Shown here piece by piece: positions 1 through 64,000 of a DNA stretch of 64,000 nucleotides; the first letter of the stretch is position 1, and every line of letters starts with the position of its first letter. The notes beneath the pieces were generated by a model, which searched no databases, was not told the DNA's origin, and was given only the letters and a program-made list of their open reading frames with translations. The position numbers were made by a program, and so were the translations under genes. This stretch comes from Cytophagales bacterium (GTDB taxonomy: Bacteria > Bacteroidota > Bacteroidia > Cytophagales > Spirosomataceae), in assembly GCA_013298025.1 (NCBI GenBank), contig JAAFJE010000008.1:1-64000 (forward strand), written 5' to 3'.

Positions 1-1
1 A

Positions 2-106
2 ATGGCACTGCAAATTTTGACAGAACATACTGATAAACTGAGCCTAAAAAAAAGACGTGTTAAAGCCGCTTTTGATACTGAATACCTAAAACAATTAATA
101 ACCTAA
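2..106 (+). CDS. 3' end of an unidentified gene (partial)
   Basis: A reading frame enters from the left edge and stops at TAA (104-106). It encodes a lysine/arginine-rich tail of about 34 residues (…LSLKKRRVKAAFDTEYLKQ…). An ATG at position 2 is probably internal. The tail is too short to assign a family. The gene is convergent with tcdA and separated from it by an inverted repeat. Confidence 0.4.
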   Translation: MALQILTEHTDKLSLKKRRVKAAFDTEYLKQLIT

Positions 107-128
107 AATCTCATGCGTTTGACCTGAA

Positions 129-200
129 GGATTTTAGATTTTTGATTTCGGATAACATAAAATTACTACCTGACCATTCTCAACCAAAAATCTAAAATCC
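129..200. repeat. 16-bp perfect inverted repeat between convergent genes
   Basis: The arm at 129-144 (ggattttagatttttg) is the exact reverse complement of 185-200, with a 40-nt spacer. It lies between the upstream partial gene and the convergent tcdA. The long loop and absence of a T-run make a simple intrinsic terminator unlikely. A dispersed AT-rich palindromic repeat or a weak bidirectional terminator is possible. Confidence 0.5.
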
Positions 201-214
201 GCAATTAGAAGAAC

Positions 215-1006
215 CTATTTTTGTTTGGGTTGCTTTTTTTCTCTGGCTACCATTTCTTTGGGTTTTTTCTCCATTTTGATAGGATACCCCAGTAAATCTC
301 TCAGCACGACCGACGCACACACCCCACCAAAAGCCGCTGGAATATAGGAAATTGTACCATAAGCCGATTTTTTGAAATTACTGCCATCGGTAAGCATCAA
401 CGAATCGTCGTCGTGTTTTTCCAAAGAAAAAACCGCTTTGATACCCGAACGGATGCCCATTTTTCGTAGGCGTTTTCTTACCAAAGAAGCCAAATAGCAT
501 TGGCGTGTTTCAAACAAATCGGCGGTACGCAAGAGGGTAGGGTCCACCTTGCCACCAGCCCCCATCGAACTCACAATTTTCAAGCCTTTATTGTATGCGG
601 TACTCAAAAGGGTAAGCTTGGGTGTAATAGAATCGATGCAATCCATTACATAGTCGAAATGGTTTTCTGAAAGTAATTTTTCAGCTTCTTCGGGCGATAA
701 AAACGAGCGAATACTTGTAAGCTGCAAGTCGGGATTAATAGCCAAAAGGCGTTCGGCCATCAGGTCGGCTTTGGGTTCGCCGTGGGTTGTTGCCAAAGCG
801 GGCAATTGGCGGTTGCGGTTGGAGGGGTCCACCACGTCGCCATCGACAATGGTCATGCGTCCAACGCCTGAGCGTGCAATAAATTCGGCTGCAAAAGAGC
901 CTACACCTCCCAAGCCCACCACCAACACGTGTGCCTGTTGTAGTTTTTGTATGCCTTCGTCGCCAACCAACAATTTGGTACGACCAAGCCAAGCTAAATC
1001 TGTCAT
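215..1006 (-). CDS. tcdA: tRNA threonylcarbamoyladenosine dehydratase
   Basis: ThiF/MoeB/HesA-type E1-like protein of 263 aa. The nucleotide-binding loop GLGGVGS is at residues 31-37, followed by the acidic strand end VDGD (54-57) and the SNRNRQ segment that places the adenylation arginine. The family member TcdA (CsdL) uses ATP to cyclise t6A37 to ct6A in ANN-decoding tRNAs in the cytoplasm. The length is typical and there is no C-terminal ubiquitin-like or rhodanese domain, which favours TcdA over MoeB or ThiF. No thiamine or molybdopterin genes are nearby. The C-terminus is lysine-rich (KKPKEMVAREKKQPKQK). It is encoded alone, convergent with the gene at the window edge. Confidence 0.85.
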   Translation of the reverse strand: MTDLAWLGRTKLLVGDEGIQKLQQAHVLVVGLGGVGSFAAEFIARSGVGRMTIVDGDVVDPSNRNRQLPALATTHGEPKADLMAERLLAINPDLQLTSIRSFLSPEEAEKLLSENHFDYVMDCIDSITPKLTLLSTAYNKGLKIVSSMGAGGKVDPTLLRTADLFETRQCYLASLVRKRLRKMGIRSGIKAVFSLEKHDDDSLMLTDGSNFKKSAYGTISYIPAAFGGVCASVVLRDLLGYPIKMEKKPKEMVAREKKQPKQK

Positions 1007-1097
1007 GGTAAAGGAGTAATAGAATTAGGTTGGATGACTGATTTTTATCCAATAGGCTTTGGTTTCTACAAGCAAAAATCCGACATCTGCCATAAGT

Positions 1098-2051
1098 TTA
1101 ATGAATAACCTCTTTTATTTTATAGTCGGTTGTTCTATCCGAATTGAGCGTCATGAGTTCTCCGATAAAGCCCGCCAAAAACATTTGAGACCCCAGAATA
1201 ATCGACACCAATGCCAAGTAAAACAGGGTGTTATCGGTGATATTTCTGAAAGGAATATGTTGAGAAATACTATATACTTTTTCAACTATCAGCCACATCG
1301 TAGTGATAAGCCCTACTACAAAAAAGAAAATACCCCAGCCCCCAAAAAAGTGCATGGGTCTTTTGCCATATTTTTGTACAAAAGTGATAGAAAGCAAATC
1401 GAGCAAGCCGTACAAAAAGCGTTCGATACCAAACTTGGTTGTGCCGTATTTGCGGGCTTGGTGTTGTACAATTTTTTCACCAATCTTAGAAAATCCATTC
1501 CAATGGGCTTGCACAGGAATATAACGGTGCATTTCGCCATACAAACGGATGGTTTTGATTACTTCCAGTTTATAGGCTTTCAGTCCACAGTTGTTGTCGT
1601 GCAGGTCGATGCCCGTTACCCAACGGATAGCCGCATTGTACAATTTGGTAGGTATGGTCTTGGTAAGGGGGTCGAAGCGTTTTTGTTTCCAGCCCGATAC
1701 AAGGTCGTAGCCTTCTTTTGTAATCATATTATACAAAGCAGGTATTTCGTCGGGGCTATCTTGCAAGTCGGCATCCATTGTTATCACCACATCGCCTTTG
1801 GCTTGTTCAAAGCCCACGTGCAATGCCGCCGATTTGCCGTAATTTCTACTAAAAGAAACACCTCTGATATGAGGATTTTTATGCGAAAGTTCTTTTATTA
1901 CCTTCCAAGAATTGTCTTTGCTTCCATCATTTACGAAGATTATTTCATACGAAAAATGATTTTCTAACATCACTCGCTCAATCCAAGCACTCAGTTCGGG
2001 TAATGATTCTTCTTCGTTATACAACGGTACAACAATTGAAATTGCTAACAT
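1098..2051 (-). CDS. GT2 glycosyltransferase, DPM1/GtrB-like, with C-terminal membrane segments
   Basis: The chosen start gives MLAISIVVPLYNEEESLPEL, the classic GT2 N-terminus. An upstream ATG at 2084 adds only a Cys-rich stretch unlike the family. The 317-aa protein has the nucleotide-binding fold, the metal motif DADLQD (about residues 90-95), and two hydrophobic segments at about 235-258 and 275-298. This layout is that of polyprenyl-phosphate glycosyltransferases (GtrB/ArnC/DPM1 type), which load a sugar onto a lipid carrier on the cytoplasmic face. The acceptor and sugar cannot be read from sequence. It is monocistronic, with tcdA downstream on the same strand about 90 bp away. Confidence 0.85.
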   Translation of the reverse strand: MLAISIVVPLYNEEESLPELSAWIERVMLENHFSYEIIFVNDGSKDNSWKVIKELSHKNPHIRGVSFSRNYGKSAALHVGFEQAKGDVVITMDADLQDSPDEIPALYNMITKEGYDLVSGWKQKRFDPLTKTIPTKLYNAAIRWVTGIDLHDNNCGLKAYKLEVIKTIRLYGEMHRYIPVQAHWNGFSKIGEKIVQHQARKYGTTKFGIERFLYGLLDLLSITFVQKYGKRPMHFFGGWGIFFFVVGLITTMWLIVEKVYSISQHIPFRNITDNTLFYLALVSIILGSQMFLAGFIGELMTLNSDRTTDYKIKEVIH

Positions 2052-2198
2052 ATTTTTGAGATTACAAAGTACGCAAAGATACAAAAGCCCTCCGTTATTT
2101 GATAATCATTAGAGATAAAGCCACGAAATTTCATGAGGAAATAGGAGGGAGGCGTAGGGTAAAATCGGGTTGGCTATAGCATTTTTGGAAAAAACGCA

Positions 2199-2252
2199 TA
2201 CGATTCCCTCAAAAATCAAGTATCTTCGGGCTTGATTTTTGAGTACGATTCC
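2199..2252. repeat. Perfect 13-bp hairpin bracketed by 9-bp direct repeats
   Basis: The arms ctcaaaaatcaag (2208-2220) and cttgatttttgag (2231-2243) are exact inverted repeats around a 10-nt loop. The sequence tacgattcc occurs immediately outside both arms (2199-2207 and 2244-2252). It lies in the divergent gap between the glycosyltransferase and the pterin dehydratase. The direct-repeat bracket resembles a target duplication of a tiny palindromic element, but could also be a regulatory site. Confidence 0.5.
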
Positions 2253-2355
2253 TGCATGGAAGTTGGAGAAAGGGTATTGGAATTGGCGTAAAAAACATTC
2301 CATTCCGTCATCCAAAAAACTTCGTACCTCACTTACTTTTAGCATTTCTCTTGTT

Positions 2356-2589
2356 ATGTGGACAGAAAAAGACCAGAAATTGCAACGAACTTTTCATTTT
2401 AAAGACTTCTCAGAAGCATTTGCTTTTATGACACGAGTGGCACTGCTTGCCGAGCAGCACAACCATCATCCGTGGTGGTCGAATGTATGGAACACCGTAC
2501 ACATCGAACTCAGCACCCACGATGCAGGCAACATCGTGACGGAAAAAGACCGTGCTTTGGCAGCCGCTATTGATGCCCTATTGGCGTAA
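2356..2589 (+). CDS. phhB: 4a-hydroxytetrahydrobiopterin dehydratase (PCD)
   Basis: The start [10 protein letters not shown] gives 77 aa, the usual size of the short bacteroidete pterin-4a-carbinolamine dehydratases. An upstream in-frame ATG (2239) would add 39 residues rich in Lys/Ser with no family resemblance. The active-site signature is [18 protein letters not shown], with the conserved His-His-Pro, followed by [14 protein letters not shown]. The family dehydrates 4a-hydroxy-tetrahydrobiopterin to the quinonoid dihydropterin, recycling the cofactor of aromatic amino acid hydroxylases, and is also implicated in Moco metabolism. No hydroxylase gene is adjacent. The rsmI start follows 21 bp after the stop, so the two are probably co-transcribed. 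Confidence 0.88.
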
Positions 2590-2610
2590 GAATTGATTTA
2601 ATTTAGACAA

Positions 2611-3288
2611 ATGAGCAAATTATATTTAGTGCCAACACCCATTGGCAACCTCGACGACATCACCCTGAGAGCCATCAAAGTACTGCAACAAGTAGATGGC
2701 ATTTTGGCCGAAGACACCCGCAATTCGGGTATGTTGCTCAAGCATTTGGGAATTTCAAAACCCTTGTATGCACACCATGCCCACAACGAGCATCATAGCA
2801 CCGCAGGGATTATCAAGATGTTGAAAGAAGGAAAAACCTTGGCGTTGGTGTCGGATGCAGGCACGCCGGGTATTTCGGACCCTGGTTTTTTATTGGTGAG
2901 AGAATGCCTAAAATTGGGCTTTGCCGTGGAGTGTTTACCCGGGCCAACCGCCTTTGTACCAGCCTTGGTCAATTCAGGCTTACCCAACGACCGCTTTTGT
3001 TTTGAAGGATTTTTGCCACATAAAAAAGGGCGACAAACCCGTTTACAACAATTGGTAGCCGAAGAGCGTACCATGATATTTTACGAATCGCCACATCGCT
3101 TGATGAAAACCCTTGAACAATTGGCTGAATATCTTGGAAGCGACCGCCAAGCCAGTGTAGCCAGAGAGCTCACCAAAATGTTTGAAGAAAATATCAGAGG
3201 AACATTACTCGAAATCATAGCCCATTATACCGCCCATGCCCAAACTATCAAAGGGGAAATTGTGATTGTTGTTGCAGGGAAAGCATAA
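2611..3288 (+). CDS. rsmI: 16S rRNA 2'-O-methyltransferase (C1402)
   Basis: Tetrapyrrole-methylase-fold protein of 225 aa. It begins MSKLYLVPTPIGNLDDITLRA and carries the family blocks AEDTR (about 34-38), SDAGTPGISDPG (about 80-91) and LPGPTAFVPALVNSGLP. RsmI uses SAM to 2'-O-methylate C1402 of 16S rRNA at the decoding centre. It is shorter than E. coli RsmI (286 aa) and lacks the C-terminal helical extension, as is common in Bacteroidota. The protein ends at GEIVIVVAGKA. It sits just after the pterin dehydratase and 112 bp before the Lnb-like gene. Confidence 0.92.
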   Translation: MSKLYLVPTPIGNLDDITLRAIKVLQQVDGILAEDTRNSGMLLKHLGISKPLYAHHAHNEHHSTAGIIKMLKEGKTLALVSDAGTPGISDPGFLLVRECLKLGFAVECLPGPTAFVPALVNSGLPNDRFCFEGFLPHKKGRQTRLQQLVAEERTMIFYESPHRLMKTLEQLAEYLGSDRQASVARELTKMFEENIRGTLLEIIAHYTAHAQTIKGEIVIVVAGKA

Positions 3289-3400
3289 TTTTTCGTATTT
3301 TAGACACAAATACGCCTCAAACGTTTCGGCTTTGGAGGCTTTGGTACGCTTTAATCAACAAATTGCCTTTTTTCATCATTACATAACGCCCTCATATTGC

Positions 3401-4663
3401 ATGAAAAACCTAAACCATCTCGCTAAATTATTGTTCGTTGTGCTGGTGTTTGCCCAACATGCTTGGTCGCAACAGCTTTCGCCACAAGCCAAAGTAAGCG
3501 TCATTACGGTAGCTCCTGGCAAAGAACTCAACGACGTGTTCGGCCATTCTTTACTTTGGATTTACGACCCCGTCAATGGCATCGACCGTGCCTATAATTG
3601 GGGTACTTATGATTTTCGTACACCCAATTTTTACGGAAAATTTGTTTTAGGACGACTTCCCTACACAATGGAATACGCCAGTCTTTCGCTGTACATGACG
3701 CATTATCAACAATACAATCGCAAAATGACAGAACAAGTGTTGGATTTAGCTCCTGCTCAAAAACAAATCATGTTCGACCGTTTGCAAGAAACCTACAACG
3801 ACCCCGACAAACGCACATATTTATACAAATTTTTTACCGATAACTGTGCTACACGCATCAGAGATGCCATCGAAGTAGCCTGTACCGACAGCGTGCATTA
3901 TGGCATCGTAAAAGGCATGAGCGATACTACTTTTAGGCAATGGATGAACAAATGCCTGTACAGAGGCAAAAAGTATTGGGCGGCAGTAGGCATGAATATC
4001 GCCCTCGGAGCCGATGCCGACGAAAGAACAACACAGTTTGAATCGAACTATTTGCCCGAAAACCTTTACCTCAATCTTGCAGCCGCCAAACGCATGACAC
4101 ACGGACGACTTCGCTACATTGTTGATACCGAAAACCAATTGTTTCCTGTACAAGCGGAAGCCGAGGCAGAGCCATTCTTTTTCTTGACACCCACATTTTT
4201 CTTGTTGGTGGTACTTGTAATTACTTGCTATCTTACCTATCAGCATTGGAAGAAACGCCAAAAAGGTTATACTATCGACAAAATATTGTTCAGCATCGCA
4301 GGTTTTATTGGATGGGTATTATTGTTTCTTTGGTTTGGTACAGACCACGGCGTAACTACCAAAAACTATAATATTTTATGGGCATTGCCTTTCCATTTAC
4401 CTTTGATTTTTAGACTTAGAGAAAAAACCAATGAGGCTTGGTATGTATATTATTTCATCATTACAGGTGTACTAACAGCCCTTAGTTTGGTGTTTGTGGC
4501 ACAATACATGATAGAATTGGTCTTGTTTGTCACGGCATTATTGGTAAGAGCCATGTATCATGCCGCCTTTGAAAAAGAAAACCGTATGACGGTTACAAAA
4601 TTCCGCAAGGTCATCAAAGGACGGAAAATGCGGGTGGTGAATTATGAAGATGAGCAGCCATAA
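3401..4663 (+). CDS. Lnb-like lipoprotein N-acyltransferase (DUF4105 domain)
   Basis: The start at 3401 gives a signal peptide (MKNLNHLAKLLFVVLVFAQ…WSQQ). The frame-open upstream ATG at 3266 lies inside rsmI and has no signal. Residues about 25-260 form a periplasmic DUF4105 domain with a papain-like pair: His49 in NDVFGHSL and Cys149 in TDNCATRIRD. Four or more membrane segments follow (about 290-415). DUF4105 is the N-terminal domain of Lnb, described in Bacteroides as the enzyme adding the third acyl chain to lipoproteins. The same domain plus membrane helices supports that role here, with substrate details inferred. The window encodes more than ten lipoproteins. The stop codon lies within a strong terminator stem. 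Confidence 0.72.
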   Translation: MKNLNHLAKLLFVVLVFAQHAWSQQLSPQAKVSVITVAPGKELNDVFGHSLLWIYDPVNGIDRAYNWGTYDFRTPNFYGKFVLGRLPYTMEYASLSLYMTHYQQYNRKMTEQVLDLAPAQKQIMFDRLQETYNDPDKRTYLYKFFTDNCATRIRDAIEVACTDSVHYGIVKGMSDTTFRQWMNKCLYRGKKYWAAVGMNIALGADADERTTQFESNYLPENLYLNLAAAKRMTHGRLRYIVDTENQLFPVQAEAEAEPFFFLTPTFFLLVVLVITCYLTYQHWKKRQKGYTIDKILFSIAGFIGWVLLFLWFGTDHGVTTKNYNILWALPFHLPLIFRLREKTNEAWYVYYFIITGVLTALSLVFVAQYMIELVLFVTALLVRAMYHAAFEKENRMTVTKFRKVIKGRKMRVVNYEDEQP

Positions 4664-4711
4664 AAAGAATAAGGGGAGGTTTTCACAATCTCCCCTTATT
4701 CTTTTTATGGC
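4657..4711. terminator. Bidirectional intrinsic terminator, 22-bp stem
   Basis: Positions 4657-4678 pair perfectly with 4690-4711 around an 11-nt loop (gttttcacaat). The GC-rich centre (ggggag/ctcccc) is flanked by A-runs and T-runs on both sides. The stem includes the stop codon of the Lnb-like gene and serves the convergent NlpC/P60 gene as well. Confidence 0.9.
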
Positions 4712-4733
4712 ATAATTGAATTTCCTCAATAAC

Positions 4734-5237
4734 TTAAATAGGTCTTTTAGCTTTGACAAAACATTTTCTCCAATAATCAGTAAAGAGATTATCTTCTCTG
4801 ATGCCTTTGCTGGTAGAAGCGTGAATAAAGAACACTTCGTTGTCGCTTTTTACTTCGGTAATCATACCCGAATGATTGATGCTTTTGTTGGATTTATTGG
4901 TTGCAAAGAAAACCAAATCGCCTGGCCGCACTTGTGCCAAGGTTACATTGGTGCCTATATTGGCTTGTTGGTAAGAAATGCGAGGTAAATCTACACCCAC
5001 TTGTTTGAATGTAGTAAAAATCAAGCCCGAGCAATCCATCCCTCGTTTGTCTGTTCCGCCCGATTTATAAGGCACGCCAGTATATTGCCGAGCCGTGCTA
5101 ATCAATAAATTGATGGTTGCCGAGTTGGTATTAGAACGATTTTCTTTTTTGAAAAGCCGACAACCGCTGAGGGTCGTCAAACAAGTAAGGATAAATAACC
5201 CTTGCCATACACGGCGGGTTGAAACAAAGTAATTCAT
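4734..5237 (-). CDS. NlpC/P60 (C40) cell-wall endopeptidase lipoprotein
   Basis: 167-aa lipoprotein precursor. The lipobox LTTLSGC has the acylated Cys at 26. The catalytic NlpC/P60 triad is visible as Cys69 (MDCSG), His122 (NHSGMI) and His139 (FIHAS), with the RPGDLVFF motif between them. Such enzymes cleave gamma-D-Glu-diaminopimelate bonds in peptidoglycan stem peptides. The lipid anchor places it at the inner leaflet of the outer membrane or the inner membrane. It is a single-domain protein of Spr/MepS size with no SH3 targeting domain. It is convergent with the Lnb-like gene. Upstream lies a promoter-like element that recurs at 43.9 kb. Confidence 0.9.
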   Translation of the reverse strand: MNYFVSTRRVWQGLFILTCLTTLSGCRLFKKENRSNTNSATINLLISTARQYTGVPYKSGGTDKRGMDCSGLIFTTFKQVGVDLPRISYQQANIGTNVTLAQVRPGDLVFFATNKSNKSINHSGMITEVKSDNEVFFIHASTSKGIREDNLFTDYWRKCFVKAKRPI

Positions 5238-5263
5238 TGGCTACAAGAAATGGAATAAAAATT

Positions 5264-5338
5264 AAGTAATCGTGCAAAAATAATTTTGATTAAAAAAAGT
5301 GTAAGTTTTTGAAAATCAAAGCACTAATTTACAATTCA
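5264..5338 (-). promoter_or_regulatory. Promoter-like element, copy A (recurs at 43.9 kb)
   Basis: On the minus strand the segment reads through an AAAACTTACACTTT block to TATTTTTG (plus 5275-5282), a match to the Bacteroidota -7 consensus TAnnTTTG, 37 bp before the NlpC/P60 ATG. About 60 bp are closely similar to 43896-43968, which sits upstream of the unrelated Uma2 gene. The shared sequence spans both the -7 box and the region where a -33 element would be. Confidence 0.5.
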
Positions 5339-5429
5339 GTATTGGTGCTTAGTGCTCTGTAAATGAATGTGTTGCGAAAAGAGGCTGATATTCATACAAC
5401 TACCTGTTACTTGCCGATACACAAGCAGC

Positions 5430-5501
5430 CATGTACGAAAGTGTTAACCGTGCTTAGAGAACGCTTAATTTACAAAATATTTTAGAATACTTTCGTACAT
5501 G
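5430..5501. repeat. 13-bp inverted repeat with 46-nt spacer
   Basis: The arm catgtacgaaagt (5430-5442) is the exact reverse complement of 5489-5501. The spacer contains a small palindrome (aaaatatttt). It lies just downstream of the tex stop on the minus strand. A 3' stem-loop of the tex transcript or a protein-binding palindrome are both possible. Confidence 0.4.
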
Positions 5502-5513
5502 ACGTTACTATTC

Positions 5514-7637
5514 TTAAACCGCTTTCATACTTAATGCAATCCGTTTGCGAGCCAAATCTACCTCAACCACACGCACCTGCACGGTTTGTTGCAATTTTAC
5601 TACCTGATTGGGGTCTGAAACGTATTGGTTGGCTAGTTGTGAAATATGTACTAAACCATCTTGTTTTACCCCCACATCGACAAAGCACCCAAATGCCGTA
5701 ATATTGGTGACAATGCCGGGCAGTACCATGCCTTCTTTTAAATCATCTATCGTTTTTACACTAGGGTCAAATTGAAAAACGGATAGAGGTTCTCTTGGGT
5801 CGAGGGCTGGTTTTTCGAGTTCTTTTACAATATCCTGTAAAGTCAGCAAGCCTGTTTTTTCGGTGACGTAAGCCTGTAAATTGAGCTTTTTACGCAGTTC
5901 GGCACTGCTCATCAAGTCTTTTACACTACATTTCAAATCTTTCGCCATGCGTTCTACTACGCTGTAGCTTTCGGGGTGAACCGCCGAGTTGTCTAAGGGG
6001 TTTTCTGCTTTCGGAATACGCAAAAATCCTGCACATTGCTCAAACGCTTTTTCGCCCAAACGAGGCACTTTTTTGATTTGTTGGCGGCTTTTGAAATCGC
6101 CGTTTTCTTGTCGGAATTTCACAATATTGGCAGCCAAACTTGGCCCTAGCCCAGCCACGTAGCTCAACAAGTGCTTGGAAGCCGTATTGATATTTACGCC
6201 AACGGTATTTACGCAACTTTCAACTACGCTATCGAGGGTGTTTTTCAATAAACTTTGGTTGACATCGTGCTGGTATTGTCCTACGCCAATAGATTTCGGG
6301 TCGATTTTTACCAATTCGGCCAAAGGGTCGAGCAAACGCCGACCAATAGACACAGCACCACGCACCGTCACATCTTTATCGGGAAACTCCTCACGGGCTA
6401 CATCCGAAGCCGAGTAAATAGAAGCCCCTTGTTCCGATACCATAAAAATATGTGGCGGATGTTGGAAAGAAAGTTTTTTAACAAATTCTTCCGTTTCACG
6501 ACCAGCCGTGCCATTGCCTACGGCAATCGCTTCAATTTTATATTGCTCAACTAATGTCGAGATTTTATTTTGTGCTTCTGCCGTTTTATCAAAAGGATAA
6601 ATTACGGTGTCGGTCAACAAATTACCTTGGGCATCTAAACATACCACTTTACAGCCCGTTCTGTAGCCAGGGTCAATGGCCAATACTCGTTTTTGTCCTA
6701 ATGGCGATGCAAGAAGAAGCTGCCTTAAATTTTGGGAGAAAATCCGAATCGCCTCTACATCAGCTTTTTCTTTCGAGGCATTAGCATATTCTGTTTCGAT
6801 AGAAGGCTTCATCAATCGTTTATACGAATCGGTAATAGCCTCTTCGACCTGCTTTTTGGCATCGGGCAAGCCACGCAAGAAAATTCTATCCAAAGCCCCC
6901 AGTGCCAGGTCTTCGTCGGGTGTAATTGCCACCGACAAAATACCTTCTTCTTCACCTCTTCTAATTGCCAACAAACGATGCGAAGGAATCCGCTTGAGCG
7001 CTTCGCTGAAATCGAAATAATCTTTGTATTTGGCTCCCTCTTCCTCTTTTCCTTTTTTCACTTTGGCATACAAATACGCCTCACGCTCAAATACCTTACG
7101 CACGGCATTGCGGGCCTCTACATTTTCGTTAATCCATTCGGCCATAATATCTCTTGCCCCTTGTAAAGCCTCCTCAACCGAAGCTACTTTTTCGTTCAGA
7201 AAGTTTTCAGCTTTTTTGAAAATATGCGGGTCTTTTTGCTCAAAAACCAAGGTCGCAAGCGGTTCGAGGCCTTTTTCGATGGCGATACTAGCCTTCGTTT
7301 TACGCTTTTGTTTGTAAGGTAAATAAAGGTCTTCTAGTTCCTGTAAATAGTAGGCTTGTTGCAATTTTGCCAACAATTCTGGAGTCATTTTGCCTTGTTC
7401 TTCAATCGACTTAACGATGGCTTCTCTACGCTTATCGGCTTCTTTTAACTTATTCCAGAGGTCTTTAATAGAAAGAATTTGTACCTCGTCTAAACTCCCT
7501 GTAGCCTCCTTACGATAGCGAGCAATAAAGGGAACAGTACCACCCTCTTCTAAAAGTTTGATTGTATTTTGCACCTGATGGGCTTTTACCCCAACGGTAT
7601 TGGTAATAATACCAATTTGAGCTGTATTCATGGACAA
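5514..7637 (-). CDS. tex: Tex family transcription accessory / S1 RNA-binding protein
   Basis: 707 aa with the complete Tex order. There is an N-terminal helical Tex domain (about 1-190, with TVPFIARYRKEATGSLDE), and a YqgF/RuvC-like fold (about 318-450, starting VLAIDPGYRTGCKV). Tandem helix-hairpin-helix segments follow (about 480-570, with SYVAGLGPSLAANIV and LGEKAFEQCAGFL), then a C-terminal S1 domain (about 635-705, GMVLPGIVTNITAFGCFVDVG). Tex is a conserved cytoplasmic nucleic-acid-binding factor affecting transcription and toxin expression in several bacteria. It is slightly shorter than E. coli YhgF (773 aa). Either of two near ATGs (7637 or 7631) could be used. It is transcribed alone. 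Confidence 0.92.
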   Translation of the reverse strand: MSMNTAQIGIITNTVGVKAHQVQNTIKLLEEGGTVPFIARYRKEATGSLDEVQILSIKDLWNKLKEADKRREAIVKSIEEQGKMTPELLAKLQQAYYLQELEDLYLPYKQKRKTKASIAIEKGLEPLATLVFEQKDPHIFKKAENFLNEKVASVEEALQGARDIMAEWINENVEARNAVRKVFEREAYLYAKVKKGKEEEGAKYKDYFDFSEALKRIPSHRLLAIRRGEEEGILSVAITPDEDLALGALDRIFLRGLPDAKKQVEEAITDSYKRLMKPSIETEYANASKEKADVEAIRIFSQNLRQLLLASPLGQKRVLAIDPGYRTGCKVVCLDAQGNLLTDTVIYPFDKTAEAQNKISTLVEQYKIEAIAVGNGTAGRETEEFVKKLSFQHPPHIFMVSEQGASIYSASDVAREEFPDKDVTVRGAVSIGRRLLDPLAELVKIDPKSIGVGQYQHDVNQSLLKNTLDSVVESCVNTVGVNINTASKHLLSYVAGLGPSLAANIVKFRQENGDFKSRQQIKKVPRLGEKAFEQCAGFLRIPKAENPLDNSAVHPESYSVVERMAKDLKCSVKDLMSSAELRKKLNLQAYVTEKTGLLTLQDIVKELEKPALDPREPLSVFQFDPSVKTIDDLKEGMVLPGIVTNITAFGCFVDVGVKQDGLVHISQLANQYVSDPNQVVKLQQTVQVRVVEVDLARKRIALSMKAV

Positions 7638-7911
7638 TAGCTATGGTTTGAAAACCGCAAAGCTAAGTATTCTTTGGCAAAATGCCTGCATAAGACCATC
7701 GACTGATTTTAAATTAATCTTATATTATAATGAAAAAAATAGAACTATTCAAAGATTTTCCATAACTTGCAGGATGGGGCATGATGGTTGAAAAAAGGTA
7801 TTATGCTTATTTTACAAGTAATAAGCCATATAATCTAAATTGTACTCATGTATCAGATTAACCTCAAAAGCTTATAAAAAAAGGGTCATATAAAAACTAA
7901 ACTTTATTACT

Positions 7912-7977
7912 ATGAAAAAACATTACAGCTTCTCTCAAACACATACGTTTCATCTTCCTGTAGCTATAAAGCTTTAA
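7912..7977 (+). CDS. Possible 21-residue leader peptide or SusC N-terminal relic
   Basis: The frame starts ATG AAA AAA and encodes MKKHYSFSQ…LPVAIKL before TAA. The basic start followed by a His/Ser/Pro stretch recalls the pre-signal N-termini of some Cytophagales TonB-dependent receptors, but no hydrophobic core follows. It could be a leader peptide for the downstream operon, a decayed receptor start, or chance. A run of stops follows, and hairpins lie 26 and 120 nt downstream. Confidence 0.25.
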   Translation: MKKHYSFSQTHTFHLPVAIKL

Positions 7978-8002
7978 TGACGCATTAAGTGAGTTAATAA
8001 AT

Positions 8003-8040
8003 GTATCTCTTGTATAGGTAATTTCATACAGGAGTGATAC
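8003..8040 (+). other. Leader hairpin 1
   Basis: gtatctcttgtat (8003-8015) pairs with atacaggagtgatac (8026-8040) with small internal mismatches and a 10-nt loop. No T-run follows, so it is not an obvious terminator. It sits between the short leader frame and the first fasciclin gene. Confidence 0.35.
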
Positions 8041-8096
8041 ACTACATACGCCTTATCTCGTCGGTCTTTACATAATCCTTTTGTATATAGTGGCTT

Positions 8097-8119
8097 AAAT
8101 GTGTCGTTATAACACATTT
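8097..8119 (+). other. Leader hairpin 2
   Basis: aaatgtgt (8097-8104) pairs perfectly with acacattt (8112-8119) around a 7-nt loop and runs into a short T-tract. It is a weak terminator- or attenuator-like structure about 70 nt before the first fasciclin ATG. Confidence 0.35.
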
Positions 8120-8189
8120 TCATTGCGTATAAAACTTGGCATAAGCAATCAACACAGTATTACTTTTTTATCAATAAAAACCATAAAGA

Positions 8190-10451
8190 ATGATGCATCA
8201 ATACACTCATCGTTATTTTTTCGTCATGTTTGGGCTTATCGTTTCGCTTTTGAGTAGTTGTACCAAAGAAGAACTCGATATTTACAAACGACCCTCCGAC
8301 CTTGCTCCGCCTATTTACCAAACCTTGCAGAGTAAGGGTAATTTTACCACCTTGTTAGGCGTAATAGACAAAAGCGGTTATAAACAAACCTTGAGCAGTG
8401 CGGGCTATTGGACATTTTTTGCTCCTAACGACGACGCTTTTAAAAACTATTTTACTAAAACAGGTCTGAGCCTAAGTACCCTTGATACCACCAAAGCAAG
8501 AGAATTGGTACAAGGGATGCTGGTATATAATGCTTTTGATAAAGGTCGTTTGGCCGATTATCAAGCCAATTTAGGCTGGCAAGAAGGCAGGGCTTTTAGA
8601 AGAAGAACTGCTTATTATACAGGTTTTTATGATGAAACGGCATTTGATGGCACTAAATTTAAGGCAGTAGCCCTGAATCGTTATATCAACAACTATGTGG
8701 TAGGTGACAACAACAATAAGCATATTTCATATTTTACAGACGAGTACTTTGCGAGCCGAGGATTGAGTGCGACCGACTACAATTATTTTTATCCAAATAC
8801 AACCTTTAGTGGCTTTAATGTGATGGATGCGAAGGTTGTAAATGCCGATGTTTTTACCGAAAACGGCATGTTGCATGAAATCGACAATGTGGTTACGGTA
8901 CAGCCTTCTATCGACGAATACCTCAGAGGCAAGCCCGAATACAGTGTATTTAGAAATTTGATAGAAAAATACGCATCGACTTATGCACTCAACGATGCCA
9001 TGACCATCAAATATGCCAACCTTACGGGTAAAAGCGATAAGATTTATGTGAAAACATTCAATAAGCAAGCCAGTTCAGGTAAATATTTATCCTTTGCTCC
9101 CAACTGTGAGAACTTCTTAAAAACGACCGATAACGATGCACAGATAGATATGTGGACAGCCTTTGTGCCAACCAACGACGTATTGACGCAGTATATCAAC
9201 AGTGTATTGTTAGAAAATTATACCTCACTCGATGCCATGCCTCCGGGCATTATCATTGATTTTCTCAATGCTCATTTGTTTCCTACGGCAGTTTGGCCTA
9301 CAAAATTTGGTAATACAACCAATGGCTTAGGCGAAGAAGCGCGCTTCGATGCCAATAGCAATGTAGTAGAGAAAAAAGTATTGAGTAATGCCTTCTTTTA
9401 TGGTACGAATAAAGTACAAAATTCTAATTTGTTTTCTTCGGTCTATTCAAAAGCCTATTTAGACCCAAAATACAGCATTATGACACGTATTTTGGATATG
9501 GACTGGAAGAATACCATTTTGAATCCAAGGGTAAAATACACGTTGTTTATGATTAGCGACGAAGCATTTAAAGCAGCAGGCTATGACTACGACCCCTCAA
9601 AAATTACAACAACCGCCAATAGCGAATGGGGCTATACAGCACCAGGAACAACTACCCGAACTTCTGGAACACCGGTATTAGCCAATTTACAGCGTATCGT
9701 AGCTACTAGCGTGGTATATACGCCACAAGGGCAGCTTGATAACCTTGCTGGTGCTGGTATTATTGATGCTATCAATGGCGAGTACATCAAATTTGAGAAC
9801 AACAAAGTGTATTCGACAGGAACAAAAACAGCCCCCTTGAGTATAACTGCTTCTAAAACAGCCACCAACGGCAAAGTTTATTATACTACAGGCGTATTAA
9901 ATTTTGCACCAAACAATACCAATACAGCCGATGCTATTGGAAAAGACTTGTCGGTATTAGGTGCAACAGCCACTTCGCCCTTCTATAATTTTTATCAGTA
10001 TTTGAAAAACTCTTCGTTGTTTACGGCTGCTACGTTTGCCATTTTGAACGTAAATGAAGGCTCATTCTATACTATTATGGTGCCTGATAACGCAGCGATT
10101 CAGCAAGCAGTAAACGATGGTGTATTGCCCGGAACAGGAACAGGCGTAAACAAAACGCCCAACTTTGCACCAACCAGTTTAGCTGATAAACAACTCGTAG
10201 AAAACTTTATCAACTATCATATACTCAACAAAAAAGCAGTAGCCGTTGACGGAAAAGAGTCGGGAGCAATGGAAACATTATTGAAAGATGCTGTAGGCGA
10301 CCCTGTAAAAGTAACCATCTTGAATGCCGTTGGCTCAATGCAGATTGCAGATGTGAAAGGAAATAAAGCCAACGTGAGGGTAAGTCAGAGTAATAATCTC
10401 TCCAATCGGGCAGTGATACATTTGCTCGATACTTACCTCAAAACCAAATAA
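8190..10451 (+). CDS. Multi-domain fasciclin (FAS1) lipoprotein
   Basis: 753-aa lipoprotein precursor with lipobox VSLLSSC (Cys about 24). A first FAS1 domain starts near residue 43 (FTTLLGVIDKSGY…YWTFFAPNDDAF…) and closes with GMLHEIDNVVTV (about 230). Further FAS1-like units start near 250 (YSVFRNLIEKY…AFVPTNDVL), about 440 (YSIMTRIL…YTLFMISDEAF) and about 605 (FYNFYQYLKNSSLFTAAT). The last ends NRAVIHLLDTYLKTK. FAS1 domains mediate adhesion or extracellular binding. With the SusC/SusD genes that follow, the protein is probably displayed on the cell surface. It heads the seven-gene locus, and the SusC gene starts 54 bp after its stop. No catalytic motif was seen. Confidence 0.82.
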   Translation: MMHQYTHRYFFVMFGLIVSLLSSCTKEELDIYKRPSDLAPPIYQTLQSKGNFTTLLGVIDKSGYKQTLSSAGYWTFFAPNDDAFKNYFTKTGLSLSTLDTTKARELVQGMLVYNAFDKGRLADYQANLGWQEGRAFRRRTAYYTGFYDETAFDGTKFKAVALNRYINNYVVGDNNNKHISYFTDEYFASRGLSATDYNYFYPNTTFSGFNVMDAKVVNADVFTENGMLHEIDNVVTVQPSIDEYLRGKPEYSVFRNLIEKYASTYALNDAMTIKYANLTGKSDKIYVKTFNKQASSGKYLSFAPNCENFLKTTDNDAQIDMWTAFVPTNDVLTQYINSVLLENYTSLDAMPPGIIIDFLNAHLFPTAVWPTKFGNTTNGLGEEARFDANSNVVEKKVLSNAFFYGTNKVQNSNLFSSVYSKAYLDPKYSIMTRILDMDWKNTILNPRVKYTLFMISDEAFKAAGYDYDPSKITTTANSEWGYTAPGTTTRTSGTPVLANLQRIVATSVVYTPQGQLDNLAGAGIIDAINGEYIKFENNKVYSTGTKTAPLSITASKTATNGKVYYTTGVLNFAPNNTNTADAIGKDLSVLGATATSPFYNFYQYLKNSSLFTAATFAILNVNEGSFYTIMVPDNAAIQQAVNDGVLPGTGTGVNKTPNFAPTSLADKQLVENFINYHILNKKAVAVDGKESGAMETLLKDAVGDPVKVTILNAVGSMQIADVKGNKANVRVSQSNNLSNRAVIHLLDTYLKTK

Positions 10452-10505
10452 ATCACTTTTACAGTGAATAAACCGATTTTGCAATCATAATTTGCTTATA
10501 CGCTC

Positions 10506-13500
10506 ATGAAAATTTTCACCAAATTGCTCATTTTGTTGGGTGTTTTGTTGACCAGTTGCTTTACAGCTTCGGCACAAAATGCAACCCTACACACGGTTCG
10601 AGGCAAAATTGTCGATATGAAAGACAGCTCGGCTGTCATTGGCGTAACCGTTGCTGAACTCGACCGAGATAATCGTATTGTGAAGGGTGTGACATCCGAT
10701 GTAGAAGGAAACTTCGTTATTCGTGTATCCAATGCTAATAACACCTTATCGTTTTCAAGTATTGGGTACAAAACCCAAAAAGTATCTATCAAAGGCCGTA
10801 GTAGTATCAAAGTATGGCTCGAATCAAGCTCGTCGGACCTCGACGAAATTACGGTGACAGCCAAACCAACAGACAACGGCTTGATGTCGGTTTCGGAAAG
10901 AAATACGACCATTGCCGTAGCCAAAATTGATGCCAAAGTGTTGGAAGATATGCAAGGTACATCTATCGACCAGATGTTGCAAGGACGTTTGGCAGGGGTT
11001 GACATCACGGCGGCTTCGGGCGACCCCGGTACAGGGATGCAAATTCGTATCCGTGGTACGTCGTCTATCAACTCTTCTGTGGATCCCATGATTGTAGTGG
11101 ATGGAATGCCTTACGAAACGTCTATTCCTTCTGACTTTAACTTCGGAACAGCCGACGAAATGGGCTATGCTTCGCTTTTAAACTTAGCTCCATCAGACAT
11201 TAAGAATATTGCTGTATTGAAAGATGCGGCTGCTACTGCCATGTGGGGGTCGAGGGCTGCCAATGGGGTAGTGGTAATCAATACCAAACGTGGGGCAGTA
11301 GGCAAACCCAAAGTTTCTTATACTTTCAAGGGCTCTGTTTCAAAACAGCCCAATGCCATTCCGATGCTTTCAGGAAACCAATATTCTACGTTGATTCCAG
11401 AAGAGGTAATGAACAGAAATGGTTTGCCACTTAATACACAAACGGTAAAAGAATTTATGTATGACCCCAACGACCCTTATTGGTACAACAACTACGGTCA
11501 GAATACCAACTGGGTAGATGCTATTACGCAATTGGGGTATTCGCAAGACCATAACGTGTCTATTACGGGTGGTGGTGAAAAGGCTAAATATTATGCCTCT
11601 ACAGGATATTTCAATCAAGTAGGTACAACCATTGGCACAGGACTAGACCGTATCAATACACGTATCAACCTTGATTATAACGTTTCTAACAGGATTCGTT
11701 TTAAAACAGATTTGTCCTTTACACATTCTTATAACAACCGTAATTATGTTTCAAAACTGACCAGTAATCAAGACCTTGTACGCTCGACAGCTTATAGTAA
11801 AATGCCTAATATGAGTATCTATGAGTACAACGATTTGGGGTCATTGACAGGCTTATTTTTCTCGCCACTTTCCAATATTCAAGGAACTTTTCCAGCAACC
11901 TACAACCCTGTTGCATTAGTAAAATCGGCAAAAAATACCATTGTTTCGGAAAGAATTATCCCACATTTTCAAGTACAATACGATTTAGTACCTCAACAAT
12001 GGGTAACAACCTTCGATATTCAGTTTGATATAAATAATACAAAAACTAATTCGTTTTTGCCTCAAGTGGCTACAGGACAGCCATTTACGAGTCCTTACGT
12101 GAACGTGGCTTCGGATGGAGATGCCGATGTGTTTGGTGTGACTACTAAAACTACCTTGATTTATACCCCCAAGTGGAAAAATACAAAACACGATTTTACC
12201 AGTTTGTGGGCTTTGAATACCTCTGATATAAAATCGGTTTGGCAAGAAGCGTATGTAACCAATACCAACTCGTCGGAATTAACAGACGTTACCAACCCTG
12301 CACGACTCACAACTTCTACCTTAAATTCGGGCGTTACACAAACACGTAACGTAGGTTTACTGTGGAATATTCATTATGGATTTCTCGACCGTTATATTGT
12401 AGATGTGGGCATCAGAGGAGATGGAAACTCTCGTTTCGGCCCAGATTATCGTTATGGCCTATTTCCTTCGTTATCAGCTAAATGGATTATTTCGGATGAA
12501 CCATTCATGAAACGCTTCGATAATGTGCTGGAACATCTTGGTTTGCGGATGAGTTACGGCCAGAGCGGTAATGCACCCAAATATGATTATTTATATTATG
12601 GAAAATATAATACTTTGGGATGGTCGTATTTAGGCTCGGCGGCTGTTGTGCCACAAACCATGCAATTAAACAACCTTCGTTGGGAAAGAATTATTGGTAA
12701 AAACCTAGGTTTAAACCTGATTACCCGCAATCGTAAGCTTACAATTGATGCCGAACTTTACCAAAATACAACCAAAGACTTGTTTTTCAATGGGCTACAA
12801 ATTCCTGGGTTCACAGGTTTCAACACAGTACAAATGAACGTTGGTACGATGGAAAATACAGGTTGGGAATTGAATGTAACGGTGAATCCATACAAAACGA
12901 AAACTTGGAATGTCGATTTCAACTTCAATATTTCACGCAACATCAACATGATTCGTGAAATATCAGATTTGTATCCTCGTCAAGGAGGAAACTCGACCAT
13001 CAATGGTTCATACATGACTTATATGCAAGTAAATAACCCCTTCGGTTCATTTTACGGCTATCGTTATTTGGGTGTATATAAAGATAAGTCTTCTACTGTT
13101 GCCAAAGGCAAAAATGGCGAGCCAATCGTAACGCCCGATGGCCAATCGGTGTATATGCGTTTCAATTATCCAAGTACCGACTACGTGTTTCAGCCTGGCG
13201 ATGCCATGTATGAAGATGTAAACCACGACGGCAATATCAACTACATGGACTTGGTGTATTTAGGCAATAGCAACCCAGCCTTTACAGGTGGTTTTGGGTT
13301 TGGCGTTTCGTATAAATCATTTAAACTAACCACTTTCTTTAATTTTCGTGCCGACTACGACGTAGTAAATGCTACCCGTATGAATGTAACCAATATGTAC
13401 GGCTACGGCAACCAAAGTACCGAAGTATTATCACGCTGGCGTAAAGAAGGCGATGTCACGATGGTGCCAAGAGCCGTATATGCCACTGGATACAACTGGT

Positions 13501-13772
13501 TGGGGTCGAGCAGATACGTAGAAGATGCTTCGTTTTTACGCTTTAGAACAGCTACTTTCAGTTATACATTCCCTACGAAAATCACCAAACAACTGCATGT
13601 ATCGGCACTTAGGGCGTATGCAACAGTTGAGAATTTGTTGACTTGGACAAACTATACTGGTCAAGACCCAGAGGTACAAATGCGCGGTAGTGACCCATTC
13701 AGAGTAGCCACAGACTATTCGATGACACCACCAGCCAAAACCGTAACCTGTGGCTTGTCGGTGAGCTTCTAG
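10506..13772 (+). CDS. SusC/RagA-type TonB-dependent outer-membrane transporter (first)
   Basis: 1088 aa. A signal peptide (…LLTSCFTASAQN) is followed by a carboxypeptidase-regulatory-like beta domain (about 28-105, TVRGKIVDMKDSSAVIGVTV), a plug (about 125-250, with the SusC signatures QMLQGRLAGVDI, IRIRGTSSINSS, VLKDAAATAMWGSRAANGVVVI) and a large beta-barrel ending in an aromatic-rich strand (TVTCGLSVSF). SusC proteins import ligands captured by the lipoprotein SusD lid, energised by TonB-ExbBD. The Cys in the signal region is not a convincing lipobox because an ASA-QN signal peptidase I site follows. Its SusD partner starts 55 bp downstream. The substrate is unknown. Confidence 0.93.
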   Translation: MKIFTKLLILLGVLLTSCFTASAQNATLHTVRGKIVDMKDSSAVIGVTVAELDRDNRIVKGVTSDVEGNFVIRVSNANNTLSFSSIGYKTQKVSIKGRSSIKVWLESSSSDLDEITVTAKPTDNGLMSVSERNTTIAVAKIDAKVLEDMQGTSIDQMLQGRLAGVDITAASGDPGTGMQIRIRGTSSINSSVDPMIVVDGMPYETSIPSDFNFGTADEMGYASLLNLAPSDIKNIAVLKDAAATAMWGSRAANGVVVINTKRGAVGKPKVSYTFKGSVSKQPNAIPMLSGNQYSTLIPEEVMNRNGLPLNTQTVKEFMYDPNDPYWYNNYGQNTNWVDAITQLGYSQDHNVSITGGGEKAKYYASTGYFNQVGTTIGTGLDRINTRINLDYNVSNRIRFKTDLSFTHSYNNRNYVSKLTSNQDLVRSTAYSKMPNMSIYEYNDLGSLTGLFFSPLSNIQGTFPATYNPVALVKSAKNTIVSERIIPHFQVQYDLVPQQWVTTFDIQFDINNTKTNSFLPQVATGQPFTSPYVNVASDGDADVFGVTTKTTLIYTPKWKNTKHDFTSLWALNTSDIKSVWQEAYVTNTNSSELTDVTNPARLTTSTLNSGVTQTRNVGLLWNIHYGFLDRYIVDVGIRGDGNSRFGPDYRYGLFPSLSAKWIISDEPFMKRFDNVLEHLGLRMSYGQSGNAPKYDYLYYGKYNTLGWSYLGSAAVVPQTMQLNNLRWERIIGKNLGLNLITRNRKLTIDAELYQNTTKDLFFNGLQIPGFTGFNTVQMNVGTMENTGWELNVTVNPYKTKTWNVDFNFNISRNINMIREISDLYPRQGGNSTINGSYMTYMQVNNPFGSFYGYRYLGVYKDKSSTVAKGKNGEPIVTPDGQSVYMRFNYPSTDYVFQPGDAMYEDVNHDGNINYMDLVYLGNSNPAFTGGFGFGVSYKSFKLTTFFNFRADYDVVNATRMNVTNMYGYGNQSTEVLSRWRKEGDVTMVPRAVYATGYNWLGSSRYVEDASFLRFRTATFSYTFPTKITKQLHVSALRAYATVENLLTWTNYTGQDPEVQMRGSDPFRVATDYSMTPPAKTVTCGLSVSF

Positions 13773-13827
13773 TAAAATACCACTAGATACAAAACAAGAT
13801 TGACTTAACTTTTATAACAGTAAAATC

Positions 13828-15336
13828 ATGTTGAAAAAACTTATATATAACATCATCGGTGTGTTTGCCCTAACCATGCCTTTGCTTTCGTGCGATAAAT
13901 GGCTGGAGCTACAACCCCAAGACGGAATCGTACAAAGTAGATTTTGGCAAAACAAAGAGCAGGTAGAAGCGGCTGTGAGCGGTTGCTACGCTTCGCTAAT
14001 TGATGGTTTACCAGAAAAAATATTCACTATGGGCGAAATCAGGGCTGATATGATTGAAGCGTCGTTTAAAATTACCAATAACGAACTCGATATTATCAAT
14101 AGCAATATTCTACCAACAAATGCTTTGACCGACTGGAGAGATTTTTATCGCATTATCAATTATTGCAACACCGTTATTGCTTTTGCTCCAAGTGTACTCG
14201 AAAGAGATAAAACCTATACCGACGTGGCTATGAAGGCACACGTAGCAGAAGCGAAAGCCTTGCGGGCATGGATGTACTTTTATTTGGTACGTTTGTACAG
14301 CGATGTACCACTCAAAATTACAGCCACTAGCTCTGACGACGAAATTATACCGATTCCTAAGTCAACGCAGGCCCAAGTACTAGAGCAAATCGTAAAAGAC
14401 TTGAACGAAGCCGAAGCTGATATTCCAGCAACTTACGGAGCAAAAGACAAAGACCATAGTCGTGTAACCAAATATATGGTAAATACCCTTCAAGCAGATG
14501 TGTATTTATGGATGGACAAAGCCACAGAAGCATTAGCCGCAGCCAACAAAGTAATTGCAAGTGCCAAGTTTGGGCTTGTTGCCAATACTGCTGCTCGTAG
14601 CAATACTTGGTTTTATACCGTAAAAGCAGGCAATTCTAACGAAGGTATTTTTGAATTAGTCCACGGTAGCGATTATGTCCTTCGCTTTGGTGTGGCGAAC
14701 TATCCTTTGTATGCCATTTTTGGGTTGGGTGCTTCCAGTTCCTATCGCAAATTTCAAGCTACAGGGTATCTTACCGAAAATGTTTTTGCCGAAGATGTAA
14801 TCGACCCTACAAATTATGATACCCGTGGCGACGATGCGTCGTTGACGACTACCACCAGCGTGATTCGTAAGTACGATAGAACCTCGGGAGATACACCTTT
14901 TAGTTGGATTGTGTATCGTTATGCCGAAGTACTATTGATTAAAGCTGAAGCATTGGCAATGTTGAATCGAGGACAAGAAGCATTAGACCTCATCAAACTC
15001 ATCAGAACACGAGCATGGGCGATTCCACAAACAGAAAAATCGCCAGACCCAGCCAATATTTATAATGCCGATGGCGTAATGGACTACATTCTTGACGAAA
15101 GAGCAAGAGAATTTGCTTTTGAAGGAAAACGTTGGTTTGATGTACTTCGCCACGCCAAACGTAACAACTACAAGCGTATTGATTTATTGGTAAATGTAGT
15201 GGCAAGAAGCGTTCCGGGCGATAGACAGCAGTCGGCTATTGCAAAAATCAAAGACCCTAATAGCCACTATTTGCCTATCTATCAATACGAAATTCAGACG
15301 AATAAGTTATTGGTACAAAATCCATTCTATAAATAA
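13828..15336 (+). CDS. SusD/RagB-type substrate-capturing lipoprotein (first)
   Basis: 502 aa, lipobox TMPLLSC with the acylated Cys at 22, followed by DKWLELQPQDG, the usual SusD start. Helical TPR-like segments include the AEAKALRAWMYFYLVRLY signature (about 140-157). The C-terminal half has the hallmark YRYAEVLLIKAEALAMLNRG and ILDERAREFAFEGKRWFDVLR. SusD proteins lie over the SusC barrel at the cell surface and trap the nutrient. The coupling to the preceding SusC and to the FAS1 gene 21 bp downstream shows operon membership. Ligand specificity cannot be inferred from the sequence, and no glycan-degrading enzyme is nearby. Confidence 0.93.
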   Translation: MLKKLIYNIIGVFALTMPLLSCDKWLELQPQDGIVQSRFWQNKEQVEAAVSGCYASLIDGLPEKIFTMGEIRADMIEASFKITNNELDIINSNILPTNALTDWRDFYRIINYCNTVIAFAPSVLERDKTYTDVAMKAHVAEAKALRAWMYFYLVRLYSDVPLKITATSSDDEIIPIPKSTQAQVLEQIVKDLNEAEADIPATYGAKDKDHSRVTKYMVNTLQADVYLWMDKATEALAAANKVIASAKFGLVANTAARSNTWFYTVKAGNSNEGIFELVHGSDYVLRFGVANYPLYAIFGLGASSSYRKFQATGYLTENVFAEDVIDPTNYDTRGDDASLTTTTSVIRKYDRTSGDTPFSWIVYRYAEVLLIKAEALAMLNRGQEALDLIKLIRTRAWAIPQTEKSPDPANIYNADGVMDYILDERAREFAFEGKRWFDVLRHAKRNNYKRIDLLVNVVARSVPGDRQQSAIAKIKDPNSHYLPIYQYEIQTNKLLVQNPFYK

Positions 15337-15357
15337 GAACTATTTAATACATACAAT

Positions 15358-17022
15358 ATGAAAAAGCTTATTCAGTCATTTAGCATACTATGTTTAGGGC
15401 TATTGATGGGTTTAGGAATAGCTGGTTGTGCCGACATCACCATTGTAGAAACTACTACATCTGATGCCAACTTGTACAGCTATCTAAAAAAATACCCAGA
15501 GAAATATTCTGATTTTACAACCATCATCGACAAAGCTGGTTACGATAGCTTTTTAGATGCTTATGGAGCTTACACACTTTTTGCTCCAACCAATACTGCT
15601 GTAAAGGCTTATATGACTCAATTAGGTAAATCTATCGAACAATTGTCGAAAGATGAAGCCCAAGGAATTATTAAAATTCACGTCATTCGAGACACCCTAA
15701 CTACTCGTTCATTTAAAGATGGCAAACTACCGCTTGTCACTATGTATGAGCAGTACCTGTTAACGGGCGTTACCACTGGAGCAGAAGGTGCCAGTTATAC
15801 CATCAATCGTCAGGCAAATGTAGTTGAGTCTAATATTAAAACAGGTAATGGTATGCTTCACATCATTGACGGTGTATTGAAACCTGCCACTAAAACGTTG
15901 GCTCAACTGATTGAGGCAAATCCTAATTACTCCATTTTTACGCAAGCACTCAAAGAAACGGGGTATTATGATACGCTCAATACCATCAATCAAAATGTCA
16001 ATAAAAGGTTTATGACCGTAGTTGCCGAATCGAACGATGTGTTGGCAAAGGCGGGCTATTCGTCTTATGCTGCATTAAAGGCTAGGTTTTCAAAAACAGG
16101 AAAACCTGCGTCTATGAACGATAGCTTAAATATTTACATCGGCTACCATATTATCACAGATGCAAAATACCTCGGCGACATCATCTCGGCATCATCACAT
16201 CTAACCAAAGTAGCCACCGAACCTACGGTTGTAAGTGCAAAGCTCGATGACCAAGCGGTTTTATTGAACGACGATGTTTTCAATGGTGTACGAGAACCTG
16301 GTATTGAATTGATACGCTCGGCAAGCGACAACACGGCTACCAATGGCGTGTTGCACAGTGCTGGCGGGCATTATAATGTAAAATTGCGTCTGCCTATTCG
16401 TATCGACTGGGATGTATGCGATTTTCCTGAATTGAAAAAACTTACGCAGTATTATGGTAAGAAAAACTATCAGTTTCCTGTAGGTACAGTATTGCAAGAT
16501 ATTACATGGGCGAATGCCTCTTTTCCTCCGCTGTATGTATATGGTGGTACAGCCAACAATGCTGCCAAGCGAGATTACTTACAAGTACCGATGGGTGTTC
16601 CTAGTCGTAACCTTTGGCTAGATATGAAAACGCCGATTATTCCTAAAGGTAAATACAAAGTATGGATGTGCTATAGAAGAGAGCGTACTTCCAATAGTTT
16701 TACTATCACTTGTACTGGAGCTATCGATGGAGAAGTATTGCCTCGTCCATTCTTATTCATCGACTATGTACCTTCTCTTTCCGCAGGAGAGCTAGAATCT
16801 TTGGGTTGGAAAGTGTATATGTCGCCTGGTACAGACAACACCACTGCTGGTCGTTTGCTAGGTACAATAGACATCAAAACAACAGACCGCCACGTATTCA
16901 GGCTAACAGCTATCAACGGTACACACTCGCTCAATGACATTGATATGATTCAATTTATTCCTGTTGACCAAAATCAACTTGTACCTCGTCACTTACCAGA
17001 TGGCACTTTAGCACCAAATTAG
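15358..17022 (+). CDS. Fasciclin lipoprotein with C-terminal carbohydrate-binding-like domain
   Basis: 554-aa lipoprotein precursor with lipobox GLGIAGC (Cys about 23). The first FAS1 domain (about 35-180) carries FTTIIDKAGYDSF, YTLFAPTNTAV and GNGMLHIIDGVL. A second, more divergent FAS1 (about 185-340) carries YSIFTQALKETGYYDTL and NGVLHSAGG. Residues about 345-550 form a beta-rich domain with GKYKVWMCYRRE and a closing strand DIDMIQFIPV, resembling CBM6/galactose-binding-like sandwiches. That last point is pattern-based and tentative. The gene lies 21 bp after SusD and is followed by an intercistronic hairpin. It probably acts as a surface accessory binding protein in the role SusE/SusF play elsewhere. 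Confidence 0.78.
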   Translation: MKKLIQSFSILCLGLLMGLGIAGCADITIVETTTSDANLYSYLKKYPEKYSDFTTIIDKAGYDSFLDAYGAYTLFAPTNTAVKAYMTQLGKSIEQLSKDEAQGIIKIHVIRDTLTTRSFKDGKLPLVTMYEQYLLTGVTTGAEGASYTINRQANVVESNIKTGNGMLHIIDGVLKPATKTLAQLIEANPNYSIFTQALKETGYYDTLNTINQNVNKRFMTVVAESNDVLAKAGYSSYAALKARFSKTGKPASMNDSLNIYIGYHIITDAKYLGDIISASSHLTKVATEPTVVSAKLDDQAVLLNDDVFNGVREPGIELIRSASDNTATNGVLHSAGGHYNVKLRLPIRIDWDVCDFPELKKLTQYYGKKNYQFPVGTVLQDITWANASFPPLYVYGGTANNAAKRDYLQVPMGVPSRNLWLDMKTPIIPKGKYKVWMCYRRERTSNSFTITCTGAIDGEVLPRPFLFIDYVPSLSAGELESLGWKVYMSPGTDNTTAGRLLGTIDIKTTDRHVFRLTAINGTHSLNDIDMIQFIPVDQNQLVPRHLPDGTLAPN

Positions 17023-17028
17023 TCGAAT

Positions 17029-17050
17029 CCTCTACTGCTTGCAGTAGAGG
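17029..17050 (+). other. Intercistronic hairpin between two fasciclin genes
   Basis: cctctactgc (17029-17038) pairs perfectly with gcagtagagg (17041-17050), leaving a minimal loop. It starts seven bases after the stop codon and is followed by an A-run rather than T, so it is unlikely to terminate transcription on this strand. An RNA processing or stability element within the operon is more likely. Confidence 0.6.
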
Positions 17051-17075
17051 AGTACCTTAAAAAAAGCTTTAACAA

Positions 17076-18530
17076 ATGAATTTACGATATTTATATTTTT
17101 CATTTTTTGTAATCACAAGCTTGGTGCTTAGTGCTTGCAAGCCTTGGGACGACCGTTTGGTTGGGTCGCAAGAGGATTTAGGCAAAAATCTTTTCGTAGA
17201 AATTAGTAGCCAAAGTAATTTAAGCACGTTCAAAGATTTATTAGTCAAAACGGGCTACGATAAAGTATTGGCTTCTTCCAAAAATTATACAGTTTGGGCT
17301 CCTACCAACGAGGCACTCGCTACGTTGAGCAGCACTATCACGGGCGATACCACAGCCCTGAAAGCATTTGTCGGAAACCACATTGCTTTGCAGTCGTATG
17401 TGATGCCTTCTACGGCTCAAACGCCAGTAATGATTACTTTACTCAATGGTAAAACCCTTTATTTTTCCAAAGATACCTTTGGTACAGCCGCCATTACGGC
17501 TTCCAACAAATACGTAGGCAATGGTATTTTACATATCTTGGGTTCGTCTGTGGCTGTTTTACCGTCAATTTGGGATTACATCAATACTTCAAAAAGTATT
17601 TATACACAAAATTCGTCTGTTGCCAGTCTTGTTACACGGGTATTTAACCCTGCTAAAGCAATTGTTGATAGTATCAGTGCTACAACCGGACAACCCATTT
17701 ATCGCCCCAACACAGGTTATGAACTGGTCAATGCTTTTGCCAGAAACGTTTATGATATAAGTCAAGAGGACAAGCGCTATACGTATTTTGTATTAGAGAA
17801 TACGGCTTTTATGAATGAAAGAGCCAAGTTAAATGACTACTTCAAAACTGGCGGTGCCGATACTACAGCGAATCTTACGGCTTACAATACGACGAAGGAT
17901 TTGGTTGTAGAAGGTGATTATTCTCTCGACCAACTGCCCGCAGCGCTCAAATCGAAATTTGGCGTAACGCTCACCATTGACAAATCGGCTATTACACAAA
18001 GCTTAAAACTCAGTAACGGAACAGTGCATATTGTAAAAAGTATTGGCGTAAATATTGCTGAAAAGTTTCAACCAATTATTGTGCAAGGCGAGAACTACAG
18101 TGCTCGTATGCCCGTGAGTTTGGGTTCGTCGGTCATTGCTGTTCGGAATAGGTTGAACCCTCTGACGAATACTACATTCAATGATATTTCGGTGATTGGT
18201 CATGGCAACTCTGGTTTTTGGTTAAACTATAAAGTTACTACGCCATCTATCAAATACAAAGTGTATTGGGTGGTTGTGAACGACCTCTATGCTACCAACA
18301 CAGCTACAGGCGAAACATCGACTTTTGCTATTAACCAAAAATTAGCTATGGGTTCGCTTACCTCCGCAACGTTTGCTTATCCAGCGGCAGCATTACCCGT
18401 AAAAAATTATACAGAACAATTGCTTGGCGAATATACCGTCAACAATTACGGTACGCTCAATATGTTTTTGGTTGCGAATGGTACGGCTGCCATATCGCTA
18501 GATTACATCAAACTGGTGCCAGTTCTTTAG
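17076..18530 (+). CDS. Fasciclin lipoprotein with CBM6-like C-terminal domain
   Basis: 484-aa lipoprotein precursor, lipobox LVLSAC (Cys about 20). Residues about 45-160 form a FAS1 domain (LSTFKDLLVKTGYDKVL, YTVWAPTNEALATL, GNGILHILGSSVAV). A second FAS1 spans about 165-325 (YTYFVLENTAF, NGTVHIVKSIG). The last 150 residues begin IIVQGENYSAR and end SLDYIKLVPVL. That is the start and end pattern of CBM6/CBM35-type carbohydrate-binding modules (GENYSA…, …LDYIKL). The combination suggests a surface glycan-binding accessory protein. The next SusC starts 37 bp after its stop. Its paralogue immediately upstream has the same architecture. Confidence 0.78.
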   Translation: MNLRYLYFSFFVITSLVLSACKPWDDRLVGSQEDLGKNLFVEISSQSNLSTFKDLLVKTGYDKVLASSKNYTVWAPTNEALATLSSTITGDTTALKAFVGNHIALQSYVMPSTAQTPVMITLLNGKTLYFSKDTFGTAAITASNKYVGNGILHILGSSVAVLPSIWDYINTSKSIYTQNSSVASLVTRVFNPAKAIVDSISATTGQPIYRPNTGYELVNAFARNVYDISQEDKRYTYFVLENTAFMNERAKLNDYFKTGGADTTANLTAYNTTKDLVVEGDYSLDQLPAALKSKFGVTLTIDKSAITQSLKLSNGTVHIVKSIGVNIAEKFQPIIVQGENYSARMPVSLGSSVIAVRNRLNPLTNTTFNDISVIGHGNSGFWLNYKVTTPSIKYKVYWVVVNDLYATNTATGETSTFAINQKLAMGSLTSATFAYPAAALPVKNYTEQLLGEYTVNNYGTLNMFLVANGTAAISLDYIKLVPVL

Positions 18531-18567
18531 AAAATGCTGTTTTTTCACTTTTTGAACGAATATTCTA

Positions 18568-21500
18568 ATGAAGTATTTCATACAACAATATATACCAACC
18601 ATTCCGAAAGCTACAGTAGCTACCTTGGCTATTTGTGGTATCACTCTCCAAGCTTCTGTGGCAACGGCACAAACGCAACCATCCGAAGTCGTGAAAGTGC
18701 AGGTAAAATACACCACCGAAATCAAAGGGGTAGTAATCAGTGCCTCTACGAAAAAGCCTGTCTTGGGTGCTAGGGTATTTTACAAAAATATAACCTCTGC
18801 TATTACCGACGAAGATGGTACATTCAAATTGAGTATCCCTAGTGGTGGGGTGTCTATCAATGTCGAGTGTCCGGGTTTTCAAAACCTCGAAATTCCTGTA
18901 GCCAAACGTAGCAATGTTGCTATTACGCTACAAGACCAAACGGGTATCGACAATGTTTATACACTGCCTACGGGTATTGCCAACAATAACCGTTTGGTAG
19001 GAGCGGCCTCTTCGGTATCGGTGCCAGATGCTTGGACAAAAATGACTGATTCGCCCGACTCTTACCTACAAGGAAAAGTAGCGGGCTTAAACGTGGTGCG
19101 TCATAGCGGTACGAGCAATATTGGCTCATTTTATACCTTGCGTGGACTCAACTCTTTGCAAGGAACAAATCGTCCTCTTGTTGTAGTTGATAATGTCATT
19201 TACGATGCGGGTGTTTATGGTAACTCCTTGAGCAACAATTTTTTCGATAACCCATTAGGCTATATCGACGTGAGAGATATTAGCAATATTACGGTGTTGA
19301 AAGATGCTTCTGCGGCAGCTTTGTTTGGGACAAAAGCAGCCAATGGGGTGATTATGATTACAACTTCCCGTGCCAAAGAACTCGGTACTAAAATCGACTT
19401 TGCTCTTACAGGCGGGGTCAATCTAGCACCAACGAATTTGCCCGTAATGAACGCCACCAATTACAGAAGTTACTTAGGTGATGTACTGTCGTCGGCAGGC
19501 TACACGTCTTCTCAAATTGAGGCACTGCCCTATATGAACGACTCAAAAAGCAATGCCGATTATTATACTTACCATAATGAAACGGATTGGCAACGCAAAG
19601 TTTTTGCAAATAAACCCTTAACGAATATGTATATGCGTATTACAGGGGGCGATAACATTGCAAAATATGCCTTATCGGTTAATTATTTAAGTAACAAAAC
19701 TGGCCTCATCGGTTCTACTTTAGAGAAATACAGTACACGCTTCAACGCTGATATGAACCTCACGAGGAGGCTTACCGCTTCTGCCAACCTAAGTTTTGCG
19801 TACAATGAAGCCGAAACCAAAGATGTAGGATTTGCCAACAAAACAAACCCTATCTTTTTGTCATTGGTCAAAGCTCCTTTCTTAACCGATTATCGTGTGT
19901 CGAGCCAAGGTGTCTTCTCTCCTGATTATGCCGACGAAGATATTTTCTTGGTCGGAAACCCTTCCGTAGCTACCAACAAAACCATCGGAGGAAATAAAGG
20001 CTACCGTTTCTTTGGGGTATTAGACTTTCAATTTGCTTTGACTAATAGCCTAAAAGTTGGAACAAACATTGCCGTAACGTTCGATAAAGTGAAAGAAAAT
20101 CGCTTTATTCCGGGTTATGGATTGGTCAGTGATACCTTGAAAAATACCTTGGCTATCAATCAGTTGAGTTCGCAAACCAAGCGTCTTTTCAATATTTCTA
20201 ACGAAACGTATTTGGCTTTTAATAAAACTTTTAAAAACGTACACGAGGTATCGGCCCGAGCAGGTTTCCGATTCATCAATTCACGAGTAGAGCAAGATAA
20301 AGTGTTGGCGTACAACTCTGCTACCGACCAGCTTATCAGTGTAGGCAACGGCTCTGTTTTGTACAACAACATTCAAGGGGGCATTGGTACATACAACTGG
20401 CTCAATACCTATCTTAATGTAAACTATGCTTTTTCTGACAAATACTTCTTATCGTTTAACACAGCCTTAGATGCCTCTTCTCGTTTTGGAAAACAAGCTA
20501 CAGGTGCAACCAAAATTGGGGATACACCTTTTGCCTCTAGCTCATCGGTATCGGCAGCGTGGCTAGTTTCTTCTGAAAAATTCTTGGCAGATGGCCCATT
20601 CGATTTACTTAAAATTCGCTACTCAACAGGTTTTGTAGGCAACGATGATATTGGAAATTATACCTACAAACAATATTATGTTGGACAAAACTTGCTTGGT
20701 TTGCAGGGGGTGGTACGAGGAAACATCGCCAATCCTGCGTTGAAATGGGAGCGTATCAGTAAGCAAAATATTGGCTTCGACCTTGCCATTTTGCACGAAC
20801 GAGTAGGGTTGAGTGTCGATTGGTTTACCAACAAAACCACCGATATGCTCGTTGCCGAGCCATTACCTACAGTATTGGGCTTGGGCTATGTGATGACCAA
20901 CAACGCAGCCATGAGTACCAAAGGTTTTGAAGCGACTTTAAACCTCAAACTCATCAATAAAGCGAATCTGAAATGGGATTTGGGCTTCAATATTGCCCAA
21001 GCTACAACGGTAATCGACCAGTTGCCAAACAACAATGCCGACATCATTTCTAACTATGGCGGTGGCAGTTTTATCACAAAAGTAGGCGAAAGTCCTAATG
21101 CTTTCTACGGATATATATCGAAAGGGGTATTTGCCAGCGATGCCGCAGCCGATGCCGAAGGGCTATCGACACGCCTGTCGGATGGTACATTGAAGCCATT
21201 TAAGGGTGGTGATGTATTTTTCAGCGATGTAAACGGCGATAAAATTATCGATGAAAAAGACCGTACCATCATCGGCAACCCTACGCCTGATTTTTACGGA
21301 GGTATTTCAAACCGAGTGATTTATAAAAACTGGACATTCGACGCTTTGTGTAGTTTTGTATCGGGCAACGAAGTGTATAACTACACCCGCAAAGCCCTAG
21401 AATCTGGCTCGAATACTTTCAACCAATCGCAAGCATTGGTGAATCGCTGGAGAGGTGAAGGGCAAGTAACCAATATTCCACGAGCTACCTACAACGACCC

Positions 21501-21774
21501 TGTACAAAATGCTCGTTTTTCTAACCGTTGGATTGAAGATGGTTCTTATTTCAGAGTAAGAAGCCTCGCTTTATCTTACAATTTCAACCTTGATAAAAGC
21601 ATCTTGAAATACCTAACCATTTACGCCTCTGCAAACAACGTTTTTACTTTTACCAAATACTTGGGCTACGACCCAGAATTTAGCTCGACCAACGCTGTTG
21701 TAGGTCAAGGCGTGGACAACTCGCTAGAGCCGATTCAAAAGTCATTCCATTTAGGTGTAAAACTCGGTTTGTAA
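18568..21774 (+). CDS. SusC/RagA-type TonB-dependent outer-membrane transporter (second)
   Basis: 1068 aa. The signal peptide is MKYFIQQYIPTIPKATVATL…ATAQT. A carboxypeptidase-regulatory-like domain follows (about 50-128, IKGVVISASTKKPVLGARVF), then the plug (about 150-275, YLQGKVAGLNVV, YTLRGLNSLQG, VLKDASAAALFGTKAANGVIMI). The beta-barrel ends SFHLGVKLGL. The plug differs clearly from the first SusC of the locus, so this is a second transport system rather than a recent duplicate. It lacks the STSAEQV-like linker but keeps TAFGT-type plug residues. Its SusD partner starts 80 bp downstream after a stem-loop. Confidence 0.93.
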   Translation: MKYFIQQYIPTIPKATVATLAICGITLQASVATAQTQPSEVVKVQVKYTTEIKGVVISASTKKPVLGARVFYKNITSAITDEDGTFKLSIPSGGVSINVECPGFQNLEIPVAKRSNVAITLQDQTGIDNVYTLPTGIANNNRLVGAASSVSVPDAWTKMTDSPDSYLQGKVAGLNVVRHSGTSNIGSFYTLRGLNSLQGTNRPLVVVDNVIYDAGVYGNSLSNNFFDNPLGYIDVRDISNITVLKDASAAALFGTKAANGVIMITTSRAKELGTKIDFALTGGVNLAPTNLPVMNATNYRSYLGDVLSSAGYTSSQIEALPYMNDSKSNADYYTYHNETDWQRKVFANKPLTNMYMRITGGDNIAKYALSVNYLSNKTGLIGSTLEKYSTRFNADMNLTRRLTASANLSFAYNEAETKDVGFANKTNPIFLSLVKAPFLTDYRVSSQGVFSPDYADEDIFLVGNPSVATNKTIGGNKGYRFFGVLDFQFALTNSLKVGTNIAVTFDKVKENRFIPGYGLVSDTLKNTLAINQLSSQTKRLFNISNETYLAFNKTFKNVHEVSARAGFRFINSRVEQDKVLAYNSATDQLISVGNGSVLYNNIQGGIGTYNWLNTYLNVNYAFSDKYFLSFNTALDASSRFGKQATGATKIGDTPFASSSSVSAAWLVSSEKFLADGPFDLLKIRYSTGFVGNDDIGNYTYKQYYVGQNLLGLQGVVRGNIANPALKWERISKQNIGFDLAILHERVGLSVDWFTNKTTDMLVAEPLPTVLGLGYVMTNNAAMSTKGFEATLNLKLINKANLKWDLGFNIAQATTVIDQLPNNNADIISNYGGGSFITKVGESPNAFYGYISKGVFASDAAADAEGLSTRLSDGTLKPFKGGDVFFSDVNGDKIIDEKDRTIIGNPTPDFYGGISNRVIYKNWTFDALCSFVSGNEVYNYTRKALESGSNTFNQSQALVNRWRGEGQVTNIPRATYNDPVQNARFSNRWIEDGSYFRVRSLALSYNFNLDKSILKYLTIYASANNVFTFTKYLGYDPEFSSTNAVVGQGVDNSLEPIQKSFHLGVKLGL

Positions 21775-21787
21775 GCCCTTAATCCCT

Positions 21788-21817
21788 AGCGATTGATGAT
21801 TTAGGTTGTCAATCGCT
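21788..21817 (+). other. Intercistronic hairpin between second SusC and SusD
   Basis: agcgattga (21788-21796) pairs perfectly with tcaatcgct (21809-21817) around a 12-nt loop, 14 bp after the SusC stop and 38 bp before the SusD ATG. No T-run follows. It is likely an mRNA structure that tunes SusC versus SusD yield, which is inference. Confidence 0.55.
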
Positions 21818-21854
21818 TTAAAATCAAGGTTTTGTATTTAAAATTTTTCATCAG

Positions 21855-23669
21855 ATGAAATCAATTGTAAAGAAAATAACACTCAATGCTACACTCATAG
21901 CATGTTTATGGGCAGGTACTTCGTCTTGTACGAAGATGTTTGACCTCGACCCAGAAGAAGCTTTAAGTTCGGAACAAATGTATCGTGACATCTACGATGC
22001 CGATGCCGCACTGGTAGGGCTTTATGGTAAATTCTCGACCCTGGCAAAACAATATGTGGTACTCAATGAGTTGCGTGCCGACTTGATTGACGTAACAGAA
22101 AATGCTGATTTATCGTTGCGTGAAATCAATGCCCATAACGCCACCGAAAGTAATGTATATGCCAATCCTCGTCCTTATTACGAGGTGATTTTGAATTGTA
22201 ACGACATTTTGAAAAACTTCAAAATTATGCTCGATGGCAACAAAATCAAACGTGACCAATACTACCAACGCTATGCCGATGTAGTGGCTTTGAGAAGCTG
22301 GATTTACTTACAACTAGCTACACATTACGGAAGCGTTCCTTATATCACCGAAACCGCCGAAACCCTTGCCGATGTAGCAGCTATTGCCAATCAGCCCAAA
22401 GTGCCTTTACAAGACTTAATCAAAAAACTGATTATGGCAATGGAAGAAATTCCTGCGACGTATTTAGACCCTTATACACTTGACAATACCCTCGTTTCGG
22501 CCAACGTTGATGGCTATTCACCTACAACGTTCTTTATCCAAAAACATTTGTTGTTGGGCGATTTATACCTTTGGGATGGCCAATATACCAAAGCTGCCGC
22601 TCGGTATAAATATATCATGACAACCTCCGACCGACTAGGATTTGATGCAACCGACATCAACGTTTGGTATCATTTGTACAAAATTACTCGTGGACAAATC
22701 AGCAGTAGTATGAGTACTATTGCTGTGAATTATGTAAGTGACATCAACGATGTGAATAACTTGAACGACAATAATACCAATGGCTGGCGTTCGATTTTTG
22801 CAAGAGACCGTTCTTCTACAACATACAATAGTGTTTCTAATACTTCAAGTATTTCTCGTGACCCAGAGTGGCTATGGTTGTTGCCTTTCGATAGTAAATT
22901 TTTACCCGAAAATCCATTTATCGACTTATTCTCGAATGTGGGTGGACGCTATTTGCTACAGCCTTCGCAAGCTGCGATTGATTTATGGAACGCTCAAACC
23001 CAAACCAATAATTTTGCCTTCGATGCCCGTGGTAGAATGTCGTATCGCATCGTTAATGGTCGTCCGGTTGTGTTCAAGTATTTGTACAACTATGTAAGTC
23101 CTGTGGGCTCAACGCTTTCGTTAGTAGGTAAAAGTTTACAAGAAAAAAATGGTCGTTGGTTTTTGAACAGAGCTGCCAATGTGCATTTGAAATTTGCAGA
23201 AGCCGCCAACCGTGACGGTCGCCGTAAATTGGCTTATGCCTTGGTCAACAGTGGTGTAGCTAGTGTATATAATGGCACGAGTACAGATAAAACCAATTTG
23301 ATGAATACCTTCGACGTTCCTCCTTATGACTTCGATGCTCGTAATGGTGATGCTCCCGTGCGTTATCGTTCGTCTTGGCACTTAGGCACAGGTATCAGAG
23401 GGCGTGCTATGGTGAAAAACAATGTTATTGCTGGAGATAGTACTATTGCCATCGAAAATTCTATTATTGACGAAGGAGCTTTAGAATTGGCTTTTGAAGG
23501 ACACCGTTGGGGCGATTTAGTGCGTGTTGCCTTACGCAGAAACGACCCTGCATTTTTGGCAGATAAAGTATATCAAAAACTTAAAAAAGCTAATAACCCC
23601 AATGCGGAGGCTGTTAGAACCAAATTGATGACAAAAGAAAACTGGTTTTTACCATTCAAAATACAATAA
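21855..23669 (+). CDS. SusD/RagB-type substrate-capturing lipoprotein (second)
   Basis: 604 aa with lipobox GTSSC (Cys about 25) and the SusD start TKMFDLDPEEALSSEQMYRD. The TPR-type helices include RYADVVALRSWIYLQLATHYG (about 137-157). The C-terminal motif is GALELAFEGHRWGDLVRVALRR, followed by the closing NWFLPFKIQ. It is about 100 residues longer than its counterpart at 13.8 kb, with extra central loops (about 290-400) that in this family shape ligand specificity. It ends the fasciclin-SusCD locus, with an intrinsic terminator 60 bp downstream. The ligand is unknown. Confidence 0.92.
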   Translation: MKSIVKKITLNATLIACLWAGTSSCTKMFDLDPEEALSSEQMYRDIYDADAALVGLYGKFSTLAKQYVVLNELRADLIDVTENADLSLREINAHNATESNVYANPRPYYEVILNCNDILKNFKIMLDGNKIKRDQYYQRYADVVALRSWIYLQLATHYGSVPYITETAETLADVAAIANQPKVPLQDLIKKLIMAMEEIPATYLDPYTLDNTLVSANVDGYSPTTFFIQKHLLLGDLYLWDGQYTKAAARYKYIMTTSDRLGFDATDINVWYHLYKITRGQISSSMSTIAVNYVSDINDVNNLNDNNTNGWRSIFARDRSSTTYNSVSNTSSISRDPEWLWLLPFDSKFLPENPFIDLFSNVGGRYLLQPSQAAIDLWNAQTQTNNFAFDARGRMSYRIVNGRPVVFKYLYNYVSPVGSTLSLVGKSLQEKNGRWFLNRAANVHLKFAEAANRDGRRKLAYALVNSGVASVYNGTSTDKTNLMNTFDVPPYDFDARNGDAPVRYRSSWHLGTGIRGRAMVKNNVIAGDSTIAIENSIIDEGALELAFEGHRWGDLVRVALRRNDPAFLADKVYQKLKKANNPNAEAVRTKLMTKENWFLPFKIQ

Positions 23670-23729
23670 AGACGCTACGGAAAGCCAACCTTTTCGAACC
23701 CCAACCCAAATAACCTCTAACCAATCATG

Positions 23730-23762
23730 ACGTGGAGAAGCTTGTCTTCTTCACGTTTTTTT
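23730..23762 (+). terminator. Intrinsic terminator of the fasciclin/SusCD locus
   Basis: acgtggagaag (23730-23740) pairs with cttcttcacgt (23746-23756, one G-T wobble) around a 5-nt loop and runs straight into a T7 tract (23756-23762). It closes the 15-kb co-directional locus. Confidence 0.88.
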
Positions 23763-23783
23763 CTGTCATAAAAAGAATTGTAC

Positions 23784-23802
23784 GTCGGGTTTCCAACCCG
23801 AC
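23784..23802. repeat. REP palindrome, type 1, upstream of RAYT
   Basis: gtcgggttTCCaacccgac: 8-bp arms and a 3-nt loop, followed by agaaataaaa. The 3' part, gtttccaacccgaca plus an A-rich tail, recurs at 23868. The small perfect palindrome beside a RAYT gene is the usual REP arrangement. Confidence 0.75.
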
Positions 23803-23864
23803 AGAAATAAAATATGAGCTAGTACATCATAGAAAGAAAGGCGTGTTACGAGGGATTTTTGTGT

Positions 23865-23891
23865 AAGTTTCCAACCCGACAAAAATAAAAC
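23865..23891. repeat. Partial REP copy
   Basis: aagtttccaacccgacaaaaataaaa repeats the right arm and A-rich tail of the REP at 23784, but the left arm is degenerate (gtgtaag instead of gtcgggt). It lies 44 bp before the RAYT start codon. Confidence 0.55.
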
Positions 23892-23934
23892 GTATCAGAA
23901 ACTCGTTTTAAAGAAATATAAAATCATCTACAAC

Positions 23935-24576
23935 ATGAAAAAGCAGTTCTACAGAAGAAATCTACCTCATCTACAGCCACTTGGTGGAATATTTTTTGTC
24001 ACCTATAATCTTCATGGAAGCATTCCAAAAGCTGTTTCCGACCGATGGAAGGAAGACTACGCTCAAGAAAAAGCAGCGATAATCCAAACTTCAAAAAATA
24101 TCAATGATGATTTAGAAAAGCTCGGCAAAAGGGATTTTGCCAAAAGAGATAATTTTTATGATACTTACCAAGATGGTCCCCATTACTTAAAAGAAGATGC
24201 TTTTGCTAAGATTGTTGTAGCGTCTTTACACTTTTGGGATAATAAGAAAATAGAACTTTACGCCTATTGTATCATGTCAAATCATGTACACATCGTAGTA
24301 AGGTTATATGATGAAACAGAAATAGATTCGCCTTTTTATTTAGAAGAGTATATGCACTCCATCAAACGATTTTCTGCTTTTGAGTGTAATAAGCTTCTAG
24401 GAAAGCATGGTCCCTTTTGGCAACAAGAAAGCTACGATAGGCTTGTTCGTAATAGAGAAGAATTACACAGAATATTGACTTACACTTTAAATAATCCCGT
24501 AAAAGCAGGTCTGTGCAAAGCCAAGAAAGATTGGAAGTGGTCGTATATCAAGGATATATATAATGACATTATGTAG
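23935..24576 (+). CDS. REP-associated tyrosine transposase (RAYT)
   Basis: 213 aa of the IS200/IS605-like Y1 HUH superfamily. The His-x-His metal motif is HVH at 117-119 (MSNHVHIVV). The likely nucleophilic tyrosine is Tyr167 in WQQESYDRLVRNREELHRI, followed by the characteristic YTLNNPVKAGLC. RAYTs act in cis on REP palindromes through single-strand cleavage and are usually single-copy and host-domesticated. Intact and partial REPs lie upstream (23784, 23865) and another lies 5 bp after the stop (24581). The gene appears full length and open, so it may still be active. It directly follows the terminator of the fasciclin-SusCD locus, a common landing position for REP units. Confidence 0.88.
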   Translation: MKKQFYRRNLPHLQPLGGIFFVTYNLHGSIPKAVSDRWKEDYAQEKAAIIQTSKNINDDLEKLGKRDFAKRDNFYDTYQDGPHYLKEDAFAKIVVASLHFWDNKKIELYAYCIMSNHVHIVVRLYDETEIDSPFYLEEYMHSIKRFSAFECNKLLGKHGPFWQQESYDRLVRNREELHRILTYTLNNPVKAGLCKAKKDWKWSYIKDIYNDIM

Positions 24577-24580
24577 CAGT

Positions 24581-24603
24581 AGCATGAGTTTCCAACTCGT
24601 GCT
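24581..24603. repeat. REP palindrome downstream of RAYT
   Basis: agcatgagt (24581-24589) and actcgtgct (24595-24603) form a 9-bp stem with one wobble around ttcca. It shares the gtttccaac core with the upstream REP but has different outer arms. Confidence 0.65.
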
Positions 24604-24610
24604 ATTTTGA

Positions 24611-24652
24611 GGTCGCCCAGATAGGGTCGCCCAGACGGGGTCGCCCAGACTA
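24611..24652. repeat. Three tandem 14-bp repeats (ggtcgcccaga…)
   Basis: Units at 24611-24624, 24625-24638 and 24639-24652 share ggtcgcccaga and differ only in the last three bases (tag, cgg, cta). They are GC-rich against an AT-rich background, directly beyond the RAYT downstream REP. Confidence 0.75.
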
Positions 24653-24724
24653 ACGAGATACTAATTCATGATAATTTTTCTCCTAATACTATTTACTTGA
24701 TGTTTGATTTTTATAAATTGCATC

Positions 24725-25621
24725 ATGGAAAAAACACATACCTTAGAAGACTTTTACCGTAGCCGTACCGATTATGTGCCGGCTAATCTCAAGAAAGACA
24801 TAGGACATTTTAATGTTTTTAGGGTAGAAGATTTTGTAGGAAAAACGCCCAAGCCTGTGCCGTATAGTCGTAAAGATTACTACAAAATTTCGCTCATCAA
24901 AGGCCATAATTTGTATCATTATGCCGATAAAGTCATAGAGGTGCAGCAGGCGGGTGTATCGTTTGCCAATCCGATGATTCCTTATAAATTAGAGAGGATA
25001 GGCGAAATGCAAGGTGGTTTCTTTTGTGTGTTTACGGAGGCTTTTCTCAACCAAATTCCGAATATCAAAGAATACCCTATTTTTAAACCAGGGAATTTCC
25101 CGATTTATGAATTAGAGGAAGTTCAAGTGTTTGAATTTCAGCGTATTTTTGAGGAAATGCTTACCGAAATGCGTATGGAGTATGTCTATAAATACGACCT
25201 TCTGCGGGCTTTGGTACAACAATTGATACACAAAGCCATGCGGCTCAAGCCCAACGAATCGAATGTTTTGCAGGGGCATTCAGCCAATCAACGTATCACA
25301 TCGTTGTTTGTAGAACTACTCGAAAGGCAATTTCCGATAGAATCGCCCTTTCAAAGCATGAAATTGAGAGTGCCTGCCGATTTTGCCGCCCATTTGTCGG
25401 TACATATCAACCACCTCAATCGAGCCTTGAAAAATACCACAGGCAAAACTACTTCGCAGCTTATTGGCGAAAGAGTGTTGCAAGAAGCCCAAACCTTGCT
25501 CAGACATACCGATTGGCAAATTGCCGAAATTGCGTATTGTTTGGGCTTTGATGACCCTTCTCATTTTACGGCATTTTTTAGAAAAGCTCTTATGCTTACA
25601 CCGAGAGCTTACAGAGGATGA
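24725..25621 (+). CDS. AraC family transcriptional regulator
   Basis: Starting at MEKTHTLEDFYRSR, 298 aa. An in-frame ATG at 24704 precedes a non-family hydrophobic stretch. The N-terminal half is a cupin-like sensing domain (about 20-170, YYKISLIKGHNLYHYADK…VSFANPMIPYKL). The C-terminal 100 residues are two helix-turn-helix motifs (FAAHLSVHINHLNRALKNTTGKTTSQLI; QIAEIAYCLGFDDPSHFTAFFRKALMLTPRAYR). Regulators of this architecture usually control an adjacent oxidoreductase in Bacteroidota. Here an aldo/keto reductase gene begins 110 bp downstream on the same strand and is the probable target. Confidence 0.9.
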   Translation: MEKTHTLEDFYRSRTDYVPANLKKDIGHFNVFRVEDFVGKTPKPVPYSRKDYYKISLIKGHNLYHYADKVIEVQQAGVSFANPMIPYKLERIGEMQGGFFCVFTEAFLNQIPNIKEYPIFKPGNFPIYELEEVQVFEFQRIFEEMLTEMRMEYVYKYDLLRALVQQLIHKAMRLKPNESNVLQGHSANQRITSLFVELLERQFPIESPFQSMKLRVPADFAAHLSVHINHLNRALKNTTGKTTSQLIGERVLQEAQTLLRHTDWQIAEIAYCLGFDDPSHFTAFFRKALMLTPRAYRG

Positions 25622-25731
25622 GTTTTGTTTGATTTTTTATAGTTTATGTTTCATAAAAGCTATCCTCCAACCAACCTTTTTGTAGAAATTTGTCGTATCA
25701 AATTTTACTAAAAATCATTCAACATCATCTT

Positions 25732-26751
25732 ATGAAATACAATTATGTAGGCGAAACGGGCTTAATGGTTTCGGAGCTTTGCCTTGGTACAATGACTTTT
25801 GGCGGACAAAACGCTGGCGTTTGGGAAAACATCGGAAAATTACAACAAGCAGAAGTGAACGGGCTGATCAAAGGAGCAATTGAAGCTGGTATTAATTTTA
25901 TTGATACCGCCAATATTTATTCATTTGGACAGTCGGAACAATTGCTAGGACAAGCCTTGCTAGACTTGGCGATTCCCAGAGACCAAGTCGTAATTGCGAC
26001 AAAGGTATTGGGTAGAATGGATGCACATCCCAACAGTGCGGGCTTATCGAGGTACCATATTTTTCATTCGGTCGATGCCAGTCTCAAGCGTTTACAAACG
26101 GACTACATTGATATTTTGTATGTGCATGGCGTGGACCCCAAAATAGCTATTGAGCAGATTGTGCACACACTCCATGACCTCGTTTGTACAGGAAAAGTGC
26201 GCTATATAGCCATTTGTAACTGGTCTGCGTGGATGGTTGCAACAGCCCAAGAAATAGCCAAGCGTCATGGCTGGCACCATTTTATTGGCTTACAGTACTA
26301 TTACTCGGCGGTTTCTCGTGATATAGAACATGAAATTGTACCGATGGCACAGCATTACAAACTTGGTATTTTTCCTTGGAGTCCGTTGGCTGGAGGCTTC
26401 CTTACAGGTAAGTTTACCAGAGAACAATCTGCTGTTGGTGCACGACGAGATACCTTTGATTTTCCACCTATTGATAAGGCGAAAGCATTCGATTTGATAG
26501 ACGTACTACAAGGTATTGCCCAAATCCACGAAGCTACTGTTGCCCAAATTGCCTTGGCTTGGGTACGGCATCAGCCGGGTGTGACGAGTACGATTATTGG
26601 TGCTAAAACCACCGCACAATTACAAGACAACATCGCCTCTACGCAAATACAACTTACCAGTGAAGAATTGAGCAAAATAGATGCCGTGAGTCCGTTACCA
26701 CTTTTATACCCCGGTTGGATGGTAAAACGCCAAAGCGAATATAGAGGTTAG
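25732..26751 (+). CDS. Aldo/keto reductase
   Basis: Starting at MKYNYVGETGLMVSELCLGTMTFGG gives 339 aa. The ATG at 25690 lies within a stretch lacking similarity. The (beta/alpha)8 AKR motifs are present: catalytic Asp-Tyr in FIDTANIYSFGQSEQLLG (about 52-69), Lys in VVIATKVLG, His in DILYVHGVDP, and the NADP-binding C-terminal block STIIGAKTTAQLQDN. The family reduces aldehydes or ketones with NADPH in the cytoplasm, and it is related to the YajO/Tas type rather than sugar-specific forms. It lies directly downstream of an AraC regulator and is probably controlled by it. Confidence 0.9.
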   Translation: MKYNYVGETGLMVSELCLGTMTFGGQNAGVWENIGKLQQAEVNGLIKGAIEAGINFIDTANIYSFGQSEQLLGQALLDLAIPRDQVVIATKVLGRMDAHPNSAGLSRYHIFHSVDASLKRLQTDYIDILYVHGVDPKIAIEQIVHTLHDLVCTGKVRYIAICNWSAWMVATAQEIAKRHGWHHFIGLQYYYSAVSRDIEHEIVPMAQHYKLGIFPWSPLAGGFLTGKFTREQSAVGARRDTFDFPPIDKAKAFDLIDVLQGIAQIHEATVAQIALAWVRHQPGVTSTIIGAKTTAQLQDNIASTQIQLTSEELSKIDAVSPLPLLYPGWMVKRQSEYRG

Positions 26752-26923
26752 TCAAGCCGAATATACCATAAAAAGTATCATCGGGTTGGTGACAGGTGGT
26801 GCTGTAATGGGTTAACATGGTTTTATTTTCTACAAAATAAGGTAGCCATTGCTCCCCATACCTATATCAACTATCACCAACCCGTGAATCAATTACGGCA
26901 AAAAATCAACAGCTTCAAATAAC
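26752..26923 (+). pseudogene. Possible relic of a small membrane-protein gene
   Basis: Just after the reductase stop, one frame reads SQAEYTIKSIIGLVTGGAVMG then stops. A second frame continues through WFYFLQNKVAIAPHTYINY to a stop at 26921-26923. Joined by a frameshift these would make a plausible C-terminal half with a glycine-rich hydrophobic segment. No start codon or usable full frame exists. This may equally be chance coding potential. Confidence 0.25.
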
Positions 26924-27053
26924 TTGTAAAATATCTTTCTCATTTCTTTGAAATCTTAATTTTACCTTGTTTTTTTATGATAATACTCGTTTGTTCAAAG
27001 CAAGATTTTAGTAGATAACCGTCTAAAATTTGACGTATCAATCATTGAAAAAC

Positions 27054-27239
27054 ATGGAAAACCAAAAAAGAATCAATCCATTTTGGGCGTTTATCGCAGC
27101 GATTTTGGGTTGGAGACTCTTCAAGCATTTCGACTTCCAATCGTTTACCTTCGCTGACCCTTATTTCGACATAGTGTATATAGTCGTGTTTGGGGTTGCT
27201 ATTTTTTTCATTATAAAAGACTACAAAGCTGAGAAGTAA
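27054..27239 (+). CDS. Small two-helix membrane protein, unknown function
   Basis: 61 aa from MENQKRINPFWAF. An in-frame ATG 24 bp upstream is less likely. Two hydrophobic segments are separated by a short aromatic loop: NPFWAFIAAILGWRLFKHF (about 8-26) and FDIVYIVVFGVAIFFII (about 39-55). The protein ends in a charged DYKAEK tail. I do not recognise a named family. Small proteins of this form occur singly in Cytophagales genomes. It is flanked by noncoding DNA on both sides, and an 8-bp stem-loop begins at its stop codon. Confidence 0.6.
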   Translation: MENQKRINPFWAFIAAILGWRLFKHFDFQSFTFADPYFDIVYIVVFGVAIFFIIKDYKAEK

Positions 27240-27270
27240 AGTGACGTATTTTAGCCCTTTTGGTCACTTT
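27238..27270 (+). terminator. Weak stem-loop after the small membrane protein
   Basis: aaagtgac (27238-27245) pairs with gtcacttt (27263-27270), 17-nt loop, ending in a short T-run. The long loop makes it only a candidate terminator. Confidence 0.4.
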
Positions 27271-27401
27271 GTCATGCTTTATCTCCTGATAGAACGAATT
27301 GCTTCGCTCACAGTAAAACCATTCAAATAGTTTCTGGAATCGAAGGCTATGATTGACCAGATAATAGAAAATTTCATGGAAATAATTGTTTCACTTAGGT
27401 T

Positions 27402-28160
27402 ATGAAAAAAAATACGTCAATACTCTTCATACTCATCTGCATCGTTTCGCTGAGTAGTGCCTTGGGACAAACCCAAGATACAAAACTGAGCATTTCGCAT
27501 CTTACAGGTGACTTTTTCATTTATACTACTTACAACACCTATGAAGGTAATAAAATACCTGCCAACGGTATGTATTTGTTGACGCATGAAGGTGTTGTGC
27601 TGTTTGATACGCCTTGGGATACAACGCAATTTCAACCCCTGCTCGATAGCATACAACTGAAACATCATAAAAAAGTAAGTATTTGTATAGCAACGCATTG
27701 GCATAGCGATAGAACCGAAGGACTGGCGTATTACAAAAAGCAAGGCATCAAAACCTATACCACGACGCTTACGGACGAATGGAGTAGAAAGAATGGTAAA
27801 AAAAGGGCTGAATTTCTCATGACAAAAGACACCCTTTTTACGGTGGGTCAACATCCTTTTACTACCTATTATCCCGGACCAGGCCATACCGCCGACAATA
27901 TCGTACTGTGGTTTGAGCAAGAGAAAATTCTTTACGGAGGCTGTTTAATCAAAGGTACAGATGCCAGCGATTTGGGCTATTTAGGAGATGCCAATGTGTT
28001 GGAATATGAAAATAGTCTAAGAAATGTTCAGAAAAAGTGTCCTAAACCCAAATTTATTGTCATTTCGCATAGCGACTGGCATAACAACAATTCATTAAAA
28101 CATTCTATCAGATTGGCAAAGCAACTGAAAAAGAAAAATACTACCACTGATAAGCACTGA
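27402..28160 (+). CDS. Subclass B1 metallo-beta-lactamase
   Basis: 252 aa with a secretion signal (…SLSSALGQ). All six subclass B1 zinc ligands are visible: His99, His101 and Asp103 in ATHWHSDRTEG, His162 in GPGHTADN, Cys181 in GGCLIKG, and His223 in ISHSDWHNN. The Lys184 that contacts the substrate carboxylate in many B1 enzymes is present. Enzymes of this class hydrolyse carbapenems and most other beta-lactams in the periplasm, and chromosomal copies are widespread in Bacteroidota. The LGDANV segment resembles BlaB/IND-type enzymes. There is no adjacent insertion sequence, integron or resistance gene, so it looks intrinsic. Activity is inferred, not shown. Confidence 0.88.
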   Translation: MKKNTSILFILICIVSLSSALGQTQDTKLSISHLTGDFFIYTTYNTYEGNKIPANGMYLLTHEGVVLFDTPWDTTQFQPLLDSIQLKHHKKVSICIATHWHSDRTEGLAYYKKQGIKTYTTTLTDEWSRKNGKKRAEFLMTKDTLFTVGQHPFTTYYPGPGHTADNIVLWFEQEKILYGGCLIKGTDASDLGYLGDANVLEYENSLRNVQKKCPKPKFIVISHSDWHNNNSLKHSIRLAKQLKKKNTTTDKH

Positions 28161-28185
28161 ACACAACAAAATCTGACCTAACTGT

Positions 28186-28257
28186 ATGCTACAAGAAACC
28201 TTTATAAGACTTTTACAAAACTATACAGCCCAAGAAAGTACGATAGATGTGATATAG
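28186..28257 (+). pseudogene. N-terminal fragment resembling an HD-domain phosphohydrolase
   Basis: A 23-codon frame encodes MLQETFIRLLQNYTAQESTI… then TAG. This resembles the conserved N-terminus of the small bacteroidete HD-superfamily phosphohydrolases, but the HD core is absent downstream. It is probably a deletion relic. The assignment rests on recalled similarity over 20 residues and is weak. Confidence 0.3.
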
Positions 28258-28353
28258 CTTTGTTTTTGTAGTGTATATGATTGAAAATAAGGTATTTAGT
28301 TGTGTTTTTTTCTTGCTACAAATTTGGTTGTTATAAATTTTAAAAATAGACCA

Positions 28354-28713
28354 ATGACAAAACTTTATGTGACGACCCGTACCATCCAGCCGACCTTTAT
28401 AGCAAAAGTGCAAGATGGGCTTTTTAGGTTTGCTGGATTTATCATTATACCCGTTAGTGTGGTTGTATTAGTATTGTTTATGTTGTATGCGATATTCAAA
28501 CAGGTATTCGATTACATGTTAGGTAAAAATGTGGAGGAGGATGAAACGGAGATAGCAACAGCCCTTTGGACGACATTATACCAATCGGAAATCATAACGA
28601 TTGAAAGGATGGAAATCTATGCTGAAGAAGCATTTGATAACATCAATTGGGAAGACTTCACCTTGATGAAACAACCCGATGATTGCACAGCTAGAAGACC
28701 TGTATTTTCTTGA
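28354..28713 (+). pseudogene. Unknown membrane protein, 5' part of an apparently frameshifted gene
   Basis: Starting MTKLYVTTRTIQPTF, 119 aa with one membrane segment (FAGFIIIPVSVVVLVLFMLYAIF, about 26-48) and an acidic cytoplasmic stretch (VEEDETEIATALW…AFDNINWEDF). The last nine residues (CTARRPVFS) look out of character. The next frame opens at exactly this point, with the compositionally matching LEDLYFLEEHIVF. A one-base insertion around 28678-28684 (gatgatt) would explain this. A real two-gene overlap is the alternative. The family is not recognised. Confidence 0.5.
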
Positions 28714-28948
28714 AGAACATATTGTTTTTGCCAATCACCTGATTTTACTTCAAATGGAAAAAGATGACAAACCTACGCCAATCAAAGTTATGCAGCTAGA
28801 TTTAATCACCTTTGAACTGACCCTACTCGAAGCCTTCGACGAACATTGTGATAGGATAAATTTTAACCTTATCGACCAAGAAAACCTGATAATTCTGTTT
28901 GAACAAGGGCTCAACAAAATCGAAATGCGATTGCAGACCAAACCTTAA
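28679..28948 (+). CDS. Unknown acidic protein, 3' part of the frameshifted gene or separate gene
   Basis: 89 aa in the +1 frame relative to the preceding gene, overlapping it by 35 bp. It is rich in Leu, Glu and Asp (QLDLITFELTLLEAFDEHCDRINFNLIDQENLIILFEQG). There is no signal peptide or membrane segment. It reads as the natural continuation of the upstream protein, so the two may be one gene broken by a single-base change. If separate, the ATG at 28679 gives translational coupling. No function can be assigned. It ends 59 bp before a lipoprotein gene. Confidence 0.45.
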   Translation: MIAQLEDLYFLEEHIVFANHLILLQMEKDDKPTPIKVMQLDLITFELTLLEAFDEHCDRINFNLIDQENLIILFEQGLNKIEMRLQTKP

Positions 28949-29007
28949 ATACTAAGCTTGATGGCAGATGATAAGAGTAAGCAACTATTTCTAACAAACA
29001 TAATACG

Positions 29008-29931
29008 ATGAGATTTTCCCTGTTTTTGACTATACCCTTATGGGTACTTATGGGCTGTTCTAATGCCGAAACTTCTTCAAACAAAACCGTAGCAGATTCC
29101 TTGCCCAAACCTGTAATCAGGCAAGGACTCGACTCCACACATAAAGTATTGAACGAAAATGTAGCTTATGTGGGTTGGGCTAATATGTTTGATGAGTCTG
29201 AGAAATCTGCCCAAAATGAAATATACCTAGAATTGTATTTCAAAAATGAAGCTTCCAGCAAACTGCCTTATGAAAAAATTGTGGCTCTCACCGATTCGGT
29301 AGTGCATAAAGATGAAGAGCTGTTTAGAAAAAGATTACCACTTGAGTTGGCAATTAAATACTTCGACCTCAGAGGATTGGCTCAACTCAAGGTATATGAC
29401 TCGGCGAATAAATTTATTTGTCGAGCCAATTTTGTGCGTGTCGAATATGTAGAAGATGTCATTTCTTCGTTTTTTGTGGCGGTATATCGAACTGAAAAAC
29501 CTATCAAATCTGGCTCGCATTATGTCACTGGTCATCTTTCCGAAGAGCTTGCCTCCGTAAATTATACGACCAGTCAAGATACTATTTTGACGAAAAATAT
29601 ACTAGCAAAGTTGAAAGCTCCGATTCCTTACGAAGCTTTACAAAAAAGCGGTGAGCATCTCAAATTCAATAATTCAGATTCAACCTTATCAATTGTCAAT
29701 AGCGATGAGCATACCTATGTAGTTTTGAGTAGTAAAGATGCCCTAACCGTCTTGTACAAAAGCGATGAATCCGAAAACTTTACCCGTATGTTATTTATCC
29801 CCATATTACGAAAAAAACTTCCGCTGATACTGATGCAAAATGTAGCACCTGAAACCGATTCTTTCTGGGAAACATTGCTTTATTTTGATGGAAAAAAATA
29901 TAGAAAAGCGACCTTCAATCGGAACTTTTAG
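29008..29931 (+). CDS. Lipoprotein of unknown function
   Basis: 307 aa. The lipobox is PLWVLMGC with Cys at 17, followed by a Ser/Thr-rich linker (SNAETSSNKTVADS). The mature part is mixed alpha/beta with no recognisable catalytic or binding motif. It contains two stretches of alternating hydrophobics (AYVGWANMFDESEKS…EIYLELYFKNEA; HTYVVLSSKDALTVLYKS) and ends YRKATFNRNF. It lies in a cluster of small unknown envelope proteins (28.3-30.9 kb), which together may form an accessory module. No family is recognised. Confidence 0.65.
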   Translation: MRFSLFLTIPLWVLMGCSNAETSSNKTVADSLPKPVIRQGLDSTHKVLNENVAYVGWANMFDESEKSAQNEIYLELYFKNEASSKLPYEKIVALTDSVVHKDEELFRKRLPLELAIKYFDLRGLAQLKVYDSANKFICRANFVRVEYVEDVISSFFVAVYRTEKPIKSGSHYVTGHLSEELASVNYTTSQDTILTKNILAKLKAPIPYEALQKSGEHLKFNNSDSTLSIVNSDEHTYVVLSSKDALTVLYKSDESENFTRMLFIPILRKKLPLILMQNVAPETDSFWETLLYFDGKKYRKATFNRNF

Positions 29932-30036
29932 GAAGCGAATCTGAGGTTGGTAAAAGAAAAGCAGGCTTTAAACCATTGCTGCTAAGGATAGTCTAAGGGA
30001 TAATTTACTCAATCAACCCTTTAAAGACCTTCTTTT

Positions 30037-30324
30037 ATGCGAATTGTTATTTACTGTTGCCTTGGTTTGTTGGTCATCTTGGGCTGTACCAAAGCCGGTG
30101 CCATACAACCAGATGTCGCCATATATTTTCCGTCTGGCAACGCATGGGAAAGCAAGCCAATGGCTAGTCTAAATTGGAATACCAATGCCGTACAGCCTTT
30201 GAAAGATTTTCTCTCACAAACTAATACCAAATCGTTTATGATATTGGTCGATGGGCATACGGCTACTATAGCATGGGATGAATCCCTAAATAAGTTTACA
30301 ACCTCCTTTGAATCAATACACTAG
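30037..30324 (+). CDS. Small lipoprotein of unknown function
   Basis: 95-aa precursor with lipobox LLVILGC (Cys about 17). The mature part of about 78 residues contains YFPSGNAWESKPMASLNWNT and SFMILVDGHTATIAWDE, a compact beta-rich pattern. No homologous family is recognised. It lies 105 bp after the previous unknown lipoprotein on the same strand, so they may be co-transcribed, and it is convergent with the two small minus-strand genes that follow. Confidence 0.6.
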   Translation: MRIVIYCCLGLLVILGCTKAGAIQPDVAIYFPSGNAWESKPMASLNWNTNAVQPLKDFLSQTNTKSFMILVDGHTATIAWDESLNKFTTSFESIH

Positions 30325-30355
30325 GGTAGGAGCGAAGGAGGTTGGTCATAAAAAG

Positions 30356-30535
30356 CTAGTCTATCGAAGCATTTAAAATGTCTTCGTCGGTATGAAAATC
30401 GTACTTAAAAATAGGGTCGATTTCTGTATCGGCTTCAATATTAAGAATTTCTTTGATAAGTCCTGTATGCAAATCAAACACCAAGACACAAGGGTAAAGC
30501 AACGAGATAAACAGACAGATAGCTACTTTTAAAAT
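30356..30535 (-). CDS. Small membrane-anchored protein without a standard start codon
   Basis: An open minus-strand frame encodes a hydrophobic helix (ILKVAICLFISLLYPCVLVF) followed by an acidic tail (ADTEIDPIFKYDFHTDEDI) and TAG at 30358-30356. It has good amino-acid character, but no ATG, GTG or TTG precedes the helix in frame. An ATT at 30535 or an internal TTG are the only candidates. It begins about 8 nt after the stop of the upstream gene (30544), so it may depend on translational coupling, or be its frameshifted continuation. Function unknown. Confidence 0.4.
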   Translation of the reverse strand: MLKVAICLFISLLYPCVLVFDLHTGLIKEILNIEADTEIDPIFKYDFHTDEDILNASID

Positions 30536-30543
30536 GAAGAAGA

Positions 30544-30867
30544 TTAGGTGGTGGGTTGTTTTACTTGGGTGATAATCACTTGATTGCCCGACGATGATTT
30601 ACGCCATTGTTTACTTCTACGGATGAGTTTGCGTTTGAGGCGTTCTATTTCTTTATCCGATTCGAGTTTGCTGGCAAGCGTCGAGTCTTGCTTGATGAGG
30701 GCTTCTCGTAGGTTTTCTACTACTACCCCTCGCTCTTTCCATTGGTACCAGTTGATTGCCAATGAGCCTAGACAACAGACTCCAATAATGCCAAGCAACC
30801 AATAGAGTTTTACTACTTGCACTCGATTGTCTCTTATTTTTGTTTCTTTATGTCCAGTAATAATCAT
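30544..30867 (-). CDS. Single-pass membrane protein with basic coiled-coil tail, unknown
   Basis: 107 aa. A short basic N-terminus (MIITGHKETKIRDNRVQVVK) precedes one membrane helix (about 21-40, LYWLLGIIGVCCLGSLAINW). A charged, heptad-like segment follows (about 45-85, VVENLREALIKQDSTLASKLESDKEIERLKRKL), with a basic tail. The topology suggests a membrane-tethered scaffold, but no family is recognised. It is divergent from nothing close upstream and directly precedes the start-less small frame at 30535. Confidence 0.5.
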   Translation of the reverse strand: MIITGHKETKIRDNRVQVVKLYWLLGIIGVCCLGSLAINWYQWKERGVVVENLREALIKQDSTLASKLESDKEIERLKRKLIRRSKQWRKSSSGNQVIITQVKQPTT

Positions 30868-31256
30868 GTCGGTTCAAATTGATGCCCTGTGGCGGTTAAA
30901 AAGCTTGTTTTTCAAGAGATTGCTTTTTATAAGTTGGGTGAAAAATACTGCTTGCACTCGACAAGCATACCGATTTTTTACCCTTGCTTGGGGGACTTTT
31001 ACTAACAATTGTGATTAGGAATTGGCTTTACCAGTTAAAAATAAATAATTCTGTGAAAAATAACAACTGATATACCTCACTTTTTATGTGTAAAGATGCC
31101 TTTGGTTACATAAAAAAGTTTCTGTGGCTAAACATTTAACCACAGAAACTACAACTCTTAAACACCTATATTTATACTTATCCTTAAGTCCTATTTTGAT
31201 AATACAAACATAACATAGAATGGTTAAGATGGAATGAATAAAAAATTAAAAGTGTT
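30868..31256. other. Noncoding interval between small genes and histidine kinase
   Basis: 389 bp with no convincing coding frame. It holds the terminator of the two-component operon (31117-31150), next to a weaker 9-bp inverted repeat (31081-31089 with 31108-31116). It must also contain the promoter for the small minus-strand gene starting at 30867. Nothing else is recognisable. Confidence 0.5.
31110..31150 (-). terminator. Intrinsic terminator of the two-component operon
   Basis: agtttctgtgg (31117-31127) pairs with ccacagaaact (31140-31150), and the stem can extend inward through taaa/ttta. Read on the minus strand it is followed immediately by a T6 tract (plus 31112-31117), about 107 nt after the histidine kinase stop. 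Confidence 0.82.
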
Positions 31257-32633
31257 TTAATTTTGTTCTTTTTCTATAAAAAATTGTACTTTAAATATGG
31301 TTTGTTCTAGTGTTGATTCTTCTATGTACAATTCGCCTGCGTGTAATTTGATGATGCGTTCGGCCAAAGGGAGTCCTATGCCATAGCCTTTGGTGTCGGC
31401 GGTTTTCTTTGCTCTGAAAAAAGGAAGAAAAATGAGCTTTTGGTCTTTGGGGTCTATGACCGCACCTTTATTCATAAAACGCAAGGATAAGCCGTTTTCA
31501 AAACCAATTTTCACCAATACAGTTTGAGTTGTGGAGAATTTACAGCCATTTTCCATCAAATTAGAAAAGGCTACTTTCAATAATTGAGGATTCCCCAATA
31601 TACTGAGTTGTTCGTCGGAGTCGATGTTGTCTGAAAATTCGATAGAAATGGTATAATCTTTTTGAACTTTCAACAAAAAACTGCGGGCATCCCAAATAAT
31701 ATCGTCGATTCTGAGGCTCGTAAATCGGTTGGGAAGGCTGTCGTCATGGAGTTTGGTGAGTTCCAACAAGGTATTGGTGAGTAAATTCAAATCTTTTACA
31801 TCTTGCAATACCGAGGTCATGGTGTGTTGGTACTCTTCTTCACTGCGTTTGTTGAGCAAGGCTACACTCAATTGAGAGATGATTTTGGTCAAAGGATTTT
31901 TTAGTTCGTGACTCACATTTGAAATAAAAACTTGTTGATGCTGAAAGGCTTCTTCTACCCGTGTAAGTAGGTTGTTGAAAGTAAGCGTAAGTTGCCCGAT
32001 TTCATCTTTGATGTTTCTCACTTTCAGGCGTTTATTGAGATTATTGGGGTAAATTGCATTCATTTCGGCAATGACTTCCGTGATAGGACGCAAGGCTCTT
32101 CCTGCAAAAATCCAACCGAAAATTGCCGAAGCCAACACAATGAGCATATACAGCGAAATCAAAATGCGTTGAAGGTCTCGAAGGGTATCTAAGCCATGCA
32201 AATCTACGCCGCCAGCCAATACCAACAGTCTATTGTACTTGTCGTAGTACGGAATCCCCAAAATCTGAATTTCTTTATAGGTGGTTGTGGCTGTGCCTTC
32301 TAGCCTTACGTCGTTGAGAAACCGACGGCTGATTTCAAATTTTACGGTATCGTTGTTGGTATAAATTTCTTGGTTTTTATAATTGTAAATTGAAATTTTT
32401 TCTTTGTAAAGTACATCTTTGTTGGTTTTTTCAATCACTTTCAAGAGCTTCGAGTCTATTTGGTCAACTTTTACCAATAGCTCGGCTGTGGTAATGGCTT
32501 TCGATTTGAGCCTTGAATAAAACCGTGTTTCTATGTAAGAATGCGTAAAATAATAAATCCCTAAAAACGACAAAAGCACAATGAGGGATACCAGTAGCGT
32601 AAATTGTAAGGTTAGTTTGAAGCGAGTACGCAT
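31257..32633 (-). CDS. HAMP-containing sensor histidine kinase
   Basis: 458 aa. The first membrane segment is about 10-30. A periplasmic sensor of about 125 residues follows, then a second membrane segment (about 155-178) and a HAMP domain (about 178-230). The dimerisation domain has phospho-acceptor His242 (FISNVSHELKNPLTK), and the HATPase_c domain has NLMENGCKFS, a D/G box reduced to LRFMNKGAVI, and GYGIGLPLAERIIKLH. It is a CusS/ArlS-like OmpR-family partner kinase. Its response regulator lies 112 bp upstream on the same strand. The input signal is unknown. Neighbouring porin and SulP genes suggest an envelope or anion cue, which is inference. Confidence 0.92.
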   Translation of the reverse strand: MRTRFKLTLQFTLLVSLIVLLSFLGIYYFTHSYIETRFYSRLKSKAITTAELLVKVDQIDSKLLKVIEKTNKDVLYKEKISIYNYKNQEIYTNNDTVKFEISRRFLNDVRLEGTATTTYKEIQILGIPYYDKYNRLLVLAGGVDLHGLDTLRDLQRILISLYMLIVLASAIFGWIFAGRALRPITEVIAEMNAIYPNNLNKRLKVRNIKDEIGQLTLTFNNLLTRVEEAFQHQQVFISNVSHELKNPLTKIISQLSVALLNKRSEEEYQHTMTSVLQDVKDLNLLTNTLLELTKLHDDSLPNRFTSLRIDDIIWDARSFLLKVQKDYTISIEFSDNIDSDEQLSILGNPQLLKVAFSNLMENGCKFSTTQTVLVKIGFENGLSLRFMNKGAVIDPKDQKLIFLPFFRAKKTADTKGYGIGLPLAERIIKLHAGELYIEESTLEQTIFKVQFFIEKEQN

Positions 32634-32745
32634 AAAGCGTTGAGATTAAGCAATGGTTGAAAAATAATGTTTGGTCTAATAAAAGAACTAAAGTTGCATC
32701 TGAAATAACAATGAAAACTCGCTCCATTCAGAAGTTACGCCTATT

Positions 32746-33423
32746 TTATTCCAACTTCAACACATAGCCCATACCATAGATATTATGAATAAGTTTTTGC
32801 GTAAAATCTTTATCTACTTTCTTTCTCAACAAATTGATATACACTTCAATCACATTGGTGCCGGTATCGAAGCTTACATCCCATACTTTTTCGGCAATTT
32901 CTACCTTCGACAGTACTTTTCCTTGGTTGCGGAGGAGCATTTCGAGCAACTCAAATTCTTTGGCTGTGAGCGGAATTTTTGTGCCACTGCGTGTCACCGT
33001 TTTCGAGTCGAGGTTCATTTCTAAATCGGCGAAAGTGAGGGTATTTTTCTGAAAATTACCTCCTACACTGCGGCGTGACAAGGCACGGATGCGGGCTACC
33101 AATTCGACAAATTCAAAAGGTTTTACCAAATAATCGTCGGCACCGGCATCAAAACCAATCACTTTATCTTGCAAATCGCCCAAGGCTGTGAGCAGTAAAA
33201 TGGGCGTACTAATGCCTTCTTTTCTTAATTCTTTGCACAATTCTATGCCATTCAGCCCCGGCATAATGATGTCGGAAACGATGACATCGTATATATTTTT
33301 TTTAGCAAGATGTTTTCCAATTAGGCCATCGTAGCAAAAATCCACTTCAAAACCCGATTCCCTCAGCCCTTTGCTCAATGATTGAACCGTTTTTGTTTCG
33401 TCCTCTATGAGTAATAATTTCAT
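32746..33423 (-). CDS. OmpR/PhoB-type response regulator
   Basis: 225 aa from MKLLLIEDETKTVQ. The ATG 12 bp upstream adds only MYIQ. The receiver domain has the acidic pair Glu7-Asp8, phospho-acceptor Asp51 (VIVSDIIMPG), a conserved Thr in LLTALG, and Lys in YLVKPFEF. The C-terminal winged helix (about 125-222) contains LTAKEFELLEMLLRNQGKVLSK and VYINLLRKKVDK. It is a DNA-binding transcription factor controlled by the adjacent kinase. It is the first gene of the two-gene operon. The porin gene lies 160 bp upstream on the same strand and is a reasonable target. Confidence 0.93.
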   Translation of the reverse strand: MKLLLIEDETKTVQSLSKGLRESGFEVDFCYDGLIGKHLAKKNIYDVIVSDIIMPGLNGIELCKELRKEGISTPILLLTALGDLQDKVIGFDAGADDYLVKPFEFVELVARIRALSRRSVGGNFQKNTLTFADLEMNLDSKTVTRSGTKIPLTAKEFELLEMLLRNQGKVLSKVEIAEKVWDVSFDTGTNVIEVYINLLRKKVDKDFTQKLIHNIYGMGYVLKLE

Positions 33424-33584
33424 TTGGATATACAATTGTTATATACTTCAAAACTAAACAAAAAACCAACAGCTTGTATCTTGGCATGGCTTAAAAACAA
33501 AATTGGGCTAACGAATATCGTTAACCCAATCGTTCTAATAAACCACATACAAACTAAATTATTACTATAATCAGTTTTCAAGCA

Positions 33585-34910
33585 TTAATTGAAAAACACT
33601 TGGTATTGCAACAATACCCCTGCTTTTCGGTCGGTACTATGCCATTCGCCGTTGGCATTGATGGTATAGATAGGGCGACTTTCGTAGGCCAATGTTAGCT
33701 TAGAAGTGTGGCCAGCCAGTAGCCAGTTTACACCAATATCATAGTAAGCCATTGGGTCTGCCAAGCGGTCGTAGTTGGCGTATTGCATACTGGCGTAGGG
33801 CATCAAAGTACCGCCTGTTTTGCCAAGTAAATTGTCGGCCATTTTGTAGCCAACTTGTGCATACAAGATTTTCCCTGTACCATACATCGGGAAGTTATTC
33901 CCAGCACCATTCGCTACAGAAGCCAATTTGTTTCCATTAGCTGGATTCATCGGGCCACTTTGGCGAATGTAATTTTTGCCAAAATCATAATCGGAATACG
34001 CCAAATAAGCACTGATAGCCGTGCCTTTGGCTGTATTGATTGGGGCATCATAAAACGCATCCACAGAGAGCAACGTCATGGCTGTCTTGAGCGTATCTGT
34101 GCCGTTTTCGGCGAGTCGCCACATGGCTTGAGGTTGGTAAATAAAACCAGCACCCAAATTAAAAATTTTCTTTTTACCTAAATAAGTACCTGCATTATAA
34201 GGCAATAAGTTCGATTCTTGGTCTAAGAACTGATATTGCACATAGCCTTGCGTTTGAAAACTAGCAGGCGATAACGCAAAGGTACTGGCGGTTTTATTAA
34301 TCGTATTACTGGCATTATAAGCCGTCGATTTCTGAAAAGCCATTGGGTCGCTTAATGCAAATCGGTAATCAATTTTACCAAGTTTTCCTTTAGCATAAAT
34401 ACTCAATTTTCGTAAAAATTGGTCGGTTACGTCGTTGGTGGCTTGTTGGTACAAAGGGGCATCAATGCCCAAAATGCTGCCAACAGCAGGAGAGGCAAAG
34501 CGTGCTAAACCGCTCCAAGCGGTGAGCCCACCACCCAACGAAAGCTTGTTTTTCACTACAGCATATTCTCCGAGAGCATCATGGATGAAAAACCCAGCTT
34601 TGCGGTCGGAGAGGTAATTAAAATTATTCTGACCAAATTGCGTATAGACAAACACACGGTCGGTTAGTTGCCCAAACATTTGAATCCTGAATCGTCTGAT
34701 ACCAATATCGGTTGTAGATGATTTGTCGAATCCATAAACTGTTGTACCTGGGTTACTTTCGTTATAACGTAACCAAACTTGCGTATTGAGGGTAAATTTT
34801 AAGTAGCGAGAACCATCTTCGCTGATATACAATTTACCATCTTTTATGGCTTGTGCGTAAGACATGGTCGAAATCATAACCAATGCCATTACAAAGAACA
34901 TTTTTTTCAT
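33585..34910 (-). CDS. Outer-membrane porin (phosphate-selective porin-like)
   Basis: 441 aa with a signal peptide (MKKMFFVMALVMISTMSYAQ). The mature chain starts IKDGKLYISEDGSRYLKFTLNTQVWLRY and shows alternating beta-strands throughout (RRFRIQMFGQLTDRVFVYTQFGQ; HTSKLTLAYESRPIY), ending in the aromatic terminal strand LLQYQVFFN recognised by the BAM machinery. The pattern fits OprP/OprO-like porins of Bacteroidota, although substrate selectivity cannot be read. It lies between a SulP anion transporter upstream and a two-component system downstream, all on the minus strand. An outer- and inner-membrane anion route is a reasonable inference. Confidence 0.75.
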   Translation of the reverse strand: MKKMFFVMALVMISTMSYAQAIKDGKLYISEDGSRYLKFTLNTQVWLRYNESNPGTTVYGFDKSSTTDIGIRRFRIQMFGQLTDRVFVYTQFGQNNFNYLSDRKAGFFIHDALGEYAVVKNKLSLGGGLTAWSGLARFASPAVGSILGIDAPLYQQATNDVTDQFLRKLSIYAKGKLGKIDYRFALSDPMAFQKSTAYNASNTINKTASTFALSPASFQTQGYVQYQFLDQESNLLPYNAGTYLGKKKIFNLGAGFIYQPQAMWRLAENGTDTLKTAMTLLSVDAFYDAPINTAKGTAISAYLAYSDYDFGKNYIRQSGPMNPANGNKLASVANGAGNNFPMYGTGKILYAQVGYKMADNLLGKTGGTLMPYASMQYANYDRLADPMAYYDIGVNWLLAGHTSKLTLAYESRPIYTINANGEWHSTDRKAGVLLQYQVFFN

Positions 34911-35086
34911 TTTTTTAGCATCAAATTATTACAATATAAGCTAATTTGACCTAAGCCTTTGCCTTGAATGATAGGGCAAAGACAACAGTCGTAGCCTATC
35001 GCTGAGACAAGTAAGAAACGTATCAACTAAGTAACAAACGCTGTTTATAAGTGTGAAAACAGCGTTCGCATGACATAAACAAGGTA

Positions 35087-36694
35087 TTATCCTTGCTTGC
35101 GTGCAGCCAATTCGTGACTTGAAAGAGGCGTATGATTTTCGAGTCCAGTGAGTGTAACTTTACCACCTTGTTCTTCGTAGTCATGTTTAAATAAGTGAAA
35201 TCCTTCCATAGCCGAGTGGTCCACAAGCTTGGTATTGGCAAGGTTAATCACTACATTTCTTTCTTTAGGAAGCTTGTTTAAAGCTGTTTTGATACCCAAG
35301 AAATTAGAGAATACGGCAGCATCGTAAATATGCACGTAGTATTCGTTAAATTCACTTTCTTCTACTTTGGTAGGGGCTTTGAACATCGCCGAAAGTTTTT
35401 TGCCATTTACGATGTTGATAACAAGTTCTGTAACAATACCAGCGGCAATGCCCACCAATAAATCTTCAAACAAAGTAAAAAAGATGGTTACGACGAAAAT
35501 CAAAAACTGCTCTTTACCGATATGTAAAGCATGGATAAACTCTTTGGGGTGAGCCAATTTTATCCCTACGCCAATCAACAACGCTGCTAAAGCTGCATTT
35601 GGAATCATCTGAATAACAGGCGTTAAGAAAAGCATGAATAACAAAAGACTAAAGCCGTGGAAGAAGTTTGCCCAACGTGTTCTTGCTCCGTTGTTGACAT
35701 TTGCCGACGAACGAGCCACTTCCGAAATCATGGGTAAACCGCCTAATACACCACAAAGAATATTGCCCGCACCTACCGCAATGATGTCTTTGTCGAAGTC
35801 TGATTTACGGCGGAAGGGGTCGAGCATATCTACCGCTTTGGCGGTAAGTAATGACTCTAAGCTACCGATAATAGCAAACAAAACCACATATTTCACAAAT
35901 ACACTAATGTTCTTAACGCCTTCAAAACTGGCGTTATAATCGAGAATATCAATAAATGATTTGTCAAATTTCAATAAACCACCTTTCATGTCTTTTAAAC
36001 CTAAATATGAGCCAAGCGGAATGACTACCAATAGCACAATCATTGGAATAGGAATTTTCTTCAAGAAAGGTACTTTAATCATGGGTACTAAAAGTACAAT
36101 GGCCAAGGCAACTAAGCCTACAGTTACGATAGCTCCGTTGTTTGACGCATGACTAATGGCATAGGGAAGATTGCCCAAAAGAGCAAAAGGCGATGAAATG
36201 GTATTTCCATCAGCTCCTTTGGTGCTGAGGCCTAATAAAATATAAGATTGTTTTGAAATAATAATCAAACCAATAGCCGCCAACATGCCATGTACGGCAG
36301 ACAAAGGGAAAAAATCAGATAATTTACCCAACTTAAAAAAGCCAAATAATACCTGCACTACAGACGCTACAATAATCACACCTAGCGTTAAGTGCCAGCC
36401 TGTTTCGCCTCCTCCAAAATCGGCGATAGAACCAGCTACAATAACAATCAAGCCTGCTGCCGGGCCTTTAATGGTAAGTCTCGAACCCGACAAAAGGCTT
36501 ACGACAATACCACCGATAATGGCTGTAAGCACGCCATACATAGGGTTGGGGAAATCGCTGGCTTTGGCAATACCCAAGCTCAAGGGCAATGCCAACAAAG
36601 AAACCATAAAGCCTGGCAAAAAGTCTTTTCCAAAGTTTTCTTTTAAGCCTTCAATGCCGTCTTTGGGTACATTAATTTTGCTAATAGTACTCAT
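35087..36694 (-). CDS. SulP family anion transporter with STAS domain
   Basis: 535 aa from MSTISKINVPKDG. An upstream ATG (36760) adds a low-complexity leader. The SulP signature region is FLPGFMVSLLALPLSLGIAKASDFPNPMYGVLTAIIGGI (about 26-64), with about 12-14 membrane helices (to about 425). The GSRLTIKGPAAGL motif contributes to the anion site. A C-terminal STAS domain (about 440-535) contains NLANTKLVDHSAMEGF. Family members import sulfate, bicarbonate, chloride or dicarboxylates. The BicA-like bacterial subgroup carries bicarbonate with Na+. No carbonic anhydrase is adjacent, so the substrate is open. The porin gene lies 176 bp downstream. Confidence 0.9.
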   Translation of the reverse strand: MSTISKINVPKDGIEGLKENFGKDFLPGFMVSLLALPLSLGIAKASDFPNPMYGVLTAIIGGIVVSLLSGSRLTIKGPAAGLIVIVAGSIADFGGGETGWHLTLGVIIVASVVQVLFGFFKLGKLSDFFPLSAVHGMLAAIGLIIISKQSYILLGLSTKGADGNTISSPFALLGNLPYAISHASNNGAIVTVGLVALAIVLLVPMIKVPFLKKIPIPMIVLLVVIPLGSYLGLKDMKGGLLKFDKSFIDILDYNASFEGVKNISVFVKYVVLFAIIGSLESLLTAKAVDMLDPFRRKSDFDKDIIAVGAGNILCGVLGGLPMISEVARSSANVNNGARTRWANFFHGFSLLLFMLFLTPVIQMIPNAALAALLIGVGIKLAHPKEFIHALHIGKEQFLIFVVTIFFTLFEDLLVGIAAGIVTELVINIVNGKKLSAMFKAPTKVEESEFNEYYVHIYDAAVFSNFLGIKTALNKLPKERNVVINLANTKLVDHSAMEGFHLFKHDYEEQGGKVTLTGLENHTPLSSHELAARKQG

Positions 36695-36833
36695 CGTGTA
36701 TTTAGTTTTATATATGTTGTAAGTAGTATTCGTTGCTAGTGTAGCCACTACGAGCCACAATCTTACGTAAGTTGTAAGATGTACAGCTTAAATGACTCAA
36801 CCAATAAAGTACGATTAATAGAAAGAGATTATC

Positions 36834-37184
36834 TCATATCCTGAGATTACGATATAGTACAAATAGATGTCTTGGTGTGTAAAGACTGAAAGAAGCGTAA
36901 TTATTAAACTTGCGATTTTGTTTTAATAAGAAAGGCAGCGTGAAGAGGTCTTGAAAAGATTGTACCAAAGGAAGCGAATAAACAGGGTCGTTGCCGTCTT
37001 CTTCTGTTTCTTCCGATTCGTTAGGCTTTTCATCTCTAATTTGCTTATCAAAAGACTCGTGACTGGCCGACAAAACGTACTTTTTAACAGCGTGAGCCTC
37101 AGTCTTATGCGTTGCGGCAATACTGCAAGCAACCTTCAGACTTGTAAGCACAAGTATTAAAAGTAATCTGAAATACAATTTCAT
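36834..37184 (-). CDS. Small secreted protein of unknown function
   Basis: 116 aa with a signal-like N-terminus (MKLYFRLLLILVLTSLKVACSIAA). An acidic region follows (DEKPNESEETEEDGNDP) and a C-terminal patch rich in Phe, Tyr and Arg (FNNYASFSLYTPRHLFVLYRNLRI). Small proteins with this signal, acidic linker and aromatic end occur in Bacteroidota without assigned function. The Cys in the signal region lacks the spacing of a clear lipobox. It is 139 bp upstream of the SulP start on the same strand and may be co-transcribed. Confidence 0.6.
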   Translation of the reverse strand: MKLYFRLLLILVLTSLKVACSIAATHKTEAHAVKKYVLSASHESFDKQIRDEKPNESEETEEDGNDPVYSLPLVQSFQDLFTLPFLLKQNRKFNNYASFSLYTPRHLFVLYRNLRI

Positions 37185-37380
37185 TGTTTAGTCGTTTCTA
37201 ATATTACTCACGTATGACAATTGTGAGTCTTTGATGCCAAATTAATAATTTGGTTTAAACATTCAATTAAAAAAGTTATAATTTTTTTATAATTCTTGTA
37301 TTTTTTTAATAAAATTCAATAAAATATAAAAATAGGTCAATTTTTATAAAAATGAAGCAGGCGAATCGTATAACAAAAGA

Positions 37381-37407
37381 AAAGCTGCTTGAAACGCAAG
37401 CAGCTTT
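37381..37407. other. Orphan hairpin
   Basis: aaagctgctt (37381-37390) pairs exactly with aagcagcttt (37398-37407) around a 7-nt loop. On the minus strand it leads into a T-rich stretch, as an intrinsic terminator would, yet no minus-strand gene lies immediately upstream. A small RNA terminator is possible. Confidence 0.45.
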
Positions 37408-37478
37408 GTGATGTTAAATATTTAGAAGTAGCAGACGCAAAGATAGAATCGGTCAAAGACAATTGCCTGCGGAGACAC

Positions 37479-37493
37479 CGGAGTGTGACTCCG
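37479..37493. repeat. REP-like palindrome, type 2
   Basis: cggagtGTGactccg: 6-bp arms, 3-nt loop, followed by acaga. Its size, loop and 3' flank (ccgacaga) match the architecture of the REP beside the RAYT at 23784, but the arm sequence differs. Confidence 0.5.
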
Positions 37494-37839
37494 ACAGACA
37501 TTGTACACCATTAACCATTTTTATAAACAAAAACTAACCAAATATCACTTGCCTTGGCAGAGCGATATGTATCTCGAATATTACGAAAATTGTATTTTGT
37601 AGTACAATTTTAACTTATCAACGACAATGCTACACTGTGCTAGTGTTGTTTTTGGGAACAAATATATACTTTTTTTTTTTAGATTTGAAATAATTAATGT
37701 GAATTTTTCTGCATATTTATGTTTTAAACTCAACTTATTTTGATGAGCGTTGTTATTTCTGTTTCTATTTGGTATTACCTTTACAAGACCTTTTTATAAA
37801 CAACTATTCAACATTGATAGCCAAGATGCTATTGTGCCT

Positions 37840-38880
37840 ATGGATTTAACAGTAAAAAAATTGATGCAAGATTTTAGTCAGTTAGAGCAACAGACGAGCA
37901 AACCTAAGTACCAGCAATTGATTGATTTTGTGATAGATTCAATCGAAAATGGGCGTTTGGCTAGGGGGCAACAATTACCTTCTATCAACGAAGTTGCCCA
38001 CACATTAGGAATAGCCCGCATGACCGTTACGAAAGCCTACGACGATTTGCGAGAAAGAGGTTTAGTTACCTCGCACCACGGTAAAGGGTTTTATGTTAGT
38101 AGCACCGATACCCGAAGCCAACTCAACATTTTTGTATTGTTCGATTCGCTTACACCTTACAAAGAAGCCTTGTACGATGCGTTTGTGGCAACGTTGGGAG
38201 AAGAAATATCAGTTAATATTTTCTTTCATCACCACAACTTCAAAGTATTTGAAAACCTCATTCTAAACCATTTGGGGCATTATAACTATTATGTAGTTAT
38301 GCCACATTTCAACCAAGATGTATCGGATGTACTGAAGCAAATTCCCAAGGAAAAACTGCTGATTTTAGACATAGATGTCCCCGATTTTGGAGAGGATTAT
38401 GCCATTCTTTACCAAGATTTTAGGCAAAATATCTACAATGGTTTGGTTGAAGCGTACACACTGTTACAAAAATACCAAACGTTGTCGTTGGTGCTTAGTA
38501 GCAAAAGTTTTCAATACACGCCTGTGGGCATTATTAAAGGCTTTAAAGATTTTTGTGAAAAATATCAGATTCCTAATGAAATCATTGCCGATTTAGAAGA
38601 AGAAGAACATTTACAAAAAGACCATGCCTATATTGTTTTTCGGGAAAATGATTTGGTACGTTTTATCAATTGGTCGAATAAAAAAGGCTGGAAATTAGGG
38701 AGAGATATTGGCTTGCTATCGTATGACGACACACCCATCAAAGAGATTTTGGCGGAAGGCATTTCGGTAATTTCTAACGATTTTGAATTGATGGGACAAA
38801 AAGCCGCTGCCATGATTTTGGAACGAAGCAAAGGGCGGTTTATCAATCAATGTAGTTTTATCAGACGTAACTCTTTGTAG
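37840..38880 (+). CDS. GntR-type regulator with LacI-like ligand domain
   Basis: 346 aa from MDLTVKKLMQDFSQ. The longer frame from 37750 adds a hydrophobic stretch and is unlikely. The N-terminal winged helix (about 20-90) has PKYQQLIDFVIDSIENGRLARGQQLPSINEVAHTLGIARMTVTKAYDDL and GKGFYV. The remaining 250 residues form a periplasmic-binding-protein fold (LNIFVLFDSLTPYKEALYDAF…LSYDDTPIKEILAEGISVISNDFELMG). This GntR-HTH plus LacI-sensor fusion is a known bacteroidete regulator type, usually of sugar metabolism genes. No sugar locus is adjacent, so its target is unknown. A terminator follows 10 bp after the stop. Confidence 0.88.
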   Translation: MDLTVKKLMQDFSQLEQQTSKPKYQQLIDFVIDSIENGRLARGQQLPSINEVAHTLGIARMTVTKAYDDLRERGLVTSHHGKGFYVSSTDTRSQLNIFVLFDSLTPYKEALYDAFVATLGEEISVNIFFHHHNFKVFENLILNHLGHYNYYVVMPHFNQDVSDVLKQIPKEKLLILDIDVPDFGEDYAILYQDFRQNIYNGLVEAYTLLQKYQTLSLVLSSKSFQYTPVGIIKGFKDFCEKYQIPNEIIADLEEEEHLQKDHAYIVFRENDLVRFINWSNKKGWKLGRDIGLLSYDDTPIKEILAEGISVISNDFELMGQKAAAMILERSKGRFINQCSFIRRNSL

Positions 38881-38889
38881 GAATATAAA

Positions 38890-38914
38890 AAAAGCCCAGC
38901 TTGGCTGGGCTTTT
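38890..38914. terminator. Bidirectional intrinsic terminator
   Basis: aaaagcccagc (38890-38900) pairs perfectly with gctgggctttt (38904-38914) around ttg. A-run and T-run flank the stem, serving the GntR-type gene and the convergent Spy-like gene. Confidence 0.9.
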
Positions 38915-38916
38915 AC

Positions 38917-39414
38917 TTAGTCTTTTCTCGGACGGCCTTCGCCAAATCCTCTACCACCTTTATCGTCTCGGCCTCCTTCGCCATTTCGGAGCTTTTTCAT
39001 CAGCATCATATTGAAGAGTTGCTCGGTTTTATAGAGTTCTGAAACCTGACGCACCGAAATAACCTTCAAAAATTTTGCCTGATATTCTTTTTCTAGGTCA
39101 ACTTCTTTTTGTTTCAAGTTTAAGATTTCTTTCAAATTAGCCGCTATTTTGTCGTCGCTGGTTGTGAGATTACGGCTTTCGGCTGTCAATTGGCGGATAC
39201 TCTTGCGGAGGTCGGCACGTTTGGTTTCGTAATCGTTGAAAATAGGCCAAAACCCTTTGGCTTGCTCTTCGGTAAGATTCAAACGATTGGTGATAAGCCC
39301 TAAACGAGCGGCTTTGATTTTTTCACGCCCTTTTTGCATAGGGTCGTCTTGTGAAAAGGCTGTTACCTGCGACAATAGGAGCAAGCAACTAAATACAAAA
39401 ATGACTTTTTTCAT
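38917..39414 (-). CDS. Spy/CpxP-like periplasmic protein
   Basis: 165 aa with a signal peptide (MKKVIFVFSCLLLLSQVTAFSQ). The mature helical part contains LITNRLNLTEEQAKGFWPIFNDYETKRADLRKSI, reminiscent of the LTxxQ repeats of Spy/CpxP chaperone-like sensors. A Gly/Arg/Asp-rich tail follows (GEGGRDDKGGRGFGEGRPRKD). Such proteins bind unfolded envelope proteins or quench stress sensors. It lies 49 bp downstream of a membrane-anchored putative anti-sigma factor and an ECF sigma gene, in the same order seen in other bacteroidete envelope-stress operons. The chaperone role is inferred. Confidence 0.75.
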   Translation of the reverse strand: MKKVIFVFSCLLLLSQVTAFSQDDPMQKGREKIKAARLGLITNRLNLTEEQAKGFWPIFNDYETKRADLRKSIRQLTAESRNLTTSDDKIAANLKEILNLKQKEVDLEKEYQAKFLKVISVRQVSELYKTEQLFNMMLMKKLRNGEGGRDDKGGRGFGEGRPRKD

Positions 39415-39463
39415 GGTATGTTACGATTAAATGAAATAATCTATTTGCTGTTTGGACAAGTGC

Positions 39464-39910
39464 CTATATATCGTCTTGCACATATTCGACATCGACACTT
39501 CGCATTAAGTCCTGTTGTGAAATTTTGAGATTATTGATTAAATCGGCATTGTTTTCTGCCTCCGAAACATCGGTTGTGAGCGGTTCGAGGTGTTCGACCA
39601 CGTCGTTTTGATGGATTTCTTGGTGCATCAAATACAATTCGATTACATCATTATTGACCCCAGCAAGCGACTCTTCTCCCAAAGATTCTTGGCTTGGCAT
39701 AAACGTAAAATACACAAGTGTTCCGATAGCCAAGCAAGCTGCCAACACAGCCCAAGACCTTCTAGCCGACCACGAAATGAGTGGATTGCCTTGGGGTTTT
39801 GCCGATGTTTGGTTTTGAATACGCATCGGTAAATCCTCGAAGTAGCCTTCGGGTACTTGGAAAATATGTTCTTTGGGAAGCTTTTCCCAATCAAATTTAG
39901 GAGTGTCCAT
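39464..39910 (-). CDS. Membrane-anchored putative anti-sigma factor
   Basis: 148 aa. The N-terminal about 45 residues are cytoplasmic (FDWEKLPKEHIFQVPEGYFEDLPMRIQ), a motif typical of small proteins encoded after bacteroidete ECF sigma factors. One membrane helix follows (about 51-70, SWAVLAACLAIGTLVYFTF). The periplasmic part is highly acidic and ends DVEYVQDDI. There is no zinc-binding HxxxCxxC motif, so it is not a ZAS-type anti-sigma factor. Its role is inferred from position, 109 bp after the sigma gene and before the Spy-like gene. Confidence 0.65.
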   Translation of the reverse strand: MDTPKFDWEKLPKEHIFQVPEGYFEDLPMRIQNQTSAKPQGNPLISWSARRSWAVLAACLAIGTLVYFTFMPSQESLGEESLAGVNNDVIELYLMHQEIHQNDVVEHLEPLTTDVSEAENNADLINNLKISQQDLMRSVDVEYVQDDI

Positions 39911-40019
39911 ACTGGTAAAATCTGTGGTAAAGGGTATATCGAGGCCTCAATATTTTCTACCTAATTTCAACACTTTGACAAGGTAAAAAGGCGAAAGGTT
40001 TAATTGCTCTTAAAAAAAA

Positions 40020-40577
40020 TTAGGAAAAATCTGTTAGCTCGTTGTCCTGAAAATATTGTTCTATTTTTTTTACAGCAAGATGATACGAAGCTTTTAAAGC
40101 TCCAACAGACGTACCCGTGATGTCGGCGATGTCTTCGTATTTCATGTCATCGAAATACTTCATGTTGAAAACAAGGCGTTGTTTATCGGGCAAAGAGAGT
40201 AAAGCTTTTTGGAGTAAGATTTGAATATTGTCGCCAGAGCAAAGGGGAGAAGCGTCGATTTGGTTGGACAGTTCTTCTGCTACATCGTTGATAGGCAGGA
40301 AGAAACGTCTTTTTTTCTTATCCAAAAAATTGAGGCATTCGTTGGTAGCGATGCGATAGAGCCAAGTGTAGAGTTGCGATTGTCCTTTGAAAGAATCGAG
40401 TCCTTTCCAAGCTTTGATGAATGTTTCTTGGGTGAGGTCGTCGGCATCGTCATGCGAAATAACCATTTTTCGGATGTGCCAATACACCTTTTGTTGGTAT
40501 TTGCGTACCAACAAATTAAAAGCATAGTTTTTAGAATCGGGGTTATTGAATTTCTCTATTAGCTCGTTATCGTTCAT
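40020..40577 (-). CDS. ECF-type RNA polymerase sigma factor
   Basis: 185 aa. Region 2 (about 18-85) contains LVRKYQQKVYWHIRKMVISHDDADDLTQETFIKAWKGLDSF and the TWLYRIATNECLNFLDKKKR segment. Region 4 (about 125-175) contains ALLSLPDKQRLVFNMKYFDDMKYEDIADITGTSVGALKASYHLAVKKI. It directs transcription of a small regulon, probably envelope-stress genes given the downstream anti-sigma-like and Spy-like genes. A potential 14-bp stem lies between it and tktC upstream. Confidence 0.9.
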   Translation of the reverse strand: MNDNELIEKFNNPDSKNYAFNLLVRKYQQKVYWHIRKMVISHDDADDLTQETFIKAWKGLDSFKGQSQLYTWLYRIATNECLNFLDKKKRRFFLPINDVAEELSNQIDASPLCSGDNIQILLQKALLSLPDKQRLVFNMKYFDDMKYEDIADITGTSVGALKASYHLAVKKIEQYFQDNELTDFS

Positions 40578-40596
40578 ATTTCTATCTTTTCATCCA

Positions 40597-40642
40597 GAAA
40601 GAAGCTATCTCGGTCTGCTTGCACACTAAGATAACTTCTTTC
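40597..40642 (-). terminator. Candidate stem-loop after transketolase C-subunit gene
   Basis: gaaagaagctatct (40597-40610) pairs with agataacttctttc (40629-40642), 14 bp with one mismatch and an 18-nt loop. It separates the tktC stop from the sigma gene. No T-run follows on the minus strand, so terminator function is uncertain. Confidence 0.4.
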
Positions 40643-40671
40643 GAGATGAGAAAAAAGAGAATTATCCGAAA

Positions 40672-41631
40672 TTAAGCATTTTTACGAGCAATAGCTTTAA
40701 GTGCTTTTTCTACGATATTGGCGGCATTGAGGCCATATTTCTCCATCAATTGAGCAGGCGTTCCTGACTCACCGAACGAGTCGTTTACGCCAACATACTC
40801 AAGTGGTACGTAGTGTTGTTGAATCAACACCTGTGCGATAGAATCGCCCAAGCCACCGTTGATTTGGTGTTCTTCGGCAGAAACGGCACAACCTGTTTTT
40901 TTAACAGATGCTAAGACAGCCTCTACGTCTAAAGGTTTAATGGTGTGGATATTGATAATTTCAGCGTCGATGCCTTTTTCAGCCAAAATTTCACCTGCCA
41001 AGATAGCTTCCCAAACCAAATGTCCTGTAGCAAAGATACTTACGTCTGCACCTTCGTTTACAATCCATGCTTTACCGATGATAAATTCTTGGTCTGGAGC
41101 AGTGAAAATTGGCACAACCGGACGACCGAAACGTAAGTAAACAGGGCCTTCGTATTCAGCTACTGCGATAGTTGCCGCTTTCGTTTGGTTATAGTCACAA
41201 GGGTTGATAACTGTCATACCTGGAAGCATTTTCATCATACCAATATCTTCTAAGATTTGGTGAGTAGCACCATCTTCACCCAAAGTTAAACCAGCGTGTG
41301 AACAAGCGATTTTAACATTTTTATTTGAATAAGCAACTGACTGACGGATTTGGTCATACACACGACCAGTACCGAAGTTAGCAAAAGTAGTAGCAAAAGG
41401 GATTTTACCACCGATAGTCAAACCAGCAGCGATACAAATCATATTTGCCTCAGCAATACCCGTTTGGAAGAAACGCTCTGGATTTTCTTTGATGAAAGCA
41501 TCCAATTTCAAAGAACCAATAAGGTCGGCACAAAGAGCCACTACATTAGGATGCGTTTGTCCTAATACTTGCATACCTGCTCCGAAGCCAGAGCGGGTAT
41601 CTTTTTTTTCTGTGAAAGTATATTTTTTCAT
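40672..41631 (-). CDS. Transketolase, C-terminal subunit
   Basis: 319 aa from MKKYTFTEKKDTRSGFG. The frame start at 41667 lies within the upstream gene. It contains the pyrimidine-binding domain of transketolase (about 10-180, with catalytic Glu in GIAEANMICIAAGL and FATFANFGTGRVYDQIRQSVAYSN, GEDGATHQILED). The C-terminal domain follows (about 190-315, DVSIFATGHLVWEAI and VSAEEHQINGGLGDSIAQ). With the N-terminal subunit at 44.1 kb it forms the ThDP-dependent enzyme that moves two-carbon units in the non-oxidative pentose phosphate pathway. In such split systems the two genes are normally adjacent. Here three foreign genes lie between them, the nearest ending 10 bp upstream. Confidence 0.92.
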   Translation of the reverse strand: MKKYTFTEKKDTRSGFGAGMQVLGQTHPNVVALCADLIGSLKLDAFIKENPERFFQTGIAEANMICIAAGLTIGGKIPFATTFANFGTGRVYDQIRQSVAYSNKNVKIACSHAGLTLGEDGATHQILEDIGMMKMLPGMTVINPCDYNQTKAATIAVAEYEGPVYLRFGRPVVPIFTAPDQEFIIGKAWIVNEGADVSIFATGHLVWEAILAGEILAEKGIDAEIINIHTIKPLDVEAVLASVKKTGCAVSAEEHQINGGLGDSIAQVLIQQHYVPLEYVGVNDSFGESGTPAQLMEKYGLNAANIVEKALKAIARKNA

Positions 41632-41641
41632 TTTTCTATTA

Positions 41642-42226
41642 TTACTCGACAGTTTCAGTCGAGGCACATTGCTTTAATTTTGTTAAAAAATAATTTGCAC
41701 TTGGGCAATTGGGATGATTGGCGGCATGTTGAATTGAAAAACCTGCGTTTAGCATTTTTTGAGCTAATCTTTTCTTTTCATTTTTACCTACAAGTCCTCT
41801 TCTAAACTTTTCAAAATATTTGGTTCGAATCGTTTCAAATGGGACATCTTCGTTTTCTGGAAATTCAAAAGAGTAATCACCTTGAAAAATCGTATTCATT
41901 GCAGTATGGTCTGATAGAAACCAAGATTCAATCTGCTTAACAGCAACTACAATAATTTGATTTTCAGATTCAGTAATTCTCAATCGAGTTTTAGTAATAC
42001 ATTGGTCTTGGTCAAGGTCTGTTAAAATAAAAATAACTGAAGCCCCTTTGCTGAAAAGATTTTCTCTATGACTTTTAATGTTGTGAGGTAATAAATTCGC
42101 ATTTCCTTGAACATTAATTATTCCAACAGAATTAAGTTGGAGTTGATTTAGAATATCCTTAAAAGCCTGAGATTCTAAAATAAAAAGCTCAGTATAACCT
42201 TCACAAATAAACCCAATATTTACCAC
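41642..42226 (-). CDS. TOPRIM-like putative nuclease (DUF4276/RloB-like)
   Basis: The GTG at 42226 overlaps the ATPase stop and has GGAGG nine bases upstream, giving 194 aa that begin directly at the beta-1 strand. An ATG at 42259 would lie inside the ATPase gene. TOPRIM-type acidic motifs are visible: Glu in ICEGYTE (about 6-12), the DxDxD cluster in ILTDLDQD (about 71-78), and KQIESWFLSDHTAMN, as in DUF4276/RloB proteins. A basic segment follows (FEKFRRGLVGKNEKKRLAQKML). TOPRIM partners of AAA ATPases in OLD, PARIS and RloAB systems are phage-triggered nucleases. Nuclease activity is inferred. It ends 10 bp before tktC. Confidence 0.7.
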   Translation of the reverse strand: MVNIGFICEGYTELFILESQAFKDILNQLQLNSVGIINVQGNANLLPHNIKSHRENLFSKGASVIFILTDLDQDQCITKTRLRITESENQIIVVAVKQIESWFLSDHTAMNTIFQGDYSFEFPENEDVPFETIRTKYFEKFRRGLVGKNEKKRLAQKMLNAGFSIQHAANHPNCPSANYFLTKLKQCASTETVE

Positions 42227-43194
42227 GGCAACCCACCTCCAAGGGTATTGGTTAGCCATGCTTCATCCATACTTAATCCATGAAAATCTTCTCCTTTGAA
42301 CTGCTTTATTTTTGTTTCACCCTTGATTTTATTTACTGTGATAATCTCATCGGGAGTAAGTTGAGATACTAATGATTGCGAATGTGTATTTAGCCATATA
42401 TAATGACCTTTTTCCTCACAAGCATTCCTGAAAAAAGTAACCATCTCTTTAATGACATCAGGAGTGAGCCCATTTTCAGGTTCTTCAATACATAAAAATT
42501 GCGGTTCATCAGATTGAAAAACGGCTGTTAGAAGAGCTAGAATATTGTAAGTACCGTCGGAGATTAAATCTTTCGTAAAATATTTGTCAGAATACTTTTC
42601 CTTGATTATTAGGGTATCTGTTCTACTCAATTCAGAAGATTCGATAAATACATCATCAAACTCAGGGATAAACAATCGCAACCAATCAAGTATTTCCTCT
42701 TTCTTGCCTTCTTCATTTAAAATTCTTTTCAGAACTTTTTCGAGATTTGAGCTATCTAGCCGAATATTTACGTTACTATCAATGTTTACTTTTACTTTAT
42801 CTTTGTTATTTACAAAAATTCTATGAAGCCTTTCTGAGATAATGTGATAAATATTTAAGAATTCACTTTCTTTCTTGGTACGCAGCAATTCATATTCTGG
42901 CAATGAATGCCACGTTTCTCCAGAAGTGAAAAAAGCATAATTCTCAAAGTAATAATTAATTGCAATGTCAGCTATGTCTTTTGTTGTTTTAGGATTCAAG
43001 ATATTTTCTTTTCCTCCAAACAATTGAACAACTCCACTCCATGAAAATACATAATGGCTAAACTCCAAAGCCTCAAAAATATTACTTTTCCCCGACCCAT
43101 TTGGCCCAACAAAGACCGTAAATGGATTGGGTTCAATGATTTCTAAATCTGCGATAGATTTAAAATTTTTGATATGTAATTTTTTGATTTTCAA
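42220..43194 (-). CDS. AAA (ABC/SMC-like) ATPase, OLD/RloA/AriA type
   Basis: 324 aa starting with TTG (43194), which overlaps the TGA stop of the upstream Uma2 gene by four bases. The frame opens MKIKKLHIKNFKSIADLEII. Walker A is GPNGSGKS (30-37), a signature-like ISDGTYNILALL lies near 216-227, Walker B is FLCIEEPENGLTPD (about 240-253), and the H-switch is NTHSQSLV (about 278-285). These are features of the AAA_15/AAA_21 ATPases that sense phage and control a toxic nuclease in OLD-like, PARIS (AriA) and RloAB systems. The central 100 residues are a helical insertion. The next gene, TOPRIM-like, overlaps the end, so both are translationally coupled. Confidence 0.85.
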   Translation of the reverse strand: MKIKKLHIKNFKSIADLEIIEPNPFTVFVGPNGSGKSNIFEALEFSHYVFSWSGVVQLFGGKENILNPKTTKDIADIAINYYFENYAFFTSGETWHSLPEYELLRTKKESEFLNIYHIISERLHRIFVNNKDKVKVNIDSNVNIRLDSSNLEKVLKRILNEEGKKEEILDWLRLFIPEFDDVFIESSELSRTDTLIIKEKYSDKYFTKDLISDGTYNILALLTAVFQSDEPQFLCIEEPENGLTPDVIKEMVTFFRNACEEKGHYIWLNTHSQSLVSQLTPDEIITVNKIKGETKIKQFKGEDFHGLSMDEAWLTNTLGGGLPW

Positions 43195-43775
43195 ACGAAT
43201 ACTTTGTTTAAGTCGATGCTCAATTCAGGAAAAGTATATGAGTTCATGATTTCATCTTCTACATAAGGACGCTGCCCGATGTATTTGCCTGCTTCGTTGA
43301 GGGTATAAATCAGCACGTTTTTATCGAGTGTGTTTACTATCCAATACTCTTTTACGCCTGCTTCCTCATACACCTCAAATTTTTCTCGCATTTCTTTTTT
43401 ACTGTTTCCAGGCGATAAAATTTCTACGATTAAATCAGGTGCACCAATACAGCCTCTTTTATCTAGTTTCGATTCATCACAAATCACACAAATATCTGGC
43501 TGTACCACCGTAAGGACTTCCTTTTCAGTTTTTTTATCAAACCGTGGAATTCGTACATCAAATGGAGCAGTAAAATAAGCACATTTTGAACCCCAAAAAT
43601 AGTTGTCTATAAAGTGATTCAAATTTCGAGATACTTCCTGATGCTCTCTCGATGGAGCCGACATTTGCCGAATGTATCCTTTTATCAATTCCAAACGCTC
43701 TGCGATTTGCCATTTGAGGTAATCGGCGTAAGTATATTGTTTGGTCAAGTCGAGTTGGTCTATGCTGGTAATCAT
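43191..43775 (-). CDS. Uma2 family (DUF820) PD-(D/E)XK-type endonuclease
   Basis: 194 aa. Family blocks are YTYADYLKWQIAERLELIKGYI (about 14-35, including the conserved Glu), PSREHQEVSRNLNHFI, VVQPDICVICDESKLDKRGCIGAPDLIVEILSPGNS (about 91-126, catalytic Asp…Glu) and KFEVYEEAGVKEYWIVN with the Lys/Tyr-rich helix. The fold belongs to restriction-endonuclease-like nucleases. Uma2 genes are abundant in Cytophagales and cyanobacteria and mostly uncharacterised. Here it heads a three-gene unit with the ATPase and TOPRIM gene by a 4-bp overlap. Its start lies 288 bp after the transketolase N-subunit gene, and a repeated promoter-like element lies 130 bp upstream. Confidence 0.88.
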   Translation of the reverse strand: MITSIDQLDLTKQYTYADYLKWQIAERLELIKGYIRQMSAPSREHQEVSRNLNHFIDNYFWGSKCAYFTAPFDVRIPRFDKKTEKEVLTVVQPDICVICDESKLDKRGCIGAPDLIVEILSPGNSKKEMREKFEVYEEAGVKEYWIVNTLDKNVLIYTLNEAGKYIGQRPYVEDEIMNSYTFPELSIDLNKVFV

Positions 43776-43895
43776 GGTATTAGATATTATGTATGAAGTC
43801 TGATATATAATATATGATTTATTTTATGCGTTTGTGCTTACCAGTATTGAAAATATTTTCAAGTATCTAACTTTTACTGCTTCATTTTCTTTGGT

Positions 43896-43968
43896 AAGTA
43901 ATTGTGCAAAATTAATTTTAGTTAAAATAAAGTGTAAGTTTTTAAAAATCAAAACACTAATTCACTAA
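43896..43968 (-). promoter_or_regulatory. Promoter-like element, copy B (recurs at 5.3 kb)
   Basis: On the minus strand the sequence carries AAAACTTACACTTT and TAATTTTG (plus 43907-43914), a TAnnTTTG match, in the same arrangement as the copy at 5264-5338. It lies in the 288-bp gap between the transketolase N-subunit gene and the Uma2 gene, and may give the inserted trio and tktC their own promoter. Confidence 0.5.
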
Positions 43969-44063
43969 CTGACAATTCACAATTTTACATTAGTACTTCT
44001 TGAGAAAGCAATAATTCAATTCTTCAAATATATCATAACTCATACTTCCTACATCATATCTAA

Positions 44064-44921
44064 TCAATAATCTCCCAAGGTTTCAGGCAATTGAGCCAAG
44101 GCTGCTGCCAATTGCTCGTTGTTTGGTGCAACACCATGCCATTTGTGCGAGCCCATCATAAAGTCAACACCAGCCCCCATTTCGGTAGTCATCAAAATCA
44201 TAATTGGCTGACCGTTGCCCGAAAGTTCACGTGCTTGTTTCAATACCGCTACTACATCCGCCATGTCGTTACCGTTCATTTTGATAACTTTCCAGCCGAA
44301 TGCTTCGTATTTAGCACCCAAATCACGGTTGTTCATGACCTTTTCTGTTGGTCCGTCGATTTGTTGGCCATTGTAGTCGATAACAGCCACGAGGTTGTCA
44401 ACTTTGTGGTGAGGAGCGTACATGGCTGCTTCCCATACTTGACCTTCGTTTTGCTCACCATCGCCCATCAAGACAAATACCAACGAGTTGTCTTTGTTCA
44501 ATTTTTTTGCTTGAGCCGCACCAATAGCTACCGACATCCCTTGTCCGAGCGAACCCGATGCAATACGGATGCCTTCTAAGTGTTCGTGCGTAGTAGGGTG
44601 TCCTTGCAAACGAGAATTAAGCTTACGGAAAGTGGCTAACTCGGCCGCTGGAAAATACCCAGCACGTGCCAATACTGAATAGAATACGGGTGAAATGTGT
44701 CCGTTCGATAAGAAGAAAAGGTCTTCACCGATACCATTCATATCGAAAATTTTGTTACCAGATTCATCCGACTTGAGCGTCATTTGGTCAAAATAAAGTG
44801 CAACGAGTAAATCGGTACAGCCCAAAGAGCCGCCAGGGTGTCCAGACTGACATGCGTGTACTTGTCTTACGATGTCACGTCTCACTTGTGATGCAATTTC
44901 CTGTAATGCTGAAATTTCCAT
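44064..44921 (-). CDS. Transketolase, N-terminal subunit
   Basis: 285 aa: the ThDP pyrophosphate-binding half. Motifs are CQSGHPGGSLGCTDLLVALYF (about 23-43), FFLSNGHISPVFYSVLARAGYF, the substrate-binding GSLGQGMSVAIGAA, and the ThDP motif GDGEQNEGQVWEAA (about 154-167) ending with Asn in NGQQIDGP. It pairs with the C-terminal subunit at 40.7 kb to reconstitute transketolase. Two-subunit transketolases are common in Bacteroidota and archaea. The pair is normally contiguous, so the 2.4-kb intervening segment is notable. It starts 57 bp after bcp on the same strand. Confidence 0.92.
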   Translation of the reverse strand: MEISALQEIASQVRRDIVRQVHACQSGHPGGSLGCTDLLVALYFDQMTLKSDESGNKIFDMNGIGEDLFFLSNGHISPVFYSVLARAGYFPAAELATFRKLNSRLQGHPTTHEHLEGIRIASGSLGQGMSVAIGAAQAKKLNKDNSLVFVLMGDGEQNEGQVWEAAMYAPHHKVDNLVAVIDYNGQQIDGPTEKVMNNRDLGAKYEAFGWKVIKMNGNDMADVVAVLKQARELSGNGQPIMILMTTEMGAGVDFMMGSHKWHGVAPNNEQLAAALAQLPETLGDY

Positions 44922-44978
44922 TAAATGATTAGTTATTAAGTTAATGCTAATATGAATTGATTTGGCGTCTGATACACG

Positions 44979-45434
44979 TTAAAGGCTTGATAAAATCTGC
45001 TCGGCATGATTTTTTGTATCTACTTTCGAGATAATACGCTCAATAATGCCTTGCTCATTTATCAAAAAGGTAGTACGGGCAGTACCCATATAGCTACGAC
45101 CGTACATTTGTTTGGCTACCCACACTTGGTAGGCTTCTACGATTTGATGGTCTTCGTCGGCTAGTAAATCAAATTGTAAGCCAAATTTACTGATAAATTT
45201 TTGATGCGACTTTTCTCCGTCAACGCTTACGCCAATAACTTTATAGCCAGCTTGCTGGAGTGCAGGCAGGTTGTCGTTGAGGTTGCAGGCTTGGGCTGTG
45301 CAACCGGGCGTATTATCTTTTGGATAAAAATAAAGTGCAATTTTCTGCCCTTTAAAATCTGATAGTCGAACGACTTCGCCGTGTTGGTTTTTTTGAGCAA
45401 AGTCTGGCGCAGTTGAACCTACTTCTAATGCCAT
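44979..45434 (-). CDS. bcp: Thioredoxin-dependent thiol peroxidase (peroxiredoxin Q/BCP)
   Basis: 151 aa, starting MALEVGSTAPDFAQKNQHGE. The peroxidatic and resolving cysteines are Cys45 and Cys50 in YPKDNTPGCTAQACNLND, five residues apart as in alpha-type BCP. The typical GVSVDGEKSHQKFISKFGLQFDLLAD and RTTFLINEQGIIERI follow. The enzyme reduces peroxides with thioredoxin in the cytoplasm. On the minus strand a TACATTTG box (plus 45491-45498) lies 57 bp before the start, a good match to the Bacteroidota -7 consensus. Confidence 0.93.
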   Translation of the reverse strand: MALEVGSTAPDFAQKNQHGEVVRLSDFKGQKIALYFYPKDNTPGCTAQACNLNDNLPALQQAGYKVIGVSVDGEKSHQKFISKFGLQFDLLADEDHQIVEAYQVWVAKQMYGRSYMGTARTTFLINEQGIIERIISKVDTKNHAEQILSSL

Positions 45435-45490
45435 AATGATATACTTTGTGTTCGATGCTGTGCTGCAATACTTTTTGCTATATTTTGCTA

Positions 45491-45498
45491 CAAATGTA
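45491..45498 (-). promoter_or_regulatory. -7 box of the bcp promoter
   Basis: Read on the minus strand the octamer is TACATTTG (consensus TAnnTTTG), located 57-64 bp upstream of the bcp start codon. The -33 region is poorly conserved. Confidence 0.4.
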
Positions 45499-45533
45499 AA
45501 AAAAGTCTTTCAATTAGCACAGTATAGAACAGT

Positions 45534-47510
45534 TTATTTCTTTCTTTTAGATTTCACGGTCTTTTTGGGTGTTCTGATAACCTTTGGTTTTGTGCTACTA
45601 CTATCTATTTGGGTCGTATAAATATGGGCATTTCCTTGATTATCTGTGAGTTCTAATGACAATTCGCCAATGAATTGTTGGTCATCAGTACGCTTAACCG
45701 ACCAAAGTAAAGCTCTTTTGTAATCGTAATCACATAAGATATATTCGTCATTGAGCATAACTTTAAACCTTTTTATACCTGATAGATTATCACCAATTTT
45801 AAAGGCAAAATAATCTTTACTTTTACTCACTAATGTGGCTCTTGGCGGAATCGTATCTGTTAAAAGTTGGTATTTTCCTAAAACATCGGTTTTAAAGCTA
45901 ATTTTATTGCCTTGCCATTTGCCTCCTAAAAACTTGCGTTCTTGGGTATAAACGGCGGTTTTGTCAGGAATGGCTACGCTCGAATCGACGGTATAGCTCA
46001 GTTGGGCTGCGGTTCGTAAAGGAATAAGGTTGTTGCCCAACTGAAATTGTAATCCTTGTGTAGTGGTTTGTACATATAACGTGTCGTACAAGGTTTGGCT
46101 ATCGAAGGTCGCTCGTAAATTGCCGATGTCGATAGTGGTTGGATTTTGTGGTACAACAACTTTTTGAATCATCGTTTCGGCAAAAATCGAATCAACGCTA
46201 ATTCTTTGTGGAATCCCTTTTCTTAAATCCCAAAGATAATATGCTTGGTTGTTTTTGCTGTAGGCAATTGGTACAGAAAGAATACTAGAGCCTACATATA
46301 AATTACAAAAAGAAGTAGCTGTTTTTAGGTTTTTTGCATTGATTATCAATGTGTTGTCTTCTATGCTATGCTTGATTTGCATAGGCAACTTATTGGGTTC
46401 AACACTTGCGGTGGTAGCTTGAGAGGGTTTTTGAACCATAAATTTCAAGGTACTAAGATTGCTGTACGCATCCCAAATCTTGATGCTTATTTCATGAGCA
46501 TTATCGTCTTGAAAACTAATCTTTCCCTTCGAAGCACTGGCATGATACACGGGTAAAAAATCATTGCCATCGGCTATATAAAGCTTTTGAAGTCGCTCGC
46601 CAGTTTGTTTGTACACAGGGTAATCAATATGAATATTGATGTCGTGCGAATATTCTTCGCTATAGCGTTCAAGGTGATAGTAATATACTTCTTTGCCATC
46701 TACAAGCAATTCCACACAACTAAGGCCGTTAGAATTGGCACTTTCGTTCATTTTATCTACGGCGAGGAGGGCTATGCCAAACTGTCCTGATGCCGAAATT
46801 GTGCCTTCTCCAATGGTATAAGTACCATCTGATTTGCGTGTTGGGACAAAGCTTTTGCTTGCAAATTCGCCAGCAATGCGAGCCTCAAGGTCGAGTGGTT
46901 TTAAGATGATTTTTTGAAAAATAGGAGGGGTGTCGTCAATAATTTCCTTAAATCCAAAATACAAGGGGTTCAATACATTGTTGCGGATGTCTCTGATTTC
47001 AAAGTGTAAATGCGGCCCACCCGAACCACCCGTATTGCCCGAAAGCCCTATGACTTGCCCTCTTGTAATTTTAAATTGCTCGGGGCTAGGCGTAAGGCTG
47101 ATTTCAAAGGTTTTGTTTTTAAATCTTTCTTCCTTTACATACGTTGCAAAAGGCTCGGCAAACGACTGCAAATGACCATAAACGGTACTATAGCCATTGG
47201 GGTGTTTGATAAAAATGACATTGCCATAACCTCCTGTTTGTACCCTGATTTCGGCAATATAGCCATCGGCAGAAGCATACACAGGTAAGCCTTCTCTGCC
47301 TTGGGTTTTGATGTCGATGCCTGCATGGAAATGATTCGAGCGTAAATCTCCCATACCACCAGCCAAATAGTTGCGTTGCTGCGGATTGATGGGAAATAAA
47401 AAGTAGTTTTTCGGATAGTCGAGCGTAGGTTTTTGAGCAAAACTGTGCCATCCATATCCTAGCATACTTAGGATGAAAAAGAGGATATTTTTAGAAAAAA
47501 AAGTATTCAC
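45534..47510 (-). CDS. M23 family metallopeptidase (LytM domain), exported
   Basis: With a GTG start at 47510 the protein is 658 aa and has a short basic start before the signal core (NTFFSKNILFFILSMLGYGWHSFAQ). The ATG at 47567 adds 19 non-signal residues. The LytM domain is near the N-terminus (about 45-190): zinc ligands in NHFHAGIDIK (His, Asp), and the HLHFEIRD signature, with the YGHL loop between them. About 470 C-terminal residues form beta-rich repeats of unknown role. Active M23 enzymes cut peptidoglycan cross-bridges, and the ligand set looks complete. It is monocistronic. The C-terminus is Lys-rich. Confidence 0.85.
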   Translation of the reverse strand: MNTFFSKNILFFILSMLGYGWHSFAQKPTLDYPKNYFLFPINPQQRNYLAGGMGDLRSNHFHAGIDIKTQGREGLPVYASADGYIAEIRVQTGGYGNVIFIKHPNGYSTVYGHLQSFAEPFATYVKEERFKNKTFEISLTPSPEQFKITRGQVIGLSGNTGGSGGPHLHFEIRDIRNNVLNPLYFGFKEIIDDTPPIFQKIILKPLDLEARIAGEFASKSFVPTRKSDGTYTIGEGTISASGQFGIALLAVDKMNESANSNGLSCVELLVDGKEVYYYHLERYSEEYSHDINIHIDYPVYKQTGERLQKLYIADGNDFLPVYHASASKGKISFQDDNAHEISIKIWDAYSNLSTLKFMVQKPSQATTASVEPNKLPMQIKHSIEDNTLIINAKNLKTATSFCNLYVGSSILSVPIAYSKNNQAYYLWDLRKGIPQRISVDSIFAETMIQKVVVPQNPTTIDIGNLRATFDSQTLYDTLYVQTTTQGLQFQLGNNLIPLRTAAQLSYTVDSSVAIPDKTAVYTQERKFLGGKWQGNKISFKTDVLGKYQLLTDTIPPRATLVSKSKDYFAFKIGDNLSGIKRFKVMLNDEYILCDYDYKRALLWSVKRTDDQQFIGELSLELTDNQGNAHIYTTQIDSSSTKPKVIRTPKKTVKSKRKK

Positions 47511-47643
47511 GTATGATGGATAAGCCTCTAAGCGAAGCGTTGACTTAGTACGAACAAGTGCTTTCAAAGCGAAAATATAAGGTTTACTAACTTCTCAGGT
47601 AAGTTTGATGCTAACACATTATGATAATTGAACAGGCAAATGG

Positions 47644-47676
47644 GCGTTTTGAAGTACCGAAGCCCCCTCAAAACGC
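47644..47676. terminator. Candidate stem-loop downstream of the FAH-family gene
   Basis: gcgttttga (47644-47652) pairs with tcaaaacgc (47668-47676), 9 bp with a 15-nt loop, just past the stop of the hydrolase gene. No T-run follows, so this is only a weak terminator candidate. Confidence 0.35.
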
Positions 47677-47688
47677 TGTATTGGGCAA

Positions 47689-48300
47689 TTATTTTATTTC
47701 AAATTCAAGGAATTTTTCTTGTTCGATATAAGCCGAAAGCACGTCTCCAATTTTCACTTCACCTACACCGGCAGGTGTACCAGTAAAAATCAAATCGCCT
47801 GTTTTGAGCGTAAAATACTTAGACACTTCGGCGATGATTTCGTCAAAATTCCAAAGCATCATCGACGTATTGCCTTGTTGTTTGGTTTCGCCATTGATAG
47901 CCAAGTGAAAATTAAGGTTTTGTAAATCTTGAAATTTCGTTTTAGGAACAAAACCCGAAATAGGAGCGGAGCCGTTAAAAGCTTTGGCTTTTTCCCAAGG
48001 CAATCCTTTGGCTTTGAGCTTATTTTGTACATCTCTTGCCGTAAAATCGATGCCAATGCCTATTTCGTCGTAATATTTATGTGCAAATTTTGCTTCAATA
48101 TTTTTGCCCATCTTATTGATTTTCAGCACTAACTCTACCTCGTGGTGAATTTCTTTTGAAAATTCAGGATAATAAAATGCTTCGTTTTCTCGTAATAGAG
48201 CTGTATCGGGTTTCATAAAAAGTACTGGCTCCGATGGACGTTCGTTGTGCAATTCGGCAATATGTTCGGCATAATTACGCCCAATACATAAAATTTTCAT
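47689..48300 (-). CDS. Fumarylacetoacetate hydrolase family protein
   Basis: 203 aa. FAH-fold motifs are present: the CIGRNYAEHIAEL start, metal ligands in EIHHEVELVLKI (about 49-60, Glu) and GIDFTARDVQNKLKAKGLPWEKAKAFNGSAPI (about 83-113), and DLIFTGTPAGVGEVKIGD (about 168-185). The size matches the small YcgM/acylpyruvase type rather than full FAH. These enzymes hydrolyse acylpyruvates or decarboxylate oxaloacetate and use a divalent cation. The substrate is not determinable here. It is divergent from the M48 lipoprotein gene. Confidence 0.87.
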   Translation of the reverse strand: MKILCIGRNYAEHIAELHNERPSEPVLFMKPDTALLRENEAFYYPEFSKEIHHEVELVLKINKMGKNIEAKFAHKYYDEIGIGIDFTARDVQNKLKAKGLPWEKAKAFNGSAPISGFVPKTKFQDLQNLNFHLAINGETKQQGNTSMMLWNFDEIIAEVSKYFTLKTGDLIFTGTPAGVGEVKIGDVLSAYIEQEKFLEFEIK

Positions 48301-48473
48301 GCGTTTGCGTTTGTGATTTTAGTATAATAGGAAAGGTTTTTTCCCAAGAAAAAAGCTTAAATTTAGCTCTAAAAAGAATTTCTTTACAAAACTAAGGCTA
48401 ATTCATAGAAATTGAGAAGCTTTTTGTAACTTTTGCGTGTATTATTCATAATTACCCTTAAATTTTATACAAA

Positions 48474-49331
48474 ATGAAAAGACTTTTTCTCTACGGGGCA
48501 CTTTTTTTGTCGGCAGTTTGGGCTTGTACGAGTGTACCCATCACGGGCAGAAATCAACTTTTATTGGTGTCTGATTCAGAAATGAATGCGATGGCATTGA
48601 CAAGCTACAAACAGTTTTTAGATACAAATAAAGTGATTTCGCCTACAACCTCTCAGGCGGCGATGGTCAAAAAAGTAGGCGACCGCATTGCCAAAGCTGC
48701 TCAAAAATATTTTGAGCAAACAGGAAAGCCTGATTATTTGAGTGGCTACCAATGGCAAACCGAATTGGTGCAAAGCAACGAAGTAAACGCTTGGTGTATG
48801 CCTGGTGGTAAAATGGTTGTTTATACAGGGATTTTACCAATTACCTTAAATGAAACTGGCTTGGCTGTTGTAATGGGTCACGAAGTATCGCACGCTATTG
48901 CCAAGCATGGTGCCGAGCGTATGAGCCAGCAGATGGTAGCACAAGGGCTTTTGCAGGCGGGACAAATCGGTTTGCAAATTGCCATGCAGAACAAACCGCA
49001 GGCAACACAAGGTTTATGGAACTCTGTTTTTGGTGTAGCTGCCCCCGCCGGAGCACAACTTACGTTGTTGGCAAATGGCCGTGGACAAGAATCGGAAGCC
49101 GACCATTTGGGCTTGATTTTTATGGCAATGGCAGGCTATAACCCCGACGAAGCAGTTGCTTTTTGGGGACGCATGGCATCGTTGAGCAAAGGAAGTAAGC
49201 CACCCGTATTCCTTTCAACGCACCCTTCCGATGAGCAACGCATTGCTGATATTCAGAGCTTATTGCCAGAAGCAAGAAAATATTATACCACAAGTGCCGT
49301 TTCGACCTCAACTACTACCAACAAGAAATAA
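48474..49331 (+). CDS. M48 family metalloprotease lipoprotein
   Basis: 285 aa with lipobox LSAVWAC (Cys18) and the family start TSVPITGRNQLLLVSDSEMNAMALTSYKQF. The zinc motif HEVSH is at 136-140 and the third ligand Glu206 lies in GQESEADHLG. BepA/LoiP-type periplasmic lipoproteins of this kind survey outer-membrane protein assembly and degrade misfolded substrates. The hydrophobic hairpin about 150-200 is shorter than in HtpX and there is no TPR domain, so it is closest to LoiP/YcaL. A terminator begins 17 bp after the stop and is shared with the convergent sucC gene. Confidence 0.9.
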   Translation: MKRLFLYGALFLSAVWACTSVPITGRNQLLLVSDSEMNAMALTSYKQFLDTNKVISPTTSQAAMVKKVGDRIAKAAQKYFEQTGKPDYLSGYQWQTELVQSNEVNAWCMPGGKMVVYTGILPITLNETGLAVVMGHEVSHAIAKHGAERMSQQMVAQGLLQAGQIGLQIAMQNKPQATQGLWNSVFGVAAPAGAQLTLLANGRGQESEADHLGLIFMAMAGYNPDEAVAFWGRMASLSKGSKPPVFLSTHPSDEQRIADIQSLLPEARKYYTTSAVSTSTTTNKK

Positions 49332-49347
49332 GGCATTAAAAACCCAT

Positions 49348-49380
49348 AAAAAAAGCTATCCTGTGCAGGATAGCTTTTTT
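49348..49380. terminator. Bidirectional intrinsic terminator between M48 gene and sucC
   Basis: An A-run plus gctatcctg (about 49348-49363) pairs with caggatagc plus a T-run (49366-49380). The 15-bp stem has a very small loop and oligo-A/oligo-T flanks. Confidence 0.88.
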
Positions 49381-49399
49381 TATGTTAGGAGCTTTTCAA

Positions 49400-50599
49400 T
49401 TAGATTGTTCCAGCCAATACTTTCTCTACTTTCTCAGCAGCCTCTTTCAACACTACCGCAGAATATACTTTAAGACCAGACTCATCAATGATTTTTGCAC
49501 CCTCAGCAGCGTTTGTACCTTGCAAACGAACAATGATAGGCACAGGAATATCGCCGATAGCTTTGTAAGCTTCTACAACACCCGTAGCAACACGGTCGCA
49601 ACGCACGATACCACCAAAGATATTGATAAGGATAGCCTTTACGTTCGGGTCTTTCAAGATAATACGGAAACCAGCTTCAACGGTTTTAGCGTTAGCACCA
49701 CCCCCAACGTCGAGGAAGTTGGCAGGCTCACCACCCGAAAGCTTGATGATGTCCATGGTAGCCATCGCCAAACCAGCACCGTTTACCATACAACCTACGT
49801 TACCATCCAATTTCACGTAGTTGAGGTCGTTGGCAGAAGCTTCCACTTCCAATGGGTCTTCTTCGCTAGTATCACGCAAGGCGATGAAATCAGCATGACG
49901 GAACAAGGCGTTGTCGTCGAGGTTTACTTTGGCATCAACCGCCAAGATTTTGTTGTCTGAAGTTTTCAACACAGGGTTGATTTCAAACATAGAAGAGTCG
50001 GTATTAACGTAAGCTTTGTAAAGGGCGTTGATAAACTTCACCATTTCTTTGAAAGCTTCGCCAGACAACCCAAGCGCAAAAGCTACTTTACGTGCTTGGA
50101 ATTGTTGAAGACCAACACGAGGGTCAATCCATTCTTTGATAATTTTTTCAGGCGAATGTTCAGCCACCTCTTCGATGTCCATACCACCTTCGGTAGAAGC
50201 CATGATTACGTTGCAACCTTTGGCACGGTCTAACAAAATAGAAAGGTAGTATTCTTTAATTTCTGATGGACCAGGGTAATAAACATCCTCCGAAATCAAA
50301 ACTTTGTGAACTTTTTTACCTTCAGGGCCAGTTTGGTGCGTTATCAACTGCATACCCAAGATTTGTTCAGATTTTTCACGAACTTCTTCTAGGTTTTTAG
50401 CCAATTTTACACCGCCCCCTTTACCACGGCCACCAGCGTGGATTTGGGCCTTTACTACATGCCACTGCGTGCCAGTTTTGGCTGTTAGTTCACGGGCAGC
50501 CTCAACTGCCAATGCTGGTGTATCAACAACGATGCCTTCTTGGATACGTACACCGTAGCCTTTTAAAATGTCTTTAGCTTGATACTCGTGAATGTTCAT
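49400..50599 (-). CDS. sucC: Succinyl-CoA synthetase beta subunit (ADP-forming)
   Basis: 399 aa, starting [17 protein letters not shown] as in all SucC proteins. The ATP-grasp region (about 5-235) includes [19 protein letters not shown]. The C-terminal flavodoxin-like ligase domain (about 245-390) contains [14 protein letters not shown] and [19 protein letters not shown], which contact CoA and the phosphohistidine loop of the alpha subunit. The enzyme makes ATP (or GTP) from succinyl-CoA in the TCA cycle. The alpha subunit gene sucD is not adjacent, as in many Bacteroidota. It is divergent from lolD-like across a 435-bp gap. Confidence 0.95.
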
Positions 50600-51034
50600 T
50601 TGATATACAATTATTTTTAAATTATAATGTACAAAACAGAAAAAACGGATTCTTCCTTACTGAATAATTGCCCAAATAAGTCTTTTCGATACGTTGAGAA
50701 AACTTAATTAAGAAATCGGTCGCTAAATTACTGACAAACTTCTAAAATAGGCGTTTTTATTTGCTAAATATTTATAGTAAGGTATGTAAATAGGAGGAAT
50801 ATATTTGCTAACCATACCTTTCTCTTGTATATGGAATGTAAATAAAGGCAATGTATTTTTCAATTTATATAAACATTAAAGTTATAGCTAACAAGTAAGG
50901 TGTTGATTACGAGTATTTTGTGTGGTATTCTTTTGAATCTTATCGGTAAGCGTTTTTTAATTCAGGAATAATATTGTTTTTTTGCTGTCGTAATAGCAAA
51001 TGATACCATCTTTTTTAAATTAAGTATTAAACGT
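50600..51034. other. Divergent promoter region, no gene seen
   Basis: 435 bp between sucC and the ABC ATPase gene, very AT-rich. Only a loose 8-bp inverted repeat (aaggtatg 50779-50786 with catacctt 50813-50820) was noticed. It presumably holds both promoters, but no clear TAnnTTTG box could be fixed. Confidence 0.4.
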
Positions 51035-51691
51035 ATGTTGACTGCCCAAAATATAACCAAGGCCTACTCGTCGTTACCCGTGTTGAAAGGCATAGATTTA
51101 CATATTAGCAAGGCTGAGGTCGTTTCTATTGTGGGGGCTTCGGGGGCAGGAAAAAGTACTTTGTTGCATATTCTTGGTACGCTCGATAAGCCCGATACGG
51201 GTCATGTAATCATCGATGGCACAGACGTAACAACCCTGAGCGAAAAGGCTTTGGCGGCTTTTAGAAACGAAAAAATTGGCTTTATCTTTCAATTTCATAA
51301 CCTCTTGGGCGAATTTACGGCTTTAGAAAATGTGTGTATGCCTGCTTTTATCCAAGGAAAAGCCGACAAGGTAAGCCGTGAGCGTGCCGAAGAATTACTG
51401 GTATTGCTCGGATTGAAAGACCGCCTCAAAAATTTGCCCTCGCAGTTGTCGGGTGGCGAACAGCAACGCACGGCCGTGGCAAGGGCTTTGATGAATGCAC
51501 CTGCTATTGTGTTTGCGGATGAACCTTCGGGAAATTTAGACTCAAAAAATGCCCATGAGCTGCATGAACTATTTTTTCAATTAAGAGATACTTTCCAGCA
51601 AACTTTTGTCATCGTAACGCACAATGAAGAATTGGCGAACATGGCCGACCGCCGTTTTACGATGCAAGATGGTTTGATTATAAATGTTTAA
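51035..51691 (+). CDS. ABC transporter ATP-binding protein, LolD/MacB type
   Basis: 218 aa. Walker [10 protein letters not shown] is at about 33-41, the Q-loop lies in [18 protein letters not shown], the signature is [15 protein letters not shown] (about 137-151), Walker B is [12 protein letters not shown] and the H-loop is IVTHNEEL. The [20 protein letters not shown] segment is that of LolD, the ATPase that powers lipoprotein release from the inner membrane. MacB-like efflux remains possible. No permease gene is adjacent. Its last 14 bases overlap the convergent rnz gene. Confidence 0.88.
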
Positions 51692-52595
51692 AATCTATAC
51701 AGAGACCGTCTTCTGCCAATAGCGTGCGTTCAAATACGCTTTTGGCTTCTGCCAAAAGTGGATGTACGTCTTTGTATCTCGACGAAAAGTGCCCAATGAG
51801 CAAATGCTTTACGGCTGCCATCTGGGCTATCGTACCAGCCTGCCAAGCGGTTGTGTGAAGGGTGTCTTGGGCCCTGTCTAATAATTCATGCAAAAAGGTT
51901 GTTTCGTGGTATAGCAATTTTACACCCTGAATCAAGGGGACAATGCTTTCATGAAAACAAGTATCTGAACAAAACGCATAGCTGTCGGAAGGACTAGCTA
52001 CGGTGTAATGCTCGGCGGCATACAAAACTTTGCCTGTGCTGTCGGGTACATCTTGTCCCAAACTGAGCGTTTTGAGTTGCTCTACACTGAGTTGTGGAGG
52101 CAAAATTTCTTTAATCAACTTAACATTACCCTGTTTCGATTCTACCAAATAGCCACAGCAAGGCACTCGGTGGCGTAAGGGAATAGTACGCACCCGCACA
52201 TGAGTATTTTCTAAAATAATGCTTGATTCTTGCGTGTCAACTGCCTGAAAATGAATAGAAAAATTGAGTTGGGTATGGCTGTATTTGAGTTGCAAACTGA
52301 TGATTTCGTCTAAGCCAGCAGGGCCGAAAATATACAAATCGTCGAAACGATGGTGCATATTGAGCGAAGAAATTAGCCCCGTAAGCCCTAAGTAATGGTC
52401 GCCATGAAGGTGACTGATAAAAATATATTTGATGCGATTGGCTTTTACTTTGTATTTGAGTAATTGAAACTGTGTACCTTCGCCACAGTCAATTAAGTAG
52501 CCTTCATTTTCGATTGTTAAATGATGTGCAGTGGGATTACGATGAATCACGGGGCTTGCCGAACCTGTGCCTAATATAGTTAATTGAAAACTCAA
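51678..52595 (-). CDS. rnz: Ribonuclease Z
   Basis: 305 aa, metallo-beta-lactamase-fold tRNA 3'-endonuclease. It begins [26 protein letters not shown] and has the HxHxDH motif in [13 protein letters not shown] (about 61-73), the PxKxGN-type arm region [14 protein letters not shown], the ligand Asp in YAFCSDTC, and the terminal His ligand in [10 protein letters not shown]. RNase Z removes the 3' trailer of tRNA precursors. The length matches bacterial short-form enzymes. It is downstream of the STAS protein gene on the same strand but separated from it by a strong terminator. Confidence 0.95.
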
Positions 52596-52746
52596 GGTAG
52601 TAAGGGTTGTAAAGTGGTGAACAAAGGGTTTTGCTGGTGTTTCAATGTTGCTGTACTATTCAACTGCAAAGGCATTGATTTTGTTTTAAGGTATATAATA
52701 TCTCAATACAAAGTGCAAAGCTATCTTTTTTTTAGCAAAATTTACA

Positions 52747-52783
52747 TAAAAGCCTTATCTGTATTGTACAGATAAGGCTTTTA
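52747..52783. terminator. Intrinsic terminator, 17-bp stem
   Basis: taaaagccttatctgta (52747-52763) pairs exactly with 52767-52783 around ttg, with A/T flanks. It ends the STAS gene transcript on the minus strand before rnz. Confidence 0.88.
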
Positions 52784-52808
52784 CCAAAAAATGCTTGAAG
52801 CAGAAGGC

Positions 52809-53234
52809 TTAATACTCGTCTTCGTAAGAATCGCCGTGGCTACTGCTGCCCCCAAATTCATCTTCGTCTTCCGACTGAAAATCGTTTTCTAGCTCATTCA
52901 AGAAAACCGCATCAATGGCTTCTTGCACGGTAGGCATAATGGTGAGGTCTTCAATTTTAGCCTTATCTAGTTGTTCTATGATGTCTTCATTTTTTGTGAC
53001 GATAATAAACAACCCCAGTTCATTCAAACAAATCTTATTCGCCTTACGAATGACCGACACCCCAAAGCCATCTAGTTCGACAATCGCATCGAACTTTACA
53101 ATCATATTTCCGTAGCCGGCCCTAAAAAGCTGGCGAACAATGTTCTCTAACTCAGCATGATTTGCTTGCGTTAGGCTTGTTTCGTTAAGGTCAATAAGAG
53201 CGTACTGCTCGTTTTTTTCAATTTTAAAATCCAT
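52809..53234 (-). CDS. STAS-domain protein (anti-anti-sigma-like) with acidic tail
   Basis: 141 aa. Residues 1-108 follow the STAS pattern (KIEKNEQYALIDLNETSLTQANHAELENIVRQLFRAGYGNMIVKF…VELDGFGVSVIRKANKICLNELGLFIIVTKNEDI). The position of the phosphorylatable Ser in SpoIIAA falls near DGFGVS. The last 30 residues are extremely acidic and Ser/Gly-rich (FQSEDEDEFGGSSSHGDSYEDEY). Bacteroidete single-domain STAS proteins may act in partner-switching, but no anti-sigma kinase or sigma factor is adjacent. Function is therefore open. It is transcribed alone, closed by a strong terminator. Confidence 0.75.
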   Translation of the reverse strand: MDFKIEKNEQYALIDLNETSLTQANHAELENIVRQLFRAGYGNMIVKFDAIVELDGFGVSVIRKANKICLNELGLFIIVTKNEDIIEQLDKAKIEDLTIMPTVQEAIDAVFLNELENDFQSEDEDEFGGSSSHGDSYEDEY

Positions 53235-53441
53235 AGATGAAAAAAATTTATGAAAAAAGGTTGGGTTTCAATATCTCTTCAATCAGGTAGATGCACCCCA
53301 TACAACGCATGATTGCTTTTCGAGTAAAATAAACGTAACACAAAAATCAAACCAATGGATGTGTAATTGACACAAATGATAAAACAAATACGCTTTTTCT
53401 AAAGGTTTTTACATAGTTGGTACGAACCTCTTATGCTACGT

Positions 53442-54380
53442 TTATGCTTCTAAAAAACGTAAAATATGTTGTTCAACTCTTGCCAAAATATCATCAGAAA
53501 CTGATTTTTCAAAAGGCTTGCCTGTTACTTTTTCGTAGAGTTCAATATAACGTTCTGAAATTTGGTTGACCCATTCAGGAGTCATTTCAGGAACGCTTTG
53601 TCCTTCTTTTCCTTGAAAGCCATTGGCAATCAGCCATTCACGTACAAACTCTTTAGAAAGTTGCTTTTGAGTTTGGTTGTTGGCTTGGCGTTCTTCGTAG
53701 CCATCGGCATAAAAATAGCGTGAAGAATCGGGCGTATGAATTTCGTCGATTAATACAATTTTGCCATCAATTTTACCAAATTCATATTTTGTATCAACCA
53801 AAATAAGTCCTTGTTGAGCCGCCATTTGTGTACCTCTTTCAAAAAGAGCCAACGTATATTGCTCTAGTTGCACATAATCCTCTTCCGATACCAAGCCACG
53901 AGCCAAGATTTCTTCTCTCGAAATATCTTCGTCATGTCCTTCGTGTGCCTTGGTTGTAGGTGTAATGATGGGTTGTGGCAATTTATCATTTTCTTTCAAA
54001 CCTTCGGGCAAAGCAACGCCACAAAGCGTGCGTAAACCAGCCTTGTAGGTTCGGGCGGCATGACCTGCCAAATAGCCTCTTACAACCATTTCAACGGGGA
54101 AAGCCTCGCATTTCAACCCTGCACTTACGTTGGGGTCGGGTACGGCCAATAGCCAATTGGGTACGATGTCTTTGGTGGCTTCAAGAAAATGGGCTGCTAT
54201 TTGATTGAGTACCTGACCTTTGAAAGGGATAGCTTCGGGTAGTACTACATCGAAAGCAGAAATACGGTCTGATGCAACCATGACAAGCATATTCTCGAAA
54301 GAATACACATCACGTACTTTACCTTTGTAAAATCCCGTTTGGTTAGGGAAATTGAATTGGGTACTTTTAATTACGTTCAT
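53442..54380 (-). CDS. purC: Phosphoribosylaminoimidazole-succinocarboxamide synthase
   Basis: 312 aa. The SAICAR synthetase signatures are [50 protein letters not shown] (about 18-67), [38 protein letters not shown] and [31 protein letters not shown]. It ligates aspartate to CAIR with ATP in de novo purine synthesis. The longer form is typical of Bacteroidota and plants. It lies 42 bp after the thiolase gene on the same strand, with a hairpin in the gap. Confidence 0.95.
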
Positions 54381-54391
54381 TCGTTTGGTGC

Positions 54392-54413
54392 GGTGACGAC
54401 GGGCATCGTCACC
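54392..54413 (-). other. Perfect 8-bp hairpin between thiolase gene and purC
   Basis: ggtgacga (54392-54399) pairs with tcgtcacc (54406-54413) around cgggca. It is GC-rich, located 12 bp before the purC start codon with no T-run, so it may influence purC translation or protect a transcript end. Confidence 0.5.
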
Positions 54414-54422
54414 CTATTGATT

Positions 54423-55598
54423 CTACATTTTTTCTAATACAATGGCAGTAGCACCACCACCACCGTTGCATATTCCTGCGGCACCCACCCGGCCACCTTT
54501 GTGGTGAAGCACACTCAAGAGCGTTGTAACGATACGTGCTCCTGATGCTCCTAGCGGATGACCCAACGAAACTGCACCGCCGAAAACATTCATTTTGTGC
54601 AGTGGAATATCCAACATTTTTCCAAAAGCCAAAGGTACAACAGAAAATGCTTCGTTTATCTCAAAATAATCAACTTCTTCTTTGATATAACCTCCCATGC
54701 GTACAGCTTTGGGCACGGCTACTGTTGGGGCGGTAGCAAACCAAGCTGGTTCTTGCTCGCTATCGGCAAAGCCAATGAGTTTGGCAAGAGGCTTAATTTT
54801 GAGCTTATCAGCCTTTTTCTTCGACATCAATACCAACGCTGCTGCACCATCGCTCATGTTCGATGCCGATGCTGCCGTCACAGTTCCTTTTTTGTCGAAA
54901 GCAGGTTTTAAATCAGGAATTTTAGCGAAATTAACTTTGGTATATTCTTCGTCTTCTGTGATGACGATTGTCCCTTTTTTGGTAGTAATTTGAATCGGTA
55001 CGATTTCGTCTTTGAAATAACCGTCAGCATGGGCTGCTGCACTTTTTTTGTAAGAAGCAATGGCGTAATTGTCTTGGTCTTCTCTCGTAATACCGTACTT
55101 GCGAGCGGTGCGGTCGGCTAAAACGCCCATGGCACATTGGTCGTACACGTCGGTCAAGCCGTCTTTTTCGAGTCCATCTACAAACGTTGTAGAACCAAAT
55201 TTATGCCCTAAACGCACATTTGGTACGTAGAAGGGGGCGTTCGACATACTTTCCATGCCTCCTACAACCACGATGTCGGCTAGTCCGAGCATGATACTTT
55301 GGGCTCCTAAGCTAATAGATTTAGCTCCTGATGCACATACTTTATTGATGGTCGTACAGCGTGCTTCAAACGCCAAGCCAGCTTCTAAGGCGGCGATGCG
55401 TGCGGGAGCTTGTCCTAAATTAGCCGAAATTACATTACCCATGTACACTTCTTCTACCAATTCAGGCTTGATACCTGCTCTTTCTACTGCGCTCTTGATG
55501 GCGATACTTCCTAATTGTGTAGCCGATAAACTCGACAAAACTCCGCCTAAACTCCCTATTGGTGTTCTAGCAGCGGATACAACATATACTTCCTGCAT
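54423..55598 (-). CDS. Acetyl-CoA C-acetyltransferase (thiolase)
   Basis: 391 aa. The nucleophilic Cys lies in TINKVCASGAKSISLGAQ (about 82-99). The NEAFSVVPLAFG motif, GGAVSLGHPLGASGARIVTTLL (catalytic His) and AGICNGGGGATAIVL (second Cys) are complete. It condenses two acetyl-CoA molecules or thiolyses acetoacetyl-CoA. It is the degradative/biosynthetic thiolase II type judging by length. No other beta-oxidation gene is adjacent. It lies upstream of purC on the same strand, with a short hairpin between. Confidence 0.93.
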   Translation of the reverse strand: MQEVYVVSAARTPIGSLGGVLSSLSATQLGSIAIKSAVERAGIKPELVEEVYMGNVISANLGQAPARIAALEAGLAFEARCTTINKVCASGAKSISLGAQSIMLGLADIVVVGGMESMSNAPFYVPNVRLGHKFGSTTFVDGLEKDGLTDVYDQCAMGVLADRTARKYGITREDQDNYAIASYKKSAAAHADGYFKDEIVPIQITTKKGTIVITEDEEYTKVNFAKIPDLKPAFDKKGTVTAASASNMSDGAAALVLMSKKKADKLKIKPLAKLIGFADSEQEPAWFATAPTVAVPKAVRMGGYIKEEVDYFEINEAFSVVPLAFGKMLDIPLHKMNVFGGAVSLGHPLGASGARIVTTLLSVLHHKGGRVGAAGICNGGGGATAIVLEKM

Positions 55599-55658
55599 AA
55601 TGTGAATTTTAATTAACTATTGGTGGTTATGTTTTTAGATGATGTATAAATAATTAAG

Positions 55659-56333
55659 TTACCAGTTCTGTTTGATAGTGGTGGTATTTTTTTTGAAAAT
55701 GCCATTGCGTTGTTGGATGTACTGCACTTCATTGTTTTTCATGGCATCCAAAATCATTTTGGCTTTTTCAGGACTCAACCCATAATTTTTCAAGGTTTTT
55801 AATAAATTTTGTTCCGAATCGCTCTTTTCTACTTCTGGCGAATGCGCTTGGGTATTGGCTTTAGGCTTGTGTTGTGCCTGTGGCTGATGCTGTGCCGCTT
55901 TGGGTTGATACAAGCGTTTTAAAATTTCAAAATTGTAACGAGCAATTCTATTTTCTGGGTTTATTTTCAACGCTTTCTGAAACAAGGTAAGTGCTTGGTT
56001 CGTGTCTTTTTCGTAGCTGGCTATGAGTCCAAGCTGACTGAGCGTATGAGAGGCTATAGTGGGATTTTCTAAACGAACGAGCTTTTCATACGTTTTTTTT
56101 GCCATGAGGGTATCTTTGGCTAAAAGTAATACATGTGCTTGATTTAATACAACTTCTGGCGGTGTAAAATACGAATTTTGTACAATGGTTTGGTAATGTT
56201 TTACGGCTAAGTCATACTTTTTAGCCCTAAAAGCTTTTTCTGCTTCTAGCTTGGCTTGGTTGCGGGTATTTACTTTTGAAAAAGAACCGTTGTCCAATAT
56301 CCATAAAAATATGTAAAAAATAAAGTAATTCAA
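55659..56333 (-). CDS. TPR protein of the Bat type (BatC-like)
   Basis: 224 aa. An N-terminal hydrophobic stretch (MNYFIFYIFLWIL) may be a signal or anchor. Then come tetratricopeptide repeats (about 27-140; AEKAFRAKKYDLAVKHYQTIVQNS, ALTLFQKALKINPENRIARYNFEIL). A Gln/His/Pro-rich linker (PKAAQHQPQAQHKPKANTQ) precedes a C-terminal helix pair with LKNYGLSPEKAKMILDAMKNNE. It follows the von Willebrand protein gene by 111 bp on the same strand. That order is typical of bacteroidete Bat (Batteries) operons, involved in aerotolerance in Bacteroides fragilis. BatA, BatD and the MoxR ATPase are not nearby. Confidence 0.75.
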   Translation of the reverse strand: MNYFIFYIFLWILDNGSFSKVNTRNQAKLEAEKAFRAKKYDLAVKHYQTIVQNSYFTPPEVVLNQAHVLLLAKDTLMAKKTYEKLVRLENPTIASHTLSQLGLIASYEKDTNQALTLFQKALKINPENRIARYNFEILKRLYQPKAAQHQPQAQHKPKANTQAHSPEVEKSDSEQNLLKTLKNYGLSPEKAKMILDAMKNNEVQYIQQRNGIFKKNTTTIKQNW

Positions 56334-56444
56334 GGCTAAACAACTAAGTTAAGGATTTTATAGTAATCTTTTACTACATATTAAAAATCAATTATAATAG
56401 AGGTAAAAGACGGTAATATAATGCTTGTTTGTGTATGTTTTTAC

Positions 56445-57404
56445 CTAGAGTTGAAATGTTCTAACGGTAAAAAATACGTCTATTCCCAACAAAAATAATG
56501 CAACTATTAAAAAATAAAAATACTTGTTTGCCATAACGGTCGCAACACGCTGGTCGATAAGGCTATTAGAGATTTGCTCTATGTCACTGAAAAGTCCAAT
56601 AAAGCTATCAGACACACTTTTGATTTCTAAGTATTTACCTCTTGCGTCAAAAGCAATTTTCTTTAAAAAATCACTTTCTAGTTTCGTAATTATAGGGTTG
56701 CCATCTTCATCTTTTTTTACGGTATTTCCTTCACGAATTGTGCCGCCTTGGTCGGTTCCGATGCCAACTGTGAACAAATGAATGCCATTTCGACGCATTT
56801 GCGTAAGCAGGGTGTTGTCGAAATTACCAAAATTTTCACCATCGCTCATCAGTACAATAATTTTCGATTTATTGTTACTTTTGCTATGCGATAATTTTTC
56901 AATAGCCAAACTCAATGCCGGATTATAGTCGGTTCCGCCACTGGAAAGCATACTTGTATAGATTCGGGGAATAAATAAATTTATGGCGTTTTTGTCGAAT
57001 GTTAAAGGCGATAGCACAAAGGCATCTTCCGAAAAAACAATTACGCCAATCCGGTCGGAGGTAAAGTGAGTGACAAAACGGTTTATTTCAAATTTGGCTT
57101 TTTCTATTCTACTTGGCTGAACATCGGTGGCATCCATCGACTTAGAAATATCAACCAGTAAAAATATATCTTTGCCTTCGGCCTTAATCGTGCCATTGAC
57201 ATCGCCAAACGAGGGGTCGAGCAAGGCCATAATTAAGAACGTAAAATAAGCAGAGCGTAAGACAAATTTCAAAATGCTAGAACGTGCTACTGTCTTGAGC
57301 TTTCTGGCAATCCAAAATACTCTTGCAAGATAATATATGTAAATGATTAAAAATAGGGCTATAAAAATTTTTTCTGTCTGCCCAAGGTCAGCATTCCAAT
57401 TCAT
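56445..57404 (-). CDS. von Willebrand factor A membrane protein (BatA/BatB type)
   Basis: 319 aa. Two membrane helices at the start (about 14-30 and 45-63) are followed by a VWA domain (about 80-285) with the MIDAS motif DISKS (DxSxS), Thr in SGGTDYNP and Asp in MSDGENFG. A closing helix (about 296-314, FYFLIVALFLLGIDVFFTV) follows. The topology matches BatA/BatB, whose VWA domain projects into the periplasm and binds Bat partners. Downstream lies the TPR gene. Isolated from the rest of a Bat operon, it may be a second, partial copy. Confidence 0.85.
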   Translation of the reverse strand: MNWNADLGQTEKIFIALFLIIYIYYLARVFWIARKLKTVARSSILKFVLRSAYFTFLIMALLDPSFGDVNGTIKAEGKDIFLLVDISKSMDATDVQPSRIEKAKFEINRFVTHFTSDRIGVIVFSEDAFVLSPLTFDKNAINLFIPRIYTSMLSSGGTDYNPALSLAIEKLSHSKSNNKSKIIVLMSDGENFGNFDNTLLTQMRRNGIHLFTVGIGTDQGGTIREGNTVKKDEDGNPIITKLESDFLKKIAFDARGKYLEIKSVSDSFIGLFSDIEQISNSLIDQRVATVMANKYFYFLIVALFLLGIDVFFTVRTFQL

Positions 57405-57512
57405 ACACTAAAATTGTACAGAACTTGCAAAAAATGCAAATTATCTGTATCTTCTGTAGGGGAAAAACTTTTTTTAATGGTCATTAAGCCAAACAAACCT
57501 CGTTATTCAATC

Positions 57513-58280
57513 ATGAAAAAATATTCTTTTGTAGCGGTAGTACTTTTATTGGGGGGCTTATTTACAGGCTGTACTGCCACCATTCCACCTTTGCGATTAA
57601 CGCCCATTGAGGCTACCAACAGTACCATCATCGACGGCAGGCCCGTGGCGAAAGAGGTGCTTGATAGTATCCAAATTGTTGCTTCTTTCGATGGGGTTTT
57701 CAAAGATTATGCCGTATTCGATATCGAAATATTTAACTTATCGGATCAACCCGTAATGATTTCACCAGCCAATTTTCGTCTTGTGCCGCTCCAAGCCGAC
57801 CGTAAGCCTTTTATGCTTTCCGATAGCATCGAGCATATTGGCTTTCAAGGAGCAGAGCCTGCTCAACAAGTGGTAGAGATTGAAAACCAGATGGTGCAAG
57901 AAGAGAAAAAAATTAAACGGGCAAAAGTATTCAACACCATCTTGTTTGTAGGAGGCGTGGTGTTGGCAGCTACTAGCGATAACAACAATCGTTCTTCTCG
58001 CAGAGAGCGTTCCGCCAGTAGCAATCTTGGCACAACCATGATGCAGGCTTCTTTAATCAAAAGAGATATTGACCACGTTAATTTCTATTCTAACATGGAT
58101 AGGCTTGATTATGAAAAAAACCTATGGAAGCAGCAAACGTTCAATACAAATACCATTTTGCCTCATGCTTCGATGAGAGGCAACGTATTTGTGCCTTGCT
58201 TGCGTAATGCGGCTTTTATGAAGTTGGTGTATCCTGTTCAGGATAAAGAAATTCAAATTTTATTCCAACAAACGCAGTAG
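57513..58280 (+). CDS. Lipoprotein of unknown function
   Basis: Starting MKKYSFVAVVLLLGGLFTGC, 255 aa. The lipobox GLFTGC has Cys20. The frame start at 57414 adds a Cys/Lys-rich leader and is unlikely. The mature part includes a beta-rich domain (about 28-115, VASFDGVFKDYAVFDIEIFNLSDQPVMISPANFRLVP). A possible membrane-like or glycine-rich segment lies at about 150-175 (VFNTILFVGGVVLAA). The C-terminus has RGNVFVPCLRNAAFMKLVYPVQDKEIQILF. No family recognised. It is divergent from the Bat-type gene and convergent with the LacI regulator. Confidence 0.6.
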   Translation: MKKYSFVAVVLLLGGLFTGCTATIPPLRLTPIEATNSTIIDGRPVAKEVLDSIQIVASFDGVFKDYAVFDIEIFNLSDQPVMISPANFRLVPLQADRKPFMLSDSIEHIGFQGAEPAQQVVEIENQMVQEEKKIKRAKVFNTILFVGGVVLAATSDNNNRSSRRERSASSNLGTTMMQASLIKRDIDHVNFYSNMDRLDYEKNLWKQQTFNTNTILPHASMRGNVFVPCLRNAAFMKLVYPVQDKEIQILFQQTQ

Positions 58281-58287
58281 CATTTGG

Positions 58288-59292
58288 TTATCGAGCCACT
58301 AATTTCGATTTAATAATAACCTCTTCTCGAATATAAGTTTCGGGCGAGTCGAATGCAGAGAGGAGTAATTGGGCGGCTTTTGCCCCCATTTGGTAGGGAA
58401 ACTGCTCGATGCTGGCAATAGGGGGCTGTTCTAGGTATTTGCAAAAAGATAAATTAGAAAAACTGACAAAAAAAATGTCTTGGTTGATTCGTAAACCTCT
58501 CTTTTTGCATACTTCCATCGCATCGAGGGCAACGTAGTCGTGAAAGGCTAAAATGGCTTGTGGAGGCTCTGCAAGGCTCAATAATTCCTCCATTTTCTGA
58601 ATGGTATCTTGGGTTGTGATACCTCCGCCTTTGATGTATTGTGGTCGGATGGGCACGCCGTATTGTTTCATGGCTTCTACATAGCCTTGCAGGCGTTCGT
58701 TGGTCGCCTGCAAGGTGATTGGCCCGTTGAGAAGGGCAATTTTTTGTAAACCTTTTTCCAGTAAAAAAGCAACCGCTTCAAAAGCCCCTACACTGATGTC
58801 GGAATATACACAACTGTTGGGCAAACTTTTGATAACCCTGTCAAAAAAAATCAGGGGAATACCGTATTGATTTACTTCTAAAAAGTGGCTGTGATTATAG
58901 GTTTCGGCAGCAACCGATACAATGATGCCATCTACGCCGTGTTCCATCAATGCACGCACGGCGGTACATTCTCGGTCATAGTTGTTACGTGATTGTTGTA
59001 CAATTACCCTGTAGCCTTTTTCTACCAAAATATCTTCTATGCCTGTGATGGCTACCGAAAAAAACTCTTCTGTAAGAAAAGGCAATACTACGCCAATGTT
59101 ACCACTTTTTTGTTTTTTGAGATGAATCGCTGTAGAGTTGGGTATGTAAGCCAACGATTTGGCTAAGGCTTTTACTTGTTCTTTCATCTTGTTGCCAATG
59201 CGAGGGTGGTCTTGCAATGCCCTCGAAACAGTAGAAACCGAAGTACCCAACTGCTTGGCAATATCTTTCATCGTGGTAGGATGCTGTGGCAT
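58288..59292 (-). CDS. LacI family transcriptional regulator
   Basis: 334 aa. The N-terminal HTH reads MKDIAKQLGTSVSTVSRALQDHPRIG, with the hinge AKSLAYIPNSTAIHLKKQKSGNIGVVLP. The periplasmic-binding-protein-like ligand domain follows (about 65-334, SFSNLSFCKYLEQPPIASIEQFPYQMGAKAAQLLL). Family members repress or activate carbohydrate genes in response to small sugars. It lies downstream of three esterase genes on the same strand, but a strong terminator separates them. Autoregulation plus control of the esterases is plausible yet unproven. Confidence 0.92.
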   Translation of the reverse strand: MPQHPTTMKDIAKQLGTSVSTVSRALQDHPRIGNKMKEQVKALAKSLAYIPNSTAIHLKKQKSGNIGVVLPFLTEEFFSVAITGIEDILVEKGYRVIVQQSRNNYDRECTAVRALMEHGVDGIIVSVAAETYNHSHFLEVNQYGIPLIFFDRVIKSLPNSCVYSDISVGAFEAVAFLLEKGLQKIALLNGPITLQATNERLQGYVEAMKQYGVPIRPQYIKGGGITTQDTIQKMEELLSLAEPPQAILAFHDYVALDAMEVCKKRGLRINQDIFFVSFSNLSFCKYLEQPPIASIEQFPYQMGAKAAQLLLSAFDSPETYIREEVIIKSKLVAR

Positions 59293-59349
59293 GAGCTATA
59301 GAAAAAAGGCTGAATATTCATTTTCTAGCTAAAGTTACAAAAATATTCT

Positions 59350-59384
59350 TTGTAAAAAAGCCCATACCAAAGGCATGGGCTTTT
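59350..59384 (-). terminator. Intrinsic terminator of the esterase operon
   Basis: aaaagcccat (59356-59365) pairs with atgggctttt (59375-59384), extendable through cc/gg. On the minus strand the stem is followed by a T6 tract (plus 59354-59359). It closes the esterase genes before the LacI gene. Confidence 0.88.
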
Positions 59385-59426
59385 AAGTTTTATCTATAAC
59401 TAACTTGGAAATATCAAGGCAAAAGG

Positions 59427-61028
59427 CTATTTGACCAACTCCATCAAATCTTTATCGTGATGATACTTGATTTCGCAAGTATTGTCGAAAATCATCGTTG
59501 TGCCTTTTTCAACGGTATAAGGTTGCCATTGTGGCAATTTGGCATGGTTGGGGTTGCCTGTACGAGCAAAGTTTATCCATGCTTGGCTTACTTTATCGGC
59601 TAAGGTGTATGCTTCTTTTGTGCCGCCAGTCATTTCTTCGCAACGGGCAATGTTATTGAACACAAAAGGAATTTCAACGCAGTGAATAGCCTTGTATTTG
59701 CCGTCTAAAACAGGCGATTGCCAGTTGAACATATACATATACACGGGTGCACCGCCAGCCACCGAAGCCTTGGTTTTTGCCTGAAACACTGCTCCCGGAC
59801 GGAATCTTGTATCAACGTCCATCAAATCGGAAGGCTTGGTGTCGTTTGGATAAGCTTTTTTTACTGCTTGAAGATACGCCTCGGCTTTGTCACCATATTG
59901 TTTTTTGATAAAATCTTTGACTTGTTCTTCTGTTGGGTTGCTCATGCCAGCAAAGAGTGATGCCATAAACTCATTTTTTACAGTGCCAATCAAAAGCGGC
60001 ACGTTTTTCGATAACTCAATGGCTTCGTTGGCAAACATTTGATAAGGAAGCAAATCGCCATCGACACTTGGTCCCCAACTCAAACCAAAACCGCCTACGG
60101 GTTTTCCTTCGGCTTTGAGCTTGTCGGCTACTACTTTTAGGGCTGTTTTGCCAGCCGCACTGAGTACAGGGAATGGCACTTTTTGTAAACTATCTACTTG
60201 CGAAGCATCTAGCTTGAGGGCTTTCAGTACTTCGGCCGTAATGGCTTGTGTGGTTGATTTTTCGAGAACACTGCCACGGAATGCTCCACTTTGGTTGACA
60301 GCCTTATGAAATAATCCTTTTGCCGAAGGCATCGACATCATGGTATTTACTTTTGCTCCGCCTCCCGACTGTCCGAAAATGGTTACGTTGTTGGGGTCGC
60401 CACCAAAGTTTTCGATGTTGGCTTTTACCCATTCCAACGCCACTCGAATGTCGAGCATGCTCGCATTGGCTGAATATTTGTATTTTTCGCCATAAGCCGA
60501 AAGGTCTAAAAATCCTAAAATGTTAAGTCTATGGTTGATAGAAACCACAACTACATCGCCTTTTTTCGCCAAGTTTTCGCCATCATACGAAGGTAATTCT
60601 TGCGATGAACCAGCCGTAAAACCACCGCCGTGAATCCAGAACAACACAGGGCGTTTTTTACCATCTTTGACGTTTGGAGTCCAAACATTAAGACGAAGAC
60701 AGTCCTCGCTTGTATAGCCCCAATCGTGGTGAAATACAAATTCGCTTTCGTCTTGTACTGATGTGGTTGGGTCGAGTAGGGGTGCTACTGGGCCATACGT
60801 AAGCGAACTACGAACGCCCGTCCAAGCTTTGGGTTTGTGGGGTGCTTCAAAACGGGCCGCTTCGGCATAAGGAATGCCTTTGTAGGTAAAAACGCCGTTG
60901 TGGATATAGCCACGTACTTGTCCAGATTCGGTGCTGGTAACAGCTACATTAGTTCCTGTTACCAACTGTGCCTGAGCCGAAACGCCTAAGCTACAGGCTA
61001 AAAGAAGGGTTAATAATTGTTTTTTCAT
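59427..61028 (-). CDS. Exported type-B carboxylesterase (first of three)
   Basis: 533 aa with a signal peptide (MKKQLLTLLLACSLGVSAQAQ). The alpha/beta-hydrolase of the COesterase family has the oxyanion HGGGFTAGSS, nucleophile in TIFGQSGGGAK (GQSGG rather than the usual GESAG), the acid in GTVKNEFM and His in HCVEIPFVF. The family hydrolyses carboxylic esters, and periplasmic bacteroidete forms act on acylated plant or dietary compounds. It is downstream of two paralogous genes on the same strand, with a 168-bp repeat-rich gap. Its terminator lies immediately after. The substrate is unknown. Confidence 0.92.
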   Translation of the reverse strand: MKKQLLTLLLACSLGVSAQAQLVTGTNVAVTSTESGQVRGYIHNGVFTYKGIPYAEAARFEAPHKPKAWTGVRSSLTYGPVAPLLDPTTSVQDESEFVFHHDWGYTSEDCLRLNVWTPNVKDGKKRPVLFWIHGGGFTAGSSQELPSYDGENLAKKGDVVVVSINHRLNILGFLDLSAYGEKYKYSANASMLDIRVALEWVKANIENFGGDPNNVTIFGQSGGGAKVNTMMSMPSAKGLFHKAVNQSGAFRGSVLEKSTTQAITAEVLKALKLDASQVDSLQKVPFPVLSAAGKTALKVVADKLKAEGKPVGGFGLSWGPSVDGDLLPYQMFANEAIELSKNVPLLIGTVKNEFMASLFAGMSNPTEEQVKDFIKKQYGDKAEAYLQAVKKAYPNDTKPSDLMDVDTRFRPGAVFQAKTKASVAGGAPVYMYMFNWQSPVLDGKYKAIHCVEIPFVFNNIARCEEMTGGTKEAYTLADKVSQAWINFARTGNPNHAKLPQWQPYTVEKGTTMIFDNTCEIKYHHDKDLMELVK

Positions 61029-61053
61029 TGTATTAATAATTTGAGGATTTGCT

Positions 61054-61198
61054 AATTTGAAGATTTGATGATTTGAAGATTTGAAAATGAAGTGAGATTG
61101 GGGGATTTAAAAATGAGGTAGCATTTGAAGAAAACTCCATTCTCAAAATCACCAAACTTTCCAATTACCTAACTTTCAAATCCCCAAATCTTCAAATT
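61054..61198. repeat. AT-rich inverted repeat between the first two esterase genes
   Basis: aatttgaagatttg (61054-61067) is the exact reverse complement of 61185-61198. Within the gap, variants of gatttgaagatttga recur in tandem. The right arm overlaps the esterase stop codon. A mobile or dispersed palindromic repeat is possible. Confidence 0.5.
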
Positions 61199-62714
61199 AC
61201 CAAAAATCTAATTGTGCTTGGTTGGGCAGTGGCGTACATCGCATATCGGTATCTAACAGCATTACTTGTGGATGTTGACTGCTAAAAGGTTGCCATGTCG
61301 GTAATTTATTGCCATTTGGATTGCCAGTTTTGGCAAAATTTGTCCAAAAACTACTCATAACATCTGCAATGCTGCGGTCAATGTCTTCCCAAGGACGATT
61401 GAGCGTATGCAAATTGTTGTAGGCATATACAATTTCGCCAGAATGGAAAGCTCCAAATTGCGTTTCGCTCGAATACGCTGGGAGTTTTCGGTTGAAATTA
61501 TAGACAAAAACAGGTGATTTTCCCGTTTTCGACTGCATTTTAGCCCACCAATAATCTTGTACGCCGAAGGTTTCGTCACGACTCATCGCACCAGCCGACT
61601 GATTGGCCTCTGCGTCGGTTGTGGCTGGATATACCTGTAAAGCGGCTTGGGCTTTCTCTTTGCCGAAACGTTGTTCAAGTTGTTGTGCAAAAGCTTCTTT
61701 GGTCAATTTTGGAATGAATAATTTGTCATCGGCATTCCAACCAACAATGGTTGGCACGTCGTTTTGTTTGCCTTGGTCAAAAATTTCATAAATACTGTTG
61801 GGTATCACATAGCCGTCGATAATGGGCCAAGTGGGAGCATTGCCTTGTAGCTTTTGAATTTCCTCGGCAGACTTGGCACGAAGTTGGGCCAACGACGTGC
61901 ATTGGATACTTTCGCCCCATTTCAAACCTGTTTCTTCTGTTTGTGCTAAATTGCGTTGCGGACGACCAGCGGCTGTGTAAAATTGTCCTCCACTTTGGGC
62001 AATGGCTTTGTGAAATAATCCTTTGGAAAGGGGAGAGGCAACCAAATAATTGACAGCAAATGCCCCAGCCGATTGTCCTGCGATGGTTACATTGGCTGGA
62101 TTTCCTCCAAATTTCTCAATATTTTTCTGTACCCAACGCAAGGCCGCTTGCATATCGAGTAAGGCAAAATTGCCCGATGTCCCCGTAGCCGATTCTTTGC
62201 TGAGTTCGGGATGTGCCAAAAAACCAAAAACGCCTACCCTGTAATTGATGCTTACGAAAATGACACCTTTGTTAGCGATGGCTGCTCCGTCATAAATCGG
62301 ACAAGCACTACCGCCACTTCTGAACCCTCCGCCATAGATATATACCAAAACGGGCAATTTTTCTGAGGATTTTTTGGCGGGTGTCCATACGTTGAGGTAC
62401 AAACAATCTTCGCTGATGGGTTTTTCGGGAATCAAAAATTCAGCCGACCAAAACATAAAAGGCTTAGGACTATCTTGCATCGGACTAGCACTGAATTGTT
62501 GGCAATCTTTTACGCCCGTCCAAGGAATGAGGGCTTGTGGAGCTTTCCAACGCAAATGGCCTACAGGCGGAGCAGCATAAGGAATGCCCTTGAATACACG
62601 AACTCCCGCCTGTTGACTGCCCTTGATTTGTCCGCCTTCTACCGATAGCACCGTTTGGGCGTAGCAAAACTGGCAAACCAAGAAACAGATATAGGATACA
62701 AGGTATTTTTTCAT
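61197..62714 (-). CDS. Exported type-B carboxylesterase (second of three)
   Basis: 505 aa, signal peptide MKKYLVSYICFLVCQFCYAQ. The oxyanion region is YIYGGGFRSGGS (Tyr replacing His). The nucleophile lies in TIAGQSAGAF, the acidic residue is Asp in GWNADDKLF rather than Glu, and the His is in FGAFHSGEIVYAYNN. It is a divergent paralogue of its neighbours. The differing triad acid and oxyanion residue suggest altered specificity. It is 49 bp downstream of the third esterase gene, so both are probably co-transcribed. Confidence 0.92.
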   Translation of the reverse strand: MKKYLVSYICFLVCQFCYAQTVLSVEGGQIKGSQQAGVRVFKGIPYAAPPVGHLRWKAPQALIPWTGVKDCQQFSASPMQDSPKPFMFWSAEFLIPEKPISEDCLYLNVWTPAKKSSEKLPVLVYIYGGGFRSGGSACPIYDGAAIANKGVIFVSINYRVGVFGFLAHPELSKESATGTSGNFALLDMQAALRWVQKNIEKFGGNPANVTIAGQSAGAFAVNYLVASPLSKGLFHKAIAQSGGQFYTAAGRPQRNLAQTEETGLKWGESIQCTSLAQLRAKSAEEIQKLQGNAPTWPIIDGYVIPNSIYEIFDQGKQNDVPTIVGWNADDKLFIPKLTKEAFAQQLEQRFGKEKAQAALQVYPATTDAEANQSAGAMSRDETFGVQDYWWAKMQSKTGKSPVFVYNFNRKLPAYSSETQFGAFHSGEIVYAYNNLHTLNRPWEDIDRSIADVMSSFWTNFAKTGNPNGNKLPTWQPFSSQHPQVMLLDTDMRCTPLPNQAQLDFW

Positions 62715-62763
62715 AGTTTATCAGGAAAAAAGGACGTGTTTGGCACGTCCCTTTCATTTGATA

Positions 62764-64000
62764 TTATTTGTATGTTTTATCTAAAAACTCATAACGAGCG
62801 TCGTTTTCAGCTTTTACTTCTTTCGATTCGGTATCAATAATCATCACGGCTGGCATTTTATCACCTGCTTTGGCTGCCGACCACGAAGGAAGCTTGTCGC
62901 TATTGGGATTACCCGTTTTGATGAAATTAGCAAAGAAATTAAACATCGTTTCCGATACCTTGTAGTCGTCGGGTGTCCAAGCGTAGTCTTTTACCAAAGG
63001 CAAATTGCCCATGCAGTATTCAATTTCACAAGCATGAGGGGCACCTACTGGCTTGGGTGCTGGCGTGTTGGCATCTTTTTTGACTGTACCACCAGCCAAG
63101 CCCGAAGCAAGGCTTTTATCCACCAATTCAGGACGAAGCTTGCTGTACAAATAGCGATATACGGGCTGAGTGCTATTGTTGCGGTGCAAATCAAACCATT
63201 TCCAAGTGCTGTACGCAATGAATCTGTCGGAAGCCAAAGCCGTAGCCGATACTTCTACGTCACGGTCGGTATTGCCTACAGGGTACAGTTTCAATACCTC
63301 TTCGTGGTTGCTAGGATATTCTTTTTTTACACGATTAACAAAATTTTCGGCATTGGCAGGGCCTTGTAAAAATGCACCTCCGGGTATTTCGGCAGAGTTC
63401 CAACCCAACAATAAAGGTACTTGGGCTTGTTGTTTGGCTTCAAAAATTTGAGGTAAATTTTTGGGTAAAAAATAATTGTCGATTACTACAGGAAAACCAA
63501 ATCTTTTTGATTCGTTATAAATTTCGTAAACCTCACGTGTGGACAAAGCACGTAATTCTTTAATTGACTTATAACCAGCTTTTTGTATAAATTCTACGCC
63601 TGTTTTTTCCGCTTCTGCCAAAGGTACAGGTGCCATCGTAGGGTTGATTCCAGCACCACTCTCGCCGATAGCCCCAGCGATGAGGTTTTTAGAAAGGGGC
63701 GAGGCCATCTGGTAACTTACTGAAATCGAGCCAGCCGATTCGCCAGCAATGGTTACTTTTTTGGGGTCGCCACCAAAGGCAGCAATATTTTTTTGAACCC
63801 ATGCCAAAGCGGCTTGTTGGTCGAGCAAGCCATAATTTCCTGATGCTTTATAAGGTGCTTCGGCCGATAGTTCGGGGTGAGCCAAGTAGCCAAAAACATT
63901 GAGGCGATAATTGGTTGTAACAACAACAATGCCTTTTTTTGCCATTGCTTCACCATCGTAACGAGGCTCAGAGGCATCGCCAGCGACATTGCCGCCACCG
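62764..64000 (-). CDS. Type-B carboxylesterase (third of three, 5' end outside window)
   Basis: The reading frame runs off the right edge. An ATG at 63945 is internal, since the upstream codons encode the oxyanion loop GGGNVAGDASEPRYDGEAMAKKG. Over 410 visible residues it has nucleophile TIAGESAGSISVSYQMASPL, the acid Glu in GWNSAEIPG and His in PHACEIEYCMGN, the standard triad. The signal peptide is not visible. It is the first known gene of the three-esterase cluster transcribed leftward. The mature part ends DARYEFLDKTYK. Confidence 0.9.
   Translation of the reverse strand, partial: GGGNVAGDASEPRYDGEAMAKKGIVVVTTNYRLNVFGYLAHPELSAEAPYKASGNYGLLDQQAALAWVQKNIAAFGGDPKKVTIAGESAGSISVSYQMASPLSKNLIAGAIGESGAGINPTMAPVPLAEAEKTGVEFIQKAGYKSIKELRALSTREVYEIYNESKRFGFPVVIDNYFLPKNLPQIFEAKQQAQVPLLLGWNSAEIPGGAFLQGPANAENFVNRVKKEYPSNHEEVLKLYPVGNTDRDVEVSATALASDRFIAYSTWKWFDLHRNNSTQPVYRYLYSKLRPELVDKSLASGLAGGTVKKDANTPAPKPVGAPHACEIEYCMGNLPLVKDYAWTPDDYKVSETMFNFFANFIKTGNPNSDKLPSWSAAKAGDKMPAVMIIDTESKEVKAENDARYEFLDKTYK

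Follow-up and report, generated by a model that had tools for sequence, protein, structure and literature searches.

Between the two genes of a split transketolase in the 64,000-nucleotide stretch of Cytophagales DNA analysed here (the window), we found genes for an OLD/SMC-type ABC ATPase and a small TOPRIM protein that together probably form a two-component OLD/PARIS-like immune module, resident in a core operon and diversified by recombination, with a hypervariable lobe of the ATPase as its putative sensor. Defence genes are usually thought to be mobile and to be shuffled in and out of islands, and a single fixed core-operon site is unusual for them; here, a probable immune pair is locked in one housekeeping operon across a family, with its presumed recognition part turning over to near-unrelated identity. 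What is new is this extreme allelic variation at a locked site. If our reading is true, these genomes offer a natural collection of sensor lobes, all carried on the same scaffold, and lobe swaps could therefore test directly which region of an OLD-type ATPase recognises phage and what its target is. Nesting in a core operon may also be a means by which ordinary homologous recombination spreads and diversifies immunity, and core operons would be a place that island-based searches do not cover.

Gene organisation and domain content of the locus

In the window, a Uma2-family gene, the ATPase gene and the small TOPRIM gene lie head-to-tail with overlapping ends between tktN and tktC (Table 1), confirming the coupling and position described in an earlier reading made from the sequence alone (the sequence-only reading); the Uma2 and ATPase genes overlap by the four nucleotides TTGA. 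The domain calls of that reading were likewise confirmed by profile matches, with Uma2 scoring 113.7 bits against PF05685 (cut-off 27), and of the 54 pair-bearing genomes described below, 53 or all 54 retain each of the ten key ATPase residues that we checked. The ATPase head fold is common to SMC/Rad50 and to PtuA of Septu and retrons. For the small protein, the predicted structure well supports a TOPRIM fold: both the fold and the acidic residues expected of the TOPRIM superfamily were found, the best VIA matches of the model were to the TOPRIM domains of OLD and Gabija GajA proteins (by a small margin), and residues E8, D69, E99 and W101, among them residues of catalytic type, are conserved in 52/52 sequences. 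A Foldseek search with the same model gave no match at E ≤ 1e-3.

Table 1. Features of the transketolase locus in the window (positions counted from its first letter)
Feature	Position	Strand	Profile matches
tktN, transketolase N-terminal subunit; upstream anchor	44064..44921	-	PF00456 1.2e-46
Uma2-family protein; optional first cassette gene	43191..43775	-	PF05685 8.2e-33; PADLOC PDC-S03 2.2e-53
OLD/SMC-type ABC ATPase, 324 aa, TTG start	42220..43194	-	
ATPase motifs (residues): Walker A 30-37, SDG 212-214, Walker B 233-238, H271			
ATPase hypervariable lobe (residues 46-117), flanked by the Walker A segment and the C-terminal part, both conserved	42844..43059	-	
TOPRIM protein, 194 aa, GTG start, 7-nt overlap with the ATPase gene	41642..42226	-	
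tktC, transketolase C-terminal subunit; downstream anchor	40672..41631	-	PF02779 8.3e-39, PF02780 5.9e-27

The gap between tktN and Uma2 is 288 nt in the window (43776-44063) and 320 nt in one other locus (L079), and 14–24 nt in the other Uma2 loci measured; the long gap in the window may hold a separate promoter. In four of the loci measured the ATPase gene starts 5–26 nt past tktN, leaving little promoter room there.

A single site in the transketolase operon

We surveyed 150 genomes of the family with a TOPRIM profile, which matched 62 of them at E ≤ 0.001; 54 genomes carry 55 strong copies (E ≤ 1e-40), and the other 96 have no strong match, so presence is patchy. All 55 strong copies adjoin tktN and/or tktC. 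Fifty of them lie on the same strand directly upstream of tktC, at a spacing of 5–95 nt except for one copy at 1,052 nt, where an extra ORF intervenes, and the remaining five (L143, L144, L146, L147 and G126:C103) stand at contig ends, each with tktN and/or tktC adjoining (G126:C103 was counted because its coordinates are those of L083, where tktN was seen). The profile's remaining rows comprised 17 weak matches elsewhere (E 2e-8 to 6e-4, one of them in the window's own genome) and four fragments of copies that are broken or split. Among the 54 pair-bearing genomes, full-length tktN and tktC genes were recovered in 51 and 50, respectively.

The sequence-only reading had seen the trio as inserted between genes that are normally adjacent; the survey rules out an insertion peculiar to this genome, and a tktC search of 59 relatives also showed other genera to carry this pair upstream of tktC. 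A further scan of named records overlaps the family survey in genomes; in it tktN or tktC adjoins the pair at 33 of 61 loci, these belonging to Arcicella, Flectobacillus, Pseudarcicella, Emticicia, Runella, Dyadobacter, Spirosoma, Larkinella, Arsenicibacter, Fibrella and Fibrivirga, together with records labelled only Cytophagia, Cytophagaceae or Cytophagales. The 28 loci without tktN or tktC come from records labelled as other Bacteroidota, Chlorobiota, Pseudomonadota, Acidobacteriota or plain "bacterium". A class-wide sample gave matches at E ≤ 1e-20 in 8 of 395 genomes, three of them from the family.

Several observations concern the junction itself. Mobile-element insertion was considered and rejected, as no terminal repeats or transposase were seen by eye in the junctions inspected; one transposase-like ORF (by eye) lies downstream of one copy (L143). 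At least eight of the 150 family genomes have a second close tktC copy among the matches listed (L149, L151, L195-L199), and in seven of the eight the cassette is at one copy and the second tktN–tktC copy is empty; a cassette is thus present in 7/8 such genomes and in 47/142 others (Fisher p 0.003, for a comparison picked post hoc). In L149, ParA- and ParB-like ORFs (by eye) adjoin the empty copy. A different insert of about 2 kb separates tktN and tktC in L065 (G047), encoding by eye a von Willebrand-type protein and a small DUF559-like ORF. In a locus of a related family (L058, G055), the stretch just upstream of tktC holds, by eye, a PIN-like ORF, Uma2 in broken pieces and small ORFs resembling toxin-antitoxin genes, which suggests that the junction hosts other conflict genes in that family.

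Some copies have decayed: we found an ATPase N-terminal remnant (G007), frame-broken TOPRIM genes (G003, G027) and stops (G140), and some of these may be sequencing or assembly errors. Apparent fusions of the ATPase and TOPRIM genes (open frames of 522–523 aa in G135 and G147) proved to be TOPRIM, a stop and tktC in one frame; such a frame was also noted in G127. Decay and patchy presence bear on the idea of a selfish addiction pair, in which a toxic TOPRIM protein is restrained by the ATPase and the pair survives because the operon that carries it is indispensable. The tight coupling of the two genes, the scant promoter room in some loci and the nesting inside housekeeping operons would all suit such a pair, but patchiness and decay speak against it, and it gives no reason for the hypervariability of the lobe; we regard it as quite unlikely.

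Variation of the ATPase lobe, the TOPRIM protein and Uma2

Among the 43 of the 54 genomes in which all genes were complete, mean pairwise identity was 85% over ATPase residues 1–45, 13% over residues 46–117 (gaps counted) and 63% from residue 147 on, with 42% for the TOPRIM protein and 81% for tktC. In 15 pairs with tktC identity of ≥97%, residues 1–45 average 95% and the lobe is 19–44% identical on aligned columns, with a mean of 30% that compares with 24% in 60 distant pairs and 21% in shuffled controls. Of the two clearest cases, one pair (G001/G004) has TOPRIM proteins 99% identical and a lobe identity of 18/74, and the other (G145/G107) has 96% identity in both the TOPRIM protein and the ATPase C-terminal part and 14/75 in the lobe. 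The same drop was seen in DNA profiles of seven locus pairs, the lobe falling to 37–46% in six of them with flanks far more alike; in the seventh, from Flectobacillus (G001/G003), the lobe is at 89% and the whole cassette (89–95%) is more similar than tktN, tktC and bcp (75–85%). Lobes vary in length and differ by whole blocks, motifs at the lobe edges persist, and lobe identity correlates with tktC identity (Spearman 0.37; 0/500 permutations as high). A catalogue of lobe types was attempted and gave no useful types, because single-linkage clustering merged 43 of 54, apparently via the shared edges. On the question of a diversity-generating retroelement, the sole reverse-transcriptase match in the window's genome sits on another contig.

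Model confidence for the lobe is low (pLDDT about 50 at residues 81–110), and this, with the lobe's variable length, could point to neutral drift of an unconstrained loop of no immune meaning. We consider this very unlikely, as the flanks a few residues away are nearly invariant, the edge motifs are retained, and near-unrelated lobes beside TOPRIM proteins of 96–99% identity, as in the two pairs above, would hardly be reachable without swapping. We prefer to see the lobe as the presumed sensor of an immune module.

TOPRIM types, too, reassort between species, and do so only in part, because TOPRIM identity (Spearman 0.53 with tktC identity; 0/500 permutations as high), like lobe identity, still follows that of tktC. 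A quick TOPRIM tree has a class of eight, with starred support, whose members come from different genera, and in a quick tree of the conserved ATPase parts the grouping is mostly by lineage, though one Runella and one Dyadobacter, for instance, depart from it; the starred branches of each tree are compatible with a single origin of the transketolase-linked set. A single clade of six Runella-group TOPRIM proteins was rejected (p-AU 0.0002), the same six genomes being united by the tktC tree (support 80, unstarred); they are six of the nine group members with a strong match and were picked after identities had been seen. Comparison of the window with G061 by dS shows the pair to be younger than the genes around it (TOPRIM 0.22 and ATPase ends 0.17 and 0.40, with tktC at 0.65 and Uma2 at 0.69), but this is not always so: TOPRIM and tktC dS are about equal in G091/G064, and in G011/G079 and G112/G137 it is TOPRIM dS that exceeds tktC dS. 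Across the six pairs tested, dN was lower than dS for the TOPRIM gene and both ATPase ends (one dS for the ATPase C-terminal end was not computable), and the core is under purifying selection.

The sequence-only reading had treated all three genes as one unit, and on this point it did not stand. Uma2 lies between tktN and the ATPase gene in just 10 of the 54 pair-bearing genomes, from several genera, and at 8 of the 33 named transketolase loci, with its place partly visible in three genomes whose contigs start inside the ATPase gene (G126, G150) or shortly before it (G009). In the first 720 nt of L047 (the locus of G009, read in transketolase orientation), an open frame that by eye looks like another nuclease/DUF4435-type protein lies upstream of the ATPase gene, where Uma2 lies at other loci. 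The PD and E residues of the putative Uma2 nuclease motif were conserved by eye in the three Uma2 sequences compared, and Uma2 dN is lower than dS. From these comparisons Uma2 looks like a stable neighbour outside the exchanged unit, because it has diverged differently from the pair or the TOPRIM protein: besides the window and G061, Uma2 dS in G145/G107 (0.32) exceeds that of tktC (0.19) and TOPRIM (0.11), and three Runella genomes (G034, G074, G086) with identical transketolase proteins have Uma2 dN of 0–0.004 (two pairs computed) and TOPRIM proteins 34–42% identical.

A true three-part machine, with Uma2 as the effector nuclease and the pair as its regulator, would account for the TTGA overlap in the window, for Uma2 occupying the same place in several genera and for its dN below dS, but it is highly improbable: 44 of the 54 genomes lack Uma2 there (up to three of them with a contig ending early), judged by dS, it has diverged from the window to G061 about as far as tktC and not as the pair has, and in the three Runella genomes it has changed little alongside very different TOPRIM proteins. 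In the immune module that we favour instead, Uma2 would be an optional helper, nuclease-like, that goes with the host and not with the pair.

More tentatively, and here our own opinion is almost evenly divided, the tktN–tktC junction of Spirosomaceae might be viewed as a single-locus hyperpolymorphic immune-receptor site. The pair would be present or absent there without a strong copy elsewhere, turnover of the lobe would be frequent enough for congeners whose transketolase proteins are identical to carry lobes that are essentially unrelated, and in many cases other effectors as well, and exchange would proceed by homologous recombination anchored in core genes and not by mobile elements, an allelic logic nearer to that of MHC-like or allorecognition loci than to mobile defence islands.

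Relatives, defence links and comparison with known systems

The link to defence came from models and from relatives. The ATPase matches HEC-01A at 4.6e-92, in two stretches with a differing middle lobe, and the TOPRIM protein encoded next to it matches HEC-01B at 2e-53. A TOPRIM search of 72,556 plasmids returned 11 records, all Escherichia coli, and in the two of these that we inspected an AAA ATPase and a TOPRIM relative lie between pglX and pglZ of BREX type 1 (the relative was found by TOPRIM similarity of about 35%, and its ATPase was taken from annotation). Used as a megablast query, one of these E. coli pairs matched 26 of 5,426 E. coli genomes, with pglX and pglZ annotated at the match ends in 26/26; as near kin of one query (84–100%, megablast), these copies represent few independent events. 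The 26 near-identical copies show no swapped lobe, so lobe hypervariability is not universal. According to the part of Rakesh and Krishnan 2026 available to us (PMC12839542), TOPRIM-linked OLD-ABC pairs serve as backup effectors inside BREX loci.

Outside BREX the defence-island signal is weak, because among 111 of 143 neighbour ORFs of relatives away from the transketolase genes, drawn from 17 of 26 loci, three was the highest count for any defence model (among the 25 of 81 matched families listed), and the commonest Pfam family was metabolic FTCD. Two scans of viral contigs found no viral counterpart, and 1 of 50,697 phage records gave a partial match (37% of the query). Tests of 20 chosen neighbours of relatives outside the family placed FTCD directly downstream of the pair in L097, L100, L117 and L129. 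In L101 the pair has squalene/phytoene synthase upstream, as it does in L104, and phosphoglucomutase downstream; L099 has ffh downstream, and the neighbour in L107 is an AccI restriction enzyme. By eye, an imidazolonepropionase-like ORF lies upstream in L202 and L205 and an FTCD-like ORF downstream in L202 and L203, and these three loci and the four with FTCD are probably inside histidine-degradation operons. This sample, small and chosen as it is, suggests that operon nesting is a property of the pair.

Such neighbours might also be read as housekeeping, with an OLD-type ATPase-nuclease acting in DNA metabolism or cell-cycle control and placed in the transketolase operon so that its expression follows central carbon flux. 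The fixed core-operon site of all 55 strong copies and the FTCD neighbours at four loci agree with this, as does the archaeal OLD-family ATPase Cran1, which, from the portion of the paper seen (PMC12796447), acts in cell-cycle progression and apparently not in defence. We nevertheless find it unlikely, given the 96 of 150 family genomes without a strong match, the decayed copies, a lobe near-unrelated between close relatives, which would be unexpected of a housekeeping enzyme, and the BREX nesting in E. coli.

The defence role proposed by the sequence-only reading is likely, given the HEC-01 matches and the BREX-nested relative. That reading had held that a constant site between the transketolase genes, with no link to defence, would speak against it; the site is indeed constant, and a defence link exists because a relative is nested in BREX. 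It had also raised a possible tie to expression of a core metabolic enzyme; we found nothing besides position that links the pair functionally to transketolase. In the immune module that we favour, the ATPase would keep the TOPRIM nuclease inactive until the lobe recognises an invader product, whereupon an ATP-dependent rearrangement would free or activate the nuclease to cut nucleic acid, and the infected cell would be stopped. The pair would be co-transcribed within the tktN–tktC operon and coupled in translation through its overlapping start and stop codons. Vertical descent would keep it at this site, together with homologous recombination through flanks that stay conserved, namely tktN, the Walker A segment, the C-terminal part of the ATPase and tktC; crossovers in these flanks would exchange lobes and TOPRIM types among relatives.

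The module had been thought possibly undescribed; the pairing of ATPase and TOPRIM proves to be of a described kind, and what is unusual is the added Uma2, the lock on one operon site and the hypervariability of the lobe. The closest match is HEC-01, a two-protein PADLOC system (HEC-01A and HEC-01B) that both of our adjacent proteins match strongly, which is a database candidate only, with a putative anti-phage role. We found no paper on HEC-01 in the literature searched, the available excerpts of which describe neither a fixed transketolase site nor a hypervariable lobe. The same literature yielded no paper on DUF4276 and none linking transketolase, Spirosoma and defense system. No title or abstract opening among papers on Uma2, endonuclease and phage refers to a Uma2–pair combination, and the word Uma2 is absent from the retrieved text of the OLD/ATPase/TOPRIM matches listed.

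The BREX modules, as the excerpt of PMC12839542 presents them, have the same OLD-ABC ATPase and TOPRIM, and the E. coli relatives are found inside BREX, whereas no BREX genes were seen alongside the transketolase-nested copies. For PARIS, the ATPase matches AriA at 1.7e-27 but HEC-01A far better, and AriB is a DUF4435 protein in the accessible part of its description (PMC9122126), whereas our TOPRIM protein matches HEC-01B and, weakly, DUF4276, and not DUF4435 (Pfam, E ≤ 0.1). OLD nucleases, whose classes are set out in PMC10568477 (available in part), and Gabija GajA share the ATPase head and TOPRIM, but here these are two chains, unlike the single chain of Gabija and class 2 OLD, and no GajB helicase adjoins (the neighbours are tktN, Uma2 and tktC). 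The AbiLi model of AbiL matches the ATPase at 1.7e-24, but the second protein has no AbiLii match at E ≤ 0.1. In HsdS, target-recognition domains are shuffled, a specificity block being swapped between conserved flanks. Here there are no restriction-modification genes and the variable part is in the ATPase, so the likeness to HsdS lies in block swapping between conserved flanks.
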